NCBI RefSeq assembly: GCF_030323025.1
Contig: NZ_CP097329.1
Coordinates: forward strand, 1,705,001-1,769,000
Reading direction: 5' to 3'
From: Pseudanabaena mucicola str. Chao 1806
GTDB lineage: Bacteria; Cyanobacteriota; Cyanobacteriia; Pseudanabaenales; Pseudanabaenaceae
DNA: 64,000 bases
The translations under genes were made by a program, and so were the position numbers. Below the pieces are notes generated by a model. The model saw only the letters and a program-made list of their open reading frames with translations. It was not told the origin of the DNA and searched no databases. This document shows positions 1-64,000 of the stretch, one piece after another (the stretch's first letter is position 1; each line of letters opens with the position of its first letter).

Positions 1-1398
1 GAGATTGTAATCATTCGCCGCAATCGCTTCAAAAGGTACTGATCGCGCAAAGTGATCAACATTTTTCTTGCTCTCAAACACCCCCATAATTTCTGCAATA
101 TGCTCATCCGTCAGGGTGTTATTATTCGTTTCCTTTTTAAACAAACCACTTGCATCTATAAACTGGGTAGCAGTATCGGGCTTGTGCTTTGATAACACCA
201 AAATCGTCACCGCGATGCTAGTCCCAAAAAATAAATTAGGCGCAAGGGCAATCACCGTTTCTACATAGTTGTTATCCACCAAATACTTTCTAATTTTGGC
301 TTCTGCCCCACCACGATAAAAAATACCAGGGAAACAGACGATCGCCGCCCTTCCCCTGCTCGATAAATAACTCAAGCAATGCAAAACAAACGCAAAGTCA
401 GCCTTAGACTTCGGTGCAAGTACACCAGCAGGGGCAAAGCGATCGTCGTTAATCAGCGTCGGATCATCACTACCTTTCCATTTCACCGAATAGGGCGGAT
501 TAGAAACGATCGCATCAAACGGCTTTTCATCCCCAAAATGCGGGTCGGTCAGCGTGTTGCCCAACTGCATATTGAACTTGTCGTAGTTGATATTATGCAA
601 AAACATATTCATCCGCGCCAAGTTATAAGTCGTGTGGTTAATCTCCTGCCCATAAAAACCGTCTTCAATGAGGTGAGCATCAAAATGCTTTTTGGCTTGC
701 AAGAGCAGCGAACCTGAACCACAGGCTGGGTCATAAATTTTATTGACACTGGTTTGCTGGTGCATCGCAAGCTGGGCAATCAACCGAGAGACATGCTGCG
801 GCGTAAAAAACTCGCCCCCCGATTTACCCGCATTCGCCGCATAGTTAGAGATCAAAAACTCATAGGCATCGCCAAATAAATCGATATGACTAGAATCAAA
901 ATCACCAAAATCCAACCCTGCTACCCCTTTAAGTACCGCAGCCAAGCGTTGATTTTTTTCTGGAACCGTGTTGCCAAGGCGGTTGCTAGTGGTGTCAAAA
1001 TCGGCAAACAGTCCCTTGATATCCCTCTCAGAAGGGTAGCCATTTGCCGAGCTTTCGATCGCTGTGAAAATTGCTGCTAGATCAGTATTTAGTCTTTCAT
1101 TCTTGTTGGCACTCGCGGCAACGTTGGCAAACAACTGACTAGGGTAAATAAAATAGCCTTTAGTTTTAATAGCATCATCTTTGATGTCGTCAGTAATGAC
1201 ACTATCAGGTAGTTCGGCATAGTGGATACTGTCATCATCCGCCTCGATGTAGCTGGCAAAGTTTTCACTGATAAAGCGATAAAACAGCGTGCCTAATACA
1301 TATTGCTTGAAATCCCAGCCATCGACTGAGCCACGCACATCATTAGCAATTTGCCAGATTTGGCGTTGTAGTGCAGCGCGTTGTTGGGTACTCGTCAT
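1..1398 (-). CDS. hsdM: Type I restriction-modification methyltransferase subunit HsdM (3' end cut by window edge)
   Basis: Reading leftward from ATG at 1396-1398, 466 codons stay open to the window edge. The N-terminal part (residues about 1-150) resembles the HsdM helical domain, beginning [20 protein letters not shown]. The N6-adenine methyltransferase core follows, with the SAM-binding motif [11 protein letters not shown] and the catalytic NPPYS motif (NPPYSVKW). HsdM methylates adenine as part of the HsdMSR complex, using a target chosen by HsdS. No partner lies on the promoter side, so hsdS and hsdR, if present, lie beyond position 1. The family is certain; whether the system is complete cannot be seen. 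Confidence 0.95.
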
Positions 1399-1470
1399 TA
1401 TGAAAATTCTGACTCAATAAGTTCTGATTAATGGTCAGTGTGACCTTGGTTGCGTATTTTAACAAGTAGA

Positions 1471-1484
1471 GAGATTGCAATCTC
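1471..1484. promoter_or_regulatory. Perfect 14-bp palindrome upstream of hsdM
   Basis: GAGATTGCAATCTC is a perfect dyad centred about 80 bp upstream of the hsdM start codon. It could be an operator for control of the restriction-modification locus. That is inferred from position only; no regulator gene is visible here. Confidence 0.3.
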
Positions 1485-1585
1485 ATCTAGTCGCTTGTGA
1501 TCTGGGTATGGTGCTATATACGACCATATCAGAGCTAGAAGCATTCAAAGTATTTGCCGAAAATTGATAAGCAGTTACCCTAAAA

Positions 1586-1803
1586 CCCACGTTCCGCTCT
1601 TATTTTACTGAAAAAAGTATTTAGAAAACAAATCCTTACACAATCAGTGTTTTGAGCTTTAATCGCAAAAATATCACTGTCTTAATACTTGAAATAATTA
1701 TGCACTAATAGAAATCACTGTCATTAATTTTCCAGAAAATCGCTGAAACCCTCATTGTCTCGTTTTAAATACTTTTAGGCTTCCATTACGAGCGGAATGT
1801 GGG
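1586..1803. mobile_element. 218-bp MITE-like element with 6-bp target duplication
   Basis: The ends are CCCACGTTCCGCTC (1586-1599) and GAGCGGAATGTGGG (1790-1803), an inverted repeat with one mismatch. A weaker inner inverted stretch (AAGTATTTA against TAAATACTT) extends it to about 40 bp per side. The element is flanked by CTAAAA at 1580-1585 and again at 1804-1809. It has no coding capacity, so it is a non-autonomous element; no element with these termini is visible elsewhere in the window. Confidence 0.65.
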
Positions 1804-1836
1804 CTAAAACATAAGCTCTTTACAGAGCTTTAACTA

Positions 1837-1983
1837 ACTTCAGTTCGGGTTAAGCTGGTAAATTTTAAAAGCCTAAGAGTAAAAGCCTTGCTAAGCAAGG
1901 CTTTTACTCTTTTGGGCTTTGAGAGAGGGTTTGCTACGCAAACCCTCTCTCAAAGCCTGTTTCAAATTATCCCGAACTCGCGT
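1837..1983. mobile_element. Palindromic MITE, family D copy 1
   Basis: A 147-bp element with termini ACTTCAGTTCGGG and, on the other strand, ACGCGAGTTCGGG. It is flanked by TAACTA at 1831-1836 and 1984-1989. It contains two nested hairpins, one built on GTAAAAGCCTTGC and one on GAGAGAGGGTTTGC. A second copy lies at 31434-31578. The termini resemble those of the IS982 elements in this window (ACGTGAGTTCG), and the flanking duplication also starts TAA. Confidence 0.75.
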
Positions 1984-1993
1984 TAACTAGAAA

Positions 1994-2097
1994 TAAGTAG
2001 CTCAACTTAATTAAAACTAAAAACCAGATTTTGTTCCGCCCGCGTAGCGGGCGGAACAAAATTCTCGGTTTTTAGTTTACTTATGTCTAACTACTTA
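1994..2097. repeat. 104-bp palindromic repeat, family A copy 1
   Basis: The element runs from TAAGTAGCTC to CTACTTA and folds into one long hairpin. The core stem is TTTTGTTCCGCCCGC with its complement. Copies are at 18363, 28153 and 42969, with a degenerate one at 23992. Every copy begins and ends with TA, as expected of an element that duplicates a TA target. Confidence 0.8.
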
Positions 2098-2111
2098 CTT
2101 GTATAAATATT

Positions 2112-2390
2112 AAATGGCGGGCGATGCCCCATGATTTAGCAAAATGGCAAAGTGTATACACCTACTTTCGGGCATGGGAGAAGGATGGCACATGGCTGAA
2201 GATGAACGACGAATTACGCACCTTTCTGGAGCCAAGTTTGGAGTTTTCTACAAGTGATTTGGATTGACAGCACTTTTGCGGGAAAGGACTTTATCGCCGA
2301 TTGAGTAAAGACTATGAATTTTTGTCACCACTAGCGAAATGATGCTCTTTGCCGCTATGTTTCATCTTATGGTTTGCCGTCTAAGCTCCA
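2112..2390 (+). pseudogene. IS5-family transposase remnant
   Basis: The forward frame from about 2112 reads HDLAKWQSVYTYFRAWEKDG, the N-terminal signature of IS5-type transposases. It then breaks at a stop near 2268. Further on, a different frame gives RLSKDYEFLSP, and after another shift SEMMLFAAMFHLMVCRL, which match the C-terminal end of the same family. The catalytic DDE middle is deleted. The segment 2391-2514 is the upstream region of the next gene and shows nothing further. Confidence 0.75.
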
Positions 2391-2514
2391 GATCCAAGCT
2401 TGATTAGCCTACCAAAAAAACTTTTCAACCACTCTCTAAAGCATAGTCAGTGCATAATTAAATTTGCGGTTATGACTGGAAACCACGCTCTCAAAAATTA
2501 CGTCCTAGCAATTT

Positions 2515-4776
2515 ATGAAATCGCAACAACCACCATCACAGCCTAAGTCCCCGAAACCGCCAAAGTCCAAGTTGATGACCCAGATCAATCAACTGACACA
2601 GGTAGTGAATGGGGTATTAAAAATTAATCCCAAAGAGCGTGTCCCCAAGCTAGAAGTACGTCGATCGCAAAAGGATAAGCCTGAAACTTATGACTTAGTA
2701 GGCGATCGCTATATATTAGGACGTAGTACCAGTAAATGCGATATTGTTGTGCAAACACCACTGGTAAGCCAAGTTCACGCCCAACTAGTGCGCGATCGCA
2801 CCAAAAAAAAAGCGCAATTTATTCTTCAAGATCAGGACTCGACTAATGGCATTTATCGAGCTAAGCAAAGGCTCAATTCTGTGCCGCTACGTCACAAAAT
2901 GAAGATCACCCTAGGTCCTCCCGAATTAGCAGAGGCTGCGACAATTCGCTATATTGATCCGCCACCTTGGTATATTCGCACGGTTCAGTATACGGGTATT
3001 GGTATTGGCGCGATTGCGGGAATGATTGTATTTGCGATCGGTTATGAGGTGGGGCGTGTTCCCGATCTGAAGCCATTGCCCGTTACCCAACAGGGTCCTG
3101 TGGAAGTCTTGGCAGGCGACGGCGTGAAACGTCTTGACCCTACAGATATTGCTAATCACACAGAATATAATACTCTTGCTGAGTTTGGGAAATTCCTTCC
3201 CAATGCGGTAATTGCCTCTGAAGATACTTCTTTTTATTGGAATATTGGGGTTGACCCTGTAGGTGTAGCAAGAGCGATCGTCACAAATGTGCGTAGTCGG
3301 GGTGAGCGTTTAGAGGGTGCGAGCACCATTACACAGCAGTTAGCCCGCAACCTACTCGGCAAGACCTATGTGGGAACCGATGATTCCGCAGGTCGGAAAT
3401 GGCGGGAGGCAGCAGCGGCGATCAAGCTTACCTTTACCTATAACAAAGAGGAAATCCTGCGTCTCTATCTAAATCGCGCCTATACAGGTAATGGGGTCTA
3501 TGGATTCAAAGATGCAGCTAAGCTCTATTTCGGGAAAGAAGCTTCAGAACTTAATCTCTCTGAAGCCGCAACCCTAGTAGGGCTTTTACCTTCGCCTGAA
3601 ACTATCAATCCTTTTAAGAATAAAGATCTTGCGATTGAATATCGCGATCGCATTCTCAATCGTATGGCAGAGCTAGGCATGATTAGCGATAAGGATGCGG
3701 ATCGGGCAAGGCGCACAGTCTTAATTCTCAATGAAGCCGCAAAAACTAAACTCCAAGGCTCAGTAGCTCCCTACTACTATGGCTATGTTTTTGATGAATT
3801 GGAGGAGATCCTTGGGAAAAACTTTGCACGGGAAGGGAATCTGATCGTTGAGACTAATCTGGATATTGCCATGCAGAAAGCATCTGATGAAGCTTTACGT
3901 GATGCCGTGGCTCGTGACGGTGGAACCTATGGCTTTAGTCAAGGTGCGATCGTAACGATCAACACTAGTGATGGCTCAATATTAGCGATGACAGGTGGTG
4001 TCGATTACAAATCTAGTCAATTTAATCGTGCCGCCCAAGCCCTTCGCCAATCTGGTTCCACATTTAAATTATTTAGCTATGCTGCGGCAGTCGATCAAGG
4101 CATTTCCCCTAGTACTGCTTTTTCCTGTAGTGCATTGTCGGGGATTGTGGGTTGTCACAATGGGGGGAGTGGGGCAATCGATATGTATCGCGGCTTTGCT
4201 CTCTCGGAAAATGTTGTCGCAGTTCGGATCGCAGAAAGAGCAGGTCTAGAAAATGTAGTCAAAATGGCAAGAACTTTAGGAATTACAGCCAAGCTTGATT
4301 TGTCCAGCAATATGGTTTTAGGTGGCAATGAGGTCAAAATCTTAGAAATGGCTGGAGCCTATGCTACGGTAGTCAATGAGGGTAAATATATCAAGCCCCA
4401 TGCCATTCAACGCATTCTCGATAGTGCTGATTGCAAAAATCCCAAGGATCGCCAAACCTGTCGTGTCATTTTTGATGCGAGTACCTTCATCAAACCCCGT
4501 CAGGTAATTGATGCAGGTGTTGCTAGCACGATGGTAGATATGATGCGTGGCGTAGTGCAGTATGGAACAGGGAGATCGGCTGCGATTCCTCAAGGTACAG
4601 TCGTTGGTAAGACGGGAACTACCGATGAAGGAAGGGATCTTTGGTTTATTGGTGCAGTACCACGACGTAATCTCTTAGCAGCAGTATGGCTGGGTAATGA
4701 TGAGGGGGTAACAAGAGGCTCAAGTGCAGTTGCCGCAGGGGTTTGGAGCGATTATATGCGTCAAGCAGTCCGATGA
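2515..4776 (+). CDS. FHA-domain class A penicillin-binding protein (GT51 transglycosylase / transpeptidase)
   Basis: This bifunctional enzyme polymerises lipid II glycan strands and cross-links peptides on the periplasmic side. Residues about 1-45 are a Pro/Lys-rich leader. An FHA phosphothreonine-binding domain spans about 60-145 (LGRSTSKCDI, then STNG). One membrane segment lies at about 157-178. The GT51 domain follows, with catalytic Glu236 in ASEDTSFYW and the GASTITQQLARNLLG motif. The transpeptidase domain has STFK with nucleophile Ser515, SEN at 564-566 and KTGTT with Lys699. All catalytic motifs are intact in 753 residues. A cytoplasmic FHA domain on a PBP implies control by Ser/Thr phosphorylation, which is inference. 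The gene appears monocistronic. Confidence 0.95.
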   Translation: MKSQQPPSQPKSPKPPKSKLMTQINQLTQVVNGVLKINPKERVPKLEVRRSQKDKPETYDLVGDRYILGRSTSKCDIVVQTPLVSQVHAQLVRDRTKKKAQFILQDQDSTNGIYRAKQRLNSVPLRHKMKITLGPPELAEAATIRYIDPPPWYIRTVQYTGIGIGAIAGMIVFAIGYEVGRVPDLKPLPVTQQGPVEVLAGDGVKRLDPTDIANHTEYNTLAEFGKFLPNAVIASEDTSFYWNIGVDPVGVARAIVTNVRSRGERLEGASTITQQLARNLLGKTYVGTDDSAGRKWREAAAAIKLTFTYNKEEILRLYLNRAYTGNGVYGFKDAAKLYFGKEASELNLSEAATLVGLLPSPETINPFKNKDLAIEYRDRILNRMAELGMISDKDADRARRTVLILNEAAKTKLQGSVAPYYYGYVFDELEEILGKNFAREGNLIVETNLDIAMQKASDEALRDAVARDGGTYGFSQGAIVTINTSDGSILAMTGGVDYKSSQFNRAAQALRQSGSTFKLFSYAAAVDQGISPSTAFSCSALSGIVGCHNGGSGAIDMYRGFALSENVVAVRIAERAGLENVVKMARTLGITAKLDLSSNMVLGGNEVKILEMAGAYATVVNEGKYIKPHAIQRILDSADCKNPKDRQTCRVIFDASTFIKPRQVIDAGVASTMVDMMRGVVQYGTGRSAAIPQGTVVGKTGTTDEGRDLWFIGAVPRRNLLAAVWLGNDEGVTRGSSAVAAGVWSDYMRQAVR

Positions 4777-4779
4777 TTT

Positions 4780-4810
4780 CACAGAGAGAAGGCAAAGTAT
4801 TCTCTCTGTG
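4780..4810 (+). terminator. Hairpin after the PBP gene
   Basis: CACAGAGAGAA (4780-4790) pairs perfectly with TTCTCTCTGTG (4800-4810) across a 9-nt loop, four bases after the PBP stop codon. There is no strong T tract, so it is either a weak terminator or an mRNA-stabilising 3' hairpin. Confidence 0.5.
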
Positions 4811-4896
4811 GATATAAAAACTTTTGCGAAACTTTTGTCAAAAGCGCTTGACGACTGCCATAGGTGCTGTAGTATTGATTCCGACTCATCAATAAT

Positions 4897-4938
4897 GGTT
4901 TGTAGAATCGCTCCCAAAAGCGGATGATTCTACAAACC
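4897..4938. repeat. Inverted repeat in the PBP-HU intergenic region
   Basis: GGTTTGTAGAATC (4897-4909) pairs perfectly with GATTCTACAAACC (4926-4938) across a 16-nt loop. It lies about 200 bp upstream of the HU gene and could be an operator or a transcript hairpin. Apart from this, the adjacent hairpin and the 9-bp repeats listed separately, the stretch 4777-5124 holds no gene. Confidence 0.45.
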
Positions 4939-5067
4939 TCAAGAAAAATAATTGATTTAGGATTGCTTCACGGTTTTCAAATTGTTATAGACAACTTGAA
5001 AAAGGCACAATCCATACTTTTCTCAGTCTTTGACTTTCACTTTGTTTATGCCAAAGCGAAAGTTGCG

Positions 5068-5094
5068 GTAATACTTGTAATACTTGTAATACTT
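5068..5094 (+). repeat. Three tandem 9-bp repeats upstream of HU
   Basis: GTAATACTT occurs three times in direct succession, ending 30 bp before the HU start codon. Each unit contains a TAATACT-like sequence that could act as a -10 element, so the array may form overlapping promoter boxes or an activator site. Confidence 0.6.
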
Positions 5095-5124
5095 ATTAAT
5101 TAAAGCTATATAGGAGCTATTGCG

Positions 5125-5400
5125 ATGAATAAAGGTGAACTAGTAGATGCGATCGCCGAAAAGGTAAATGTATCTAAAAAGAATATTGAGGCGATCGTTA
5201 CTGCTGCCCTCGAATCAATTGTTGATGCTGTGGCTGATGGGGATCGTGTAACTTTAGTGGGATTTGGTTCCTTCGAGCCACGCGAACGCCAAGAGCGCGA
5301 AGGTCGCAACCCCCGCACTGGCGAAAAAATGGTCATCGCCGCGACCCGTGTTCCTGCTTTTTCTGCTGGCAAGCAATTTAAAGAAAAAGTTGTTGAATAA
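5125..5400 (+). CDS. hup: HU-family nucleoid DNA-binding protein
   Basis: A 91-residue histone-like protein of normal HU length. The N-terminal helices begin MNKGELVDAIAEK, followed by the conserved core GFGSFEPRERQEREGRNPRT and the DNA-binding arm with the intercalating proline (TRVPAF). HU dimers bend and compact DNA and support replication and recombination. The ribosome-binding site AGGAG is at 5111-5115. The gene stands alone with its own strong terminator, as expected of an abundant product. Confidence 0.97.
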   Translation: MNKGELVDAIAEKVNVSKKNIEAIVTAALESIVDAVADGDRVTLVGFGSFEPRERQEREGRNPRTGEKMVIAATRVPAFSAGKQFKEKVVE

Positions 5401-5415
5401 TTTAGTTGAATAAGT

Positions 5416-5446
5416 AAAAAAGGCGGCGCTTCGCGCCGCCTTTTTT
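5416..5446 (+). terminator. Rho-independent terminator of hup
   Basis: A GC-rich perfect stem (AGGCGGCGC, loop TTC, GCGCCGCCT) is preceded by an A run and followed by six T residues. It starts about 15 bases after the HU stop codon. The symmetric A and T tracts would let it work in both directions. Confidence 0.9.
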
Positions 5447-5551
5447 AATCTGTAGTAGCAAACTTTACAGTCACTTCCTAAACATTCGACTGATAAACGC
5501 TTGGCTTCAAAGTAGTACGGCTCAAATCTAGTTCCAGATCAAGCCTTGATT

Positions 5552-6418
5552 TTATTGATGGGTCTTCTTAATCCAAGTATCAATATCTGCTAATAGCTGA
5601 TCGCCTATTTCCCAAGGTAATAAATGGGCGGTTTGGGGATAACAAATAAATTCACAGTTTGGCAGCAAATTGGCAGTTTCCGCAGTTGATGACGCTGTGA
5701 TATGCCGATCCTTTTCGGCGGCGATCGCTAAACAGGGAATTGGAATTTTGCATAAGTCATGCGTGCGATCATACCCCTCTCGCAGAGCTTTCATTAGAGC
5801 ACGATGGGCATAGCGAGAAGTCTGGAGATAAGCTCTTGTTCCTGTAGTTGCAATAAGATCATAGGCTGTTTCGGTATGCTGCTGGATTAAATAGCCAATT
5901 AGCGATCGCTTACCAAATAACTCAATATGCCAACGCGGTTTAGCAGAACTTTTAGCAAAAATCTGGGATAAAGCTAAGTGTGAAATCACAGCCATGAATA
6001 AATTTGCATATTCCCACCAAGCAATTTTCGGCAGACTACTCCGTGGCTTCGCCGCAGTCGCAATCAGAATTAAACCGACGATTTTAGGTTTTATTAAGAA
6101 TTCAGGATTATTTACTAAATTTTGCAGTGCTAATTCAATTGCTAAAATTCCACCCAAAGACCAGCCCAAAATCAAATATTCCGTGCTCTTGCCATCTTCA
6201 AGTTCCTCCTGATCACGTATCAATAAATTCCAGAGATCCTCAATATGAGAGGACATCGTAAACTCAGTCTTAACTTGACGATTACCATACCCCCGCAAAT
6301 CTGGGGCGATCGCATCAAGCCCGCGATCCCGAAAATAGCTGACAAATATCTGCATTGCCTCACTATTGCCTGGATGTCCATGTAAACAGAGCACCTTTAA
6401 TCGACGATTACTATTCAT
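5552..6418 (-). CDS. Alpha/beta-hydrolase family protein
   Basis: A 288-residue soluble alpha/beta-hydrolase fold protein. The oxyanion-hole HGHPG is at residues 13-17. The nucleophile elbow GWSLG has Ser87. The likely acid is Asp237 (EKDRH) and the likely base His265 (QTAHLLP), so the triad looks complete. The family includes esterases, C-C hydrolases and haloperoxidase-like enzymes; the substrate cannot be read from sequence. It is oriented against hup, with about 105 bp between its 3' end and the hup terminator, and has no operon partner. Confidence 0.85.
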   Translation of the reverse strand: MNSNRRLKVLCLHGHPGNSEAMQIFVSYFRDRGLDAIAPDLRGYGNRQVKTEFTMSSHIEDLWNLLIRDQEELEDGKSTEYLILGWSLGGILAIELALQNLVNNPEFLIKPKIVGLILIATAAKPRSSLPKIAWWEYANLFMAVISHLALSQIFAKSSAKPRWHIELFGKRSLIGYLIQQHTETAYDLIATTGTRAYLQTSRYAHRALMKALREGYDRTHDLCKIPIPCLAIAAEKDRHITASSTAETANLLPNCEFICYPQTAHLLPWEIGDQLLADIDTWIKKTHQ

Positions 6419-6994
6419 CTACGCTTCAATACTGATAAAGCTTTACTTGTGAAATGTATCGGAAAATACTAATCTAAACTCAATTAATCTAAATTTTAAT
6501 ATTTTTATAATATTTGCTTCTGACCATTGCTGCCCAAGTGCACACAGACAAAACTATGATTGCTATGCAATGACTAGGGCTTCGGCTTTGCTTAGCCAAC
6601 AATTTACTTTAGCTGAGTGAAACCGAAGCTTTTTGTCAATATTTAGAATTGTTATATTTTGCTATATTTTTGAAATTGGCGCGAAGCAATACTTTCAAAA
6701 GTATTTCTGTACTATTCAAAGCCTCAATAGGCTTTAGTTTAAACAGTATTGCTCAAATTGATACTCAAATTTTAATTTTTTAGATTTTCAATCCTTAGAT
6801 CTATTGCATTCAGAGATTTCTAAAGTTATTGTTACAAAAAAATCAAATAAATAGTAGCAAATATCAAGACTAACGAGTATACTCCCTTTCAAATTATCCT
6901 ATCGAGTATTCCTACTCATATTTGGCATCCGCAACCGTGAGATAAGTATAGTGTAGGATAATGCCACAAAAAACTGACCCTTCCCCTATAGTGA
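6419..6994. other. Intergenic region between hydrolase and chemoreceptor-like gene
   Basis: These 576 bp are the shared upstream region of two divergent genes. An imperfect hairpin built on GCTTCGGCTTTG and GAAACCGAAGC (about 6570-6637) is followed by a T run. The sequence GCGAAGCAATACTTT at about 6678 recurs in inverse form in the perfect palindrome at 24283. No coding signal is seen. Confidence 0.5.
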
Positions 6995-9900
6995 ATGCAT
7001 ATGGCAAGCACACCTAAATCAAAAACAGCAACTTCTGTAGGTAAGAGTGCACAAAAAAACACGAAGCAGCACTCTCCTAAGACACCCAAATCAGCCAAAC
7101 AGGGTCACCAAATAGGTAAACCAAAAGGCACTATGGGGCTGAGTTTATTGTTAATTGCAATCGGTACATCGCTATTAGGGTTAGGTGGTTTAGGGTACTT
7201 ATTTTATCAAGAATTGCTAAGCAGTTCTCAGCGAGAAATGAGTCAATCCGCTGAATTGCAATCAACTCAAATTGAGTCCAAGCTAAATAGCGTTCGTCAA
7301 TCTGCTGATACAGTTGCTATTAATGTCAAAGCTCTTTTCCAGCAGACACCCAAACAGAAAACTGTAGATCGGTATCAAAAGCTGGTGATTGATGGAGTCC
7401 AAAAATCAGATTTGGTCGCAGGTATAGGTATTGTCCAAAATGAAAACATCCTATTTACAGTTCCCAAGCCCACAGTGCCCTATGTATTGAAGGAGCAGTC
7501 AGGACTCAAACTTGAAGGTGCTACCCAGAAGTTAACAGCTCCTAATGACAAACTCTTGGTAGGTAATCGTAGCGATTTTCAAAATAGTCCACTTTATAAA
7601 TCTCCTGCTACCAATTCCAAAGAATCTTGGTCAGAGCCATATAGTGCCTTAGGTAAAACGCTCGTTACTTATAGCAGCCCTATCCTAGACGGACAAAAAG
7701 TCTTAGGTGTGGTCAATGCTGATGCGATCGCGAGTAATTTGGTGGCTATTTCTAATGTTAGTGCTAATAGTGAGAGCAAAATTGGCATTGTTGTTGTTAG
7801 TGCTAGCGGTAGAGTGATCACATCCTCAGATCAATTGGCGACACAGTTACAGAATCCTGCCACAGCCGAAGCAATCAAAAATTTGGTTCAACAAGCTAAG
7901 TCTCAACCCACAGGTATTGCTCAAACAGGAGGAAATCTCTGGGCATATCGTAAAATTCAAGGCAGTGACTGGATCGTAGCTTCTTCCCTACCAGAATCGG
8001 AAATCACGAACAAGTTGCTGCTCTTAGTTGGTGGAGCCGCCATTGGTATCAGTACTATTTTAGCGATCGCGATCCTTAGTTTTATTAATTCCCTAAAGAA
8101 GCGTCTTCAGCCTCTTACCGAAGAATGCGATCGTTTTTTAGCCCAACAGGGAACTACAGATTTAAACCTTGAGGGTAAGGATGAAATTGATCGGCTAGGA
8201 CTATCGCTGAAAAATACTTTGCAAAAAGCAAAAAACAATGAGTTGAGATTGCGAAGTGAATCAAATCAAACAGTAGACTTGGATAGCTCTACCTCTCCCC
8301 AAATTCAGGAAGACTTTGTAGAAGCAGAGTTAACGAAGGAAGAAGTTGGTAATTTACTAGATGTCGTTTCTTCAATGATAGAAGGCGATCTCACTGTTGA
8401 AGCAGAGGTAAATGATCGCGCCGCAGGACTAGTCTCAGATACCTTCAATCGTTTACGCGAAAAACTGCTCGAAGTTATTTCGAGCGTACTGGGGACTGCC
8501 CAACAAGTAGCTCAAGAAGCTTCGGATCTCGAAGCACTAGCCCAAACAGTTATGCTTAACACATCCGAGCAGGCGCAGTCTTTAGTTCAAGGACAGACTC
8601 TCGCTGCTCAGGTTGTGGAAATTGCTCAGAGATCTTCAGAGCAAGTAAGTATTGCGAACCAATCCCTCCAAAAAGTGCTCAGTACTGTAACATCAGGACA
8701 AGCTGCCATTGATAACCTCACTGAGAACGTTACTGTGTTGCAGACAGGTTCAGTACAGATCGGGCAAAGGATGAAAACTCTTAGTGAATTTGTAGCCTTA
8801 GCGGATCAGTTTGTTCAAGACCGAGGACAAATTACTCAGTTAATCCAAGTTCTCGCTCACAATGCTAGTCTCGCCGCATCACGAGCCTTAGAACAAAAAG
8901 ATTCTAACCATTTGGCGGGGGTTGCACGTGAATTTGAAGCGATCTCAGATCAAATCAATGATTTAGCAACTCAAACAAATGAAGGATTAACTTTTCTCCA
9001 ACAGCGCACATCGCAAATCCAAACAGTAGTAGCAGCGATTGATGCCGAAGTCCAAAATTTAAGTGGACTGGTCTCAGGTTTCACTACAGACGTAGAGTCT
9101 TCTCAATTAGCGTTTCATAGCATTCAATTAGCAACTGAAGAGGTTTCTCAAATCGGGCAAACTATTACTAGCTCTAGCTTAGAAATCACCGATGCAGCAG
9201 GTTCAACTGCTAATTACTTTAGTGAAGTTGCTCAGTTAGCGGATCGTACGGCGGATCTCACCAGAACAGCACGTCAACATGCGGAAACAATGGGTAATCA
9301 AGCCCAACAACTCCTAGAGGGAATTCAGTTCTTCCGCCTGCCCGCAGGGACTACTTATGCCAAAGAAGCCGCAGCAACTGCTACAACAATTTCGCAATCA
9401 GGTAATCCTAACGAAGACTATACTGCATCTGAAGATGTAAATGATAATACTGCGGCTGACAATCAATATCTCCAATCTATTTTAGATGAAGGAATTCGCG
9501 AGGATAGTAATGACTATGCCATATCAGTCAATCATGTTCCAGAAAATGCCATATCAGAAGAGAATGCTGTCAATAATTTCTTAAATACTCCTTCCCATGA
9601 TCAGTCCCCAGCAGATGCAAATATTTATTCTGAACTAACCGACACCACTGTTATCGAAGAATCACTGCTTGCAAGTCTAAGAGTTGAAATTGCTAATGAA
9701 TTAGCAGAACTTGAAGATATTTCAGGTCAGGAAGAGAAAGTTACAGAGCCTCCCTCAACCTTCAAAAATTCACTAGAAGGAATTGATGAGTTCTCGATTT
9801 CTGAATCATCTAGTGATCCCCTCATTGAATCGGCTGTTTCTTCATTTATGAGAGATACAGACTTTGGGAATCTATCATCATCGTCCAAAAAATCATCAAC

Positions 9901-12616
9901 AAATCTATCAGCATCCGTTGATTTCTCAATCCCTGATTTAGATGATCATGACTTTGAACTTTCCAATATTGATATAGAATCTATGCTTGATAACTCAAAT
10001 TTATTCTTTGATGCGAATCAAGCAGAACCAACTGATGATGTTGAATTAAACTTTGACCCATTTGTGATCGAGCAATCCACTGCAGATGCCAATTACAATG
10101 CTACAACTGATAATTATGAGTCTACAGCAGATGACACGGTCGATTTTAACTTTGATAATTTCAGTGCTAGCGCAGGAGATGATGACGATTACAAATCTTC
10201 ACTGGTTTTTTCCCAACCTTCAAATGAATCTCTAGAAAGTCTTCCTAATGAAGCTTTCAACGATATATTCGATAACATTTTTGATGAAGAGCCTTTTGAT
10301 TTTGCCCAATCTACTAATAAATCTCTAGAAAGTCTTTCTAATGAAGCTTTCAACGATACATTCGATAATGCTTTTGATGAAGATCCTTTTGATTTTGCCT
10401 TTGACAAAGCTTTATCTAGTCCAAATACGATAGATCCATCATTAGAGTCTAGCAATGATAATTTTGGAAATAAAGTCAATGATCAGTTTGAATCCTCTTC
10501 TAGTGAAGATCATGACTCCTATGATCAATTTGATTCATCTGCCAACATAGAGTCAAATGTAGAGACCAATTTTCTAGACGACCAGCTCGCTGATCTCACA
10601 TCCGAATTTACGGAAGAGGTCAATGCGGAGGAGACGGCAAACTTCTCTGGTTTACCGAGTGCTATTCCTGATATTTATTTAGAAGATGTTGCCGAACAGG
10701 CATTGCCAGACGAATTTGACTTTGAAGAGAATTTGTCTGTCGAATCTAGCCATAGTAATTTAGATGATTCTAGCAATATCTTTGATGAGCCTAGTTTTGA
10801 ATCACCTACAGAGAAGCCTGTTGATTCCAATATAGATTTTGGCGATCCTTTCTATGTTGCTGATTTTTCTGAATTATCTGATTCAGATAATCTTATTGAG
10901 CAACAAAATTATTTATTCACAGAAACAGCGATCGCTCCAGAAGCGAATATTCAAGAAAATAATTTCTTCGATTCAGCATTAGAGAAATTGCATGAAGAAT
11001 CTACTTTTGACTTAGACGATTATGCAACGAATTCTGACCTATTAGAAACCCCTCCGAGTATATTTGAAGATAACTTTGCAGAAGCAAATATAGGTAATAC
11101 CTACATCGATAATATCTATGAAAATGTCGGTGAATTTGCCAAGCAATTTGTTGATTCTACCAATATCTCTAATCAGCTTGATCAGTTAGAAGTATCTACT
11201 GATGATTTAGATCTACCTAGTTTCTATGACGAAAGTGTGGAACTTGCTGATAATTTTGAGTCAGATAATTTATCTACTCAGGCAGATGATTTTGTACGAG
11301 AGATTGCGATCGCCCCAGACATTGATCAGCAAGCCTTACCAATAGCATCAGCTTCCCTAGACGAGTATTCAACAGGATTTAACTCTGACCTGCAAGATAA
11401 CGATTCAAATCCTGAGGAAGCAACCACTTCTGACATCATACAACCAGAAGTATCGCCTTCTTTTACTATTCCTAGCCCACAATTGGCAATATCTGACTTC
11501 TCAAGTAATACGTTAACAGAAGAAGGCGTATATCTAAATATCTCAGATGAACTTAATTTCTTAACCTTGAATCAAGAAACACAGATTAGCTCTTTAGAAG
11601 TCCACCTAGACGAAGGAATTGTAGAAGATGCTAGCTTGCTTACAGATGATACTATTTATATTGATAACTGGGACAAGCTGCCAGATCTGGTTACTGAAAC
11701 TTCGTATGACGATTTTTCCACTATTGCACAAGCAGATCTCACAAACGAAATATCACCAGAAACTACTGCCTCCCCAGAAGAGAGAGCAGAATGGGAGGAG
11801 GAAGCATTTTTTGATTCCCTATCAACAGTTTCCATAGAAGATCATACTGACCTTCTAACAGAACGAATCGAATCCTTAGAAAATTCTCAAGATATAAACG
11901 TATCTGATATCCACGTTAAGGCTTCAGACTTGCTCGTAAATCCTCTAAATACATCGACATCGGATATTGACATTTTTCTGTTGGAAGAAGAATCTTCAGT
12001 GTCATTAAATTCAAGTGACAATGATTCTTTCGATTTTTCTGGGGACTGGTTAGACGAGATGACACTTGATCATGATCAGCCCCATGAACAGAATATTGAT
12101 GGACTTGATGATTTATCTCTTGGAGAGTACTCCTCCAATTCTGTTAACGACCTAGAATCGGATAACTCCGTCGAATCTAACTATAGACTTGCTGATGATT
12201 TATTAGATAGTTTTATGAATGATTCTGATCCAAGCATAGAAGAATTTTCGTCAAGCTTCCCAGACCTATTCTTGGATAATTACGCTATATCATCCGAGAA
12301 TGCGGTTGATATAGCTAAGCCAATGGAGATGCTCTCTGATGGTGTATCTGAGGATAGCGAATCAGAATTTGATTTCAATTTTTCCACCTTTGATGAATTA
12401 ATTGATGGTATCAGTAGCCCAACTCCTGCAAATCTAGATTCTCTTAACAGCAATGCTTCAAATGCAGATTCTTCTAGTAACTCTATAGCAGCTAGAGCTG
12501 AAATTGAAGAATTCCTCTCAGGAGCGCTGGGGCTAGAGGAACGGAATGATGAGACCTCATCATTTCAAGACAACGTTTCGATAAAGCCTGATCAAAATCG
12601 ACCTAATACTAAGTAG
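6995..12616 (+). CDS. Methyl-accepting chemotaxis protein-like sensor with a giant acidic C-terminal tail
   Basis: A basic N-terminal leader precedes a membrane segment at about 47-71. A Cache-like extracytoplasmic sensor follows at about 72-335 (WSEPYSALGKTLVTYSSPIL, then GVVNADA). A second membrane segment lies at about 340-365, then a HAMP-like linker. A coiled-coil signalling domain runs to about residue 780. The region corresponding to the receptor tip, ITQLIQVLAHNASLAASRAL, is recognisable but diverges from the canonical CheA/CheW-binding hairpin. From about residue 790 to 1873 the protein is low-complexity, rich in Asp, Ser, Glu and Asn, and probably disordered. No che genes are nearby. 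An alternative start is the ATG at 7001. No Shine-Dalgarno is obvious. Confidence 0.8.
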   Translation: MHMASTPKSKTATSVGKSAQKNTKQHSPKTPKSAKQGHQIGKPKGTMGLSLLLIAIGTSLLGLGGLGYLFYQELLSSSQREMSQSAELQSTQIESKLNSVRQSADTVAINVKALFQQTPKQKTVDRYQKLVIDGVQKSDLVAGIGIVQNENILFTVPKPTVPYVLKEQSGLKLEGATQKLTAPNDKLLVGNRSDFQNSPLYKSPATNSKESWSEPYSALGKTLVTYSSPILDGQKVLGVVNADAIASNLVAISNVSANSESKIGIVVVSASGRVITSSDQLATQLQNPATAEAIKNLVQQAKSQPTGIAQTGGNLWAYRKIQGSDWIVASSLPESEITNKLLLLVGGAAIGISTILAIAILSFINSLKKRLQPLTEECDRFLAQQGTTDLNLEGKDEIDRLGLSLKNTLQKAKNNELRLRSESNQTVDLDSSTSPQIQEDFVEAELTKEEVGNLLDVVSSMIEGDLTVEAEVNDRAAGLVSDTFNRLREKLLEVISSVLGTAQQVAQEASDLEALAQTVMLNTSEQAQSLVQGQTLAAQVVEIAQRSSEQVSIANQSLQKVLSTVTSGQAAIDNLTENVTVLQTGSVQIGQRMKTLSEFVALADQFVQDRGQITQLIQVLAHNASLAASRALEQKDSNHLAGVAREFEAISDQINDLATQTNEGLTFLQQRTSQIQTVVAAIDAEVQNLSGLVSGFTTDVESSQLAFHSIQLATEEVSQIGQTITSSSLEITDAAGSTANYFSEVAQLADRTADLTRTARQHAETMGNQAQQLLEGIQFFRLPAGTTYAKEAAATATTISQSGNPNEDYTASEDVNDNTAADNQYLQSILDEGIREDSNDYAISVNHVPENAISEENAVNNFLNTPSHDQSPADANIYSELTDTTVIEESLLASLRVEIANELAELEDISGQEEKVTEPPSTFKNSLEGIDEFSISESSSDPLIESAVSSFMRDTDFGNLSSSSKKSSTNLSASVDFSIPDLDDHDFELSNIDIESMLDNSNLFFDANQAEPTDDVELNFDPFVIEQSTADANYNATTDNYESTADDTVDFNFDNFSASAGDDDDYKSSLVFSQPSNESLESLPNEAFNDIFDNIFDEEPFDFAQSTNKSLESLSNEAFNDTFDNAFDEDPFDFAFDKALSSPNTIDPSLESSNDNFGNKVNDQFESSSSEDHDSYDQFDSSANIESNVETNFLDDQLADLTSEFTEEVNAEETANFSGLPSAIPDIYLEDVAEQALPDEFDFEENLSVESSHSNLDDSSNIFDEPSFESPTEKPVDSNIDFGDPFYVADFSELSDSDNLIEQQNYLFTETAIAPEANIQENNFFDSALEKLHEESTFDLDDYATNSDLLETPPSIFEDNFAEANIGNTYIDNIYENVGEFAKQFVDSTNISNQLDQLEVSTDDLDLPSFYDESVELADNFESDNLSTQADDFVREIAIAPDIDQQALPIASASLDEYSTGFNSDLQDNDSNPEEATTSDIIQPEVSPSFTIPSPQLAISDFSSNTLTEEGVYLNISDELNFLTLNQETQISSLEVHLDEGIVEDASLLTDDTIYIDNWDKLPDLVTETSYDDFSTIAQADLTNEISPETTASPEERAEWEEEAFFDSLSTVSIEDHTDLLTERIESLENSQDINVSDIHVKASDLLVNPLNTSTSDIDIFLLEEESSVSLNSSDNDSFDFSGDWLDEMTLDHDQPHEQNIDGLDDLSLGEYSSNSVNDLESDNSVESNYRLADDLLDSFMNDSDPSIEEFSSSFPDLFLDNYAISSENAVDIAKPMEMLSDGVSEDSESEFDFNFSTFDELIDGISSPTPANLDSLNSNASNADSSSNSIAARAEIEEFLSGALGLEERNDETSSFQDNVSIKPDQNRPNTK
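10214..10399 (+). repeat. Tandem duplication of a 31-codon unit inside the acidic tail
   Basis: Two in-frame 93-bp units (10214-10306 and 10307-10399) encode near-identical peptides. Each contains SLES, then NEAFND, FDN, and a terminal PFDFA. This is a recent internal duplication and suggests that the tail grows by repeat expansion. Confidence 0.85.
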
Positions 12617-12618
12617 CT

Positions 12619-13252
12619 AGGGTGCATCTTAGTTTTGCAACGAGTATAAATACTTAGGGTGAAAACGAATAGAAAGATGGATAATTTTAAGGAGTAGAAA
12701 ATAGAGGTAGCGTCACGACTGAATTGAAAAGAATGAAATTTATGCCCATGTGCAGGCGATAGCAGCCCTGTTATGCAAGGACACTGAGAGTCGAGAGCCC
12801 AAAAAGTTAACAAGCCTTGAAGGTATTGAAATAGCATTGCGGGAGCAAATGCAGAACGGAAGCATCTCAATTAGGTGCTGAGTATAAATACTTAAGAGAA
12901 ACGAGAGGTAAAATAGAAAAAAGATAACCAGTCCAAGCAAATGACACCAGAAGAAAAAGAAAGACTTGAAGCCTGCACCAGAGAGATAGCAGAAATCTTG
13001 TATCGGAATGCAGAAGCAAAAGATGCCGAGCAATTGAAAACACTAGAAGGCATAGAAATAGCGGTGCGGGAGCAAATGCTAGAAAATGTCAGTGCCAACG
13101 TGGGAATTTTTTTGTCGAAAAAAGCAGTGGGACAAAAGCAGGGAAAGAAAGAAAATTAAAAAGCTGCATTGGTGAACTCAAATTGGGTACAAAAACAACC
13201 ATTGGCAGAAATATTCTCTTGTTTGGGTGATGGGCATGACGGGATCTAGAAC
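12619..13252 (+). pseudogene. Decayed ISKra4-family transposase fragments, two left-end copies in tandem
   Basis: An intact small frame at 12941-13159 (72 codons, from MTPEEKERLEACTREIAEIL) is the N-terminus of an ISKra4-type transposase. A frameshift in the A-rich tract near 13155 leads into KLKSCIGELKLGTKTT. The stretch 13218-13247 then gives SCLGDGHDGI before a stop, another ISKra4 motif, so the middle is deleted. Upstream, 12619-12868 repeats the same left end in worse condition (both copies have GAGTATAAATACTTA and encode SLEGIEIA or TLEGIEIA). A protein from the 72-codon frame would have no catalytic residues. From 13253 to 13494 I see nothing else recognisable. Confidence 0.75.
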
Positions 13253-13494
13253 TTACGCTGAGTATCTATTAATCAGCTACGCAGAAGCATATATGGTGCA
13301 TTATTCTACGCTTGATTCTAATACTAATTTCAAGTCTGAGAATGGGGATTTTTGGCAATTGCAAATTAGCGATCGCCTCGATCAAAAATCACATTAACTC
13401 GACTCAATATCGAAGTTCCTCTCACAGAAATTTATTGTCGTATTGTGACTAATTGAGAAGATCAAACAGCATAGCTATTGTATCTTCTATTGTT

Positions 13495-13779
13495 TTAGAG
13501 GAGCTTATCGATTTTCTGGGCTAGTTCAAAATCAAGAGCGCTTATGCCATCAGCATCATGGGTTGTCAGATCGATTCTGACCTTGTTGTACACATTGAAG
13601 AGTTCAGGATGATGTCCCATTTTTTCGGAGGTGACCGCCACTTTACTGATAAAGCCGAAGGCTTCCACAAAGTTACTAAATTTAAAGTTTTTCTGAAGTT
13701 TATGATCAACCACTGCCCAACCTGCTAATTGGGCAATCGCTGAAGAAATTTCCACTTCCGATAATTTTTGAATAGCCAT
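13495..13779 (-). CDS. Pterin-4a-carbinolamine dehydratase family protein
   Basis: A 94-residue protein, standard length for the PCD/DCoH family, which dehydrates 4a-hydroxytetrahydropterin. The active-site motif [16 protein letters not shown] (residues 52-67) with the His-His-Pro core is present, as is the downstream THDADG segment. Cyanobacterial members often lack a partner aromatic hydroxylase and have also been linked to other roles, so the in vivo substrate is uncertain. The next gene on the same strand, upstream, is SpoIID-like, but a strong hairpin separates them. Confidence 0.9.
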
Positions 13780-13819
13780 AGGTTTGCCCAGATATAAGAC
13801 TATACCTATGTTTACACAA

Positions 13820-13866
13820 AACTAAAAAACAAAGGCAGCTTTAAGAGCTGCCTTTGTTTTTTAGTT
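13820..13866. terminator. Bidirectional 21-bp stem terminator between the SpoIID-like and PCD genes
   Basis: Positions 13820-13840 pair perfectly with 13846-13866 across a 5-nt loop. The GC core is AAAGGCAGCT, with A/T tracts on both sides. The stem includes the stop codon of the SpoIID-like gene, so that gene ends inside its own terminator. Confidence 0.9.
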
Positions 13867-14670
13867 TTTTATGGGTTGATCGCGATACCACCAAGCCAAA
13901 ATTTGCATCCAATTCCAGCCCTTTTGAGCCATTTGCTGCGTCATTTCCTGATCGAGGTGCTGACCATCGGAAACGGGCATATAACCTCCACCCCAGCTTA
14001 TCCAATTGCGAGGTAAACGGGCCCTGTAATAGCCCTTAAACCCTGGTTTCAGCATATATCCTGCGGTGGATGCAACAGCTTGATCGCTGCGGCTATGAAT
14101 AAGAGCGATCGCTTGTCCAGTCTGAGGATCGTAGCGATAAAATCCTTTGTATACCTGATCGCGAGTGTCACTGACTAAATCATAGGGAGCCTCTCCCCAT
14201 TTGCGCTGGCGCTGAGTATTGACAGCATAACTACGAGCGGCAACAGCTTGTGCCATTAAAGCATCCATGTGCCAACTAGCAGGCATTTCACTAGGCACAA
14301 CGCTACGCAGATATTCCTCAAGAGACAAAACGTTAACTGCGATCGCTTTGTTATTCCAAGCGCGTAACTCGATTTCGCCGGGGTAGAGATTGCTGCCGAC
14401 TTGAACCAATCCATTGTTACTAGGGGTAATACGATAAGCAGATGTTAGGGGTAAAGTGTACCACTTGCCGGGATCAAGACGGCGACTCACCTGACCCGCA
14501 ATTTGTAAAGTAGCAGGTTGTGTCACTGCGACAGACATCTTAGAGCTATTTTCTTCTCTCACCAAAACCCTTAAAAGGTTGGATGCTGCTGCTTGAGATA
14601 CACCAGCAACAATTACCAAGGCTAAGCACAAAAATAGCGTGTACATCCCTTTGCAGAAGTGTTTCATCAT
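13861..14670 (-). CDS. SpoIID/LytB domain protein (probable amidase enhancer or lytic transglycosylase relative)
   Basis: A 269-residue exported protein. Residues 1-28 form a signal peptide with cleavage likely after the QAAA region. The SpoIID core is clear: LSLEEYLRSVVPSEMPASW (residues about 115-133) and AQAVAARSYAV (about 140-150), with the conserved Glu of the catalytic region. In sporulating bacteria SpoIID cleaves denuded glycan. In cyanobacteria the family is presumed to act on septal or lateral peptidoglycan, which is inference. The C-terminal part is WG/Tyr-rich (WISWGGGYMP). Confidence 0.88.
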   Translation of the reverse strand: MMKHFCKGMYTLFLCLALVIVAGVSQAAASNLLRVLVREENSSKMSVAVTQPATLQIAGQVSRRLDPGKWYTLPLTSAYRITPSNNGLVQVGSNLYPGEIELRAWNNKAIAVNVLSLEEYLRSVVPSEMPASWHMDALMAQAVAARSYAVNTQRQRKWGEAPYDLVSDTRDQVYKGFYRYDPQTGQAIALIHSRSDQAVASTAGYMLKPGFKGYYRARLPRNWISWGGGYMPVSDGQHLDQEMTQQMAQKGWNWMQILAWWYRDQPIKN

Positions 14671-14761
14671 TTAGTTAGTCACTCACACCAATGAGCCAAG
14701 AATGTAAAAAAATATTTAATCTGTATTGAAGCATTTTAGGGGTGTCTCGAATAATCAGATA

Positions 14762-14791
14762 GTTTATCAAAACAATTCAATTTTGATAAAC
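14762..14791. repeat. 11-bp stem inverted repeat between the SpoIID-like gene and rnpB
   Basis: GTTTATCAAAA pairs perfectly with TTTTGATAAAC across an 8-nt loop, followed on the plus strand by a T-rich run. It lies about 90 bp upstream of the SpoIID-like start. It could be an operator for that gene or a terminator-like hairpin; nothing else is seen in 14671-14936. Confidence 0.4.
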
Positions 14792-14936
14792 ATTATTTTT
14801 TCTTTTATTTACAGATATTTTGAGCGTAAGCACATCAAATTGACACTAAGTTGATGCAAATCGCCATGTGAAGTCGCAGTCTTATATCTCTGATCGGGGA
14901 TACAAGACTACGACAAGGAAATGCTATGGTGATCGC

Positions 14937-14942
14937 TATAAT
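14937..14942 (+). promoter_or_regulatory. -10 box of rnpB
   Basis: A consensus TATAAT lies 8 bp before the predicted 5' end of RNase P RNA. No good -35 hexamer is seen at the usual spacing. Confidence 0.6.
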
Positions 14943-14950
14943 GTATCTAA

Positions 14951-15407
14951 GAAAGAGTAAGCGTGCGGTTGCGAAATTTATCTCAAAATTCGTTTTGGGT
15001 TTAGGTTTTGAGGAAAGTCCGGGCTTCCATGAAGATCAGACTGCTGGATAATGCCCAGTGCGAGTGATCGTGAGGATAGTGCCACAGAAAGATACCGCCC
15101 ATTAGAAATTCGCGAAGCGAATTTCTAATGGGTAAGGGTGCAAAGGTGTGTTAAGAGCGCACCAGCAGAGTCGTGAGGCTCTGGCTCGGTAAACCCCAGT
15201 TGGAAGCAAGGCGAGAGGATTTAGGAGTATCGATCTTCAAATTGCTCTTAAGTCCGTTGCTTAAGGTGATTGTTTGGTGAAAGCTGAGCGATCGCATTTT
15301 AAGTGTGTGCCGCATGAGGTATTTGGCAACATGTATCCCAGATAGATAACCGCTAAGGTAGTTGAATAGACTCCTGAAACAGAACCCGGCTTATGTCTTG
15401 CTCTTTC
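14951..15407 (+). ncRNA. rnpB: RNase P RNA (bacterial type A)
   Basis: This is the catalytic RNA that matures tRNA 5' ends. Conserved blocks are in order: GAGGAAAGTCCGGGCTTCC near 15010, the ACAGAAAGATACCGCC segment, GGTAAGGGTGCAAAGGTG near 15131, GGCTCGGTAAACCCC, AGATAGATAACCGCT and CAGAACCCGGCTTAT near 15380. The ends pair as P1 (GAAAGAG at the 5' side with CTCTTTC at the 3' side), followed by TTT. An unusual 35-nt perfect hairpin at 15098-15132 occupies the variable P12 position. The exact ends are estimated from P1. Confidence 0.95.
15098..15132 (+). repeat. Perfect 16-bp hairpin in the variable P12 arm of rnpB
   Basis: CCCATTAGAAATTCGC, loop GAA, then the exact complement. The lack of any mismatch is unlike the rest of this structured RNA and looks like a recently acquired palindromic insert. 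Confidence 0.7.
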
Positions 15408-15452
15408 TTTTATTGAAGTTTTTATTTCAACTATGGCAAAAAGCAAACTCGA

Positions 15453-15524
15453 CAGTGCTGCAAATTAATTTTTTAGTAATTGTGTTGCGGACGCTTCGCG
15501 CCCTCAACACAATTACATTTCAAA
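15453..15524 (-). repeat. Palindromic repeat, family B copy 1 (inverted relative to the others)
   Basis: The core is AATTGTGTTGCGGACG with its near complement, preceded by TGCTGCAAATTAATTTTTTAG. The same arrangement in the opposite orientation occurs at 26744, 31629 and 37121. The rest of 15408-15892 holds a decayed version of the AAATGAGTAC palindrome (about 15546-15600) and the upstream region of the next gene; no coding signal. Confidence 0.7.
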
Positions 15525-15892
15525 GACTCAATAGGCAGGATATTGAATGTTATTTGCTTTCAAATGAGTACGCAATCATTGGAAAACTGCAATATTTTCC
15601 TGAGTCATAGTTACTCTAACTAATAACTTGTCCCTTACCCTAAATTAACCACAATTTTTTGAGATTTGTTAATGGCTATACTCTCAAAAGTCTGTCTATT
15701 ACAAAATCATTTAAGATAGTTATAGCCACATCAAAAAAACGAAAAGCAGATTTTTTGTATTTTTTGATAGAAATCTGGTAAATCTAGATCTAGTCTCTGC
15801 ATCTTCTGAAACTTCCAGCCTCAGATTGTAAACATTGCTGCATTTGTTGACTTTATTTTTAGCAAATCATCTTTTACTAGAGTAATTAAACT

Positions 15893-18331
15893 ATGGGAAT
15901 TATTCCCAATCAACTATCATCGCTCCCTAAAACCCATAGTCCATCTCGCAAGTGGTCTAGTAGAGCGATAATCGGAATTACCTTTGTTTGTATTGTTTCT
16001 ACCCTGAGTATTCGTTTTTATGCGGAGCCGCGCCTAACCATTGGTACATTTGTTAACCAAGATTTGCGATCGCCTAAGACATTTACTGCTACAGATGTTG
16101 AGGCAACGAAACAGGCACAGGAGCAAGCTAAACAGCAAGTAGTACCAATTTATCGTAGTAATCCTGAGATGGACAATAATGCCGTCAAACATCTAGAGGA
16201 ATTGTTACGAGTTGGTGATGATTTACGCATATCTTCGGGCAAACTTCCCTATGTTGATCGCAAAATCTTAAGTGATGAGGTACAGCGCTATTTTCGGCGA
16301 TTGTCTGACACGGAATGGTTGCAATTGCAAGACAAAGCCCATAGGCTAGCCAATAGTTCTAATAACCAAAATCCTATATCTGCTGTCAACAAAGAACAAG
16401 ATGTTGCTGCTTTAGCAATTATTGAACTATCTCTATATAAAATCAGTGCCCCAGCCTCAGATTATCAAAATCTGATTAATAGGATTACCGATATTCGACG
16501 ATCCTATGCAATGACCCAAGAGAAAGCTGCTAAGGGACCAGCCATGTTTCGTGATCGCCTCTTGGAAATGACTAATGAGGAATGGGAAAATAACAAGAAA
16601 TTAATTCGACAGAGTTTACTTGACCTGCAAGCCGCAGGAATCGTGATCGGCTTACCCGATAGCATGTTGAGACAAAGGATTATCAACCTCCGAAATCTGC
16701 CGACTAGTGAAGAATATCGGGCTATGGCGATCGCAATTCTGAGTGCGACTGTACAGCCAAATCTGACTATTGACTATGTGGGTACGACTCAAAGGGCGAT
16801 CAAAGCCTCAGAATCGGTTCAGACTCAGAAGATTTACCTCAAAGCAGGTGACCTGATCGTTAAAGGGGGCGAAAAAATTACGGAGCGACAATTTGTCATT
16901 TTAGATGAACTCAAAATGACCCAAAGGCAGGTCAATTTAATGGGCGTATTCTTGATGATTGGTTCTACTGCGATCGCCTTTGCTATTCTTGGTTATGCCC
17001 ATCGACGATGGCAATATTTCCTCAAAGTTAAATTACATATTAAAGATTTTGTAACCCTTGGCATCGTTTGTGTTGGTAATGCACTTGCAGCAGTGCTAAT
17101 GGCTCCCCATATGTTTTTCTTTGTGCCATTGGCAAGTATGGGACTAATCATTGGTAGTTTTTACAGTTCGAGGTTGGCATTACTAATTACCTCCATGACC
17201 TCGGTATTACTAGGAATTGCTATTAGTACCGATCTACTAGCCCTATCTCCTGTATTAATCGGTGCGATGATTGCTGCGGCTATTACTGATCGACCTCTCA
17301 CGCGCTCACACCTTGCGGCAACAGGATTATTAGTTGCCGTTGTCCAAGCAGCAGTATATATGGCGATCGCCATTGTAGGAGGCGCAACTCCACCTGTTCT
17401 CATTTTGATTACCGCACTGAAATATGCATCTGGTGGACTGATTTCTGCGATCGCTGCTTTAGGTGCAATCCCTTATCTAGAGCATATTTCTTATGCATTG
17501 ACACCATTCCGTCTCGCCGAGCTAGCAAACCTTGATCGTCCCCTGCTTCGGCGTTTAGTCACAGAAACCCCTGGCACATTTCAGCATACGCTATTTGTGG
17601 CTAATCTTGCCGAAGCAGCCGCCCGTGAACTAGGTGCTGATACAACTTTGGTACGAACAGGAACCCTCTATCACGATATTGGCAAAACCCTCAAGCCTGA
17701 GTATTTTATCGAAAATCAAATGGGACAGACCAATCCCCACGATATTCTGAATGATCCTTGGCTCAGTGCCCAAATTGTGAAAGAGCATGTATCAGGTGGC
17801 ATCAAATTAGCCCAGAAATATCATCTTCCTGAAATGTTGCAGGCATTTATCCCTGAACACCAGGGCACAATCACCATTTCCTATTTTTATTGTCAAGCTC
17901 AGAAGCGATCGAACTATACCATTGAGTCAGAGTTTCGCTATGCAGGTCCTATTCCCCAATCCCGCGAGACTGGCATTGTAATGTTGGCAGATGCCTGTGA
18001 GGCAGCTTTAAGATCCCTAGGAACAGAAACAACATTGGAAGCCGCCAAAAGTTTGCTGATGCGGATCTTTAAAGCAAGGTGGGATGATGGACAACTCAAA
18101 GACTGTTCCCTAAGTTGGGAAGACTTGGATCGCATTGCTCCTGTATTCATTAAAGTTTGGCAGGAACGCAATCACGGCAGAATTAAATATCCCCATCTTG
18201 CTGAAAAGCTTGATCCCTCAGGCTCAGCCTTACCTGATCATCTTTGCAAAACTGATAAATGTAAACCAAATGAATCTGCGGAACCATTGGCAGAGTCTTC
18301 CGAAGAATCAAAAGAGATTGCCCTAAAGTAG
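15893..18331 (+). CDS. 7TM-HD family phosphohydrolase (PgpH-type, probable c-di-AMP phosphodiesterase)
   Basis: 812 residues. A short N-terminal cytoplasmic piece and one membrane helix (about 26-43) lead into an extracytoplasmic 7TMR-HDED sensor domain (about 45-345). A membrane block (about 350-545) follows, then a cytoplasmic HD domain. The metal-binding residues include His in TFQHTLFVANLAEAAA, HD in LYHDIGKT (His594) and the later His residues in KEHVSGG and PEHQG, then LADACEAA. Characterised homologues hydrolyse cyclic di-AMP and affect osmotic and potassium homeostasis; that role here is inferred from the family. Start ATG at 15893 gives a normal N-terminus. Confidence 0.92.
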   Translation: MGIIPNQLSSLPKTHSPSRKWSSRAIIGITFVCIVSTLSIRFYAEPRLTIGTFVNQDLRSPKTFTATDVEATKQAQEQAKQQVVPIYRSNPEMDNNAVKHLEELLRVGDDLRISSGKLPYVDRKILSDEVQRYFRRLSDTEWLQLQDKAHRLANSSNNQNPISAVNKEQDVAALAIIELSLYKISAPASDYQNLINRITDIRRSYAMTQEKAAKGPAMFRDRLLEMTNEEWENNKKLIRQSLLDLQAAGIVIGLPDSMLRQRIINLRNLPTSEEYRAMAIAILSATVQPNLTIDYVGTTQRAIKASESVQTQKIYLKAGDLIVKGGEKITERQFVILDELKMTQRQVNLMGVFLMIGSTAIAFAILGYAHRRWQYFLKVKLHIKDFVTLGIVCVGNALAAVLMAPHMFFFVPLASMGLIIGSFYSSRLALLITSMTSVLLGIAISTDLLALSPVLIGAMIAAAITDRPLTRSHLAATGLLVAVVQAAVYMAIAIVGGATPPVLILITALKYASGGLISAIAALGAIPYLEHISYALTPFRLAELANLDRPLLRRLVTETPGTFQHTLFVANLAEAAARELGADTTLVRTGTLYHDIGKTLKPEYFIENQMGQTNPHDILNDPWLSAQIVKEHVSGGIKLAQKYHLPEMLQAFIPEHQGTITISYFYCQAQKRSNYTIESEFRYAGPIPQSRETGIVMLADACEAALRSLGTETTLEAAKSLLMRIFKARWDDGQLKDCSLSWEDLDRIAPVFIKVWQERNHGRIKYPHLAEKLDPSGSALPDHLCKTDKCKPNESAEPLAESSEESKEIALK

Positions 18332-18362
18332 AAAAATATCTCTTTCAAAATGTTCATAATCA

Positions 18363-18467
18363 TAAGTAGCTCAACTTAATTAAAACCCAAACCGAGAGTT
18401 TTGTTCCGCCCGCATAGCGGGCGGAACAAAACTCTCGGTTTTTAGTTTACTTATGTCTAGCTACTTA
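18363..18467. repeat. Palindromic repeat, family A copy 2
   Basis: The element begins TAAGTAGCTCAACTTAATT and ends TAGCTACTTA, with the GTTCCGCCCGC hairpin core. It is followed at 18467-18478 by AGGACTTACGC, a motif that also bounds the repeat at 37226. A short dyad, CCAAGAACT with AGTTCTTGG (18485-18504), lies before the IS982 insertion. Confidence 0.85.
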
Positions 18468-18520
18468 GGACTTACGCAAAATAACCAAGAACTCAAGTTC
18501 TTGGCTGAAAGCTAAAGTTA

Positions 18521-19523
18521 ACGTGAGTTCGACGGAGTAGACAAAAGCAAAAGAAAAGCTGAGACTAGGTTTGAAGAACTAAAAGCCTCAGCAATATGGA
18601 CAATATCGTATCGCACTTGGATATCACCCAAATCTTCTGTGAAGTCGATGATTTCTGCCAAAGTTTTGAAAAACACTGGCAAGAGCAACCAATGTTACCG
18701 TCAATGATAGGAGAAAGGAAAAGCCAGTCACGAATGAGACTAAGTGAAGTGATGACCATCGTGATTGGCTTTCATGGGTCAGGATACAAGACATTCAAAG
18801 AGTTCTACACGATGACCGTATTACCATTTTGGCGAAAGGCTTTCCCACACTTGGTAAGTTATACAAGATTTGTGGAGTTAATGCCATGGACATTGATGTT
18901 GTTATGTTGCTTCCTGCATACACGCAAAGGGGAAGTGACAGGTATATCGTTCATTGACTCAACCCCAATCGATGTCTGTGTAAACTGTCGCGCCCATGCC
19001 CACAAAGTATTCAAAGGAATGGTCAATTGGGGTAAAAACTCCGTTGGTTGGCACTTTGGTTTCAAACTCCATGTGATTGTCAATGACAAGGGAGAATTGC
19101 TAGCTTTTAAACTTACTCCCGCCAATGTCGATGATCGTGAACCTGTACCTGACATGACTCAGGATCTATTTGGAAAGCTATTTGGCGACCGTGGTTATAT
19201 CTCCCAAAAACTATTTGAGCAGTTGTATCAGCAAGGGTTAGAACTGATTACCAAGCGTAAGAAAAAAATGAAAAACTGTCTAGTCAAGCTAATCGATAAG
19301 ATTTTGCTCCGCAAACGAGCAATTATTGAGGCGGTCAATGACCAACTGAAAAACATTTCTCAGATTGAGCATTCAAGACATCGCAGCTTTTTCAATTTCC
19401 TAGTTAACCTTTTGGCTGGGTTAGTTGCTTATTCCTATCGCGAGACTAAACCTGCTTTGGATCTTCAAGTCAAAGGCTTGCCTGCTCTACCTCCTGCTTG
19501 CTTTTAGTTCGTCGAACTCACGT
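18521..19523 (+). mobile_element. IS982-family insertion sequence, copy 1 (intact)
   Basis: A 1003-bp element whose terminal inverted repeats begin ACGTGAGTTCGACG on both ends. It is flanked by an 8-bp target duplication TAAAGTTA (18513-18520 and 19524-19531). The transposase frame is complete. The copy at 43101-44103 encodes an identical protein, so movement was recent. Confidence 0.95.
18596..19507 (+). CDS. IS982-family transposase
   Basis: A 303-residue DDE transposase. The N-terminus carries the family signature around DDFCQSFEKHW and LSEVMTIVIGFHGSGYKTFK. The catalytic residues are Asp in SFIDSTPIDVC, Asp in LFGDRGYIS and Glu in RAIIEAVNDQLKNISQIEHS. The long identical match with the second copy and the intact frame indicate a functional enzyme. 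It may also act in trans on the short elements at 1837 and 31434, whose ends resemble its own. Confidence 0.95.
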   Translation: MDNIVSHLDITQIFCEVDDFCQSFEKHWQEQPMLPSMIGERKSQSRMRLSEVMTIVIGFHGSGYKTFKEFYTMTVLPFWRKAFPHLVSYTRFVELMPWTLMLLCCFLHTRKGEVTGISFIDSTPIDVCVNCRAHAHKVFKGMVNWGKNSVGWHFGFKLHVIVNDKGELLAFKLTPANVDDREPVPDMTQDLFGKLFGDRGYISQKLFEQLYQQGLELITKRKKKMKNCLVKLIDKILLRKRAIIEAVNDQLKNISQIEHSRHRSFFNFLVNLLAGLVAYSYRETKPALDLQVKGLPALPPACF

Positions 19524-19527
19524 TAAA

Positions 19528-19577
19528 GTTATAGCGGTTTTCAAATGAGTACACACTCATTTGAAAACCGCTATAAC
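19528..19577. repeat. Perfect 23-bp stem palindrome next to the IS982 insertion
   Basis: GTTATAGCGGTTTTCAAATG plus AGT pairs exactly with its complement across the 4-nt loop ACAC. It overlaps the right target duplication. Related degenerate sequences occur near 15546 and near 26828-26862. It may serve as a terminator for the SNF2 gene that ends at 19636 on the minus strand. Confidence 0.75.
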
Positions 19578-19635
19578 ATCACATACTCAGAATTAAAGAT
19601 TGATACATCTTCCATGATCAATTCCCTGATTTTCA

Positions 19636-22600
19636 TTAACTTTCATTAATCAGTTGTAGCAATGCATCGGTGGAAATCTTGCCACTCATATCTGTACCTT
19701 CCAAAAGGCTATCGGCAAGATCGCGCTTATGATGGTGTAAATCAACGATTTTCTCTTCGATTGTTCCCTTGGCAACGAGACGATAAATTGTAACAGGGCG
19801 CTTTTGTCCGATGCGATGAGCACGATCGCTTGCTTGATCCTCTACCGCAGGATTCCACCAAGGATCCATATGAATTACATAATCGGCTGCTGTGAGATTT
19901 AGCCCTGTGCCGCCAGCCTTGAGACTGATCAAGAAGATATCACCTTCACCTGCTTGGAATGCTTCTACAAGCTTTTTGCGTTCTTTGGCGGGAGTACTGC
20001 CATCGAGATATTGATAGCTAATTTTTTGGAAATTGAGATAGTCGCGGATAATATGGAGATGATCGACAAATTGACTGAAGACTAACGCCTTGTGTTTGTT
20101 ATCTAGCAATTCGCTGATGACTTCACCAAAAAGATTCAGCTTAGAACTAGGCAAGGGAATATCAGGGCGTACTAGTTTAGTATTGCAGCAAGCGCGACGT
20201 AATTTCATAATTTCCGCGAGCACCTGTAAATGCTTTTGACCTGCATTGACTGAGGTATCAGCAAGTTTGGCGATCGCCTCACGGCGGAGTGCTTCATAAA
20301 AAGCAAGTTCTTCTTTGCTGAGTTCCACTTGTAATGTAATTTCAGTTCGCGATGGTAACTCTTGCAATACTTGGTTCTTAGTTCGACGAAGAATGAAGGG
20401 CTGAATCAACTTTTTCAATTGATTACGCGCTTCGCGATCCTGTGATCGCTCGATTGGGTTGGCATAGTTAGTATTGAAATTATCAAGGGAGCCAAGGAGT
20501 CCAGGGTTAATAAAGCGGAATAGATTCCATAACTCGCCGAGGTGGTTTTCGATGGGTGTACCTGTGGTAATTAACTTGAAACCACTTTGCAAATTCATTG
20601 CTGCTTGCGATCGCTTGGTAGCTGTATTTTTAATTGCCTGAGCCTCATCGAGAACAACAGTCTGCCATTCTACTTTCGCGAGCATTTCACTGACTTCCTC
20701 TTGCTGCATCAAGCCGTAACTACAGATTACCATGTCAAAGGGCTGGAGATTATCCAGTACCTTTTGGCGATCGCCTGTACCAAATACGATTACACTTAGC
20801 GTTGGTGCAAATTTGGCGGCTTCAGAAATCCAGTTCATGCAAACGGAAGTAGGTGCAACAATCAGGGTAGCTCCTTGTGGGGCACGGGTGAGGATCAGTG
20901 CTAAGGATTGCAGGGTTTTGCCCAAGCCCATATCATCGGCAAGGCAAGCACCTACACCCCAATGGGCTAATCTTGCTAACCATTGGAAACCTTCGATCTG
21001 ATAGTCACGGAGGTCAGCTTGGAGGGTTGATGGTAAATGCGGCTCAAAGTTCCGCATTTCTTTGATTTTCTTAATATGGGCTTTCCAATGCTTATCGACT
21101 TTGAGATCATCAATTTCATCGACAAAATCTTCAAGGGCTAGAGCGGCTAACGGATGGAATCTTGTGCCTTTGCCATGCTTTTCTGATAGACGACGGAACT
21201 CATCTAAGCGTTTGCGGAACTGTTGGGTTAAGGCGATAAACTGACCGTCACCGAGGGGAATGAATCGGCTATGCGTTTTGTCCAACAGTTCCAAGAGACG
21301 CTGCATATCAATCACTTGGTCATCTCCGAGGCGTAGCTCACCTTCGGCAGCAAACCAATCACGACTTTGATTGATCGACATGCGAAAATCACCAAACCCA
21401 ACGCGATGACTGATTCGCATCTTTTCGCCTTCTGGCCATTCCAACACAATTCGATCGCCTAGGGATTGCAATTCTAGAAGAAGTTCCAAGCAAAACTCAG
21501 GATCATCTATGACCCATTCACTTTCCGCTTCTTCAAAATTACTGAGAGTTGGACATGCGGCGATCGCCTCATTGGCGAGTTTTTTCTCTTCTTTCAAATT
21601 CCTTGTCGCCTGCAAACGTTTACCATCAATTTCCGCCAGTACAGTTGCACCACCAGCCCCAGGACGATAATAAGAGCCAGCATTGGCAAAGGGACGTGCT
21701 AGGATGGCAATCTTCAAACCATCACCTGATGGCAAAATATGCACATGGGGTTTGCTATCTGATGGCACTTCCTCGGCATCACTCACACCGCCACCAATAT
21801 CAGAATGCACCGTCACAATCGAAGAGATGGAATGAATTGCTTCGAGGACTTTATCTTTTGCAGCAACGGGAATTTCCAGACGATTTTTGCGCCCAATAAT
21901 TTCAGTGATGCGACGGTGAGATTCATTCACCTGTGTGACCTTGAGTCGCGTCGGACTTTCCTTAGTGATGACAAAACTCTGACCATCCTTTAACTCTGGC
22001 GAAAATTCTAAAAAGAGGCGATCGCCTTTTCCAGTTTTCACCAATAACTCTGGCTCACCCTTAACAATATCCACACGAGTTGAGGGTGAGTCTTCCCAAA
22101 ATACAAGCGGATGTCCAATTAAGGCGCAGATTGTTTCTTCATCAAATTCATATTGCGACTGTCCATAATAGCCATAGGAAGAATAGGCTTGGATATGGGA
22201 ACAGGCAATAATATCCTGTGGCGTTAAATAGGTAAACTCATGACTATTTTCTTTAAGGCGTTTGAGGGCAATATTTCGTCCCGAACTCCAAACTCCTTTG
22301 GCATTAATCTTCTGTTCCTTTGGTTGCACCGAATAGCCACCCTTAACAAAGCTAATTAGCCATACTAGACGCTGTGGTGAATTATTGGCAGCTTTGCTGG
22401 TTTCCTGTGACGATTTGGTGAGATTGAGTAATGCATTCAGACTCAGTTCCCAAGTTTCCCTTGGACGGATGAGATTGACAATAGTAGGAATTTGATTCTC
22501 TTGACGTAACTTTTGAGCATGTTTTTGATGGATGGAATTAGGCGAAAGTTCTCCTAAAAGTTCCGCAGTTTCCATCGAGAGCCAGTGATAGCCAGCATTT

Positions 22601-23853
22601 ACTGATTGTTTGAGTAATGGCTGCAACCCCCTTGATAATTCCACCCGAGCCTTTTCAGGATTGACCCAATAGAGACAGAGTGCACTAAAAAATACTTCTA
22701 GACTATGACTTTGGGTATGATCTTGAAAATATTCATTACTGAGTAGATCCTTTTGAGAAATATCTCCTAGTTGAAACTTCAAAACTCTTTGCAGCCTGCT
22801 ATAGGTCAACTGTAACCAATGATGAGTTTGCTTCACCATTAATGTAGTATAACCCTCGGCTTCACGCATGCTTTCGGCTGTCCCTTCTTGAATTAGCGCT
22901 AGGATAAAAAATAATCCTGGTTCACCACTAAAGTAGATTTGACGTTTACCTGTGGCTTTTCGGATCGATTTGAGGGATTGTCGAAATAGTGTAATGGCAG
23001 AAGTGCGATCGCCTTTTAGAAAATGTAGACAAGCGAGTAAGGCATTTCCCGCCTCTTTGTAGTCACTGGATAGGCGCTCATAGGCAGCTTGAGCTATTTT
23101 TAAGTCTGCACGTAAAAGACTTTGCTCGATTAATACTAACAGTAAAGGATCAGTGCAGCGATCACTATTTTTCTGAAAGTTATGGTGTAAGAGTGCTAAA
23201 GCTTGATCAGTGTTTTTTAACTTCAGTATTCCATTGCTAAGAATGGTGCTGAGTCCAACCTCATAAAATGAAGCTTCTAGGGTCTGGAACCAGTCTAGAT
23301 CAAATGGATTATTACAGATTTGAAATAGAATCGCATCTAAAGTGATTTTTTGCTGGGAATAGCCAAATCGATAGAAGTCTTCAAATTGCTTCGTAACAAA
23401 ATCAACATCCTGCCGATAAATACCAATCCTGACCTCGCGAATAAACTGGGATTCACTTCTGAAAGTGCGTATACCCATTTTGCTGTAGGATGGAACGGGG
23501 ATTTTAGTTTCGATCGCTTCGACAATTGCTTCAAAATTACCTTTCTGAAGGGCATCGCGGATCGCAATATCGATTAGCAAGGAATTACATTGTACGCCTT
23601 GAGAACGCTCTTGAGTAAGCAGATTTATCTTTAATAGACGCTCAATATACGCTTTCAAAGCAATTAGAGATAGTGGCTTATCTCTATCTTTAACTCCAAG
23701 GTAGATCAAACAGTCCAGAATTACACCACGATTTAATGGCTCATAGGCGATCGCGCAAGTGCGGATGATCTGTTGCTCTAATACTGACGATCTATGATAA
23801 AGAGATGTTAAGGTCTCGTAGAGTTTAGCAGAATCAACTTGGAAATCAGGCAT
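19636..23853 (-). CDS. SNF2-family DNA-dependent ATPase (DEAD/DEAH helicase-like) with a long N-terminal region
   Basis: 1405 residues. The C-terminal third is a complete SNF2 motor: Walker A in DDMGLGKTLQS (Lys979), DEAQ box at 1069-1072, ITTGTPIEN, then helicase C motifs LVFSQFVDHL, GGTGLNLTAADYVIH and QASDRAHRIGQ. About 900 residues precede it. The first 500 or so look helical and TPR-like; the middle resembles the SNF2-associated domain of bacterial proteins. Such proteins remodel DNA-protein or RNA polymerase complexes. The specific role is unknown. No methylase or defence partner adjoins it, so I do not call it a defence gene. Confidence 0.88.
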   Translation of the reverse strand: MPDFQVDSAKLYETLTSLYHRSSVLEQQIIRTCAIAYEPLNRGVILDCLIYLGVKDRDKPLSLIALKAYIERLLKINLLTQERSQGVQCNSLLIDIAIRDALQKGNFEAIVEAIETKIPVPSYSKMGIRTFRSESQFIREVRIGIYRQDVDFVTKQFEDFYRFGYSQQKITLDAILFQICNNPFDLDWFQTLEASFYEVGLSTILSNGILKLKNTDQALALLHHNFQKNSDRCTDPLLLVLIEQSLLRADLKIAQAAYERLSSDYKEAGNALLACLHFLKGDRTSAITLFRQSLKSIRKATGKRQIYFSGEPGLFFILALIQEGTAESMREAEGYTTLMVKQTHHWLQLTYSRLQRVLKFQLGDISQKDLLSNEYFQDHTQSHSLEVFFSALCLYWVNPEKARVELSRGLQPLLKQSVNAGYHWLSMETAELLGELSPNSIHQKHAQKLRQENQIPTIVNLIRPRETWELSLNALLNLTKSSQETSKAANNSPQRLVWLISFVKGGYSVQPKEQKINAKGVWSSGRNIALKRLKENSHEFTYLTPQDIIACSHIQAYSSYGYYGQSQYEFDEETICALIGHPLVFWEDSPSTRVDIVKGEPELLVKTGKGDRLFLEFSPELKDGQSFVITKESPTRLKVTQVNESHRRITEIIGRKNRLEIPVAAKDKVLEAIHSISSIVTVHSDIGGGVSDAEEVPSDSKPHVHILPSGDGLKIAILARPFANAGSYYRPGAGGATVLAEIDGKRLQATRNLKEEKKLANEAIAACPTLSNFEEAESEWVIDDPEFCLELLLELQSLGDRIVLEWPEGEKMRISHRVGFGDFRMSINQSRDWFAAEGELRLGDDQVIDMQRLLELLDKTHSRFIPLGDGQFIALTQQFRKRLDEFRRLSEKHGKGTRFHPLAALALEDFVDEIDDLKVDKHWKAHIKKIKEMRNFEPHLPSTLQADLRDYQIEGFQWLARLAHWGVGACLADDMGLGKTLQSLALILTRAPQGATLIVAPTSVCMNWISEAAKFAPTLSVIVFGTGDRQKVLDNLQPFDMVICSYGLMQQEEVSEMLAKVEWQTVVLDEAQAIKNTATKRSQAAMNLQSGFKLITTGTPIENHLGELWNLFRFINPGLLGSLDNFNTNYANPIERSQDREARNQLKKLIQPFILRRTKNQVLQELPSRTEITLQVELSKEELAFYEALRREAIAKLADTSVNAGQKHLQVLAEIMKLRRACCNTKLVRPDIPLPSSKLNLFGEVISELLDNKHKALVFSQFVDHLHIIRDYLNFQKISYQYLDGSTPAKERKKLVEAFQAGEGDIFLISLKAGGTGLNLTAADYVIHMDPWWNPAVEDQASDRAHRIGQKRPVTIYRLVAKGTIEEKIVDLHHHKRDLADSLLEGTDMSGKISTDALLQLINES

Positions 23854-23991
23854 ATCTAAAAGTTTGTATTGTGATTAGAGAAAGTTGCGATCATTAATTC
23901 TTGGCAATAGATGAAGATAGATACTATAGGATAGCTTGTGATTATTCTTGGTTCATAGAGTCTCAATTAATTATAATTATGTTTCTTGCAT

Positions 23992-24095
23992 TAAGTGGCT
24001 CAGTATAATTAAAACTAAAAACCAGTGTATGAGTTGCTCGCTAAGAGGGAGACCCACGATTCTATGGTTTGAGGTTATTTACGCATAGCTACTTA
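23992..24095. repeat. Degenerate palindromic repeat, family A copy 5
   Basis: The outer arms (TAAGTGGCTCA, AATTAAAACTAAAAACCAG, and TAGCTACTTA at the right) match family A. The GC-rich core hairpin is replaced by unrelated sequence. It is an old copy within the 559-bp gap 23854-24412. Confidence 0.65.
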
Positions 24096-24282
24096 CTAAA
24101 TATTAATATCAACAAAATCTAGATTTCATCATAGTTCAAGGTACCGCAAGTTGATGAAATATTTTCCTGAAAGAGCTGTACTATCCACTAAGTAAGCTAT
24201 TTTTTAAGCAAACAATCCTTTTTGCGAAGTGCAAATAAGAAATTAGGTTCTTTAAATATTAAATATATTAGATGCGGTACAG

Positions 24283-24329
24283 AGAAGTTTTTTAAAAGTA
24301 TTGCTTCGCAATACTTTTAAAAAACTTCT
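24283..24329. repeat. Perfect 22-bp stem palindrome
   Basis: AGAAGTTTTTTAAAAGTATT plus GC pairs exactly with its complement around a TTC loop. Part of it (AAAGTATTGCTTCGC) recurs inverted near 6678. It is AT-rich with T tracts on both strands, so it could terminate transcription in either direction. Confidence 0.65.
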
Positions 24330-24367
24330 TGGTTTGCATTTGAGCGCAAAGTGCTGTTAATGCGTAC

Positions 24368-24385
24368 AATACTAGATCTAGTATT
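24368..24385. promoter_or_regulatory. Perfect 18-bp palindrome upstream of the aminotransferase gene
   Basis: AATACTAGATCTAGTATT is a perfect dyad ending 27 bp before the ATG at 24413. It sits where a core promoter or leader would be, so it is a candidate operator or transcript hairpin. Confidence 0.4.
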
Positions 24386-24412
24386 TAACCAAGCATTACA
24401 AGATTTCGACTC

Positions 24413-25567
24413 ATGGAAGATAAGTTGATGTTAATGATTCCAGGTCCAACACCTGTGCCTGAACAAGCACTGTTGGCTCTGGCTAAAGCTCCGATCGGAC
24501 ACCGTAGCGGCGATTTCAGCAAGATCATGGCAGATGTGACTGCTAAGCTCAAATGGCTGCACCAAACCACCAATGATGTATTGATTCTCACCACAAGCGG
24601 AACTGGGGCAATCGAAGCTGGCATCATTAATTTTCTAAGCAAAGGCGATCGCGTCCTTATTGGCGATAATGGTAAGTTTGGCGAACGCTGGGTCGAAGTT
24701 GCTCAAGCCTATGGACTAAATGTTGAAGTAATCAAAGCGGAATGGGGCAAACCTCTAAATCCCGAAGATTTCCGTGTCAAGCTGGAGGCAGATACCAATA
24801 AGGAAATCAAAGCGGTAGTTATTACCCATAGCGAAACTTCTACAGGTGTTCTCAATGATCTTGCCACAATTAACAAGTATGTGAAAGCCCATGAAAAGGC
24901 GCTGATCATTGTTGATGCTGTCACCAGTTTGGGAGCTATGAATGTTCCCATTGATGAATTAGGTTTGGATGTAGTCGGTTCGGGTTCGCAAAAGGGCTAT
25001 ATGATTCCCCCTGGATTAGGATTTGTGGCTGTAAGTCCCAAAGCATGGGAAGCTTACAAAACTGCAGATTTACCGAAGTACTATCTCGACTTAGGCAAAG
25101 CTCGCAAGGATGCTGCCAAAAACTCTACTCCTTTCACCACCTCGGTAAATATGGTGATCGCCTTGCAAGCTTCCTTAGAAATCATGCAACGTGAAGGTTT
25201 AGAAAATATCTTTGCGCGTCACCTCCGCCATCGTGATGCTACCCGTGCCGCAGTTAAGGCTCTGAATCTAGGCTTGTTGGCTCCTGATGATGCTGCTAGT
25301 GCCTCGATTACATCGGTTTTACCTCCCGAAGGTCTAGAAGCAGAAAAGATTCGTGCCACGATCAAGAAGAAGTTTGATATTGTCATGGCTGGTGGACAAG
25401 ATCATCTCAATGGCAAGATTTTCCGCATTGGTCACTTGGGCTTTGTGAGCGATCGCGATATTCTCACTGCAATTAGCGCTCTTGAAGCGTCAATTGCTGC
25501 CCTTGGTTACACCAATTTCACCTACGGTGCTGGTGTCAAAGCTGCGATCGAAGTTTTAAACGGCTAA
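24413..25567 (+). CDS. Class V aminotransferase (alanine/serine-glyoxylate aminotransferase type)
   Basis: 384 residues, a PLP enzyme of the alanine/serine-glyoxylate aminotransferase group. It begins MEDKLMLMIPGPTPVPEQAL, with the substrate-binding GHRSGDF segment. TTSGTGAIEAG binds cofactor, VDAVTSLG holds the Asp that contacts the pyridine nitrogen, and the Schiff-base lysine is Lys194 in GSGSQKGYM. In cyanobacteria these proteins are often labelled as a soluble hydrogenase subunit, which is probably a historical misnomer. A photorespiratory role converting glyoxylate to glycine is the family inference. The gene converges on fbp with a shared terminator. Confidence 0.93.
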   Translation: MEDKLMLMIPGPTPVPEQALLALAKAPIGHRSGDFSKIMADVTAKLKWLHQTTNDVLILTTSGTGAIEAGIINFLSKGDRVLIGDNGKFGERWVEVAQAYGLNVEVIKAEWGKPLNPEDFRVKLEADTNKEIKAVVITHSETSTGVLNDLATINKYVKAHEKALIIVDAVTSLGAMNVPIDELGLDVVGSGSQKGYMIPPGLGFVAVSPKAWEAYKTADLPKYYLDLGKARKDAAKNSTPFTTSVNMVIALQASLEIMQREGLENIFARHLRHRDATRAAVKALNLGLLAPDDAASASITSVLPPEGLEAEKIRATIKKKFDIVMAGGQDHLNGKIFRIGHLGFVSDRDILTAISALEASIAALGYTNFTYGAGVKAAIEVLNG

Positions 25568-25573
25568 TCTCAA

Positions 25574-25606
25574 CATAATTGGCAGCGCAAAGTGCTGCCA
25601 ATTATG
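25574..25606. terminator. Shared bidirectional terminator between the aminotransferase and fbp genes
   Basis: CATAATTGGCAGC (25574-25586) pairs perfectly with GCTGCCAATTATG (25594-25606) across a 7-nt loop. It includes the last codons of fbp on the minus strand. No long T tract is present. Confidence 0.75.
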
Positions 25607-26636
25607 GATTTTGATGTAAAAATGACTCTACTAATTTGACATTTTCTGAACTGCCAATAATTAATGGTGTGCGGCTATGCAGTTTTTCCGGAATCACATC
25701 CAAAATCTCTTGAGTACCTGTAGTTGCTCGACCACCTGCTTGCTCAACCAAAAAAGCTAACGGGGCGGATTCGTAAAGTAATCGCAACTTACCATCGGGA
25801 TGACCTACTGTACCAGGATAGAGAAATACACCACCTTGAAAGAGAATCCGATGGATGTCTGCAACTAGCGCCCCTGAATAACGTGCAGAGTATCCTTCTT
25901 GACGATGAATATATTTGACATATTCACGCATAGGCGATTCCCATTGCCAAAAATTTCCCTCGTTCACACTATAAGTGGAACCCTGTGCAGGAATGAGAAT
26001 ATTATCTTGAGAGAGAATAAATTCTCCAATACTAGGATCAAGCGTGAATGCATGTACACCAATACCAAGCGAATAAACTAGCATCGTGCTCGTGCCATAG
26101 AGAATATAGCCTGCTCCAATTTGTTTGCGTCCAGATTGGAGTAGATCTATTGCTTCTCCTGATTCATCATTACCTTCCTGTTGTCGGATCGAAAAAATGG
26201 AGCCGATCGCTAAATTCACGTCGATGTTACTCGAACCATCAATAGGGTCATAGAGTAAGGTATAGCGACCAATGGGACAATTTTCAGGAATATAGTAAGG
26301 CTTTTCCATTTCCTCGGAGGCGAGCCGACAAACTAAGCCACTTTGCTCAAAAGCTCTCAAAAATACCCGATTGGCATAACGATCCATATTTTTGACAGCT
26401 TCACCTTGGACATTGACTTCTCCAGTTACCCCCAATACATTTTCCATTAAACCTGCACGACTGAGATGACGAGCAATCGTTTTACCTGCCAAGCCAATTC
26501 GCCCCATCAATGCACTTAGATCATAGGCATCAGGTGAAAATGTGCCACATTGGGAAAGGACATGTTGCGAAAGTGTCATAAAGTCTCGACCAAGAGTAAT
26601 CTCTTGAGCAGGGTTGAGTCTGGTAGAATCGGTCAT
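25602..26636 (-). CDS. fbp: Class 1 fructose-1,6-bisphosphatase
   Basis: 344 residues, normal length for class I FBPase, which hydrolyses fructose 1,6-bisphosphate in gluconeogenesis and sucrose or glycogen synthesis. The metal-binding signature [12 protein letters not shown] is intact. The active-site region [18 protein letters not shown] and the C-terminal GGRATTG are also present. This is the F-I type; most Calvin-cycle flux in cyanobacteria is usually assigned to the bifunctional F-II (FBP/SBPase) enzyme. Confidence 0.97.
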
Positions 26637-26672
26637 GGTGAGATTCCGTTAATGCTTCTTCCCTATTATTGC

Positions 26673-26705
26673 AGTTTTCGTTTTGCTTACGGCAAAACGA
26701 AAACT
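26673..26705. repeat. 14-bp stem palindrome upstream of fbp
   Basis: AGTTTTCGTTTTGC pairs perfectly with GCAAAACGAAAACT across a 5-nt loop, 37 bp upstream of the fbp start. It could be an operator or the leader hairpin of the fbp mRNA. Confidence 0.5.
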
Positions 26706-26743
26706 CAAACACCTTATTATGATTGTTTTTTATTTTCAAATGA

Positions 26744-26827
26744 GGGTAGTCATGCAATGTAATTGTGTTGCGGGCGATTCGCACCCGCAACACAATTACT
26801 AAAAAAAATTATTTTGCAGCAATACCC
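26744..26827 (+). repeat. Palindromic repeat, family B copy 2
   Basis: The 84-bp unit begins GGGTAGTCATGC and ends GCAGCAATACCC. The core is AATTGTGTTGCGGGCG, a short loop, then the complement. Immediately after it, AAATGAGTATGCACTCAGATG resembles the palindrome at 19528, so two repeat types abut here. Confidence 0.75.
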
Positions 26828-26902
26828 AAATGAGTATGCACTCAGATGAAAACTGCAATATGAAAGCAATTTTTAACTATTAAGCCAATCTAGACATAAC
26901 TT

Positions 26903-28096
26903 ATGATTACCTGTCCTAGTTGCAACGCCTTTAATCCTGATAATTATCAATTTTGTCAATTCTGTGGCTCTAAACTTACACATGAATTTATTAGATCAGT
27001 ATCAGATGATCTAGAAATTACTTCATTGTTAGAGACTGCATCCGAAGTATCGGAAGTAAACTCTACCACCACAGAGAATTCAAATGATGTAGAGGCTCAG
27101 TCTCAGGATGGCAATCATGAACTTGAGGAATCGATAGATGATGCGATCGCGTTTACTAGACCGATCCAATTGACTTCAGCACCTTTAGACATAGAGGAAG
27201 TCTTAGAGCAGGATTTAGAAGTATTAATGAATCCTAGCCCAGATCAGGAAAATGTCGATCTATCTTTAAATAGTACGCTCGCTATACCAAGTAAACATAT
27301 ACAAAATGTTTACTATGCTGGCAAAACTGATGTTGGGAGAGAACGCAATCGCAATGAGGATGATTTCACAGCAATTTTTCAAACTTTCACTATTCATGGC
27401 AAAAGTCAGATAAGTGATCGCAATCATCGCGGTTTATTTGTGTTATGCGATGGTATGGGTGGACATGAAGGGGGAATTGAGGCAAGTAGGATCGCAGTAA
27501 ATTCTATTATTGAACAGTTTCAGCCGTTTTGGATAGATACCTTACCAGGAGAAAAAAAATTACATGAGATTATTAGCAATGCCAATCAATCAATCTTCAA
27601 AAAGAATGAAGATGAGCAAAGACTTGCTCTAGGGAGAATGGGAACTACTTTGGTAATGCTTGCATTGCATGACTTAAATGTCGTAATTGCCCATGTGGGC
27701 GATAGTCGCATTTATCAAGTTGCCAATTCTCAATTAGTACAATTAACACGGGATCATGAAGTCTATAATCAATTAATCGATCTTGGTATGGATCGCAACT
27801 CGGCTATGGCAAGACCTGATGCTCACCAATTAACGCAAGCTTTAGGTCCCAATTGCAGCGATCGCCTTGAGCCGAATATTCAATTCTTTAATTTAACTGA
27901 GCCGACTCTATTTCTATTATGTTCTGATGGTTTGTGTGATAACAATGTGATCGAGCAACACTGGCAAGCATATCTATTACCAATCTTAAATAAAGAAATT
28001 GATGTTGAAACTGGTTTAGAGCGTATCATTGAATTGGGTAATAACATGAATGGACATGACAACATCACAGCTATCCTCATTTTGTGTGAGATGTAA
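26903..28096 (+). CDS. PP2C-family Ser/Thr protein phosphatase with N-terminal zinc ribbon
   Basis: 397 residues. The N-terminus has a four-cysteine zinc ribbon (Cys4, Cys7, Cys18, Cys21, in TCPSCNAF and QFCQFCGSK). An acidic linker follows to about residue 130. The PP2C domain then shows TDVGRERNRNEDDF, LCDGMGGHEGG, GTTLVML, AHVGDSRIYQV, LLCSDGLCDN and GHDNITAIL. The metal-binding aspartates are all present. It dephosphorylates Ser/Thr phosphoproteins. FHA-domain proteins such as the PBP at 2515 belong to the same signalling world, but no direct link is shown. Confidence 0.95.
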   Translation: MITCPSCNAFNPDNYQFCQFCGSKLTHEFIRSVSDDLEITSLLETASEVSEVNSTTTENSNDVEAQSQDGNHELEESIDDAIAFTRPIQLTSAPLDIEEVLEQDLEVLMNPSPDQENVDLSLNSTLAIPSKHIQNVYYAGKTDVGRERNRNEDDFTAIFQTFTIHGKSQISDRNHRGLFVLCDGMGGHEGGIEASRIAVNSIIEQFQPFWIDTLPGEKKLHEIISNANQSIFKKNEDEQRLALGRMGTTLVMLALHDLNVVIAHVGDSRIYQVANSQLVQLTRDHEVYNQLIDLGMDRNSAMARPDAHQLTQALGPNCSDRLEPNIQFFNLTEPTLFLLCSDGLCDNNVIEQHWQAYLLPILNKEIDVETGLERIIELGNNMNGHDNITAILILCEM

Positions 28097-28152
28097 TGTC
28101 TGCACAGTAATACTTACATATTTCTTTTCAAAATGGAAGACGGAAAACAAGC

Positions 28153-28257
28153 TAAGCATCTCTACTTAATTAAAACCCAAGCCGAGAATTTTGTTCCGCC
28201 CGCTAAGCGGGCGGAACAAAATTCTCGGTTTTTAGTTTACTTATGTTTAGCTACTTA
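28153..28257. repeat. Palindromic repeat, family A copy 3
   Basis: Right arm and hairpin core match the other copies (AATTTTGTTCCGCCCGC). The left terminus has diverged (TAAGCATCTCTACTTAATT). It lies in the gap 28097-28728, which otherwise holds the transposase remnant listed next. Confidence 0.85.
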
Positions 28258-28273
28258 GAACAGTAAATAACTG

Positions 28274-28665
28274 ATGTTACAATGGCTCAAGCAAATTTGT
28301 CATCAGCTTAAGCAAGAACAGAGGCTGCCCAGAGGCTTCATGCTCAGATGCTTAAATTCGCAAAACAACATGGACTAGCCAAAACTCTCAGGGATAATCT
28401 TCAAGCTGCCATCACCTATTACCACAAACATTTCCATCAAATGGATTATGCTCTATTCCGTCAACAACTTTATACGATTGGCTCTGGTGTTACTGAAGTT
28501 GATCGTAAAACTTTAATTAAGCAGAGATTGTGTTGTACGGGTATGCGTTGGAAATAAAAGGGCACAAGCGTAATTTTGAGTTTAAGAGCTTTGATTTTAA
28601 CTTCAACTCGTTGGGAGCAGTTTTGGGACAGGCTCAACCAGTATGGCTTTCCACTTGATTCCTAA
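28274..28665 (+). pseudogene. ISKra4-family transposase C-terminal remnant
   Basis: One frame starts LQWLKQICHQLKQ, then shifts into AQMLKFAKQHGLAKTLRDN and IGSGVTEVDRKTLIKQRL. GMRWK is followed by an in-frame TAA near 28555 and then readable KGTSVILSLRALILTSTR and WEQFWDRLNQYGFP. These are ISKra4 C-terminal motifs. The fragment is 5'-truncated, frameshifted and nonsense-mutated. It could be the missing right part of the ISKra4 debris at 12619, but the 15-kb separation makes independent remnants equally likely. Confidence 0.8.
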
Positions 28666-28728
28666 TAATTGTATTGTATTGAGGTCGTACCCAGCGTGAT
28701 AGGGCCTTGCACCGTCACTCTTACGGTT

Positions 28729-31398
28729 TCATAGAGGAAACTGTTGGTTGATGAAGGCTTCGGCTTCGTCAACTGTTCCAATTTCACCATCTAAAACCCG
28801 ATCGCGTAAAGCCCCAAGCATCACTTGATATTGCTTACTCGGTTTGTAGCCCATCCGTTTTAGTTCCGCACCGCCGAGAGGCATTTTCCTTAAATTCCAG
28901 TCTCGGAGATAGCGATATAGCACTTTGCGTATATGTGAAGTGGCAATCACCGCTACCATTATGATTTCCAAAACATTATGATGCTCTAATAGCCGTACCA
29001 CTTGACTTGCTGACAGTTCATCGGTAATTCTTCGTAACAGGTGATCCCTTAAAGCCGAGAAATTTGCGAGGCGACGCAATCCCACTTGATTAAAATGTAA
29101 GCGCTCAGCAATCTCGACGGCATCAGTAAAGGGAGCTAACATCATTTCAAGGCGCACTTGCCACAGATGATGGCGATCAATTTCAGGATAGAACTTCGCA
29201 AAATGGTACAACCATGCACCGACTCTTTGTAATTGCTGGATTAGCTTGGGTGTAATCGTCAAACTAGGATGCAAATAATGCAATGCTCCTAATTCATCTA
29301 ACTGATAGAGAGCCTGAACCCAATAATTAGCAGTGAGTACATAATGGAATTCCTGTTTAAGGCGTGTGTTTTGATATGACCAAATCCCCTTGCGACTATA
29401 GCCCTGAACTAAATGGCTTGCGGTCTGAGCATATTCCCTTGTGCGTTGGTCAATCTGAAATCCTAAACGCACGGCAAATCTGACAGCACGAATAATTCTT
29501 GTGGGATCTTCAATAAAACTGTTAGGATGCAGAACACGAATGGTGCGATGCTCTAAGTCTTCTAAACCTCCAAAGAAATCAAGGATCTGTCCTGATTGAG
29601 CACCATTGAGCTGTAAGGCAAGGGCATTAATCGTAAAATCACGACGATAGAGATCCTGTTGAATGGAACTAGCGGCAACTTCAGGCAAGGCGGCTGGATA
29701 GGGATAGAACTCAGTGCGAGCCGTAGCAATATCAATCCACAAACCATCCGCCCAAGTCAGCGCTGAGGTTTGGAACTTACCGTGAATTTCTAGTTTTGTA
29801 TCAGGGTAGATTGCCTGTAGCGATCGCGCTAATTTCACCCCCCAGCCTTCAGGCTCATTGCCATCGGTGACGAGGGGATGATTGCCATCAACTACCAAAT
29901 CAAGATCATCGGTAGCAAGATTTAAGAGAAAGTCTCGTACCGTGCCACCTACAAGATATAGCTGCAAATTTAGGGCATCGGCAACCTTGGCGGCTTGCTG
30001 CAAAATATCCCAGTAACGCGGCGTGAGTAATTTTTGGAGTTGTACCTGCAAGCGATCGCGGACTTGGGCAATTTGTGTCGGCTCAGGGGCGAGGCGATGT
30101 AGATAGCGCAGAACATCGGTGCGGGTGACAATTCCTACCAGATTGCCACGATCAACCACAGGCAAGCGTCCAATATCCCACTTCAGCATCAAGTCTTGAA
30201 TCTCCGATAGAGATGTCTCAGGAGCGATCGCTCTGACGGTAGTTGCCATATAGCCTTTGACGGGAGCATGACCAAAGCCATGATGGAGGGCAATATCGAG
30301 ATCACGGCGGGAAATTACTCCCACCAACTGATCCAGTTCATTCACTACCGATAGCCCCGAATGCCCGTAGCGGAGCAACACACGCTGAGCATCATCAATC
30401 GTTGCCTCAGGACGAATTGTTCGCACGGGTGAGGACATGAGGGCAGATGCGGTGACGATCTTGGGCAGACGATCGCGCAAGATCTGTTTGATGTCTGCGA
30501 CTAGTCCTGCAAGATCAAAGTTCGCATCAACCACTTTTAAGGATGCCGAAGCTGCCCAAGCATGACCACCACCGCCATAGCGCTGCATCAATGTATGTAA
30601 TTGAGCAAATTCATGACGCGATCGCCCGATCAAGCTAATCCGATCAACTTGCCAAGCCACAACCATCAAAATATCGACTTCGATTAACTCCATGAGATGC
30701 TCAACCACATTGGAAAGCCCCATGAGAAAATGCTCGTAATGCAATGACCATACAGCAATGCGATAACCTTCAATGGTTTCTGTATGGTTAGGAAGTTCTG
30801 CTAAAGCCCGCGATAGAACTTCCTGCATTGGTGGGGACATCGCATAGTCAATATAGGTAGAGAGAACTCGCAAATTCACACCCTGTTGCATCAGCCATGC
30901 TAAGGCGATCGCATCCCTGGGAGTTGTATGCTCAAAGGTCAGCGAACCTGTATCCACATGCAGCCCTAGAGCGAGGGCTATAACTTCAAATGGTGTGAGA
31001 GTGATCGCTTGAGCTTGCAGACGTTCAATAATTAGAGTACAGGTAGACCCAACTGCTTCCACGCACCACAATGTCGGTTGAAAGCTCGGTTTGATATTCG
31101 TAGGATGATGATCATAGACATGGATTTCCACATTAGGCAGTTCTAACCATTTAGCAGCATTACCTAAGTAACTTGGAAATTGAGTATCCACTAAAATTAA
31201 TCGCCGAATTGCTTCGGGATGCACCGATCGCATTTCAATTAATGGGTATTCATCGCGATGCAGTGAGAGAAATTCGCGCACGGGCATTTGCATTCCACCT
31301 GTGAGAACTATTCGCGCCCCCTGATACAGACGTGCCGCCCCCACGGCAGCGCCAAGGGTGTCAAAATCTGCGGTTGCATGACAAAGAATAATATCCAT
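28729..31398 (-). CDS. DHH phosphoesterase - CBS pair - tRNA nucleotidyltransferase (CCA or CC-adding type) fusion
   Basis: 889 residues in three modules. Residues about 1-310 are a DHH domain (ADFDTLGAAVG; DHH at 96-98; YGGGGHAWAASAS). Residues about 315-435 hold two CBS repeats (VGVISRRDLD and VGIVTRTDVL). From about 475 there is a class II nucleotidyltransferase with GGTVRDFLL (Gly484) and DDLDLVVDG carrying the catalytic aspartates, then RRDFTINALA and DPTRIIRAVRFA. Such fusions are known in cyanobacteria, Aquifex and Deinococcus, where CC- and A-adding activities can be split between proteins. Sequence alone does not tell whether this adds CC, A or CCA. The start is near a potential GTG/ATG-free leader, so 31398 is well placed. 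Confidence 0.92.
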   Translation of the reverse strand: MDIILCHATADFDTLGAAVGAARLYQGARIVLTGGMQMPVREFLSLHRDEYPLIEMRSVHPEAIRRLILVDTQFPSYLGNAAKWLELPNVEIHVYDHHPTNIKPSFQPTLWCVEAVGSTCTLIIERLQAQAITLTPFEVIALALGLHVDTGSLTFEHTTPRDAIALAWLMQQGVNLRVLSTYIDYAMSPPMQEVLSRALAELPNHTETIEGYRIAVWSLHYEHFLMGLSNVVEHLMELIEVDILMVVAWQVDRISLIGRSRHEFAQLHTLMQRYGGGGHAWAASASLKVVDANFDLAGLVADIKQILRDRLPKIVTASALMSSPVRTIRPEATIDDAQRVLLRYGHSGLSVVNELDQLVGVISRRDLDIALHHGFGHAPVKGYMATTVRAIAPETSLSEIQDLMLKWDIGRLPVVDRGNLVGIVTRTDVLRYLHRLAPEPTQIAQVRDRLQVQLQKLLTPRYWDILQQAAKVADALNLQLYLVGGTVRDFLLNLATDDLDLVVDGNHPLVTDGNEPEGWGVKLARSLQAIYPDTKLEIHGKFQTSALTWADGLWIDIATARTEFYPYPAALPEVAASSIQQDLYRRDFTINALALQLNGAQSGQILDFFGGLEDLEHRTIRVLHPNSFIEDPTRIIRAVRFAVRLGFQIDQRTREYAQTASHLVQGYSRKGIWSYQNTRLKQEFHYVLTANYWVQALYQLDELGALHYLHPSLTITPKLIQQLQRVGAWLYHFAKFYPEIDRHHLWQVRLEMMLAPFTDAVEIAERLHFNQVGLRRLANFSALRDHLLRRITDELSASQVVRLLEHHNVLEIIMVAVIATSHIRKVLYRYLRDWNLRKMPLGGAELKRMGYKPSKQYQVMLGALRDRVLDGEIGTVDEAEAFINQQFPL

Positions 31399-31433
31399 AC
31401 CTTGATTTTACCTGTTCACCTCGATCTAACGTC

Positions 31434-31578
31434 ACGTCAGTTCGGGTTAAGCTGGCAAATTTTAAAAGCCCAAAAGTAAAAGCCTTGCTAAGCAAGGCTT
31501 TTACTTTTGAGCTAAGAGAGAGGGTTTGCGTAGCAAACCCTCTCTCTTAGCCCGTTTCAAATTATCCTGAACTCGCGT
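31434..31578. mobile_element. Palindromic MITE, family D copy 2, with 7-bp target duplication
   Basis: A 145-bp element with termini ACGTCAGTTCGGG and ACGCGAGTTC(A)GG. It is flanked by TAACGTC at 31427-31433 and 31579-31585. The internal hairpins are those of copy 1 at 1837. It lies just upstream of the DHH-CBS gene. Confidence 0.85.
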
Positions 31579-31628
31579 TAACGTCAGGTTCTGTCATGAA
31601 ATAAATTACAGAGTGAACAACTCAATCA

Positions 31629-31692
31629 AGCAATCTAGAAATTGTGTTGCACGCAACACAATTTCTAAAAAAAATTACTTTGCAGCACTACC
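31629..31692 (+). repeat. Palindromic repeat, family B copy 3 (shortened core)
   Basis: AAATTGTGTTGC is directly followed by its complement, so the GC-rich loop seen in other copies is missing. The right side matches the family (CTAAAAAAAATTACTTTGC, then AGCACTACC). It ends about 20 bp from the Pvc16-like gene's stop codon and may terminate that transcript. Confidence 0.65.
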
Positions 31693-31712
31693 AAACTAAC
31701 CATCATTCAAGT

Positions 31713-32975
31713 TTAGGCGATCGCAATTTTAGGGCTGTTATACCAGTTGTAGGTTGGACTATCAGGATAATCATCAACACCCAGCCTACTCTCCGCACCA
31801 TCAATCCTTATGCGTACTAAATACTCACCCGCCTTGACATTACTAATCGGAACCTCAATCGTTGAACTTGGACTTGATAAAGGTGGACGATCAAACATAT
31901 AGACACTGGGAGATTCTATTGTCCATTCATTCAGCGCTATAATCACTTTCTGTTTCTCTCTCACTAAAACATCTAACTGAACGGCTAACACGGCTGATCG
32001 CAAATGCTCCTCTACATCTTCTACACTTTGCACCGATAGATTGATAATTGTTGGACAAAGAACAAAAGGCAATACGTTAGAAGTAACTGTATTAGTCATC
32101 AAAGGCGAAGTGCTTTCTAGACGATGTACTACCTGCAAACTTTGCACCCCAGCTTGGAGCATCGGAAAAGGAGTATTACTTAACGAAAAAGTAATTTCGC
32201 GTTCCTTAACCTCCATAGGTGTAATTACCAAATCGCCAATATGAATTTCTACAGTTTGGCTTTGGAGATTTCTTCCCCGAATCGTCAGTACACTACTAAT
32301 AGAGATCGGTTCAAAGCGACTACCCTGAACCATCACCTGATCAAGATGCGGGGATGCAGGAAATGGCACAATCCCTGCGGGGGAAGTATCACGCACAGGT
32401 AGCGATCGCTGAAAGTTTTCGCGACCTTCGACAATCACCAGACAAGCCCGATAAGCAACAGATAAAACATAGGGAACTTGATAAAACACTGACCAAGCTT
32501 TAGACAGATCTTCTAAAGAGATATCTACAGGCGCGACAGTCACTTGTTGAATCTGATCTGCCAAATCTGATTCTGCTAAAAATGGGAAAGTAGGATCATT
32601 ACAAGTAGAACGAATTAAATCAGATGTCAGGATTCGCTTATCAGTAAGAGTACTAATTACACTCCCTAAAACCCTTTGTGGTTGCAGTTCCGCATCACTA
32701 CCATAGCAACTCATCATGTAATAGAGATCGATCGCCACCTGACGATTGAGGGGATTGCCCTTCGCTCGATTTGATGCTGAATCATAATTAGCCAGTGCAG
32801 GATTACTCGTCACTTGATATAAGAAAATATTGACCCCCACCTCTGGCGCACCCGTAGAAATCCCCCCAGGCGGTAAAGTCGTAGCTCTAGCACCCTCAAT
32901 ATCTTGCTGAATGACAGATTGCAAAATTCTTTGTAATGTGGCTGTAACCGTAGCGATCGCTAAATAATTACTCAT
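31713..32975 (-). CDS. Pvc16/DUF4255 family protein of a contractile injection system
   Basis: 420 residues. The N-terminal 200 residues match the DUF4255 (Pvc16 N-terminal) fold: VTATLQRILQSVIQQDIEGA, then GVNIFLYQVTSNPAL and VAIDLYYMMSCYGSD. In related particles this protein caps or terminates the sheath-tube distal end. The C-terminal 200 residues look beta-rich with IPT/TIG-like sequence (ISSVLTIRGRNLQSQTVEIH). Its start codon overlaps the end of the response regulator gene by 8 bp (ATGAGTAA), so the two are translationally coupled. The sheath and tube genes run the opposite way from a shared upstream region. Confidence 0.85.
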   Translation of the reverse strand: MSNYLAIATVTATLQRILQSVIQQDIEGARATTLPPGGISTGAPEVGVNIFLYQVTSNPALANYDSASNRAKGNPLNRQVAIDLYYMMSCYGSDAELQPQRVLGSVISTLTDKRILTSDLIRSTCNDPTFPFLAESDLADQIQQVTVAPVDISLEDLSKAWSVFYQVPYVLSVAYRACLVIVEGRENFQRSLPVRDTSPAGIVPFPASPHLDQVMVQGSRFEPISISSVLTIRGRNLQSQTVEIHIGDLVITPMEVKEREITFSLSNTPFPMLQAGVQSLQVVHRLESTSPLMTNTVTSNVLPFVLCPTIINLSVQSVEDVEEHLRSAVLAVQLDVLVREKQKVIIALNEWTIESPSVYMFDRPPLSSPSSTIEVPISNVKAGEYLVRIRIDGAESRLGVDDYPDSPTYNWYNSPKIAIA

Positions 32976-33666
32976 CTGTACCTACCAAACCTAACTTCAA
33001 AGCCTTGACAATTGCCTGAGTGCGACTAGTCACTCCTAACTTTTCAAACACACTAGTGAGATGGGCTTTCACCGTCGCTATCGATACATGCAAATAGCGA
33101 GAAATCTCCTCATTCGAGGCTCCCTTAATTAACCAGTTCAATACCTCTTGCTCGCGATCAGTTAAATGAATTGGGCAATGCCCCTGTAGCGATCGCCCTG
33201 CATAGAAATGAAAAATCCGAAAGAAACTGGTAGCAATATCAGGCGGCAAGAAAATTTCGTCATTCATAACTGTGGAAATTGCATCATACAACTGACTACC
33301 AATGCGATCCTTTGCCACATAGCCTCGCGCACCCAACTGCATTGCTCGAAATACCAACTCATCTTCACGATGTGCTGATAAGATCAAAGCCTTACCATGA
33401 TAATCCAATTTCTTTAAATCCATAAGTACTTTCAGTCCACTGTCTTCAGATAATTCCAAAGCTAACTTCACATCTAAAAGTATCAGTGCAGGCTTCTGTT
33501 CAATCACCAGCTTGATTGCTTGTTCGCTAGAGGTAGCCTCTCCCACAATCTGAAATTGGAGATAGCAATCATCACTATAAAAGCTCAGCAGTGTGTGTAA
33601 ACCTCTCCGAAAAATAGAGTCATTTTCTACTAATAAAACTGATACTACCTGAGCCGTTGTTGTCAT
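32968..33666 (-). CDS. NarL/LuxR-family response regulator coupled to the injection-system locus
   Basis: 232 residues. The receiver domain has acidic Glu14 and Asp16, phosphoacceptor Asp65 (LILLDVKLAL) and the switch region (LILSAHRED, GARGYVAKD). The C-terminal GerE-type helix-turn-helix reads LTDREQEVLNWL, then SNEEISRYLHVSIATVKAHL. It would bind DNA once phosphorylated by a histidine kinase that is not in this window. Position in front of the Pvc16-like gene and divergent from the sheath gene makes it the likely local regulator of particle production (inference). Confidence 0.93.
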   Translation of the reverse strand: MTTTAQVVSVLLVENDSIFRRGLHTLLSFYSDDCYLQFQIVGEATSSEQAIKLVIEQKPALILLDVKLALELSEDSGLKVLMDLKKLDYHGKALILSAHREDELVFRAMQLGARGYVAKDRIGSQLYDAISTVMNDEIFLPPDIATSFFRIFHFYAGRSLQGHCPIHLTDREQEVLNWLIKGASNEEISRYLHVSIATVKAHLTSVFEKLGVTSRTQAIVKALKLGLVGTDE

Positions 33667-34089
33667 ATATCATTCTTTTGATTTCTTACCAGTAACAATA
33701 AAAACTTATTCAAACAACTTAAGTAGGTAAATAAACTTAGTTAAGCATTGAGCATGAACAAGAACTAAATAAAAATTAATGCTAAAGCCTAAATAATAAA
33801 GAAATATTGCGATAATCAACTCTTTGCTAGCAAAGTTTACGAGGTCTATTTCAAGTCATCTTCAGTATCAAGTAATAACGTTATACAGATTCAAATTAAT
33901 CAAATAAACCTCCCTAATCCTTAGCATTTGTTAACAGAACCTTTATTATTTCTTAGCAATTAAATTTGGCTTAACTTCAAGAACTTTTGAGCTATCTCAT
34001 TTTAGTAAAAGTATAGACTAAAGTCTAATAACCCTTAACTGTAATCCTGCCTAATGTATACCTCTATAGACATAGTTAAAGGGTGGCAT
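33667..34089. promoter_or_regulatory. Divergent control region between the response regulator and sheath genes
   Basis: 423 bp, AT-rich, without a credible gene. CTTTGCTAGCAAAG at 33822-33835 is a perfect 14-bp palindrome roughly mid-way between the two start codons and is the best candidate operator. The first in-frame ATG at 34054 is treated as upstream of the true sheath start. Confidence 0.5.
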
Positions 34090-35799
34090 ATGGCACTAGA
34101 CTACTTCGCCCCGGGCGTATACGTCGAAGAGGTTGATAAAGGCAGTCGTCCGATTGAAGGGATCAGCCTGAGTGTGGCGGGATTTATTGGATTTACAGAA
34201 GATGTGCGCGGTGATGCGGAACTATTCAAACCGATGATGGTGACATCATGGGATCAATATCGTGAATATTTCGCGGCTCCTGGTTCTGACGGATTTACTG
34301 ACTTCGATGCTTACTTACCCTTTGCCGTTAGCGGTTGGTTTGTCAATGGCGGTGGTCGCTGTTGGGTAACGAGCATTGGTACAAAATTACCTGGTTCAAC
34401 TCCTCCAACTCCAGAAGCAACGGCTCTACGAATCGGCACATCCAACAATAAACCCGCATTGATGTTTAACATCAAGCCTGCCGATGCCTCTGAAAGTCAA
34501 TTAGCTTTGCCATCCTCAGGCGATCGCCTCAAGGTGATCATCCAAGAAAGTACGCCCAAGCCTTTACCTGCTGATGCACCTGATGATGCAGAGCCACCTT
34601 TAAATACTGGTGAATTTTTCAATGTTGTCGTCGTTCGTGGTGGACAGGAGCTCGAAAGATTCGAGAATGTCTCCATGAATCCACAGGTTGCCCCAGAAGT
34701 TGCCGACTATGTTGTCACAGCGATCGCTGATTCTGAGTATGTCACCATCGCTGATATCTCCACCAGTGGACAGCCACTCTCCCGTCGTCCTGCCAATGGA
34801 GCCTATGAAATTGCTCCTCCTCCTTACATCTCCTCAATTGATCGCTTTGCCCGCGATCTCCTAGGACAAAGGGATGATCGCACAGGCATCCAAGGCATGT
34901 TTGAAATCGATGAAACGGCAATGATTGCCTGCCCCGACCTCATGCGCGTCTACGAAGCAGGACTAATCGATATCGATCAAGTCCACGGGGTCATGGAAAT
35001 GATGCTCAGTATGTGCGAGAACTCCTTCCCAGGTCCTGCCTTCCGCATGGCAGTCATCGATCCCCCACCGATCAAACCCTCTAAGGGCATGGAAGCAGTC
35101 CCTCCCGATCGCCAAAAGCCTCAAGACGTAGCTCAATGGTTGAGTATGTTCAATCGTCGCTCCATGTTTGGCGCACTCTACTATCCTTGGATCAAGGTTG
35201 CCAACCCCCGCAAAGGTGGCAAGCCCTCCTACGTTCCTCCCTGCGGTCACATCATGGGTCTCTGGTGTCGCACCGACCAATCACGGGGTATTTTCAAAGC
35301 TCCTGCTAACGACACCCCCAGAGGTGTACTTGGCTTAGCCTACGAGACCAATATGCGTGAGCAAGAACTCTTGAACCCCATTGGCATCAACTGTATCCGC
35401 AACTTTGCCAGCTATAATCGTGGCTTCAAAGTTTGGGGCGCACGTACCTTGGTCGAACCAGACAATATCCAATGGCGCTACATCAGCGTCCGCCGCTTGA
35501 TTAGCTATATCGAGAAATCGATTGAAATTGGTACTCAATGGGTTGTCTTTGAACCTAATGACACTGACCTTTGGGCAAGAGTCTCTCGCACAGTCAGCAA
35601 CTTCCTCGAAGGACTTTGGCGTAATGGCGCATTGTTTGGCGGTGCAGCCTCTGAAGCGTTTTATGTCAAATGCGATGCCTCGATCAATACCAACGAAACA
35701 ATGATGATGGGTCGTCTATTTATCGAAGTTGGTATTTGTCCCGTCCGACCTGCTGAATTTGTGATTTTCCGAGTCAGCCAGTGGTCGCCTAATAGCTAA
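34090..35799 (+). CDS. Contractile tail sheath protein (injection system / phage-tail-like)
   Basis: 569 residues from the ATG at 34090. This start is preferred over 34054 because AAGGGTGG lies just upstream and because MALDYFAPGVYVEEVDKGSR is the normal N-terminus of this sheath family. Conserved blocks include SVAGFIGFTED, the C-terminal GARTLVEPDNIQWRYISVRR and SYIEKSIEIGTQWVVFEPND. Sheath subunits form the outer cylinder that contracts to drive the tube through a target membrane. A terminator-like hairpin follows the gene, so sheath mRNA may be made in excess over the downstream tube genes. Confidence 0.95.
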   Translation: MALDYFAPGVYVEEVDKGSRPIEGISLSVAGFIGFTEDVRGDAELFKPMMVTSWDQYREYFAAPGSDGFTDFDAYLPFAVSGWFVNGGGRCWVTSIGTKLPGSTPPTPEATALRIGTSNNKPALMFNIKPADASESQLALPSSGDRLKVIIQESTPKPLPADAPDDAEPPLNTGEFFNVVVVRGGQELERFENVSMNPQVAPEVADYVVTAIADSEYVTIADISTSGQPLSRRPANGAYEIAPPPYISSIDRFARDLLGQRDDRTGIQGMFEIDETAMIACPDLMRVYEAGLIDIDQVHGVMEMMLSMCENSFPGPAFRMAVIDPPPIKPSKGMEAVPPDRQKPQDVAQWLSMFNRRSMFGALYYPWIKVANPRKGGKPSYVPPCGHIMGLWCRTDQSRGIFKAPANDTPRGVLGLAYETNMREQELLNPIGINCIRNFASYNRGFKVWGARTLVEPDNIQWRYISVRRLISYIEKSIEIGTQWVVFEPNDTDLWARVSRTVSNFLEGLWRNGALFGGAASEAFYVKCDASINTNETMMMGRLFIEVGICPVRPAEFVIFRVSQWSPNS

Positions 35800-35806
35800 G
35801 TTTGCA

Positions 35807-35835
35807 GAAAAGAGAACCTTCATGGTTCTCTTTTT
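35807..35835 (+). terminator. Terminator after the sheath gene
   Basis: AAAAGAGAACC pairs with GGTTCTCTTTT around a short loop and runs into a T stretch. It begins 8 bases after the sheath stop codon. The following 230 bp up to the tube gene hold no coding signal and probably carry a second promoter. Confidence 0.85.
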
Positions 35836-36065
35836 GCCACATAAGGCGATTTATGTAGAGAGTTATGTGACTATATTTATTGCTTTCTTAAGATTTATGC
35901 TTTGATTCTCTTGCAGCCATAGTTTTTGATTTTAAAATTACTAATTAAGATATTTGGTAATCGTCAAATATCTTATTAGCAAATCAACTACAGCATAGGA
36001 TACTCGATAACTCAACTATCATTCAGCGCAGTAACAAGTAATAACCCAAAGTTCAAGGAGGAAGA

Positions 36066-36539
36066 ATGGCTGATCTAATACCAATTCCTACTAGTCGATA
36101 CTATGTAGAATTTGATGGATTGACGGACAAATTAATTAAAAGTGTTTCTGAGGTAACCTTCACAGGCCAGACCGCAGGGCATGAAAAGCCCCTTGCATCT
36201 ACGAAAGGTGGTAAGACTCTCTGGCAAAGTACTTCATCAGGATTTGAAGAGAACCCTAACGTTACCATTGAAGTTTATGTCACTGAAGGAGACATGGATT
36301 TTTACAATTGGATGTTGAACACCATGCCTAAGAGTGAAGGTGGTCAAGGGAAATGGGCTTCCAATCGAAAAAATGGCTCAATCGTTGCCTATGACAGCGA
36401 AGACAATGAAGTAATTCGTTGGAATCTCATCAAATGTTGGATTAAATCCTACAAAGTGAGCGATTTGAATTCTGAAAGTAAGGACTTAGCAGTGGAAACC
36501 TATGAAATTATTGCTGAGCAGATCAACCGTATCAAGTAG
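36066..36539 (+). CDS. Tail tube protein, paralogue 1 (T4 gp19-like)
   Basis: 157 residues. The N-terminus IPIPTSRYYVEFDGLTDKLI and the later EVYVTEGDMDFYNWML, then RWNLIKCWIKSYKVSDLNSE, match the gp19/conserved tail-tube family that forms the inner tube of contractile systems. The ribosome-binding site AAGGAGGA lies just before the start at 36066. It is followed after 68 bp by a second tube-like gene of identical length. The two differ strongly in sequence, so they probably form different tube segments or the baseplate-proximal ring. Confidence 0.85.
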   Translation: MADLIPIPTSRYYVEFDGLTDKLIKSVSEVTFTGQTAGHEKPLASTKGGKTLWQSTSSGFEENPNVTIEVYVTEGDMDFYNWMLNTMPKSEGGQGKWASNRKNGSIVAYDSEDNEVIRWNLIKCWIKSYKVSDLNSESKDLAVETYEIIAEQINRIK

Positions 36540-36607
36540 AGCAAAGGTCATCTGACAATTAATTAAGCTCGATGACACAGACTATAAAATTTTGAGGTCA
36601 AGAAACT

Positions 36608-37081
36608 ATGGCAAAAGGTGAAGTTTTAGCTTGCTCTAAGTACAGTTTTGAGCTGGGTAAGTACCCCGACTTAGTGATCAAAAGCGTGAGTGGTATCAGT
36701 TCTACTTTGCAAACGGCTGGCGATTCTAAGTCCTATGGAGTCACCAAAGGGGCTAAATCAGTGATTCAAGCAACCGTAACAGGTGTAACTAATAGCAAAG
36801 TTACTGTCGAATTTGTCTGTACAGTAGGGGACGATCGCCTCATCAGATGGTACAGTGCCTCCCATACCGAGCCTCTTGGTGGTGGTGGTACAGGAACCAA
36901 AGGGGAAAGGGATACAGCCACAATTACTCTTTACAATCAAGGTGGTGAAGCTGCAGCAGTTTGGGAACTGAAAGGAGTCATGCCAGCCAGTTACAAATCC
37001 ATTAAACTAGAGGCAGGTGCAGAAGGTTTAGCTACGGAAACAATTGAATTTGTGTATGAAGCTTTACATCGCACCAAATAA
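36608..37081 (+). CDS. Tail tube protein, paralogue 2
   Basis: 157 residues. The pattern SKYSFELGKYPDLVIKSVSG, then VTVEFVCTVGDDRLIRWYSA and PASYKSIKLEAGAEGLATET, parallels the first tube protein along its whole length. It lacks the longer loops of typical gp19. It is co-directional with paralogue 1 and probably co-transcribed. Two repeat elements (37121-37202 and 37226-37318) separate it from paralogue 3 and may break the operon. Confidence 0.75.
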   Translation: MAKGEVLACSKYSFELGKYPDLVIKSVSGISSTLQTAGDSKSYGVTKGAKSVIQATVTGVTNSKVTVEFVCTVGDDRLIRWYSASHTEPLGGGGTGTKGERDTATITLYNQGGEAAAVWELKGVMPASYKSIKLEAGAEGLATETIEFVYEALHRTK

Positions 37082-37120
37082 TTCAGCGCTTTGCGCTTAC
37101 TTTAAACCCAGAAATATTTT

Positions 37121-37202
37121 TGATAGTCAGACAATGTAATTGTGTTGCGGGCGCTTCGTGCCCGCAACACAATTACTAAAAAATTACCTTGCAGCACTAC
37201 CA
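37121..37202 (+). repeat. Palindromic repeat, family B copy 4, between tube genes
   Basis: The unit begins TGATAGTCAGACAATG and ends CAGCACTACCA. The core is AATTGTGTTGCGGGCG, CTTCGTG loop, then the complement. It lies 40 bp after the stop of tube paralogue 2. Confidence 0.8.
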
Positions 37203-37225
37203 TATTTCTGAACTCAAAGCTTAAA

Positions 37226-37318
37226 TAGGACTTACGCATTGGGTAGACGTGGTGCGGACGTAGCCCGCACCACATCTACCTCAAGCCTAATAAATTCGTT
37301 CGGTTTGCGTAAGTCCTA
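37226..37318. repeat. 93-bp repeat with GGACTTACGC termini (family C)
   Basis: It begins TAGGACTTACGC and ends GCGTAAGTCCTA, a perfect 12-bp terminal inverted repeat. An inner stem pairs GTAGACGTGGTGCGG with CCGCACCACATCTAC. It ends 13 bp before the start of tube paralogue 3. The same terminal motif occurs singly at 18467 and, diverged, at 44109. Confidence 0.75.
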
Positions 37319-37331
37319 TCTATTATATTTA

Positions 37332-37850
37332 ATGGTGAATTTCATGGTAGATACTAGCGCTCCAGATCAACAGGTCGAATTTTTATCTAGTTCACGATTT
37401 TATGTGGAAATTACTTTACAGGGTAGTCTCGAAAAAATTGATGGCTACTTTATGGAATGTAGTGGGTTATCCCGTAGCCAAGAAGTGATCGAAATTGTCG
37501 AAGTTACCCCTCAGGTATGGGGAAAGAATGGCACAAGTAAGGGTCGCGTTATTCGCACGAAACTTCCTGGTAATGTTAAGAGCGATAATATTATCCTTAA
37601 GCAGGGACTAACCATTTCCATGTCCATGTGGAATTGGCTGAAGTCAGTTGAGGATGGAAAATGGTCGCAACAACTTCGGGATGGTGATATCACTGTTTAC
37701 GATCATCAATCGGCAACTGAGAGAGCGAGATTTCGATTTAATGGGGCTTGGCCAGTACGTTATAAAATCTCTGACTTTAAAGCCGATAGTGGTGAGTTTG
37801 CTGTAGCTGAAGTAGAGTTAAGCGTAAACGACTTTTTAAGGATTAGCTAA
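37332..37850 (+). CDS. Tail tube protein, paralogue 3
   Basis: 172 residues from ATG 37332; ATG 37344 is an equally plausible start, and an upstream TTG inside the repeat is rejected. Conserved gp19-like segments are SSSRFYVEITLQGSLEKIDG, MECSGLSRSQEVIEIVEVTP and the C-terminal RFNGAWPVRYKISDFKADSG. Of the three it is closest to the standard gp19 tube protein, whereas the other two are shorter. The next gene begins 6 bp after the stop, so the two are one unit. Confidence 0.85.
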   Translation: MVNFMVDTSAPDQQVEFLSSSRFYVEITLQGSLEKIDGYFMECSGLSRSQEVIEIVEVTPQVWGKNGTSKGRVIRTKLPGNVKSDNIILKQGLTISMSMWNWLKSVEDGKWSQQLRDGDITVYDHQSATERARFRFNGAWPVRYKISDFKADSGEFAVAEVELSVNDFLRIS

Positions 37851-37856
37851 AAATCA

Positions 37857-38201
37857 ATGATTCAAACCGAGTTTGAATTTACTCTTCCTAAGGGTTATGT
37901 CGATAGTGATGGCAATTTGCATCGAAAGGGTGAGATGCGTCTATCGAGAGCGATCGATGAAATTACTCCAATGCGTGATCCGCGTGTGAGGAGTAATCCT
38001 GCTTATGCTACTGTGATTATTCTGGCAAGAGTAATTACGAAATTAGGGGGATTAGAAGAAATTACAACAACAGTAATTGAAAATTTATTTTCTAGTGATT
38101 TGAGCTATTTACAGAAGTTCTACCGTCAAATTAATGGATTAGAAGATACAGAATGGACTAATTTTGTTGAGGAGTCTGAGATCTCTGAGCAGAACCAATA
38201 A
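37857..38201 (+). CDS. Injection-system small protein, probable tail assembly chaperone
   Basis: 114 residues, following tube paralogue 3 by 6 bp. It begins with FEFTLPKGYVDSDGNLHRKG and continues MRLSRAIDEITPMRDPRV, then VIILARVITKLGGLEEITTT and SYLQKFYRQIN. Short proteins of this type accompany tube genes in many contractile loci and resemble phage tail assembly chaperones. The assignment rests on context and general pattern, not on a recognised catalytic motif. A strong hairpin follows, so the cluster appears to end here. Confidence 0.65.
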   Translation: MIQTEFEFTLPKGYVDSDGNLHRKGEMRLSRAIDEITPMRDPRVRSNPAYATVIILARVITKLGGLEEITTTVIENLFSSDLSYLQKFYRQINGLEDTEWTNFVEESEISEQNQ

Positions 38202-38216
38202 AAACTGGGTATTTCT

Positions 38217-38265
38217 AGATATGTAAGGATGGGCGACGCTTTGCGCCCCCCATCCTTACATATCT
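38217..38265 (+). terminator. 17-bp stem hairpin at the end of the injection-system cluster
   Basis: AGATATGTAAGGATGGG (38217-38233) pairs exactly with 38249-38265 across a 15-nt GC-rich loop, just after the last cluster gene. It lacks a T tract, so it could be a repeat element acting as an mRNA end. Confidence 0.6.
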
Positions 38266-38415
38266 GGCGCTATTGACAGTTGTTTGGTAAATGTTTGGCA
38301 AATGTATTGGTGACGACAGGTATTTGTGAACTAAAAGACCTATCTTGGAAGCCTCAACCAAAAATAAGTAGTATCACTTAGAATATCTTTAAGAAACAAT
38401 TGCTATCTTCAGTCT

Positions 38416-39735
38416 ATGAAAGCTTTTTGGATATTTGCCGTGATCGCTAGCTTGTCAGGTATAACCGCGGGTTGCACACAGAACAATAAGGATGCATCCC
38501 AAGCTCAATTACAAAACCAAAAAACTGCTGTAGCGGTGGATGTGGCGATCGCAAGCTTAGATCTACTGGAAGAAGAAAATGAATATGTAGGTACAACTGC
38601 ACCTATTAGGGAGGTGTCAGTGCGATCGCGGTTGGAAGGACGGTTACTAGATTTAAATGTGGATGTTGGCGATCGCGTTTCAACTGGACAGCAAATCGCC
38701 CAATTAGATGATGCAGTTCTATCCGCAACTGTATTGCAGGCTGAAGCAGAAGTTGCAGCAAGGGAATCGGAAGTATCACAAGCAACCGCCGCTGTAGGCA
38801 ATGCTCGCGCCCAAGTGGAAAGAGTAAGAGTACAGTATCAGCAAGCACAGGCGAATGCTAAGCGCTTCACCCAATTGGCTAAAGAAGGAGCAGTTTCTCC
38901 TCAAACCGCCGAGAATGCTATTACGGAAGCCAAAGTTGCAGAACAATTATTGCGATCGGCTGAACAGCAAGTTAGTCTCCAACAGCAAACTGTAAGTGCC
39001 AGTTCCCAAAGAGTTTTAGCTCAAGAAGCAATCAAGCTCAGAGAGCAAGAGCGTCAATCTTACACAACCATTACTTCTCCAATCAACGGTGTTGTCCTAG
39101 AGCGCATGAGTGAAATTGGCAATCTACTATTTGCAGGAAATGAAGTTGTCAAGCTAGGCGATTTTAGCCAAGTTAAAGTGATTGTATTAATTTCGGAATT
39201 AGAAATTGGTAAGGTTCGCATAAATCAATCCGTTGATGTGCGTTTCGATACTTTCCCCGATCAAAAGTTTATGGGAACTGTAAGACGCATTTCACCTGTA
39301 GCCGATCCAGTGGGGAGATTGATTCCTGTGGAAGTAGTAGTTCCCAATCGCGCCAATAAGCTGGGGAGTGGTCAATTAGCAAGAGTGCAGTTTTCAAGCA
39401 AACAGGAACGCCAAATAGCGATCGCAGAAACAGCTTTAGAAGTAGCAGGACGAACGACTCAAGCACCTAAAGATGCAAAAACCCAATCAAAAAATGATAA
39501 CAAGTTTAGTCCTAACTCTAATGACAAAAGCAAGATCAAAACTGGCACAGTTTTTGTGATTACAGGAGATCCAAAAGAGCCGAAAGTGATGGCGCGTAAA
39601 GTTACACTTGGTGTTCGCCGTGACGGTAAAGTTGTTATTCCCTCTGGTTTAAAAGAAGGTGATCGCATTGTCGTTAGAAGCGGCGGCAAGCTTCAGGATG
39701 GCGATTCTGTCAAGCTGAGTGTGTTATCCCGATAA
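38416..39735 (+). CDS. RND efflux periplasmic adaptor (membrane fusion lipoprotein)
   Basis: 439 residues. A lipoprotein signal peptide ends at Cys20 in GITAGC. The barrel-sandwich halves are VSVRSRLEGRLLDLNVDVGD and SYTTITSPINGVVLERMSE, split by a long coiled-coil hairpin (about residues 110-215). Beta-barrel and membrane-proximal domains follow. An insert of Lys, Asn and Asp residues (QSKNDNKFSPNSNDKSKIK) sits near residue 360. It pairs with the RND transporter 61 bp downstream to export small molecules through an outer membrane channel that is not in this window. Confidence 0.92.
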   Translation: MKAFWIFAVIASLSGITAGCTQNNKDASQAQLQNQKTAVAVDVAIASLDLLEEENEYVGTTAPIREVSVRSRLEGRLLDLNVDVGDRVSTGQQIAQLDDAVLSATVLQAEAEVAARESEVSQATAAVGNARAQVERVRVQYQQAQANAKRFTQLAKEGAVSPQTAENAITEAKVAEQLLRSAEQQVSLQQQTVSASSQRVLAQEAIKLREQERQSYTTITSPINGVVLERMSEIGNLLFAGNEVVKLGDFSQVKVIVLISELEIGKVRINQSVDVRFDTFPDQKFMGTVRRISPVADPVGRLIPVEVVVPNRANKLGSGQLARVQFSSKQERQIAIAETALEVAGRTTQAPKDAKTQSKNDNKFSPNSNDKSKIKTGTVFVITGDPKEPKVMARKVTLGVRRDGKVVIPSGLKEGDRIVVRSGGKLQDGDSVKLSVLSR

Positions 39736-39796
39736 GTAATGATGCAGGCAAACAGTACTTTACATTATTACTTTTTTAATTATTTAAGAAGGAACT

Positions 39797-42700
39797 ATGA
39801 GCGAACAGAAATCATCTAATCCCAAGCCAGCAGGATTTAGTATTAGTGCGATCGCCATTCGTCGTCACATTGGCACATTGATGCTGACCTTAGCAATTTT
39901 CGTGATGGGTGCATTCTATATCAGCCGATTGCAGGTAGATTTGCTACCATCCATCGTGTATCCTCGCATTGGTGTGCAGATTAATATTCCTGGAATTAGT
40001 CCAGAAGTTGCGATTACGGAAGTCACCAAACCACTCGAAGAAGCTTTAGCATTGACCGAAGGTGTGAATCAGCTTTTTTCGCGTACCCGTGAAGGGCAAG
40101 TACGAGTAGACTTATTTTTTGATGCGGGAAGCAATGTCGAACAGGCGCTTAACAATACTGTGGCAAGCTTTAACCGAGGTCGTAGTCAATTACCTGACAA
40201 TATCGAAGACGCAAGGATTTTTAAATTTGATCCATCCCAGTTTCCCATCTATGAATTTGCGCTTACATCACCTTCCCTATCACTCACGGAGTTACGTCTA
40301 TTTGCTGATGAAGAATTAGGGCGCGAATTAGCGATTGTGCCAGGGGTTGCAGGAATCGACGTAGTTGGTGGTGTTAAAGAAGAGATACAGGTAAATCTCG
40401 ATCTCAATCGACTTCAGGCTGTCGGAGTGAATATTGATGATGTCTTAAAGGCTTTGCGTGATCGCAATGTCGATATTTCAGGTGGACGCTTGCGAAATGG
40501 TACAGTTGAACCACTTACCCGTGCGATCGGTAGATTTCGTAATGCTAAGGAACTAGAAAGTCTATCTTTTACAGTGCCTAGTGGCAGTGCCACAATCCAA
40601 CGACAGGTCTATTTGCGAGACTTTGCCGAAATAGTGGATGGGAAAGAGGAACAACGGATATTTACATCTCTAAATGGTCAAGCAGCTGTGAGATTGCTAG
40701 TGACTAAACAACCAGATGCGAATACGATTGAGGTTGTTGATCGCGTCACAGAAAAGATTGCCGCGCTTCAAGTAAGTGGCGCAATTCCCAGTGATGCCAT
40801 CATTACCGCAACTTTAGATGAATCCAAATTAATTCGGGCTTCCGTTGCTAATGTTACCTCATCGGGAATCCTCGGAGCAATTTTAGCAGGGACTGCCGTA
40901 TTGCTATTTCTCGGTTCGATCCGTCAAACCTTGATCATTACCCTTGCCATTCCCCTCGCTACCCTTGCATCCATTATTGCGATGGGTATTTTTGGCTTTT
41001 CGATGAATTTATTTAGTTTAGGTGGTTTAGCACTGGGTGTGGGTGGTGTCGTAGACTGCTCCATCGTCATGTTGGACAACATCATCAATGGGCTGGAGCG
41101 CAATCGCAAAAATCATGGATTGCAAGATATTATCGCCCAAGCCCAAATTAGTAGTTCTGAAATTGAATCAGCACTAGTTGCATCTACAAGTACCAACCTT
41201 GTTGTTATTTTCCCATTTTTATTACTCGGTGGATTTCTCTCACTGCTATTCAATCAATTGATTCTCACAATTAGTTTTGGGAATATTGCCGCAATCGTGA
41301 TCGCCATTACTGTCGTGCCAATGATTGCCTCGCGATTGTTGGGGATTCCTTGGTCAAGTCGATTGAGCGAAACTTGGTTTATGCGTGGATTTCAGCAAAG
41401 ATTTGCCGCCGCCACATTAGGCTATGCAGGATTTCTCTCTAGAGTTGTCCATTATCGACTGTGGGTAGTAATTGCTGTATTTGCAATCCTTGGTGGTGGT
41501 GGCTTCTTGATGGGTAGACAACTGCCCCAAGAGATTATTCCTCAGGTAAAAACGGGCGATGTCAGCTTAAATGCTCAATTCCCCGCAGGCACAACCCTTG
41601 CGACCAATCGCAAAGTCATGGAAATAGTGGATAATATTCTTGTTAATCAGCCTGAAACTGCCTACGCCTTTACAACTATCGGTGGTAATTTCTTTGGTAA
41701 TAATGTCAATGCCAACCCTTTACGCAGTGGCAGCACCATTACCCTCAAAGCAAATGCTGATCTTGCTGGCTTTATCAGTCGTGTCAATCGGGAAATCAGT
41801 AAGTTAAATTTGGCAGGTGTGAGAATCAGAGTTAACCCTGGACAAGTACGTGGCATTATCGTCAATAATTCCCCTATACCACGCACGGATATTGACGTAA
41901 TTTTGCAGGGATCTAATCCTGAAACTTTAGCTCAGGCAGGTGCAGAAATTCTCAGCGCTTTAGAAAAAAATGTGAAAGGCGCAAACTTTCGTCCTGATAC
42001 CGATGCCCGTCAGCCTGAAGTCCAAATTTTCCCCGATTGGGAACGTTTACAAGCCTTAAGACTAACTACGCAATCCGTCGGCTCTACTCTGCAAACTGCA
42101 ATTACAGGTTCTGTGCCGACCCAACTACAAAGAGGCGATCGCCTAGTCAATGTGCGCGTCCAACTCGATCCCAAATCACGCAAAAATGCTTCGCAAATAC
42201 AGCAAGTTCCGCTATTTGTAAGCAATAATCGTCCTGTACGTCTTGCGGATGTCTCTAATATCCGCGAAGGTCGGGCTCCCGGAGAAATTCAACGCATTAA
42301 TCAGCGTCAGGTTTTTTTGATTCTTGGTAGTTTGGAGCGTGGCACAAGTCTCAGTGATGCACTCAAACAGACTGAAGATGTGATTGCATCGATCAATCTG
42401 CCTGATGGGGTCGTGGTTTTACCTAGTACCGCTAAACAAGCGAATGATAATCTCTCCAAAGCCTTTGGTGTACTAGGTTTACTTGCTTCTTTCTTAGTAT
42501 TTGTGGTGATGGCAGTTCAGTATAACTCGCTGATCGATCCCTTGGTGATTATGCTGACAATTCCCCTTGCTCTCGCTGGTGGCATCGTCGGTCTGTATGT
42601 CACCAATAGCTCGATCAATGTAATGGTGGTGATCGGAGTGATCTTGCTGGTGGGGATTGTAGTTAACAATGCGATCGTCATGGTCGAGTTCGCTAACCAA

Positions 42701-42985
42701 TTGCGTGAGGAGCAGAAATGTAGCCGCATTCAAGCAATATTGCAAGCTGCACCGATACGTTTACGCCCAATCCTAATGACCACAATTACAACTGTAGTTG
42801 GCGCTTTTCCTCTTGCCCTAGGCGGCGGTGAAGGTGGTGAGTTCTTGCAACCACTTGGAATAGTTGCCTTCTCTGGTTTAGCCCTTGCAACTATCCTCAC
42901 TCTATTCCTAATTCCTTGCTCCTATGTCCTCTTGCATGAATTTAGCTGGACAAAGGTAAAAAAGCTAGTAAGTAGCTCAACTTAA
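39797..42985 (+). CDS. RND efflux transporter (AcrB/HAE1-like)
   Basis: 1062 residues, the usual length for an inner-membrane RND pump driven by the proton gradient. The first membrane helix follows AIRRHIGTLMLTLAIFVMGA. The RND signature LPSIVYPRIGVQINIPGISP is present, and TM4 carries GVVDCSIVMLDNI. Two large periplasmic loops and twelve predicted helices are visible. AAGGAA precedes the ATG. The last residues VSSST and the stop codon come from a family A repeat that begins at 42969, so the native C-terminus was altered. Substrate is unknown. Confidence 0.94.
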   Translation: MSEQKSSNPKPAGFSISAIAIRRHIGTLMLTLAIFVMGAFYISRLQVDLLPSIVYPRIGVQINIPGISPEVAITEVTKPLEEALALTEGVNQLFSRTREGQVRVDLFFDAGSNVEQALNNTVASFNRGRSQLPDNIEDARIFKFDPSQFPIYEFALTSPSLSLTELRLFADEELGRELAIVPGVAGIDVVGGVKEEIQVNLDLNRLQAVGVNIDDVLKALRDRNVDISGGRLRNGTVEPLTRAIGRFRNAKELESLSFTVPSGSATIQRQVYLRDFAEIVDGKEEQRIFTSLNGQAAVRLLVTKQPDANTIEVVDRVTEKIAALQVSGAIPSDAIITATLDESKLIRASVANVTSSGILGAILAGTAVLLFLGSIRQTLIITLAIPLATLASIIAMGIFGFSMNLFSLGGLALGVGGVVDCSIVMLDNIINGLERNRKNHGLQDIIAQAQISSSEIESALVASTSTNLVVIFPFLLLGGFLSLLFNQLILTISFGNIAAIVIAITVVPMIASRLLGIPWSSRLSETWFMRGFQQRFAAATLGYAGFLSRVVHYRLWVVIAVFAILGGGGFLMGRQLPQEIIPQVKTGDVSLNAQFPAGTTLATNRKVMEIVDNILVNQPETAYAFTTIGGNFFGNNVNANPLRSGSTITLKANADLAGFISRVNREISKLNLAGVRIRVNPGQVRGIIVNNSPIPRTDIDVILQGSNPETLAQAGAEILSALEKNVKGANFRPDTDARQPEVQIFPDWERLQALRLTTQSVGSTLQTAITGSVPTQLQRGDRLVNVRVQLDPKSRKNASQIQQVPLFVSNNRPVRLADVSNIREGRAPGEIQRINQRQVFLILGSLERGTSLSDALKQTEDVIASINLPDGVVVLPSTAKQANDNLSKAFGVLGLLASFLVFVVMAVQYNSLIDPLVIMLTIPLALAGGIVGLYVTNSSINVMVVIGVILLVGIVVNNAIVMVEFANQLREEQKCSRIQAILQAAPIRLRPILMTTITTVVGAFPLALGGGEGGEFLQPLGIVAFSGLALATILTLFLIPCSYVLLHEFSWTKVKKLVSSST

Positions 42986-43072
42986 TTAAAACCCAAACCA
43001 GAGTTTTGTTCCGCCCGCTACGCGGGCGGAACAAAACTCTCGGTTTTTAGTTTACTTATGTCTAGCTACTTA
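42969..43072. repeat. Palindromic repeat, family A copy 4, overlapping the RND gene end
   Basis: TAAGTAGCTCAACTTAATT to TAGCTACTTA, with the GTTCCGCCCGC core. Its first 17 bases encode the final residues and stop codon of the RND transporter. Confidence 0.85.
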
Positions 43073-43100
43073 CCAGTAAAAATTACATCTCGTTAAATTA

Positions 43101-44103
43101 ACGTGAGTTCGACGGAGTAGACAAAAGCAAAAGAAAAGCTGAGACTAGGTTTGAAGAACTAAAAGCCTCAGCAATATGGACAATATCGTATCGCACTTGG
43201 ATATCACCCAAATCTTCTGTGAAGTCGATGATTTCTGCCAAAGTTTTGAAAAACACTGGCAAGAGCAACCAATGTTACCGTCAATGATAGGAGAAAGGAA
43301 AAGCCAGTCACGAATGAGACTAAGTGAAGTGATGACCATCGTGATTGGCTTTCATGGGTCAGGATACAAGACATTCAAAGAGTTCTACACGATGACCGTA
43401 TTACCATTTTGGCGAAAGGCTTTCCCACACTTGGTAAGTTATACAAGATTTGTGGAGTTAATGCCATGGACATTGATGTTGTTATGTTGCTTCCTGCATA
43501 CACGCAAAGGGGAAGTGACAGGTATATCGTTCATTGACTCAACCCCAATCGATGTCTGTGTAAACTGTCGCGCCCATGCCCACAAAGTATTCAAAGGAAT
43601 GGTCAATTGGGGTAAAAACTCCGTTGGTTGGCACTTTGGTTTCAAACTCCATGTGATTGTCAATGACAAGGGAGAATTGCTAGCTTTTAAACTTACTCCC
43701 GCCAATGTCGATGATCGTGAACCTGTACCTGACATGACTCAGGATCTATTTGGAAAGCTATTTGGCGACCGTGGTTATATCTCCCAAAAACTATTTGAGC
43801 AGTTGTATCAGCAAGGGTTAGAACTGATTACCAAGCGTAAGAAAAAAATGAAAAACTGTCTAGTCAAGCTAATCGATAAGATTTTGCTCCGCAAACGAGC
43901 AATTATTGAGGCGGTCAATGACCAACTGAAAAACATTTCTCAGATTGAGCATTCAAGACATCGCAGCTTTTTCAATTTCCTAGTTAACCTTTTGGCTGGG
44001 TTAGTTGCTTATTCCTATCGCGAGACTAAACCTGCTTTGGATCTTCAAGTCAAAGGCTTGCCTGCTCTACCTCCTGCTTGCTTTTAGTTCGTCGAACTCA
44101 CGT
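43101..44103 (+). mobile_element. IS982-family insertion sequence, copy 2 (intact)
   Basis: 1003 bp with the same ACGTGAGTTCGACG termini as copy 1. It is flanked by TAAATTA at 43094-43100 and 44104-44110. It lies in direct orientation to copy 1, 23.6 kb away. Confidence 0.95.
43176..44087 (+). CDS. IS982-family transposase
   Basis: 303 residues, identical in sequence to the protein at 18596. DDE residues lie in SFIDSTPIDVC, LFGDRGYIS and RAIIEAVNDQLKN. Identity implies recent duplication or gene conversion. The insertion lies downstream of hisI (minus strand) and after the RND gene, so it disrupts no gene. Confidence 0.95.
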   Translation: MDNIVSHLDITQIFCEVDDFCQSFEKHWQEQPMLPSMIGERKSQSRMRLSEVMTIVIGFHGSGYKTFKEFYTMTVLPFWRKAFPHLVSYTRFVELMPWTLMLLCCFLHTRKGEVTGISFIDSTPIDVCVNCRAHAHKVFKGMVNWGKNSVGWHFGFKLHVIVNDKGELLAFKLTPANVDDREPVPDMTQDLFGKLFGDRGYISQKLFEQLYQQGLELITKRKKKMKNCLVKLIDKILLRKRAIIEAVNDQLKNISQIEHSRHRSFFNFLVNLLAGLVAYSYRETKPALDLQVKGLPALPPACF

Positions 44104-44139
44104 TAAATTAGGACTTACACTAACAGAATTGAAACCCTA

Positions 44140-44181
44140 ACTTCTAGTACGGGCAATGCATACATTGCCCATACTAGAAGT
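44140..44181 (-). terminator. Hairpin downstream of hisI
   Basis: ACTTCTAGTACGGGCAATG pairs with CATTGCCCATACTAGAAGT apart from one wobble. It starts 26 bases after the hisI stop on the minus strand. There is no clear T tract. Confidence 0.5.
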
Positions 44182-44206
44182 ATCTCAACCTACTCTACTT
44201 CTTGCA

Positions 44207-44545
44207 TTAAATTGAAAGTGGAACTTCAGTAAAGAAACAACTTCTTGCACCTGTATGACAGGCAATATCGCCAACCTGCTCGATTTTGACAAGAATCACA
44301 TCGCGATCGCAGTCGTAGTAAAGTTTTTTCAGCTTTTGAATATGCCCCGAAGTTGCTCCTTTATGCCATAACTCCTGACGCGATCGGCTCCAATAATGCA
44401 CTTCACCTGTATTTATAGTTAGTTCCAGTGCTTGCCGATTCATCCATGCCATCATCAAAATCGCACCATCTTGGTAATCTTGAGCGATCGCGGGAATCAA
44501 TCCATTTTCATTGTATTTGAGACTTTCAATCCAATTGTCAGACAT
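44207..44545 (-). CDS. hisI: Phosphoribosyl-AMP cyclohydrolase
   Basis: 112 residues, the monofunctional HisI type that opens the purine ring of phosphoribosyl-AMP in histidine synthesis. Motifs: DGAILMMAWMNRQAL, VHYWSRSRQELWHKG, the metal and zinc cluster DCDRD, and CHTGARSCF. There is no fused HisE pyrophosphohydrolase domain, so HisE must be encoded elsewhere or as part of another protein. The gene is divergent from purC with a 378-bp gap. Confidence 0.96.
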   Translation of the reverse strand: MSDNWIESLKYNENGLIPAIAQDYQDGAILMMAWMNRQALELTINTGEVHYWSRSRQELWHKGATSGHIQKLKKLYYDCDRDVILVKIEQVGDIACHTGARSCFFTEVPLSI

Positions 44546-44923
44546 AATAAAGCGAACCTAAATCAATTGGTTTATCATAGCTACCACTTGCTAAACGATT
44601 GTCTGGACAAAAAGCAAGGGAACTAACATATACAGAATGTCCAGTAGTTGTGTCTTTGTCAACATCTCTGCTAATTCAGATGGCAGGGTCATAAGAATCT
44701 CAGTACTGAGCTAACACTACAGTAGTCTGAAATCATTTCTAGGTTTTTAGGTTTGCTGCATCATGAAATTCTTATAATAATTTAAAGGTTTTTTGCGAGT
44801 AAAGTTAACTTGTATTTGCAAAAAATTTCTCTGCAATACTTCAATTTTCAACATCTCGTTGCACTTTCTGGGGCACTGACATTGTTATAGAATACTTAAG
44901 CAACTAGTTATCGCAATATATTC
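44546..44923. other. Divergent intergenic region hisI-purC
   Basis: 378 bp, AT-rich. TATAGAAT near 44887 could be a -10 element for purC. No coding frame, palindrome or RNA gene is convincing here. Confidence 0.4.
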
Positions 44924-45658
44924 ATGAGTGGAACTAAGCTCTACGAAGGCAAAGCCAAAATTTTATTTACGACTGATGATCCTGATATTTTGCTGTCACT
45001 GTATAAGGATGATGCAACTGCCTTCAATGCTCTGAAAAAAGGGACGATCGCTAACAAAGGACAAATAAATTGCGCGATCGCCTCTCATATTTTTCAGTAT
45101 TTGGAGACCAAAGGCATTGCCACCCATTTCATCAAACAGATCTCACCAAACGAAATGCAGGTTGCTGCCGTTAAGATTTTGCCGATCGAAGTTGTAGTAC
45201 GCAATATAGCTGCAGGTAGTATCTGTAAACGCCTTGGTCTAGAGCAAGGTCAACCACTCAAACAACCTCTAGTCGAATTTTTCTATAAAAATGATGAACT
45301 TGGCGATCCCCTAATTACGGATGCCCATGTTGCCATGCTGGATCTAGCTACTCCAAAACAGGTAGAAGATCTAAAGCAAATTGCTCTCAGTATCAATCAA
45401 CACCTACAAGCTTTTTTTGAGCAATGTAATCTGATCCTCGTTGACTTTAAAGTTGAAATTGGTGTTAATTCCAGTGGAAAAATGCTGCTAGCCGATGAAA
45501 TTAGTCCTGATACCTGTCGGCTTTGGGACAAAGCGATTGTGGATCCCACCGCCCGCATATTAGATAAAGATCGTTTTCGTCAAGACCTTGGCAATGTTGC
45601 GGAGGCTTATCATGAAGTGCTCAGGCGAGTATTAGCAACTCAGGCTGTAGCAATATAA
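44924..45658 (+). CDS. purC: Phosphoribosylaminoimidazole-succinocarboxamide synthase
   Basis: 244 residues, SAICAR synthetase of purine biosynthesis, joining CAIR and aspartate with ATP. The N-terminal LYEGKAKILF is the nucleotide loop. EVVVRNIAAGSICKRLG, then DEISPDTCRLWD near the C-terminus, are the family signatures. The gene is not followed by purine genes. Its 3' end carries a 16-bp tandem duplication that contains the stop codon. Confidence 0.97.
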   Translation: MSGTKLYEGKAKILFTTDDPDILLSLYKDDATAFNALKKGTIANKGQINCAIASHIFQYLETKGIATHFIKQISPNEMQVAAVKILPIEVVVRNIAAGSICKRLGLEQGQPLKQPLVEFFYKNDELGDPLITDAHVAMLDLATPKQVEDLKQIALSINQHLQAFFEQCNLILVDFKVEIGVNSSGKMLLADEISPDTCRLWDKAIVDPTARILDKDRFRQDLGNVAEAYHEVLRRVLATQAVAI

Positions 45659-45675
45659 AGCTGTAGCAATATAAA
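45644..45675 (+). repeat. 16-bp tandem duplication at the purC stop codon
   Basis: GCTGTAGCAATATAAA occurs twice in succession (45644-45659, 45660-45675). The first contains the purC stop codon TAA. The remaining gap to 45928 has an imperfect hairpin (TTGTGGAA with TTCCACAA, about 45770-45805) but no gene. Confidence 0.85.
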
Positions 45676-45928
45676 ATCGACATCAAACTTTGATCCAATC
45701 TAGATCACCAATTTTTTCCTACTTCTAGCAATAAGTAAATAGTAGACCTAAATTATGCGTAGTTTTTTGTTGTGGAAGCGCAGCACTAGGGGTTTTCCAC
45801 AAACCATTTAGGATTGCTATATAGGGATATTGGAAGTTATAGTAATTTATTACTAACTTCAGAAACTTTCTGTTTGTATTTGTTTGTCATTTATCTATTA
45901 AAAATTCTGTAGGTGTTTGGAAGACTCT

Positions 45929-47923
45929 ATGCGTATAAACTTGCTCGTATTCACAGCTATTGCCGCATCCAGCACATTACTTGCTAATCCACTGCTGGCA
46001 AAGACTGCCCCTGCAAAGCAAGAGATTGCTCAAGCACCGACCTCGCAGCCCACCGCTACACCTACGCCATCTCCGCAGCCTACAACTCCCACTGAGACTC
46101 CAAGCTCTCCCACCTTTACTTTGCCATCCAATACTCCTGCCCCACCACCTGCAGCAGAGGTGCAAGTATTAGTTGGGGAAGTGACCATTAAAACCCCAGA
46201 AGGTCAAGATCCTTTACCTCCTGAGCTTCAGCAAAGAATTTATGATGCGATCGCAACAAAACCTGGTCGTACTGTTACCAAGTCGCAACTTCAGTCAGAT
46301 ATTAATACCATATTTGCCACGGGTTTCTTCTCAAATGTGCAAGCTGAGCCAGAAGATACGGATATTGGTGTACGTGTCACCTTCTTTGTATTGCCCAATC
46401 CTGTGCTCAAATCTGTTAACACTGAAGGGACAAAGGTATTAGAAGCAGGCGTAATTGATCGTATCTTTGGTTCACAGATTGGCAAGATCACGAACCTCAA
46501 GGATGTCCAAACGGGTGTCAAAGAACTCGAAAAGTATTATCAAGACAAAGGCTATGTACTCGCGCAGGTTGTCGATATTAAGGCAACGCCTGAAGGCAAT
46601 ATCAATCTCGTCGTATCCGAGGGAGTGATCGAAGATATCAAGGTTGCCTTTATCAATGAGGATGGTAAGTCTGTAGATAAAGATGGAAAACCTGTAACTG
46701 GCAATACCCGTGATTTCATCATTACCCGTGAGTTAACAATTAAAGAAGGCGAGATTTTTAATAAAAACACCGTTCAGAGTGATCTGCAAAAGGTCTTTGC
46801 TCTTGGACTGTTTGAAGATCTCAATATTGGGCTTGCTCCAGGGACTGATCCACGCAAGGTGATCGTTACGGTTAATGTCAAAGAACGTAATACAGGCTCG
46901 ATCGCCGCAGGTGCGGGTATTAGTTCATCAACAGGTTTATTTGGTACAGTCAGTTTTCAACAGCAAAACCTTGGCGGTAATAACCAGAAACTCGGTTTGG
47001 ATGTGCAAGTTGGTGAACGGGAATTGCTATTTGACTTGAACTTTACCGATCCCTGGCTAGCAGGCGATCCCTATCGAACCTCATTCTCAGCGAATATCTT
47101 TAACCGTCGCCTATTTAGCTATGTTTTCGATAGTCCTATCGGTATTGGTACAAGCAATGATACACCTCGGATCAACCGCCTTGGTACTGGTTTTAGTTTT
47201 TCTCGTCCACTCGGTGCAGGAACTACCGCTTCCCTAGGCTTACGTTATGAACGAGTAAGCATAACTGATAGTAATAATGCGATCGCTACTACTGACTCTC
47301 TAGGCAATCCGCTTACAACTAGTGGCACAGGACAAGATGACTTACTCTTGCTGCAATTTGCCTATGCAAACGATCAACGGGATAACCCTATCAAGCCTTC
47401 CTCTGGCTCAGTATTTCGGATTGCCACAGAGCAGTCTATTCCTGTAGGCTTAGGCTCAATTTTCTTAAATCGGGTTAGAGCTAGCTACAGTTACTTTTTC
47501 CCAGTCAAACTGTTGAACTTCTCTGAAGGTACGCAGGCTCTAGCCTTTAACATTCAAGCAGGAACTGTCATCGGGACACTGCCCCCCTATGAAGCATTCC
47601 AACTTGGCGGTAGTAACTCTGTACGTGGTTGGGATGAGGGTAAAATCGGCAGTGGTCGTAGCTTCGGCATCTTTTCCGCAGAATATCGTTTTCCTGTCTT
47701 TAATATAGTCGGTGGCGTACTATTCTTTGACTATGGCACTGACTTAGGATCTGCTTCAGCCGTACCAGGGAATCCAGCAGTTGCGAGAAATAAACCTGGT
47801 AATGGTGCGGGTTACGGTATTGGGGTGCGCGTACAATCACCTCTCGGCGCAATTCGCGTAGACTACGGCTTATCTTCTAATGGCGGAACCCAGTTTAGCT
47901 TTGGTCTAGGAGAAAAATTCTAG
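45929..47923 (+). CDS. Omp85/BamA-type outer membrane assembly protein
   Basis: 664 residues from ATG 45929, chosen over an upstream TTG at 45917 because GGAAG lies six bases before the ATG and the product starts with a clean signal peptide (MRINLLVFTAIAASSTLLAN). A Pro/Thr-rich linker spans about residues 30-75. POTRA domains follow (about 80-325: VLVGEVTIKT, TVTKSQLQSDINTIFATGFF, FVLPNPVLKSVNTEG, TREL). The C-terminal 16-stranded barrel includes GGSNSVRGWDEGK, the family VRGY-type motif, and ends in LGEKF. It inserts beta-barrel proteins into the outer membrane. lpxC begins two bases after the stop. Confidence 0.94.
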   Translation: MRINLLVFTAIAASSTLLANPLLAKTAPAKQEIAQAPTSQPTATPTPSPQPTTPTETPSSPTFTLPSNTPAPPPAAEVQVLVGEVTIKTPEGQDPLPPELQQRIYDAIATKPGRTVTKSQLQSDINTIFATGFFSNVQAEPEDTDIGVRVTFFVLPNPVLKSVNTEGTKVLEAGVIDRIFGSQIGKITNLKDVQTGVKELEKYYQDKGYVLAQVVDIKATPEGNINLVVSEGVIEDIKVAFINEDGKSVDKDGKPVTGNTRDFIITRELTIKEGEIFNKNTVQSDLQKVFALGLFEDLNIGLAPGTDPRKVIVTVNVKERNTGSIAAGAGISSSTGLFGTVSFQQQNLGGNNQKLGLDVQVGERELLFDLNFTDPWLAGDPYRTSFSANIFNRRLFSYVFDSPIGIGTSNDTPRINRLGTGFSFSRPLGAGTTASLGLRYERVSITDSNNAIATTDSLGNPLTTSGTGQDDLLLLQFAYANDQRDNPIKPSSGSVFRIATEQSIPVGLGSIFLNRVRASYSYFFPVKLLNFSEGTQALAFNIQAGTVIGTLPPYEAFQLGGSNSVRGWDEGKIGSGRSFGIFSAEYRFPVFNIVGGVLFFDYGTDLGSASAVPGNPAVARNKPGNGAGYGIGVRVQSPLGAIRVDYGLSSNGGTQFSFGLGEKF

Positions 47924-47925
47924 CC

Positions 47926-48765
47926 ATGCTTTATCAACAGACGATCGCTGCCCCATTTTCGTTATCGGGGATTGGTCTGCATAGTGGTGAGCAGGTTTCT
48001 GTCACTGTCAAACCTGCACCCATTGATGCAGGTCGCTATTTTATCTATAGTGGAGACAAGATTCCTGCGGATACCTCCGTTGTCAGAGCATCGCAGCTAT
48101 CGACGGAATTACAGCATAACGGCACTGGTGTTCGCACAGTTGAGCATTTATTATCGGCATTATTTGGAATGGGTGTGCATAACGCTTGTATTGAAATGTC
48201 TAGTGCAGAATTACCGATTCTAGATGGTTCTGCTTTGCCTTGGGTTGAGGCGATCACAAAAGTTGGGCTTCAACCACAGGTCGAAGGTGAACGCTTAATC
48301 CCCCTAGCTGAAACTGTTACTGTCGCCAAAGGTGATAGCTTTGTGACGGCAATTCCTGCGGATACTCTCCGCTTTACCTATGGGGTTGAATATCCGAGTA
48401 AGGCTATTGGCGAGCAATGGTTTAGCTGGTCTCCTGAGATCGCCGAATTTAGTGAAAAATTTGCGACGGAAATTGCTCCCGCCCGCACTTTTACTCTAGC
48501 GATCTTTATTGACCAAGCAAGAGCCGCAGGGCTCATTAAGGGTGGTAGTTTAGACAATGCGATCGTCTGTGATAGCGATCGCTGGATCAATCCCCCCCTG
48601 CGTTTTGACAATGAACCTTGTCGGCATAAACTTTTAGATCTCATTGGTGACATAAGCTTGGTAGGATTTTTACCTAAGGCTCATATTCTTGCCTACAAAG
48701 CGAGCCATAATCTTCATGCAGAATTTGCTCTAGCGATCGCTAAGCAGCAAGTCTCTGCAACATAG
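47926..48765 (+). CDS. lpxC: UDP-3-O-acyl-N-acetylglucosamine deacetylase
   Basis: 279 residues, the zinc enzyme of the committed step of lipid A synthesis. Key features: FSLSGIGLHSGEQVSV with His19, TVEHLLSALFGMGVHNACIE with the zinc histidine, LPILDGSALPW, and the second metal site PCRHKLLDLIGDI. It starts two bases after the Omp85 gene, so it is in one operon with it. The length is slightly short of the enterobacterial enzyme but complete. Confidence 0.96.
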   Translation: MLYQQTIAAPFSLSGIGLHSGEQVSVTVKPAPIDAGRYFIYSGDKIPADTSVVRASQLSTELQHNGTGVRTVEHLLSALFGMGVHNACIEMSSAELPILDGSALPWVEAITKVGLQPQVEGERLIPLAETVTVAKGDSFVTAIPADTLRFTYGVEYPSKAIGEQWFSWSPEIAEFSEKFATEIAPARTFTLAIFIDQARAAGLIKGGSLDNAIVCDSDRWINPPLRFDNEPCRHKLLDLIGDISLVGFLPKAHILAYKASHNLHAEFALAIAKQQVSAT

Positions 48766-48822
48766 ATCCCTAGCTGCTTCTGCCATTCCCAGTCTCCAAT
48801 ACTGCCAACTCCGTACCTAAAT

Positions 48823-49329
48823 ATGTCAACTGTGACCGAAGAAACAAAGATAGTCAACCCCGAGCCTAATGCTGATAGCGACAATGTTGCTCCTAGTCAG
48901 ATTTTAATGATTGAAGATATTCAGAAATTGCTGCCACACCGCTACCCATTTCTGTTAGTTGATCGCATTGTTGATTTTGTGCCTAACAAATCTGCTACGG
49001 GCATTAAAAATGTCACTTTTAACGAACCCTTCTTTCAAGGACATTTCCCAAATCGTCCGATTATGCCTGGGGTATTAATCGTAGAAGCGATGGCACAGGT
49101 AGGTGGCATTGTTTTAAGGCATTTACCAGGGATGGAGAATCAGTTATCGCTGTTTGCAGGTATTGATAAAGTCCGATTCCGTCGCCCAGTTGTCCCAGGA
49201 GATCGCCTCACAATTACCACTGAACTCCTTGTTGCGCGCAAACGCTTTGGTAAAATGCAGGCACGTGCCGAAGTCGATGGTCAGCTTGTCTGCGAAGGTG
49301 AATTGATGTTTTCCTTAGTTGACCTCTAA
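48823..49329 (+). CDS. fabZ: 3-hydroxyacyl-ACP dehydratase FabZ
   Basis: 168 residues, hotdog-fold dehydratase of fatty acid elongation. [14 protein letters not shown] is the family signature. The catalytic His74 lies in [12 protein letters not shown] and the catalytic Glu88 in VLIVEAMAQ. The N-terminal 30 residues are a non-conserved acidic extension. It shares hydroxyacyl-ACP with the lipid A pathway, which explains its place between lpxC and lpxA. Confidence 0.97.
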
Positions 49330-49451
49330 ATTTTAGAGCGATTTAATTTAGGGTGCAAAGCGTCCTGATAAAATCATCACTCTGTTGTCTGGCGATCCAA
49401 GTGATCGCAAACCCAGCGATCTATCTTAGTACCAAGCGAGCCAAACTTTTT

Positions 49452-50273
49452 ATGCCTGTGTCTCATGCGCCTGTGTCTGAATTTATTCACCCGACAGCCA
49501 TAGTGCATCCTGATGCCCAACTCCATCCGACCGTTAAAGTTGGAGCTTATGCCATCATCGGTGAGCAGGTGAAAATTGGCGCACATACTGTCATTGGACA
49601 TCATGCTATTGTTGAAGGACGTACCGAAATCGGCGATCGCAACCAAATTTATCCAGGAGCCGCGATCGGGCTAGACTCTCAAGATCTGAAATATTTGGGA
49701 GCCGATAGTCTTGTCAAAATTGGTAATGACAATCGTATTCGCGAATATGTAACTATTAATCGTGCCAATGAAGCTGACGAAGTTACCGCTATTGGTAATG
49801 GTAATTTGCTAATGGCATATGTTCATGTGGGTCATAACTGCGAAATTGAAGATCGCGTAATTATTGCTAATGCTGTCGCTTTAGCAGGACATGTCCATAT
49901 CGAATCCTATGCCCGCATTAGTGGTGTTTTAGGCGTGCATCAGTTTGTCCGTATTGGTCGTCTCGCCATGGTAGGTGGTATGAGTCGGATTGAGCGCGAT
50001 GTCCCTCCATATACCTTAGTGGAAGGCAATCCATCACGTGTACGTACCCTCAATCGGGTGGGAATTGATCGTGCAGGGATAGACGCAGAAACACAGCAGT
50101 TACTTAAGAGCGCATTTCGATTGCTATATCATCAAGACCTCACCCTTGTTGAAGCTCTTGAAAAACTAGCAACTCTCGCTAAGGACAACTCCCATGTGCA
50201 ACATTTGCACCAATTTCTGCAAGATTCGATAACCCTAAATTCGCGCCGAGGTCCAATCCCTAGTCGAGTTTGA
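49452..50273 (+). CDS. lpxA: Acyl-ACP-UDP-N-acetylglucosamine O-acyltransferase
   Basis: 273 residues from ATG 49452. Upstream alternative starts from 49353 add 33 residues with no LpxA similarity and are rejected. A left-handed beta-helix of hexapeptide repeats (IHPTAIVHPDAQLHPTVKVG, then IGEQVKIGAHTVIGHHAIVE) is followed by the helical C-terminus. MAYVHVGHNC holds the catalytic-histidine region. It makes the first acylation in lipid A synthesis. lpxB, which often follows in this order, is not here. Confidence 0.95.
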   Translation: MPVSHAPVSEFIHPTAIVHPDAQLHPTVKVGAYAIIGEQVKIGAHTVIGHHAIVEGRTEIGDRNQIYPGAAIGLDSQDLKYLGADSLVKIGNDNRIREYVTINRANEADEVTAIGNGNLLMAYVHVGHNCEIEDRVIIANAVALAGHVHIESYARISGVLGVHQFVRIGRLAMVGGMSRIERDVPPYTLVEGNPSRVRTLNRVGIDRAGIDAETQQLLKSAFRLLYHQDLTLVEALEKLATLAKDNSHVQHLHQFLQDSITLNSRRGPIPSRV

Positions 50274-50526
50274 ATTTAATCCCAAAAAGAGATGCTTAGA
50301 ATATAATATTTTTCTGGGGTTTAGTGATCGCTAATACATACAAATGGGTATCTTTTAACGTATGAAGAATATAGAAAAATTACTATCATTCTTAATATAT
50401 ACGTAAACTAATATATAAGATTGAATAATGTATTTTTTTGCCACTCATTTAAAGCAATTATGTTAAGATTAGTAACGTAGATACTTTAAGTCTACAAACT
50501 CTGACCTAAAAGAGCATTTGGTTAAC

Positions 50527-50850
50527 ATGTCAAGTATTAATAGCCCTAGATTTGGCGGGGAAAATCCATATCTCGGAAGTTCTCAATCAACCTTCGATCT
50601 ACTCAAACCCTTACGAAAGAAACTGGATAGCTTTGAAATTAAAAAGTCGCAGACAGCCCATCTCATTGCCAAAATCATTCCTGCACAATGTCCATTTGAA
50701 CGAACAGTTAAAATCTTTGGACATACTTTAATTCATATTCCCCCTCTCTGTAAACTCAATCCCCTATATGAAGAGTTGGTCTATCTCCGATTCCGAGCGC
50801 TTTGCTTTTTAGCTGATCGCTGTGGTGAAGACATTAGCGCTTATTGCTAA
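50527..50850 (+). CDS. Mo-dependent nitrogenase C-terminal domain (PF06967-type) protein
   Basis: 107 residues from ATG 50527; a TTG nine bases upstream is less likely. The conserved block IIPAQCPFERTVKIFGHTLI, HIPPLCKLNPLYEELVYLRF, and ADRCGEDIS with terminal YC is diagnostic of this small cyanobacterial family, named from a domain once seen next to nitrogenase. No nif genes are present, and the family is common in non-fixing cyanobacteria, so the function is unknown. Cys residues at the conserved positions suggest metal binding (inference). Confidence 0.85.
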   Translation: MSSINSPRFGGENPYLGSSQSTFDLLKPLRKKLDSFEIKKSQTAHLIAKIIPAQCPFERTVKIFGHTLIHIPPLCKLNPLYEELVYLRFRALCFLADRCGEDISAYC

Positions 50851-50922
50851 TCAAAATGTTTGAATGGAAAACCTTTTGATTTGTATTGGTTTACAAAATT
50901 AATCTTACATATTACAACCCTT

Positions 50923-50965
50923 AAAAAATACATGATGTAAGCTGAACTTTAATCATGTATTTTTT
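50923..50965 (+). terminator. Hairpin after the Mo-nitrogenase-domain gene
   Basis: AAAAAATACATGAT pairs perfectly with ATCATGTATTTTTT across a 15-nt loop, with a terminal T tract. It lies just upstream of the next gene's start at 50983, so it is either a terminator or an attenuator-like leader hairpin. Confidence 0.7.
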
Positions 50966-50982
50966 GTATTCACAGGTTAGAT

Positions 50983-52254
50983 ATGCTCAGAAAAGTACAG
51001 TGGGCGTGGCGATCGCTAATCGCTGTGATACTCACTGGTTTGATTATCATTACAGCGATCACTTTACAACCTAGTAACGCCAGCATGATCGCGCCATTGC
51101 CCGATCCCTACCTCACCACTGGGAAACTTAGCGAAGGAGAAAAAGTCCTTAGCGACTATTTGCAAGCTAATCCTAAGGATGACAAAACCCGTTTTGGACT
51201 GGGCATAATCCAATTAATGCGTGGTACAGAAAGGCTGATGCAGTCGCTCTATGGCTACGGCATGGCTCCAACACCCTTGAGTGCAATTCCATTTGTACGT
51301 CTGCCCATCCCCGTCAACCCCAAGCCACAAACAGTTACCTATGATGGATTGCAACAATTATTTCAAGCATGGATTGATGATCTCTCTAAGGTTCGCAGTA
51401 CCCTTGAGCCAATTCAGGATCAAAACTTAAAACTTGCCCTGCGCTTAGGATTAATTCGTTTAGACTTTGACGGTAATGGCAAGGTTGATAAAGATGAAAT
51501 GCTGTGGCAAGTTTTTAATGCTGTTACAGGGGCAAGCATAACTGAGCAACAAGCACAACAATTTCTAATTGCTTTTGACCTTGGTGATGCTCTATGGCTA
51601 CAAGGCTATACCCATGTTTTAGGTGCGATCGCTGAGTTTTTGCGTACCTACGATAGTCGTGAGCTATTTGCAGCCTGCGCTCATTTGTTCTTCCAAAATG
51701 TGGATACTCCTCATAAATTTTTGCTAACTATTCGCCACAAATCTCCTGATGACTACAGCAACTATCAATTTGAATTTTTTGACTTGATTTCAGCAATTCA
51801 TCTGGCTAAGTTTCCACTAGCAGAACCACAGAGAATGATGACGATTCTCAATCATCTGAAATCAGTAATTAGACTCAGCCGTGAGTCTTGGAAATCAATT
51901 CTTGCAGAAACCGATAATGATCGTGAGTGGCTGCCGAATCCCAATCAAAAATCCGTTATTCCTGATGTTCGCATTACTGACAACATGATCAAATCTTGGT
52001 TTAAATCTCTTGAAGAAACAGCCTTGATTGTAGATGGGAAGAAGAATCTCCCATTTTGGCGGGATTCCAAATTAACTCTTGATTTTATGAAAATTTTTAC
52101 TGAGCCGCGAGCTTTTGATCTGGTTTCATGGGTGCAAGGTACTGCGGCAACTCCCTATCTTGAGAAAGGAACAGTAACCGATATGAGTGTGTGGACTGAG
52201 TTGCTCAATGCCTTTGGTAGCAATCTATTCAACTTTGTAGTTTGGTTTAATTGA
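50983..52254 (+). CDS. Exported EF-hand-containing protein of unknown function
   Basis: 423 residues. A basic N-terminus and hydrophobic stretch (IAVILTGLIIITAITL, residues about 14-29) form a signal peptide or anchor. A TPR-like pair of helices (KLSEGEKVLSDYLQANPKDD) is followed by a single EF-hand loop DFDGNGKVDKDE, with the standard 1-3-5-12 acidic positions. The rest is helical and has no recognised catalytic motif. The protein should be periplasmic or membrane-attached and may bind calcium. Homologues of this layout exist in other bacteria, but I cannot assign a function. Confidence 0.75.
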   Translation: MLRKVQWAWRSLIAVILTGLIIITAITLQPSNASMIAPLPDPYLTTGKLSEGEKVLSDYLQANPKDDKTRFGLGIIQLMRGTERLMQSLYGYGMAPTPLSAIPFVRLPIPVNPKPQTVTYDGLQQLFQAWIDDLSKVRSTLEPIQDQNLKLALRLGLIRLDFDGNGKVDKDEMLWQVFNAVTGASITEQQAQQFLIAFDLGDALWLQGYTHVLGAIAEFLRTYDSRELFAACAHLFFQNVDTPHKFLLTIRHKSPDDYSNYQFEFFDLISAIHLAKFPLAEPQRMMTILNHLKSVIRLSRESWKSILAETDNDREWLPNPNQKSVIPDVRITDNMIKSWFKSLEETALIVDGKKNLPFWRDSKLTLDFMKIFTEPRAFDLVSWVQGTAATPYLEKGTVTDMSVWTELLNAFGSNLFNFVVWFN

Positions 52255-52272
52255 GAATTTCTACATAATAAG

Positions 52273-52307
52273 GAAGTCCTAATGTTTAGGTAAATTATTA
52301 GGGCTTC
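52273..52307 (+). terminator. Terminator-like hairpin after the EF-hand gene
   Basis: GAAGTCCTAAT pairs with ATTAGGGCTTC with one bulge/wobble, 18 bases after the stop codon. The remaining intergenic sequence to 52435 shows no gene. Confidence 0.55.
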
Positions 52308-52435
52308 TCACGTTACATTTTGCTTAGCTACCTATTTGGCTAAGTTTAATGACAAAAAAGTGAAAACTATCTGCTGTAAGTAATATATATAACATTGTAT
52401 GCTTTTAAGGAAAGTTATTATAGATACCTCGAAGT

Positions 52436-52819
52436 ATGGCTACTTATTTACAGGTAGAAAAAGCGTTAATCAATCTTGGTTATGATGTTGATTTCAATCC
52501 CCGCTATCGGACGAAACTAATTGGATATATTCCTATTGATGGCTATGAGTCTGAAGTGGTTCTAGAATTTCGCGAGGCGATTCATAGTGAATTGGGCGAT
52601 CGCGATGAATTACTACAAATGGAATGGCTCATGGATGATGGCGAAAGTTGTCTATTGCTAGATAGCAATTCTTTGGATGAGATTGATATGGAACCTCAGA
52701 TATTCGAGGCGGAAAAAATTTTACTGAGAAAGATTTTTGATCGTGTCTATAACGAAATTACACATATTACTGATGTTACGTGGAAGGAACAGACAGTTTT
52801 TGAAGAAGAGAGAAACTAG
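52436..52819 (+). CDS. Small acidic protein of unknown function
   Basis: 127 residues, strongly acidic, mixed alpha/beta (LQVEKALINLGYDVDFNPRY, then DRDELLQMEWLMDDGESCLL). No motif is recognised. Its last 15 or so codons (from about 52776) overlap the end of an IS4-type transposase remnant on the opposite strand, so the native C-terminus may have been replaced by element sequence. AGGAAAG lies upstream of the start. Confidence 0.55.
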   Translation: MATYLQVEKALINLGYDVDFNPRYRTKLIGYIPIDGYESEVVLEFREAIHSELGDRDELLQMEWLMDDGESCLLLDSNSLDEIDMEPQIFEAEKILLRKIFDRVYNEITHITDVTWKEQTVFEEERN

Positions 52820-53345
52820 CCCTAATAGCATTGAAGTAGAGTTTAGCCTTGAGAGCAAAGTGATTGAGTTTAGTATTGATACGAAGGCGCTCTAACTTAA
52901 CAAAAGAAAAAAAGCACGCAAAGATGTGATTTTTCTGAGTATGAGCAATCCCAGTGGGAGACTTAGCGAGAGCTAGATTAGATTTCAAAGACTTGTGAAA
53001 TTCTTCAACTTTCCATCGTTTTTGATAGATTGTGTTGATGTCAGTTGCGCTTATGTCGAGATTACTGCAAGCTAAATACAAAATCCCTGTAGATTGATTT
53101 TTGTTTTTAAAAACTTGCTTGGTGATCGAGACAGGAAAATCAAGTCCCTTTAAAAACACCTTGCAACAGGAACCTGGGTTTAACTCAATTGACTCAAGAT
53201 TAACGAAATGTCCCAGACCTTTATCGTCTGGAGATAATGCAACCAAACGATTGCCTTTAAGAGCAATGATGAAGTCTTTTTTGACTCAGAGATTAATGTA
53301 TTGCATATTTTCTTTGCTACTGAACCAACTATGAACTATGAAGCC
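52776..53345 (-). pseudogene. IS4-type transposase remnant
   Basis: A 156-codon frame at 52776-53246 carries the C-terminal half of an IS4-like transposase: NTIYQKRWKVEEFHKSLKSN with the catalytic Glu, ALAKSPTGIAHTQKNHIFAC, and a Lys/Phe-rich end. Upstream codons read KKDFIIALKGNRLVAL, preceded by an in-frame TGA near 53290 and FIVHSWFSSKENMQYINL. The N-terminal half with the first catalytic Asp is absent. It ends abruptly near 53345 at a fragment of another gene. Confidence 0.8.
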
Positions 53346-53456
53346 ATCTCCAGCCAGTCCGATCAATATGGTCAACTCTACATTGTCGATTTCCCCATCA
53401 CCCGCAACCAAAACACCGCCAACGTCCGTACCACTTGGATCATTCGTCCCGATTAA
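53346..53456 (+). pseudogene. C-terminal fragment of a DUF6883-like protein
   Basis: The plus strand reads YGQLYIVDFPITRNQNTANV, then RTTWIIRPD and a stop at 53454. This is the typical end of DUF6883 proteins (YIVDF, VRTTWII). The N-terminal part is missing, cut by the neighbouring transposase remnant. The fragment is too short to be functional. Confidence 0.6.
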
Positions 53457-53505
53457 GATTTTCCCCCCCCCGTCTCGTTAGTTGTTATATCTTGATGTAA
53501 AGCCA

Positions 53506-54057
53506 ATGCTCACCCTAACCAAACTCAATCTATTCGATAATGCCAATCAACTCCTCAAACTCCATTACAAACCTATGCCAAACTCCATATCAAACAACAT
53601 TCATCAATACGGCTCAGGAGACAATATCGCAGATGATAAAGTCATCGGCGACAAAATTGGAACACAATTTAATAACAATCTCCAAGGCGCGAACATTGCT
53701 AATTTTGCCAACGAAGGCAAAGACAGCGCTACTCAACAAGCCTCAAACTTCACCCAAACAAGTGGCGCAAACGTAGCAGAACTTCTGCAAATCATCAACA
53801 CCCCCCGCCAAACCGCCACCCAATTTCCACCAGACATCCGCGAAGACATCACCATCGATATTGATGACGTAGAGACCGAAATTCAAAAGCCAGAAAAAGA
53901 ACGCAGTCTTCCCTAACTCAAAAAACGCCTACTTGCATTACTCACAGCAGTCGCTGTCATCGCTACACCGATCGCAGGCATCACAGACTTCACCAACAAT
54001 GTCCTTGAAATTGGCAACAAATTAAATATTGGGCTAAAACTACCCTTCGCTTTATAA
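53506..54057 (+). pseudogene. Small membrane-anchored protein gene with an in-frame stop
   Basis: From ATG 53506 (a second ATG at 53576 is plausible) the frame runs 136 codons to TAA at 53914. It begins with an Asn/Gly-rich segment (NIHQYGSGDNIADDKVIGDK, FNNNLQGANIANFA) and ends in an acidic stretch. Directly in the same frame after the stop, codons continue to 54057 with LKKRLLALLTAVAVIATPIA, then GITDFTNNVLEIGNKLN, a plausible membrane segment. Cyanobacterial proteins with this architecture exist, so the stop probably cut a longer gene. If not, the short product ends at 53916. A DUF4058 gene follows after 22 bp. Confidence 0.6.
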
Positions 54058-54079
54058 ACACGCAGGAGGATCTCTAAAA

Positions 54080-54859
54080 ATGCCATCTCCTTTTCCGGGA
54101 ATGAATCCCTACTTAGAAAATCCCGAACTATGGTCAGCCGTTCATAGCCGACTGATTGTAGCGATCGCCGATGCCCTCGCGGATACCCTCTCTCAGGAAT
54201 ATCGCATAGAAATTGAAAAACGCACCTATTGGAGCGATGAGGCAGGAGATGATCTGCTAATTGGTATTCCCGACGTAGCTTTGTTGAGTCGCGTTGATCG
54301 CAATAGCGAAACCAATCAAGCGAAAGCTGTAGCTGAAAAAACGGCAATGCAACCAACCCGTATCTTGCTGCCAATACCAGAAGAAATTAACGAAAGATAC
54401 CTAGAAATTAGGGAAGTTAAAACAGGTAAAGTCATCACCGTGATCGAAATTCTGTCACCTAAAAACAAAAGAACAGGTGAAGGAAGAGAAGCATACTTAC
54501 GCAAGCGGAGAAGATTTTTAGCAACCCAAACCCATCTGATTGAAATTGACCTCTTGAGAAGCAATTCATCATTTCTGCAAGGACAACTTCCATTATCTGA
54601 CTATCACATTCTGATCAGTCGTAGCCATGAACGACCTAACGCTGATCTATACGCTTTTTCGATCCGCGATCGCATTCCCAATTTTCCGATTCCATTACGT
54701 CAAGGCGAACTAGAACCAATACTTGATTTACAAGCCTTAGTTCATCAAATTTATCAGCGTGGACGCTATGACCTCGCAATTGATTATTCCCAATTACCAC
54801 AACCACCATTAAGTATAGAAGATGAAGCTTGGGTAAGAAGTTTGATTGAGAAAAGCTAA
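54080..54859 (+). CDS. DUF4058 family protein
   Basis: 259 residues. The start MPSPFPGMNPYLENPELW and IADALADTLSQEYRIEIEKR are the DUF4058 signature. VIEILSPKNKRTGEGREAYL holds an Asp/Glu-Lys pattern reminiscent of nuclease-like folds, but no function is established. CAGGAGGA lies 13 bases before the ATG. Many cyanobacteria carry families of this gene. It converges with folC and overlaps its end by 4 bp. Confidence 0.9.
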   Translation: MPSPFPGMNPYLENPELWSAVHSRLIVAIADALADTLSQEYRIEIEKRTYWSDEAGDDLLIGIPDVALLSRVDRNSETNQAKAVAEKTAMQPTRILLPIPEEINERYLEIREVKTGKVITVIEILSPKNKRTGEGREAYLRKRRRFLATQTHLIEIDLLRSNSSFLQGQLPLSDYHILISRSHERPNADLYAFSIRDRIPNFPIPLRQGELEPILDLQALVHQIYQRGRYDLAIDYSQLPQPPLSIEDEAWVRSLIEKS

Positions 54860-56124
54860 GTACTTGCTACTTTCCTGAGAAACTCTCCTACTAGATATAA
54901 AGAACCACAGAGAATAACGACATCATTTTGTTGATCCTCAAAAGCGGCTGCTAGTCCTACAGTTAAATTTGCATAAGGGTGTGGTTTAACCTTAACCAGA
55001 GAAGATGCAATTTGAGTTAAATCCTGCGGTGAAGTAGTCGCAGGGCTAGGCACAGGCACAGGAAAAAGTAAATCGTCAGGAGCTAAAAGGGCTTTGAGAA
55101 TTCCTACTTGATCCTTCGTATTCAGAATACCGATAACCCAGCGTTTACGCTGATTGGGAAAAGCCTCATCGACAAATTGCCGTAGATATTCCGCCGCCGC
55201 CACATTATGCGCTCCATCAATTAGGATTTTATGGGACTTACCATCGAGATTAAATTCGATCCATTGCAATCGCCCTGACCATTGTGTATTTGCCAAGCCT
55301 GTACGCATCGCCGCATCACTAATCTCCCAACCCTGATTTCGCAACGATTGAATTGTGGCGATCGCCACTGCGGAGTTGATTAACTGATGCTTTCCCAATA
55401 AAGGCAAAGGATACTCAAAGCCTTGATAGATTGCCCCTGTCGCTGTAGGCTGAGCCGCACTTATCCAAGTTACGGGTGCATCACATTCTATTACCTTTGC
55501 TTGCAAAACCGCGATCGCCTCAGCATGATTCTCGGCAATGACCACAGGACATTTATATTTAATGATTCCTACTTTTTCGGAAGCGATCGCACCTAAGGTA
55601 TTTCCCAGTTGCTGACAATGATCAAGCCCAATGGAAGTAATGACAGAAACTAAAGGGCGATCGCAGACATTGGTGGCATCTAATCTCCCGCCTAATCCTG
55701 TCTCTAGGATCGCAATATCGACTTTTTGGGCAGCGAAGTACCACCACATCGCCGCTGTAATCACTTCAAACTGCGTGGGTGGAAATTCAGGATTAATCGC
55801 TGCTGCCACTTGTTGCAGAGCTTCTAGCAAATCCTGATCACGAATCCATTCACCGTTAATCGTAATTCTTTCACGCCAATCAATTAGATGTGGTGAAGTA
55901 TAACGCCCAATGCAATAACCCGCAGCTTGCAAAATTGACAGCAAAAAAGCACAAACAGAACCTTTGCCATTTGTGCCTGCGACATGAATCACGGGAATTT
56001 GTTGATGGGGATTTCCTAAAGCATCGAGCAGTTGTTGAATGCGTTCTAAACCGAGATGAATACCAAACTTATCAAAACTGTCAAGATATGCTTCGGGAGA
56101 TGAATTAATTAGCTTTGGAGACAT
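54856..56124 (-). CDS. folC: Bifunctional folylpolyglutamate / dihydrofolate synthase
   Basis: 422 residues, Mur-ligase fold. HVAGTNGKGSVCAFLLSIL is the ATP-binding P-loop. ILETGLGGRLDATN and VITSIGLDHCQQLGNT follow, and DGAHN, the conserved ligand motif, is in LIDGAHNVAAAEYL. The enzyme adds glutamate to folates and, in bacteria, converts dihydropteroate to dihydrofolate. It overlaps the upstream NTF2-like gene by 20 bp, so the two are one transcription unit, and converges on DUF4058. Confidence 0.95.
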   Translation of the reverse strand: MSPKLINSSPEAYLDSFDKFGIHLGLERIQQLLDALGNPHQQIPVIHVAGTNGKGSVCAFLLSILQAAGYCIGRYTSPHLIDWRERITINGEWIRDQDLLEALQQVAAAINPEFPPTQFEVITAAMWWYFAAQKVDIAILETGLGGRLDATNVCDRPLVSVITSIGLDHCQQLGNTLGAIASEKVGIIKYKCPVVIAENHAEAIAVLQAKVIECDAPVTWISAAQPTATGAIYQGFEYPLPLLGKHQLINSAVAIATIQSLRNQGWEISDAAMRTGLANTQWSGRLQWIEFNLDGKSHKILIDGAHNVAAAEYLRQFVDEAFPNQRKRWVIGILNTKDQVGILKALLAPDDLLFPVPVPSPATTSPQDLTQIASSLVKVKPHPYANLTVGLAAAFEDQQNDVVILCGSLYLVGEFLRKVAST

Positions 56125-56461
56125 GAACTTCTAAGGCGTAGATTTTGCCTTGGGCATCGACTTCGGCAATATGCCTTCCCTGCATCGCGAATAGTTCACC
56201 ACTATCACGCTTACCTGCGATCGCCCAAATAGCTTCTAATCCATTTTCCGTCCTTCTGGTCGTCCACACACGCTGAATTCCTGAATAATTTTGGAAGAAC
56301 TGGCGATATAAATTGGCGATCGCATCTTTGCCAACGACCTTACACGCCCCCGCAGGTTGTACTTCCGCTTCATCGGCAAACAATTCTACCAATTCATAAA
56401 ATGCTTGTTCATCATCATTGGCTCGATCAGAAAGCTCAAAATATCGATCTAAAACAGTCAT
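56105..56461 (-). CDS. NTF2-like (SnoaL-type) protein
   Basis: 118 residues with the NTF2-like cone fold pattern: VLDRYFELSDRANDDEQAFY, LVELFADEAEVQPAG, then NLYRQFFQNYSGIQRVWT and a C-terminal beta sheet. Members bind small ligands or act as isomerases; no active-site residue can be assigned. Its 3' end overlaps the folC start by 20 bp, so translation is coupled. Confidence 0.75.
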   Translation of the reverse strand: MTVLDRYFELSDRANDDEQAFYELVELFADEAEVQPAGACKVVGKDAIANLYRQFFQNYSGIQRVWTTRRTENGLEAIWAIAGKRDSGELFAMQGRHIAEVDAQGKIYALEVHVSKAN

Positions 56462-56650
56462 ATTTCCTTACCTCGCAGCTTTTCAAACTAGAAACTCTTT
56501 AATACTTCATTTAAATATGAGCTTTAAAGATTTTGCGTCGCTTTGCTATCTAGTCTTGCTTTATTGTAAACATATGTTAAGCCATTTTTTTCAAAATTAA
56601 CTTCACCCTATGGGGCGGAATTGACATACTACATAGGGGTGATATCGCAA

Positions 56651-56687
56651 AATAAAAATGGTGTCACTTCGCGCCACCATTTTTATT
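56651..56687 (-). terminator. Terminator after the CGLD27 gene
   Basis: AATAAAAATGGTG (56651-56663) pairs perfectly with CACCATTTTTATT (56675-56687) around an 11-nt loop. On the minus strand it lies 23 bases after the CGLD27 stop codon. The remaining stretch from 56462 has no gene. Confidence 0.75.
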
Positions 56688-56709
56688 TGGGGATTAAGTT
56701 GGATAACAA

Positions 56710-57195
56710 CTAGCTGAAAAAATTGAGAGAACTGATACTGAGAACCAGAAAAACAATTATGACTAAAAGGGTTTTTTGTAATCTCGTCATCACGGGCTTA
56801 ATTTCATAAGTCACCAGTAAACGATCCTTGGCTAAATCCGCTTCAGGCTTTTCCCATGTCTGCCCATCGTACCAACCCGATTCTTCATAGAAAATCTTAG
56901 GACTATCAAGGCGATGCTTTACATGGCTCCAGCCTGATAGCAACAGCAGCACTGGCAAAATTAGTCCCACTGCACCGCCAATACCGGCCACACATATAAA
57001 TTGCCATAAATGGCGACTAGGTGACTCAATGCTCATGGCTACTGGCGAAAAAAGAATCGCAAATCCTAGCCACATCAGTACTAATACTCGTAGGTATTGC
57101 GATCGCGCTAGTTTTGCCCAACGATAAAAGAAAGCTTCCTTCAGTTCGATATATTCATTTAATGGTTGTTGCTCTTTAGGAACTGGACAGGTCAT
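56710..57195 (-). CDS. CGLD27 family protein (DUF1230)
   Basis: 161 residues. CPVPKEQQPLNEYIELKEAF and FYEESGWYDGQTWEKPEADL are the conserved family blocks. Two membrane segments (about 37-54 and 66-90) and a third near the C-terminus (LLVIIVFLVLSISSL) are predicted. The family is conserved in cyanobacteria and plant and algal plastids, where it is linked to iron-deficiency responses; the molecular role is not settled. An unrelated 68-codon frame overlapping its start (57192-57398) was rejected. Confidence 0.85.
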   Translation of the reverse strand: MTCPVPKEQQPLNEYIELKEAFFYRWAKLARSQYLRVLVLMWLGFAILFSPVAMSIESPSRHLWQFICVAGIGGAVGLILPVLLLLSGWSHVKHRLDSPKIFYEESGWYDGQTWEKPEADLAKDRLLVTYEIKPVMTRLQKTLLVIIVFLVLSISSLNFFS

Positions 57196-57595
57196 GGTAC
57201 AGGCAATAGATGGTTAGTATTTTGCCAGTTTATCAATAAGCGACCTAGAAGTGTTGCCTTAACTATATGATATCTGAGCAAAGACAACTTGCGATCACCT
57301 TGACTTGTCAAAAGACCTCTTGCAGAACTAAGACCAAAGTAGAGAAATAGAGGATTTAGCAGCAGGAAGCCCAACTTCAAAGTTATAAATAGCAGCAATC
57401 AAATTACAACGCAAGCCAAAGCGACGACGACAGTTACGATAAGGCTAAGAAAGAATTTTAAAGATCTTCAGACGACAATTAACATGATCAATCGCAATAC
57501 GTTGACTTGCCAGATGCCGATTAAACCACTTATTTACCTTGGATAATGAGCCATTTTGGATCTTTTTAATAGGGATTAGTGAATTAGGGTGCAAC

Positions 57596-59184
57596 GTAAC
57601 TACTCAGGCTAAAGATTTAATTCAAGCTAAAGATTTAATAATATTTTCCAAGAAGTAATCAAGGAAGAAGTAGGATTTGAAGAATAAAGCCAGAGCGAAT
57701 CGTAATCGAGATGAAAGAGAGTCCACCAAAGCAAAGAATCAGTAGAGAAGAGATCCGAGGGATCTATCAACAAGGCGAAGAAGCTGTTATTGCTTTGGTG
57801 GAAGGACTATTGCACAAGATAGAGCAACTAGAAGAGCGATTAGAAGTATTAGAAAATCAGGCAAAGAAAGATAGTCAAAACAGTAGCAAACCACCATCAA
57901 GTGACGGATTTGGAAAGCGAACAAAAAGCTTGCGAGGAAAAAGTGAACGGCAAAGCGGAGGACAAATTGGGCATGAAGGCAACACCTTAGAGTGGCGAGA
58001 AGAAATCGATGAAACCATCGTGCATCGGGTAGACCAGTGCGAAAGTTGCGGAGCCTCGTTAGTAGGCACAGAGATATTAAATTGGGACTTGAGACAAGTG
58101 CATGATTTACCACCAATAGTCCTAAAAGTAACAGAACATCAAGCCGAAGTAAAATGCTGTAACCACTGCGGATTATTAAATCGCGGAAAATTTCCAGCCG
58201 ATGTGAGCAACGTAGTGCAGTATGGATCAGGACTAAAGGGATTAATAGTCTATCTGATGGAGGGACAATTACTGCCAACAGAGAGGGTGCGGGAACTAAT
58301 CAGCGAAATATTTGACTGCAAACTATCGGAAGGGACAATCTACAACGCAAGAGAATATTGCTATGGGCAATTAGAAACCGTAGAACAGTATCTAAAAGAG
58401 GGGATACAAGCTGCCGAAGTAGGACATTTTGACGAAACAGGGATGCGGGTCAAAGGAAAACTGATGTGGTTGCATGTGGCAAGTACATCAGGGTTAACCT
58501 ACTACTTTATGCATACCAAACGGGGTCAAATAGCTATGGATGCGATGGATATTCTGCCCAACTTTGACGGTATCAGTGTCCATGATGGTTTATCTAGTTA
58601 TGCCCAATATGATTGTAAACATGCTTTGTGCAATGCACATCATTTACGGGAATTGACGTTTATCGTTGAACGTTACCAACAGCCATGGGCAGAGTTGATG
58701 CTCTCGTTATTGGTTGAAATCAAAGACCAGATAGGAGTTGCCAAAACTGATGGACTCAGCGCTTTACCCTCAGAAAAATCAGCAGATTTTGAGCGACGTT
58801 ATCAGGAACTAATTGACCAAGGACTTAAAGCTAATCCGCCGCCTCCCATAGATCCAGATATCCCACCAAGGAAAGGTCGTCTTAAACAAAGTCCAGCCAA
58901 GAACTTACTCGACCGTCTTCAAAAAAATCAATCGGCTGTTTTAGCTTTTATGTATGATTTTCGTGTTCCTTTTGATAACAATCAGGCGGAACGTGATTTA
59001 CGTATGATGAAACTCAAACAGAAAGTATCTGGCACTTTTCGCTCTCTTGAGGGCGCTCAAATGTTCTGTCGCATTCGTGGCTATATTTCGACTCTCAGAA
59101 AGCAAGGTGTTAATGTTCTGGAGTCTCTCAAACAAGTGTTTCTTGGAAACCATTTCTTCCCAAATCTCCAGCCTGAGTAGTTAC
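57596..59184 (+). mobile_element. IS66-family element, single-gene type
   Basis: 1589 bp, bounded by GTAACTACTCAGGCT and its complement, with 8-bp target duplications GGTGCAAC (57588-57595 and 59185-59192), the length typical for IS66. There are no tnpA or tnpB accessory genes, so it fits the ISBst12-type subgroup. Confidence 0.93.
57711..59180 (+). CDS. IS66-family transposase
   Basis: 489 residues. An N-terminal coiled coil (IEQLEERLEVLENQAKKDSQ) is followed by SSKPPSSDGFGKR and a zinc-finger region (CESCGAS; CCNHCGLL). The DDE core includes VGHFDETGMRVKG, ISVHDGLSSYAQYDCKHALC and NAHHLRELTFI. The C-terminal Glu lies in DNNQAERDLRMMKLKQKVSG. The frame is intact, so the element is likely active. 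The stop codon is inside the right terminal repeat. Confidence 0.95.
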   Translation: MKESPPKQRISREEIRGIYQQGEEAVIALVEGLLHKIEQLEERLEVLENQAKKDSQNSSKPPSSDGFGKRTKSLRGKSERQSGGQIGHEGNTLEWREEIDETIVHRVDQCESCGASLVGTEILNWDLRQVHDLPPIVLKVTEHQAEVKCCNHCGLLNRGKFPADVSNVVQYGSGLKGLIVYLMEGQLLPTERVRELISEIFDCKLSEGTIYNAREYCYGQLETVEQYLKEGIQAAEVGHFDETGMRVKGKLMWLHVASTSGLTYYFMHTKRGQIAMDAMDILPNFDGISVHDGLSSYAQYDCKHALCNAHHLRELTFIVERYQQPWAELMLSLLVEIKDQIGVAKTDGLSALPSEKSADFERRYQELIDQGLKANPPPPIDPDIPPRKGRLKQSPAKNLLDRLQKNQSAVLAFMYDFRVPFDNNQAERDLRMMKLKQKVSGTFRSLEGAQMFCRIRGYISTLRKQGVNVLESLKQVFLGNHFFPNLQPE

Positions 59185-59595
59185 GGTGCAACTTTTGTAA
59201 ACCTTGGTAACCCTTATCGGCAAATCCTTGTGTCTGTGCATGAAAATGTAATCTTTGAATAAAGCGAAATCATGCTGTTTACGGTTACCGTAATTTATTT
59301 GATTCTGCTTGTTTGATTAATTCTGTCATTTGCGTAAATGTTTCTCTGGTCACTCCAAACAACTGTTTAAATTCTAGAACTGATAGATTTTTACTAACTT
59401 CGTATTTCATTGATTGTTTTTAGCATTTTTACAAAAATCGTTAAATCTATAATGTTTTCAGTTCTGCAAGAGGTCTAGTAAAAGTGATCGCCTTGATGAC
59501 GATAGATTTTGGATACGATCGCCAATTGCCTTAAGTATGTTGGGCTTTGGGGTAAGGCTAATTGTGAATAAACCGATACGAATCGGTTTAACTAA

Positions 59596-61881
<2,286 letters not shown>

Positions 61882-61945
61882 TCTCAAATAACCTTCTCCA
61901 ACGAATCGCGATAGGCGATTACGGCTTTGGTTTGATGAGTTTCAT

Positions 61946-63007
61946 CTAAGTACAGGACAAAAATTTAATTGAGTTGAAGAAAGCCTCGGAATTGAGATGG
62001 ATGTCAAAGATGATATGACGCAGGTAATCAAAGCCAAGACGAAAAATGCTCTTAGGTAAGCGACCGTGCTTTTTAGGTTTGAGGGGATTGAGCTGAGCAA
62101 GCCAAAGCCCCGAAGAAAAAGCCCAACATAAAGCGAGGGTGAGTAAAGCAATAAGCTTAGAAAGACGTTCAGGGTCTTGAAGGTGAGTCGCCTCCAAACA
62201 AAAGCCACGAGATTTAAAACAACCAAACAAAGTCTCAATCGCCCAACGTTTGGCATAGTCAGCAATAGCCGTATTCGGATCATGAGCAGTAGCAACAATT
62301 AATAAATCGCCATCCTCCAGACGCATCGCCGCAATATAGAGCCAATGTTGCCAAACTAGTCTGGGCTTGGACAATACCTTGGATTGACCAACTTGGAGAT
62401 CTTGGAAACAAACGTCAGCTCTTAGTTGTTTCTGCCCATCGTTAAGCAAGGTGTTTTTACGAATACGGATACGAAAGCGGGTACATGGGTCACAAAGCAG
62501 GTAATCAAACCATTCTTCCCCCACAAATTCTCGGTCTGCGGTCAAAAAGTCGATTTTGCGGTCTCCAAATATTTCCAGAAATCGATTACACAATTCACAA
62601 CGTTCACGGGTGTTCGAGTTACCTTTTTTATCCAGCATCATCCATACCAATGGGAATGCGATACCGTGATGCACTACTCCCAATGTCAGCTCATTAAATA
62701 CTGTCTTACCAAATCTCCAATCGGTGCGGTCGATACTGATTACCCATGGTTCAGGTATTTTCATCACTTTGACGACCATGAAAGCGATGCTTTCATAGTC
62801 CACTTCAAATTCTCGAAAAAATCTCTGTAATCTCTTATAGTGTGATTCGACTTTGGCTTCACCTCTAAATCCTGTAGCGATTTCGTCTAGGTTTACTGTC
62901 TTTACTCGCATTAGTGCGATCAGGAACATCGACACAAATAAGAGTCTTGCTCTATTCCATTGCAGATGTTCATGCAACTTTTCGCGAAATACGCTAATCT
63001 CTTTCAT
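61946..63007 (-). CDS. IS4-type transposase
   Basis: 353 residues. The catalytic motifs are Asp in WVISIDRTDWRFGK, Asp in DFLTADREFVGEEW and Glu in RWAIETLFGCFKSRGFCLEA. The N-terminal region is MKEISVFREKLHEHLQWNRA. Frame and ends are intact, so it is probably active. The last residue and the TAG stop fall in the flanking duplication. Confidence 0.92.
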   Translation of the reverse strand: MKEISVFREKLHEHLQWNRARLLFVSMFLIALMRVKTVNLDEIATGFRGEAKVESHYKRLQRFFREFEVDYESIAFMVVKVMKIPEPWVISIDRTDWRFGKTVFNELTLGVVHHGIAFPLVWMMLDKKGNSNTRERCELCNRFLEIFGDRKIDFLTADREFVGEEWFDYLLCDPCTRFRIRIRKNTLLNDGQKQLRADVCFQDLQVGQSKVLSKPRLVWQHWLYIAAMRLEDGDLLIVATAHDPNTAIADYAKRWAIETLFGCFKSRGFCLEATHLQDPERLSKLIALLTLALCWAFSSGLWLAQLNPLKPKKHGRLPKSIFRLGFDYLRHIIFDIHLNSEAFFNSIKFLSCT

Positions 63008-63080
63008 AGGGGTTTTATTTGTGATGTGATTATCTTTTATAAAACCCCTTCCTGCCTACTTTTGCAACTTTTTGTCCTGT
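61951..63080 (-). mobile_element. IS4-type insertion sequence (intact)
   Basis: 1130 bp with termini TACAGGACAAAAA and its complement. It is flanked by CTAAG at 61946-61950 and 63081-63085. The transposase frame is complete and reads into the left flank, so its stop codon is supplied by the target duplication. Confidence 0.85.
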
Positions 63081-63083
63081 ACT

Positions 63084-63362
63084 AAGCACATCACGTTAAA
63101 AATAGAATCAGAAAGAATCGGAAATAAGAAAACCATGAAACTGTATATGGAGATCGCCGCCGCGAATATAACTTTTGGGAAGATTTATTAGCAAGATCAG
63201 CCTGACACACAAAAACTTTGTATGCAAATAAATCTTTGTTATTCAGGAGACATCCTTACCGAAAACCTATGTGTAATAATCACTACATCAAATCTACGGT
63301 AACTTGACAAGCAAACCGTAGTATATATGTATAAGACATTTACAATACGTTAAGAATCCTCC
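63084..63362. other. Upstream region of the glutathione S-transferase gene
   Basis: About 280 bp, AT-rich. No palindrome or coding frame is convincing. AATACGTTAAGAATCCTCC lies just before the start, but the spacing to a ribosome-binding site is poor. Confidence 0.35.
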
Positions 63363-64000
63363 ATGACTGCATTACATCTTTATTTTGCCAAAGCTTCTAC
63401 ATTTGCTCAGCGCACTCGCGTCGTTCTACTCGAAAAAGGAATTGAATTCACCTCTACTGACATTGATTTCCAAAATAAACCCGCAGAATTTCTCAAGGTT
63501 TCCCGCTATGGTAAAGTCCCTGCGATTGTGCATAACGGTTTTGAAATTTACGAATCGACAATTATCAATGAATACTTAGAAGAAGTATTTCCTGAACCAG
63601 CACTTTTACCAAAGGATGCAGGTCAAAAAGCGATCGCAAGAATTTGGATTGACTATGCAAATACTCGTTTTGTCCCTGCCTTTGTGAAACTATTGCGTGG
63701 TAAAACTGTGGAAGAACAAGAGCAAGGACGCAGAGAGTTTATTGAAGCTTTGCTTTTCATTGAGCAAGAAGGATTTGGCAAATTGTCGGGCGATGGAACT
63801 TATTTTCTAGGCGATCAGTTGAGCCTAGTTGATATCAGCTTCTATCCTTGGTTTGAGCGTTTGGCAGTACTGGAAAATTTCCGCAGATTTGAACTTCCTA
63901 CGGAAACTCCTCGTATTCAGAAATGGTGGGCAGCTTTACGCGATCGCGAATCCATTAAAGCAGTTGCTAATTCCAAGGAGTTCTATCTAGAGAGATTTGC
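63363..64000 (+). CDS. Glutathione S-transferase family protein (3' end cut by window edge)
   Basis: 212 codons from ATG 63363 stay open to the edge. The thioredoxin-fold N-terminus has [20 protein letters not shown] with a Ser that could activate glutathione. [20 protein letters not shown] contains the conserved Pro and the Glu-Ser that bind glutathione. The helical C-terminal domain includes [18 protein letters not shown], with the N-capping Asp. The substrate is unknown. The frame remains open at the right edge, where it should be close to its end. Confidence 0.9.

What the first reader, a model, noticed from the sequence alone, without database searches (positions are those of the whole stretch)
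1837..1983. Family D MITE probably mobilised in trans by the resident IS982 transposase
The two copies (1837-1983, 31434-31578) have ends ACG/T...AGTTCGGG, matching the IS982 terminus ACGTGAGTTCG at 10 of 11 positions in the best end. Flanking duplications are TAACTA and TAACGTC; those of IS982 are TAAAGTTA and TAAATTA. Shared end sequence, shared duplication length of 6-8 bp and shared TAA start make a mechanistic link likely.
Basis: partly seen in the sequence, partly recalled or inferred. Interest (0 to 1): 0.55.

Follow-up and report, generated by a model that had tools for sequence, protein, structure and literature searches.

The report
Orphan miniature transposon of dead IS982
These two short repeats are old copies of a miniature transposon that matches the ends of a second, inactivated IS982-type element rather than the lively IS982 beside them, so the proposed helper is the wrong one, although the family is right.

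Summary
The repeats are real: two members of a family of at least 77 in a Pseudanabaena-like genome. They are 145-147 bp with inverted ends, two internal hairpins and 6-9 bp TA...TA target duplications (34 of 63 two-ended copies; shuffled mean 2.2).

The IS982-family link is right; the named helper is probably wrong. The resident IS982 (here IS982-A, 8 full copies) shares only 11 terminal bases. A second element, IS982-B, matches 17-18 bases at both ends with the same asymmetry: GGGATAA at its 5' end, GGGTTAA at its 3' end. All 63 two-ended copies fit B better than A, and all have B's polarity. B's ends recur in relatives across cyanobacteria. Duplication lengths also fit B (6-8 bp), not A (7-8 bp).

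In this genome the only B copy is split by another palindromic repeat, and a same-species genome carries the same split copy. That genome shares 35 of 39 examined MITE sites, including both window copies, but has no full IS982-A. Five of five informative IS982-A sites are empty there, so IS982-A arrived after these MITEs.

Most likely this is an orphan MITE whose helper has died here. Against this, intact B and MITE numbers do not track each other across the genus. IS982-related MITEs are already known (MITECca01).

The parts
1837..1983 (+). MITE D copy 1 (147 bp), left end ACTTCAGTTCGGGTTAAG, right end (reverse strand) ACGCGAGTTCGGGATAA
   Evidence: shared site in genome G058 (L269 = L031, left flank; a second G058 contig enters the MITE from the right)
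1831..1836 (+). left target-site duplication TAACTA of copy 1
1984..1989 (+). right target-site duplication TAACTA of copy 1
1867..1917 (.). internal hairpin 1 of copy 1 (approximate limits)
   Evidence: read; fold of the family consensus
1918..1957 (.). internal hairpin 2 of copy 1 (approximate limits)
   Evidence: read; fold of the family consensus
31434..31578 (+). MITE D copy 2 (145 bp)
   Evidence: same site with both flanks in G058 (L244 = L070)
31427..31433 (+). left target-site duplication TAACGTC of copy 2
31579..31585 (+). right target-site duplication TAACGTC of copy 2
43101..44103 (+). second window copy of IS982-A (1003 bp); transposase 43176-44087; 7-bp duplication TAAATTA; empty site in G058

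Best explanation
MITE D is a non-autonomous element that was mobilised in trans by transposases of one branch of the IS982 family (called IS982-B here), whose elements begin with AC[G/C]T[G/C]AGTTCGGGATAAG at the transposase's 5' side and end with the inverse of AC[G/C]T[G/C]AGTTCGGGTTAAG. The MITE keeps one end of each kind around a core of two hairpins that is not derived from the transposase gene. The transposase would bind the two ends and insert the MITE into TA...TA targets, duplicating 6-8 bp. In this genome the only IS982-B copy is interrupted, and it was already interrupted in the ancestor shared with a same-species genome, so the MITE family here is now mostly a stable fossil. The abundant resident IS982-A is a later arrival. 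Shown: end match, polarity, duplication lengths, shared sites, empty IS982-A sites, interrupted B copy. Inferred: that the B transposase did the moving, and that there is no mobility now.
For: Ends: 63 of 63 two-ended copies score higher against IS982-B than IS982-A (mean 31.5 against 22.3 of 36 terminal positions), and 63 of 63 have the B polarity. The genome's own B copy at G000:C1:4411406-4412459(-) has ends ACGTGAGTTCGGGATAAGG and ACGTGATTTCGGGTTAAAG. Intact B copies with 293-aa transposases in two genus genomes (L147, L150) have GGGATAAGG / GGGTTAAG ends. A terminus-blind inverted-repeat scan recovered the same type of ends in 23 of 27 B relatives from named genomes. With a B-type pattern, 76 elements gave both ends; 69 have one ATAA and one TTAA end. 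Duplication lengths: MITE D 6 bp x20, 7 x11, 8 x2, 9 x1; B 6 x19, 7 x19, 8 x3; A 7 x6, 8 x2 in this genome; MITE against A p = 0.004, MITE against B p = 0.35. Timing: G058 shares 35 of 39 examined MITE sites, has the same interrupted B copy and no full IS982-A; 5 of 5 informative IS982-A sites are empty there. Across the genus, G015 has 161 left ends and no full IS982-A, while G023 has at least 17 IS982-A copies and 1 left end.
Against: Copy numbers of IS982-B and MITE D do not track each other: intact B occurs in G012 and G019, which have 1 left-end match each, and MITE-rich G002 and G022 showed no B copy at the DNA level. No internal deletion derivative linking B to the MITE was found; outside the terminal 18 bp the MITE resembles neither element above chance. 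One G058 MITE site has no MITE in G000, so some change at MITE sites has occurred since the split. No transposition was observed.
Confidence: 0.85

Rival explanations
1. One reading: the resident IS982-A mobilises MITE D in trans, using the shared terminal ACGTGAGTTCG.
For: 11 shared terminal bases, shared TA...TA targets, 8 full copies, 7 of them scored 100% identical and the eighth also near-identical, hence a lively transposase; transposases A and B are 52% identical.
Against: Bases 12-18 of both ends match B, not A, in 63 of 63 copies; duplication lengths differ; both window MITEs predate the arrival of IS982-A; copy numbers are dissociated across 26 genus genomes.
Confidence: 0.08
2. MITE D was mobilised by a different, unsampled transposase that has the same ends, for example another IS982 branch with ACGTCAGTTCGGGTTAAGC ends like the Pseudanabaena biceps element L286/L373, and B is only a cousin.
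For: L286 ends (ACGTCAGTTCGGGTTAAGC at both sides) match the MITE left end over 19 of 19 bases; B numbers do not track MITE numbers.
Against: L286 has GGGTTAA at both ends, whereas 63 of 63 MITE copies have one GGGATAA end. L286 is itself of the B type by transposase (66% identity to the B query over 289 residues) and by ends, so this is a refinement rather than another mechanism. Two further IS982 groups were examined, at different depth: a scan of six copies of the 307-aa group (L109, L288, L290, L305, L307, L308) found no full-length match to the A/B terminus (their own ends were not determined), and the 293-aa group of G022/G002 has ends of another sequence.
Confidence: 0.15
3. MITE D copies are not transposons but dispersed hairpins (REP-like or regulatory RNA) that spread by recombination.
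For: Two strong hairpins conserved with both-side changes (20 of 58 pairs, 96% of cells paired; partners slid by 1-3 columns give 5-12 pairs and at most 53% paired); one G000/G058 pair shares only its left flank (L035/L247).
Against: Exact duplications in 34 of 63 copies against a shuffled mean of 2.24, IS982-type ends in register; no Rfam family reaches its gathering score.
Confidence: 0.03

Closest known systems
MITECca01 of Cardinium cOegib (PMC9769881; section 4 read)
   Same: Short element without transposase whose inverted ends match an IS982-family element (ISCca4); high copy number, mostly intergenic.
   Different: There the parental IS982 has intact copies in the same genome and 5-8 bp beyond the inverted repeat are kept; here the matching IS982-B copy in the genome is interrupted, the core is two hairpins, and bases beyond position 18 are not shared.
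IS982 family (review PMC7335449; abstract and passages read)
   Same: AC-starting ends, direct repeats of variable length, element of about 1 kb, NCBIfam NF033520 transposase; one Nostoc member (ISNsp1) has 6-bp repeats.
   Different: The paper's text had no occurrence of the word MITE; the ATAA/TTAA end asymmetry was not seen in the passages that I read.
Type II MITEs of Anabaena sp. 90 (PMC3542288; passages read)
   Same: Cyanobacterial MITEs of similar size with predicted hairpins and no matching IS in the genome.
   Different: No helper was assigned there; here the helper branch is found by looking in relatives.
Nezha (cyanobacterial MITE; seen only as a reference in PMC10969869)
   Same: Active miniature element in cyanobacteria by its title.
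   Different: Paper not read; ends not compared.

Membership tests
MITE (non-autonomous miniature element) | Short, multi-copy, no transposase gene | tested here: met
   145-147 bp; at least 77 copies
MITE (non-autonomous miniature element) | Terminal inverted repeats | tested here: met
   Both ends share AC-AGTTCGGG-TAA; consensus, fold
MITE (non-autonomous miniature element) | Target-site duplications | tested here: met
   34 of 63 two-ended copies, shuffled mean 2.24
MITE (non-autonomous miniature element) | Moved by a transposase supplied in trans | not testable with these tools
   Needs an excision or transposition assay
IS982-related MITE | Ends of an IS982-family element | tested here: met
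   63 of 63 two-ended copies match IS982-B ends better than IS982-A ends; the matching elements encode NF033520 transposases
IS982-related MITE | Internal sequence left over from the parent (type I MITE) | tested here: not met
   Only the terminal 18 bp match; interior matches are at chance level
Derivative of the resident IS982-A | Ends closer to IS982-A than to any other element | tested here: not met
   0 of 63
IS982 family (for IS982-A) | IS982-family DDE transposase above the curated cut-off | tested here: met
   NF033520, 252 bits against a cut-off of 130
IS982 family (for the local IS982-B copy) | IS982-family transposase above the curated cut-off, intact | tested here: not met
   Above the cut-off in one piece (207.9 bits) but the gene is in two pieces around an insertion; intact relatives L281 and L282 score 270.1 and 264.7 bits

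The most novel reading that the evidence does not exclude
MITE D is an orphan family that outlived its helper and keeps its two-hairpin core by concerted change of both arms, and the recent arrival of IS982-A, which shares the outer 11 bases, could re-mobilise it: helper replacement between two branches of one IS family.
Probability: 0.1. Interest if true: 0.5.

Novelty: new member of a known kind. Interest (0 to 1): 0.3.

Why it matters
It shows how an orphan cyanobacterial MITE can be assigned to a helper by looking for intact relatives in the genus instead of the nearest live IS. It also gives a clean natural case where two related IS982 branches share 11 terminal bases but differ in the next seven, which would let one test what part of an IS982 end a transposase reads. 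The general type is known, so the interest is moderate to low.

Tried and rejected
Resident IS982-A as helper: rejected on ends, duplication length and timing. Two further IS982 groups: a scan of six copies of the 307-aa group found no full match to the A/B terminus (their own ends were not determined), and the 293-aa group has ends of another sequence. Internal deletion derivatives linking B or A to MITE D: none found; interior matches are at chance level. Structured-RNA reading: no Rfam family over its gathering score. Literature: searches; 'Pseudanabaena' with 'miniature inverted-repeat' gave 0 papers. I did not look for this MITE in ISfinder (not available).

Limits of the counts. G058 is a 160-contig assembly. 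Only 39 of its 78 left-end sites were listed and fetched; of these 35 matched a G000 MITE by at least one flank. For the four that did not: L257 was not tested; L256 has no matching flanks in G000 and L245 has the flanks without the MITE; L276 is a left-end-only copy whose right flank lies differently in G000. Of 8 full IS982-A sites, 3 were uninformative in G058 (two lie inside another multicopy repeat, one in a CRISPR array). Fourteen of 77 fetched MITE loci had a left end only and were left out of the 63. For IS982-A relatives I read 5 duplications by eye out of 7 two-ended copies; the other 2 have none. These 5 enter only the 0-of-13 figure. In one search, 98 loci were given, 10 were dropped as duplicates and 12 gave no pair, leaving 76; the pattern used there favours B-type ends, so (terminus-blind) is the fairer test. 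The name G058 = Pseudanabaena sp. M53BS1SP1A06MG rests on an equal contig length (83,814).

Full report
What is there. The window is positions 1705001-1769000 of a 4.53-Mb single-contig genome. Its genus-mates include records named Pseudanabaena. The two repeats are members of one family. BLAST listed 40 scored copies, a left-end pattern gave 76 sites against 0 for its reversed control, and 77 copies in all were fetched with flanks. In 63 of 77 both ends were found. Forty-eight copies are exactly 145 bp, with mean pairwise identity 0.899 and range 0.731-0.993. The element has inverted ends around two hairpins. Exact duplications of at least 5 bp flank 34 of 63, against a shuffled mean of 2.24 and maximum of 10; the lengths are 6 (20), 7 (11), 8 (2) and 9 (1), and 24 of the 34 read TA...TA.

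The resident IS982. The window's two IS982 copies belong to a set of 8 full copies and 1 copy broken in two. The transposase scores 252 bits on NF033520. All 8 full copies have ends ACGTGAGTTCGACG and duplications of 7 bp (6) or 8 bp (2). I call this IS982-A.

A closer match. The same genome has a second IS982-family element at C1:4411406-4412459 on the minus strand, with ends ACGTGAGTTCGGGATAAGG and ACGTGATTTCGGGTTAAAG. I call it IS982-B. Relatives in the genus have near-complete or intact copies: in L147 (983 bp) and L150 the transposase is 293 aa long and the ends are ACGTGAGTTCGGGATAAGG and ACGTGAGTTCGGGTTAAG. The MITE consensus ends are ACGTCAGTTCGGGTTAAGC and ACGCGAGTTCGGGATAATT. Scored over the outer 18 bases at each end, all 63 copies are closer to B than to A, with no ties, and all 63 carry TTAA and ATAA in the B order. 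The best copies of other genus genomes, 14 examined, also show GGG(A/T)TAA-type ends where ends could be found, none of the A type.

How general the B ends are. A scan of the genome collection with a B transposase returned 80 loci, mostly cyanobacterial with some Chloroflexi. A search for inverted repeats around 27 of the B loci, without using the expected motif, gave the GGGATAAG/GGGTTAAG kind in 23 (three gave none and one gave an unrelated palindrome; L373 has TTAAG at both ends). With a B-type pattern 76 loci gave both ends, 69 with one ATAA and one TTAA end, and duplications of 6 (19), 7 (19) and 8 (3) bp. So the MITE and B agree in duplication length (p = 0.35), while the MITE differs from A (20 of 34 with 6 bp against 0 of 8, p = 0.004).

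Timing. A same-species genome, G058, has 78 left-end sites. Of the 39 listed and fetched, 35 have the flanks of a G000 MITE. Both window copies are among them: 31434-31578 with both flanks, and 1837-1983 with its left flank up to a contig end, while another contig enters the MITE from the right. G058 has no full IS982-A; the longest A-type piece is 107 bp at 88%. Five resident IS982-A sites can be read in G058 and all five are uninterrupted with a single copy of the duplicated bases, including both window copies. The other three could not be judged. The split B copy is present in G058 at the same length and nearly the same sequence (1,054 bp, listed as 100% after rounding). So the MITEs were in place, and this B copy already interrupted, before IS982-A came in. 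One MITE of G058 (L245) is absent from G000 with flanks otherwise 96-99% alike and no clean single duplication, so some change at MITE sites has happened since.

Genus-wide counts. MITE-rich genomes (left ends): G015 161, G004 97, G058 78, G002 77, G000 76, G021 76, G022 50. Only G000 (8) and G002 (2, 85% identical) of these have full IS982-A. G023 has at least 17 full IS982-A copies (15 of 1,003 bp in the list, 2 nearly full) and 1 left end. The result against my reading is that B does not track the MITE either: intact B sits in G012 and G019, which have 1 left-end match each, and G002 and G022 showed no B copy at the DNA level. The left-end pattern is tuned to this genome's subtype, so divergent relatives of the MITE in G012 or G023 (76-85% identical copies) are undercounted.

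Mechanism. Best reading (0.85): a MITE served by IS982-B-type transposases, inactive or nearly so in this genome because its helper is broken. The core is not a remnant of the transposase gene, so it is an end-sharing element rather than a plain deletion derivative. The hairpin arms change together: 20 of 58 pairs have both-side Watson-Crick changes and 96% of cells are paired, against 5-12 pairs and at most 53% for slid partners. Whether that is selection or arm-to-arm correction I cannot tell.

Literature. IS982-related MITEs are known: MITECca01 in Cardinium, with intact parental ISCca4 (PMC9769881, section 4 read). The IS982 family review gives AC ends and variable direct repeats (PMC7335449, abstract and passages read). 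Cyanobacterial MITEs without a matching IS were described in Anabaena sp. 90 (PMC3542288, passages read). Searches listed no paper on this MITE in Pseudanabaena.

Verdict. It is a new member of a known kind, of modest interest.

Noticed in passing
G000:C1:3617887-3618889 (L410), outside the window: One IS982-A copy lies inside a CRISPR array, between repeats of the form GTTTCCAATCGATCGCGTCCCCTAGCGAGTAGGGGA. G058 has a similar array at C54:31107-33492.
   Followed up: partly
G000:C1:4411406-4412459(-), outside the window: The IS982-B gene is split by a palindromic repeat of about 100 bp; the same kind of repeat occurs at many other places in G000, G058 and other genus genomes.
   Followed up: partly
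window 19524-19575: Right beside the IS982-A copy lies a palindrome (TATAGCGGTTTTCAAATGAGT...ACTCATTTGAAAACCGCTATA) whose first part matches more than 20 other places in the genome.
   Followed up: no
window 1990-2090: Directly after MITE copy 1 comes another palindromic repeat (centre GTTCCGCCCGCGTAGCGGGCGGAAC) with mirrored flanks, probably a second MITE-like family; similar sequence flanks MITE copy L057.
   Followed up: no
G000:C1:3162011-3162258 (L063), outside the window: A MITE D copy abuts a 103-bp fragment of the IS982-B 5' end, as if it had inserted into a B copy.
   Followed up: partly
MITE D loci L031-L070 and L204-L240 against G058 L241-L279: Shared MITE copies often differ more between G000 and G058 (for example 138 or 140 of 145) than their flanks do (99-100%); gene conversion between copies or misassembly of repeats are possible.
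   Followed up: no
window 61946-63007 and 57711-59180: Other transposase genes in the window: an IS4-family (NF033591) and an IS66-family (NF033517) gene, and an IS701-like fragment at 52776-53246.
   Followed up: no
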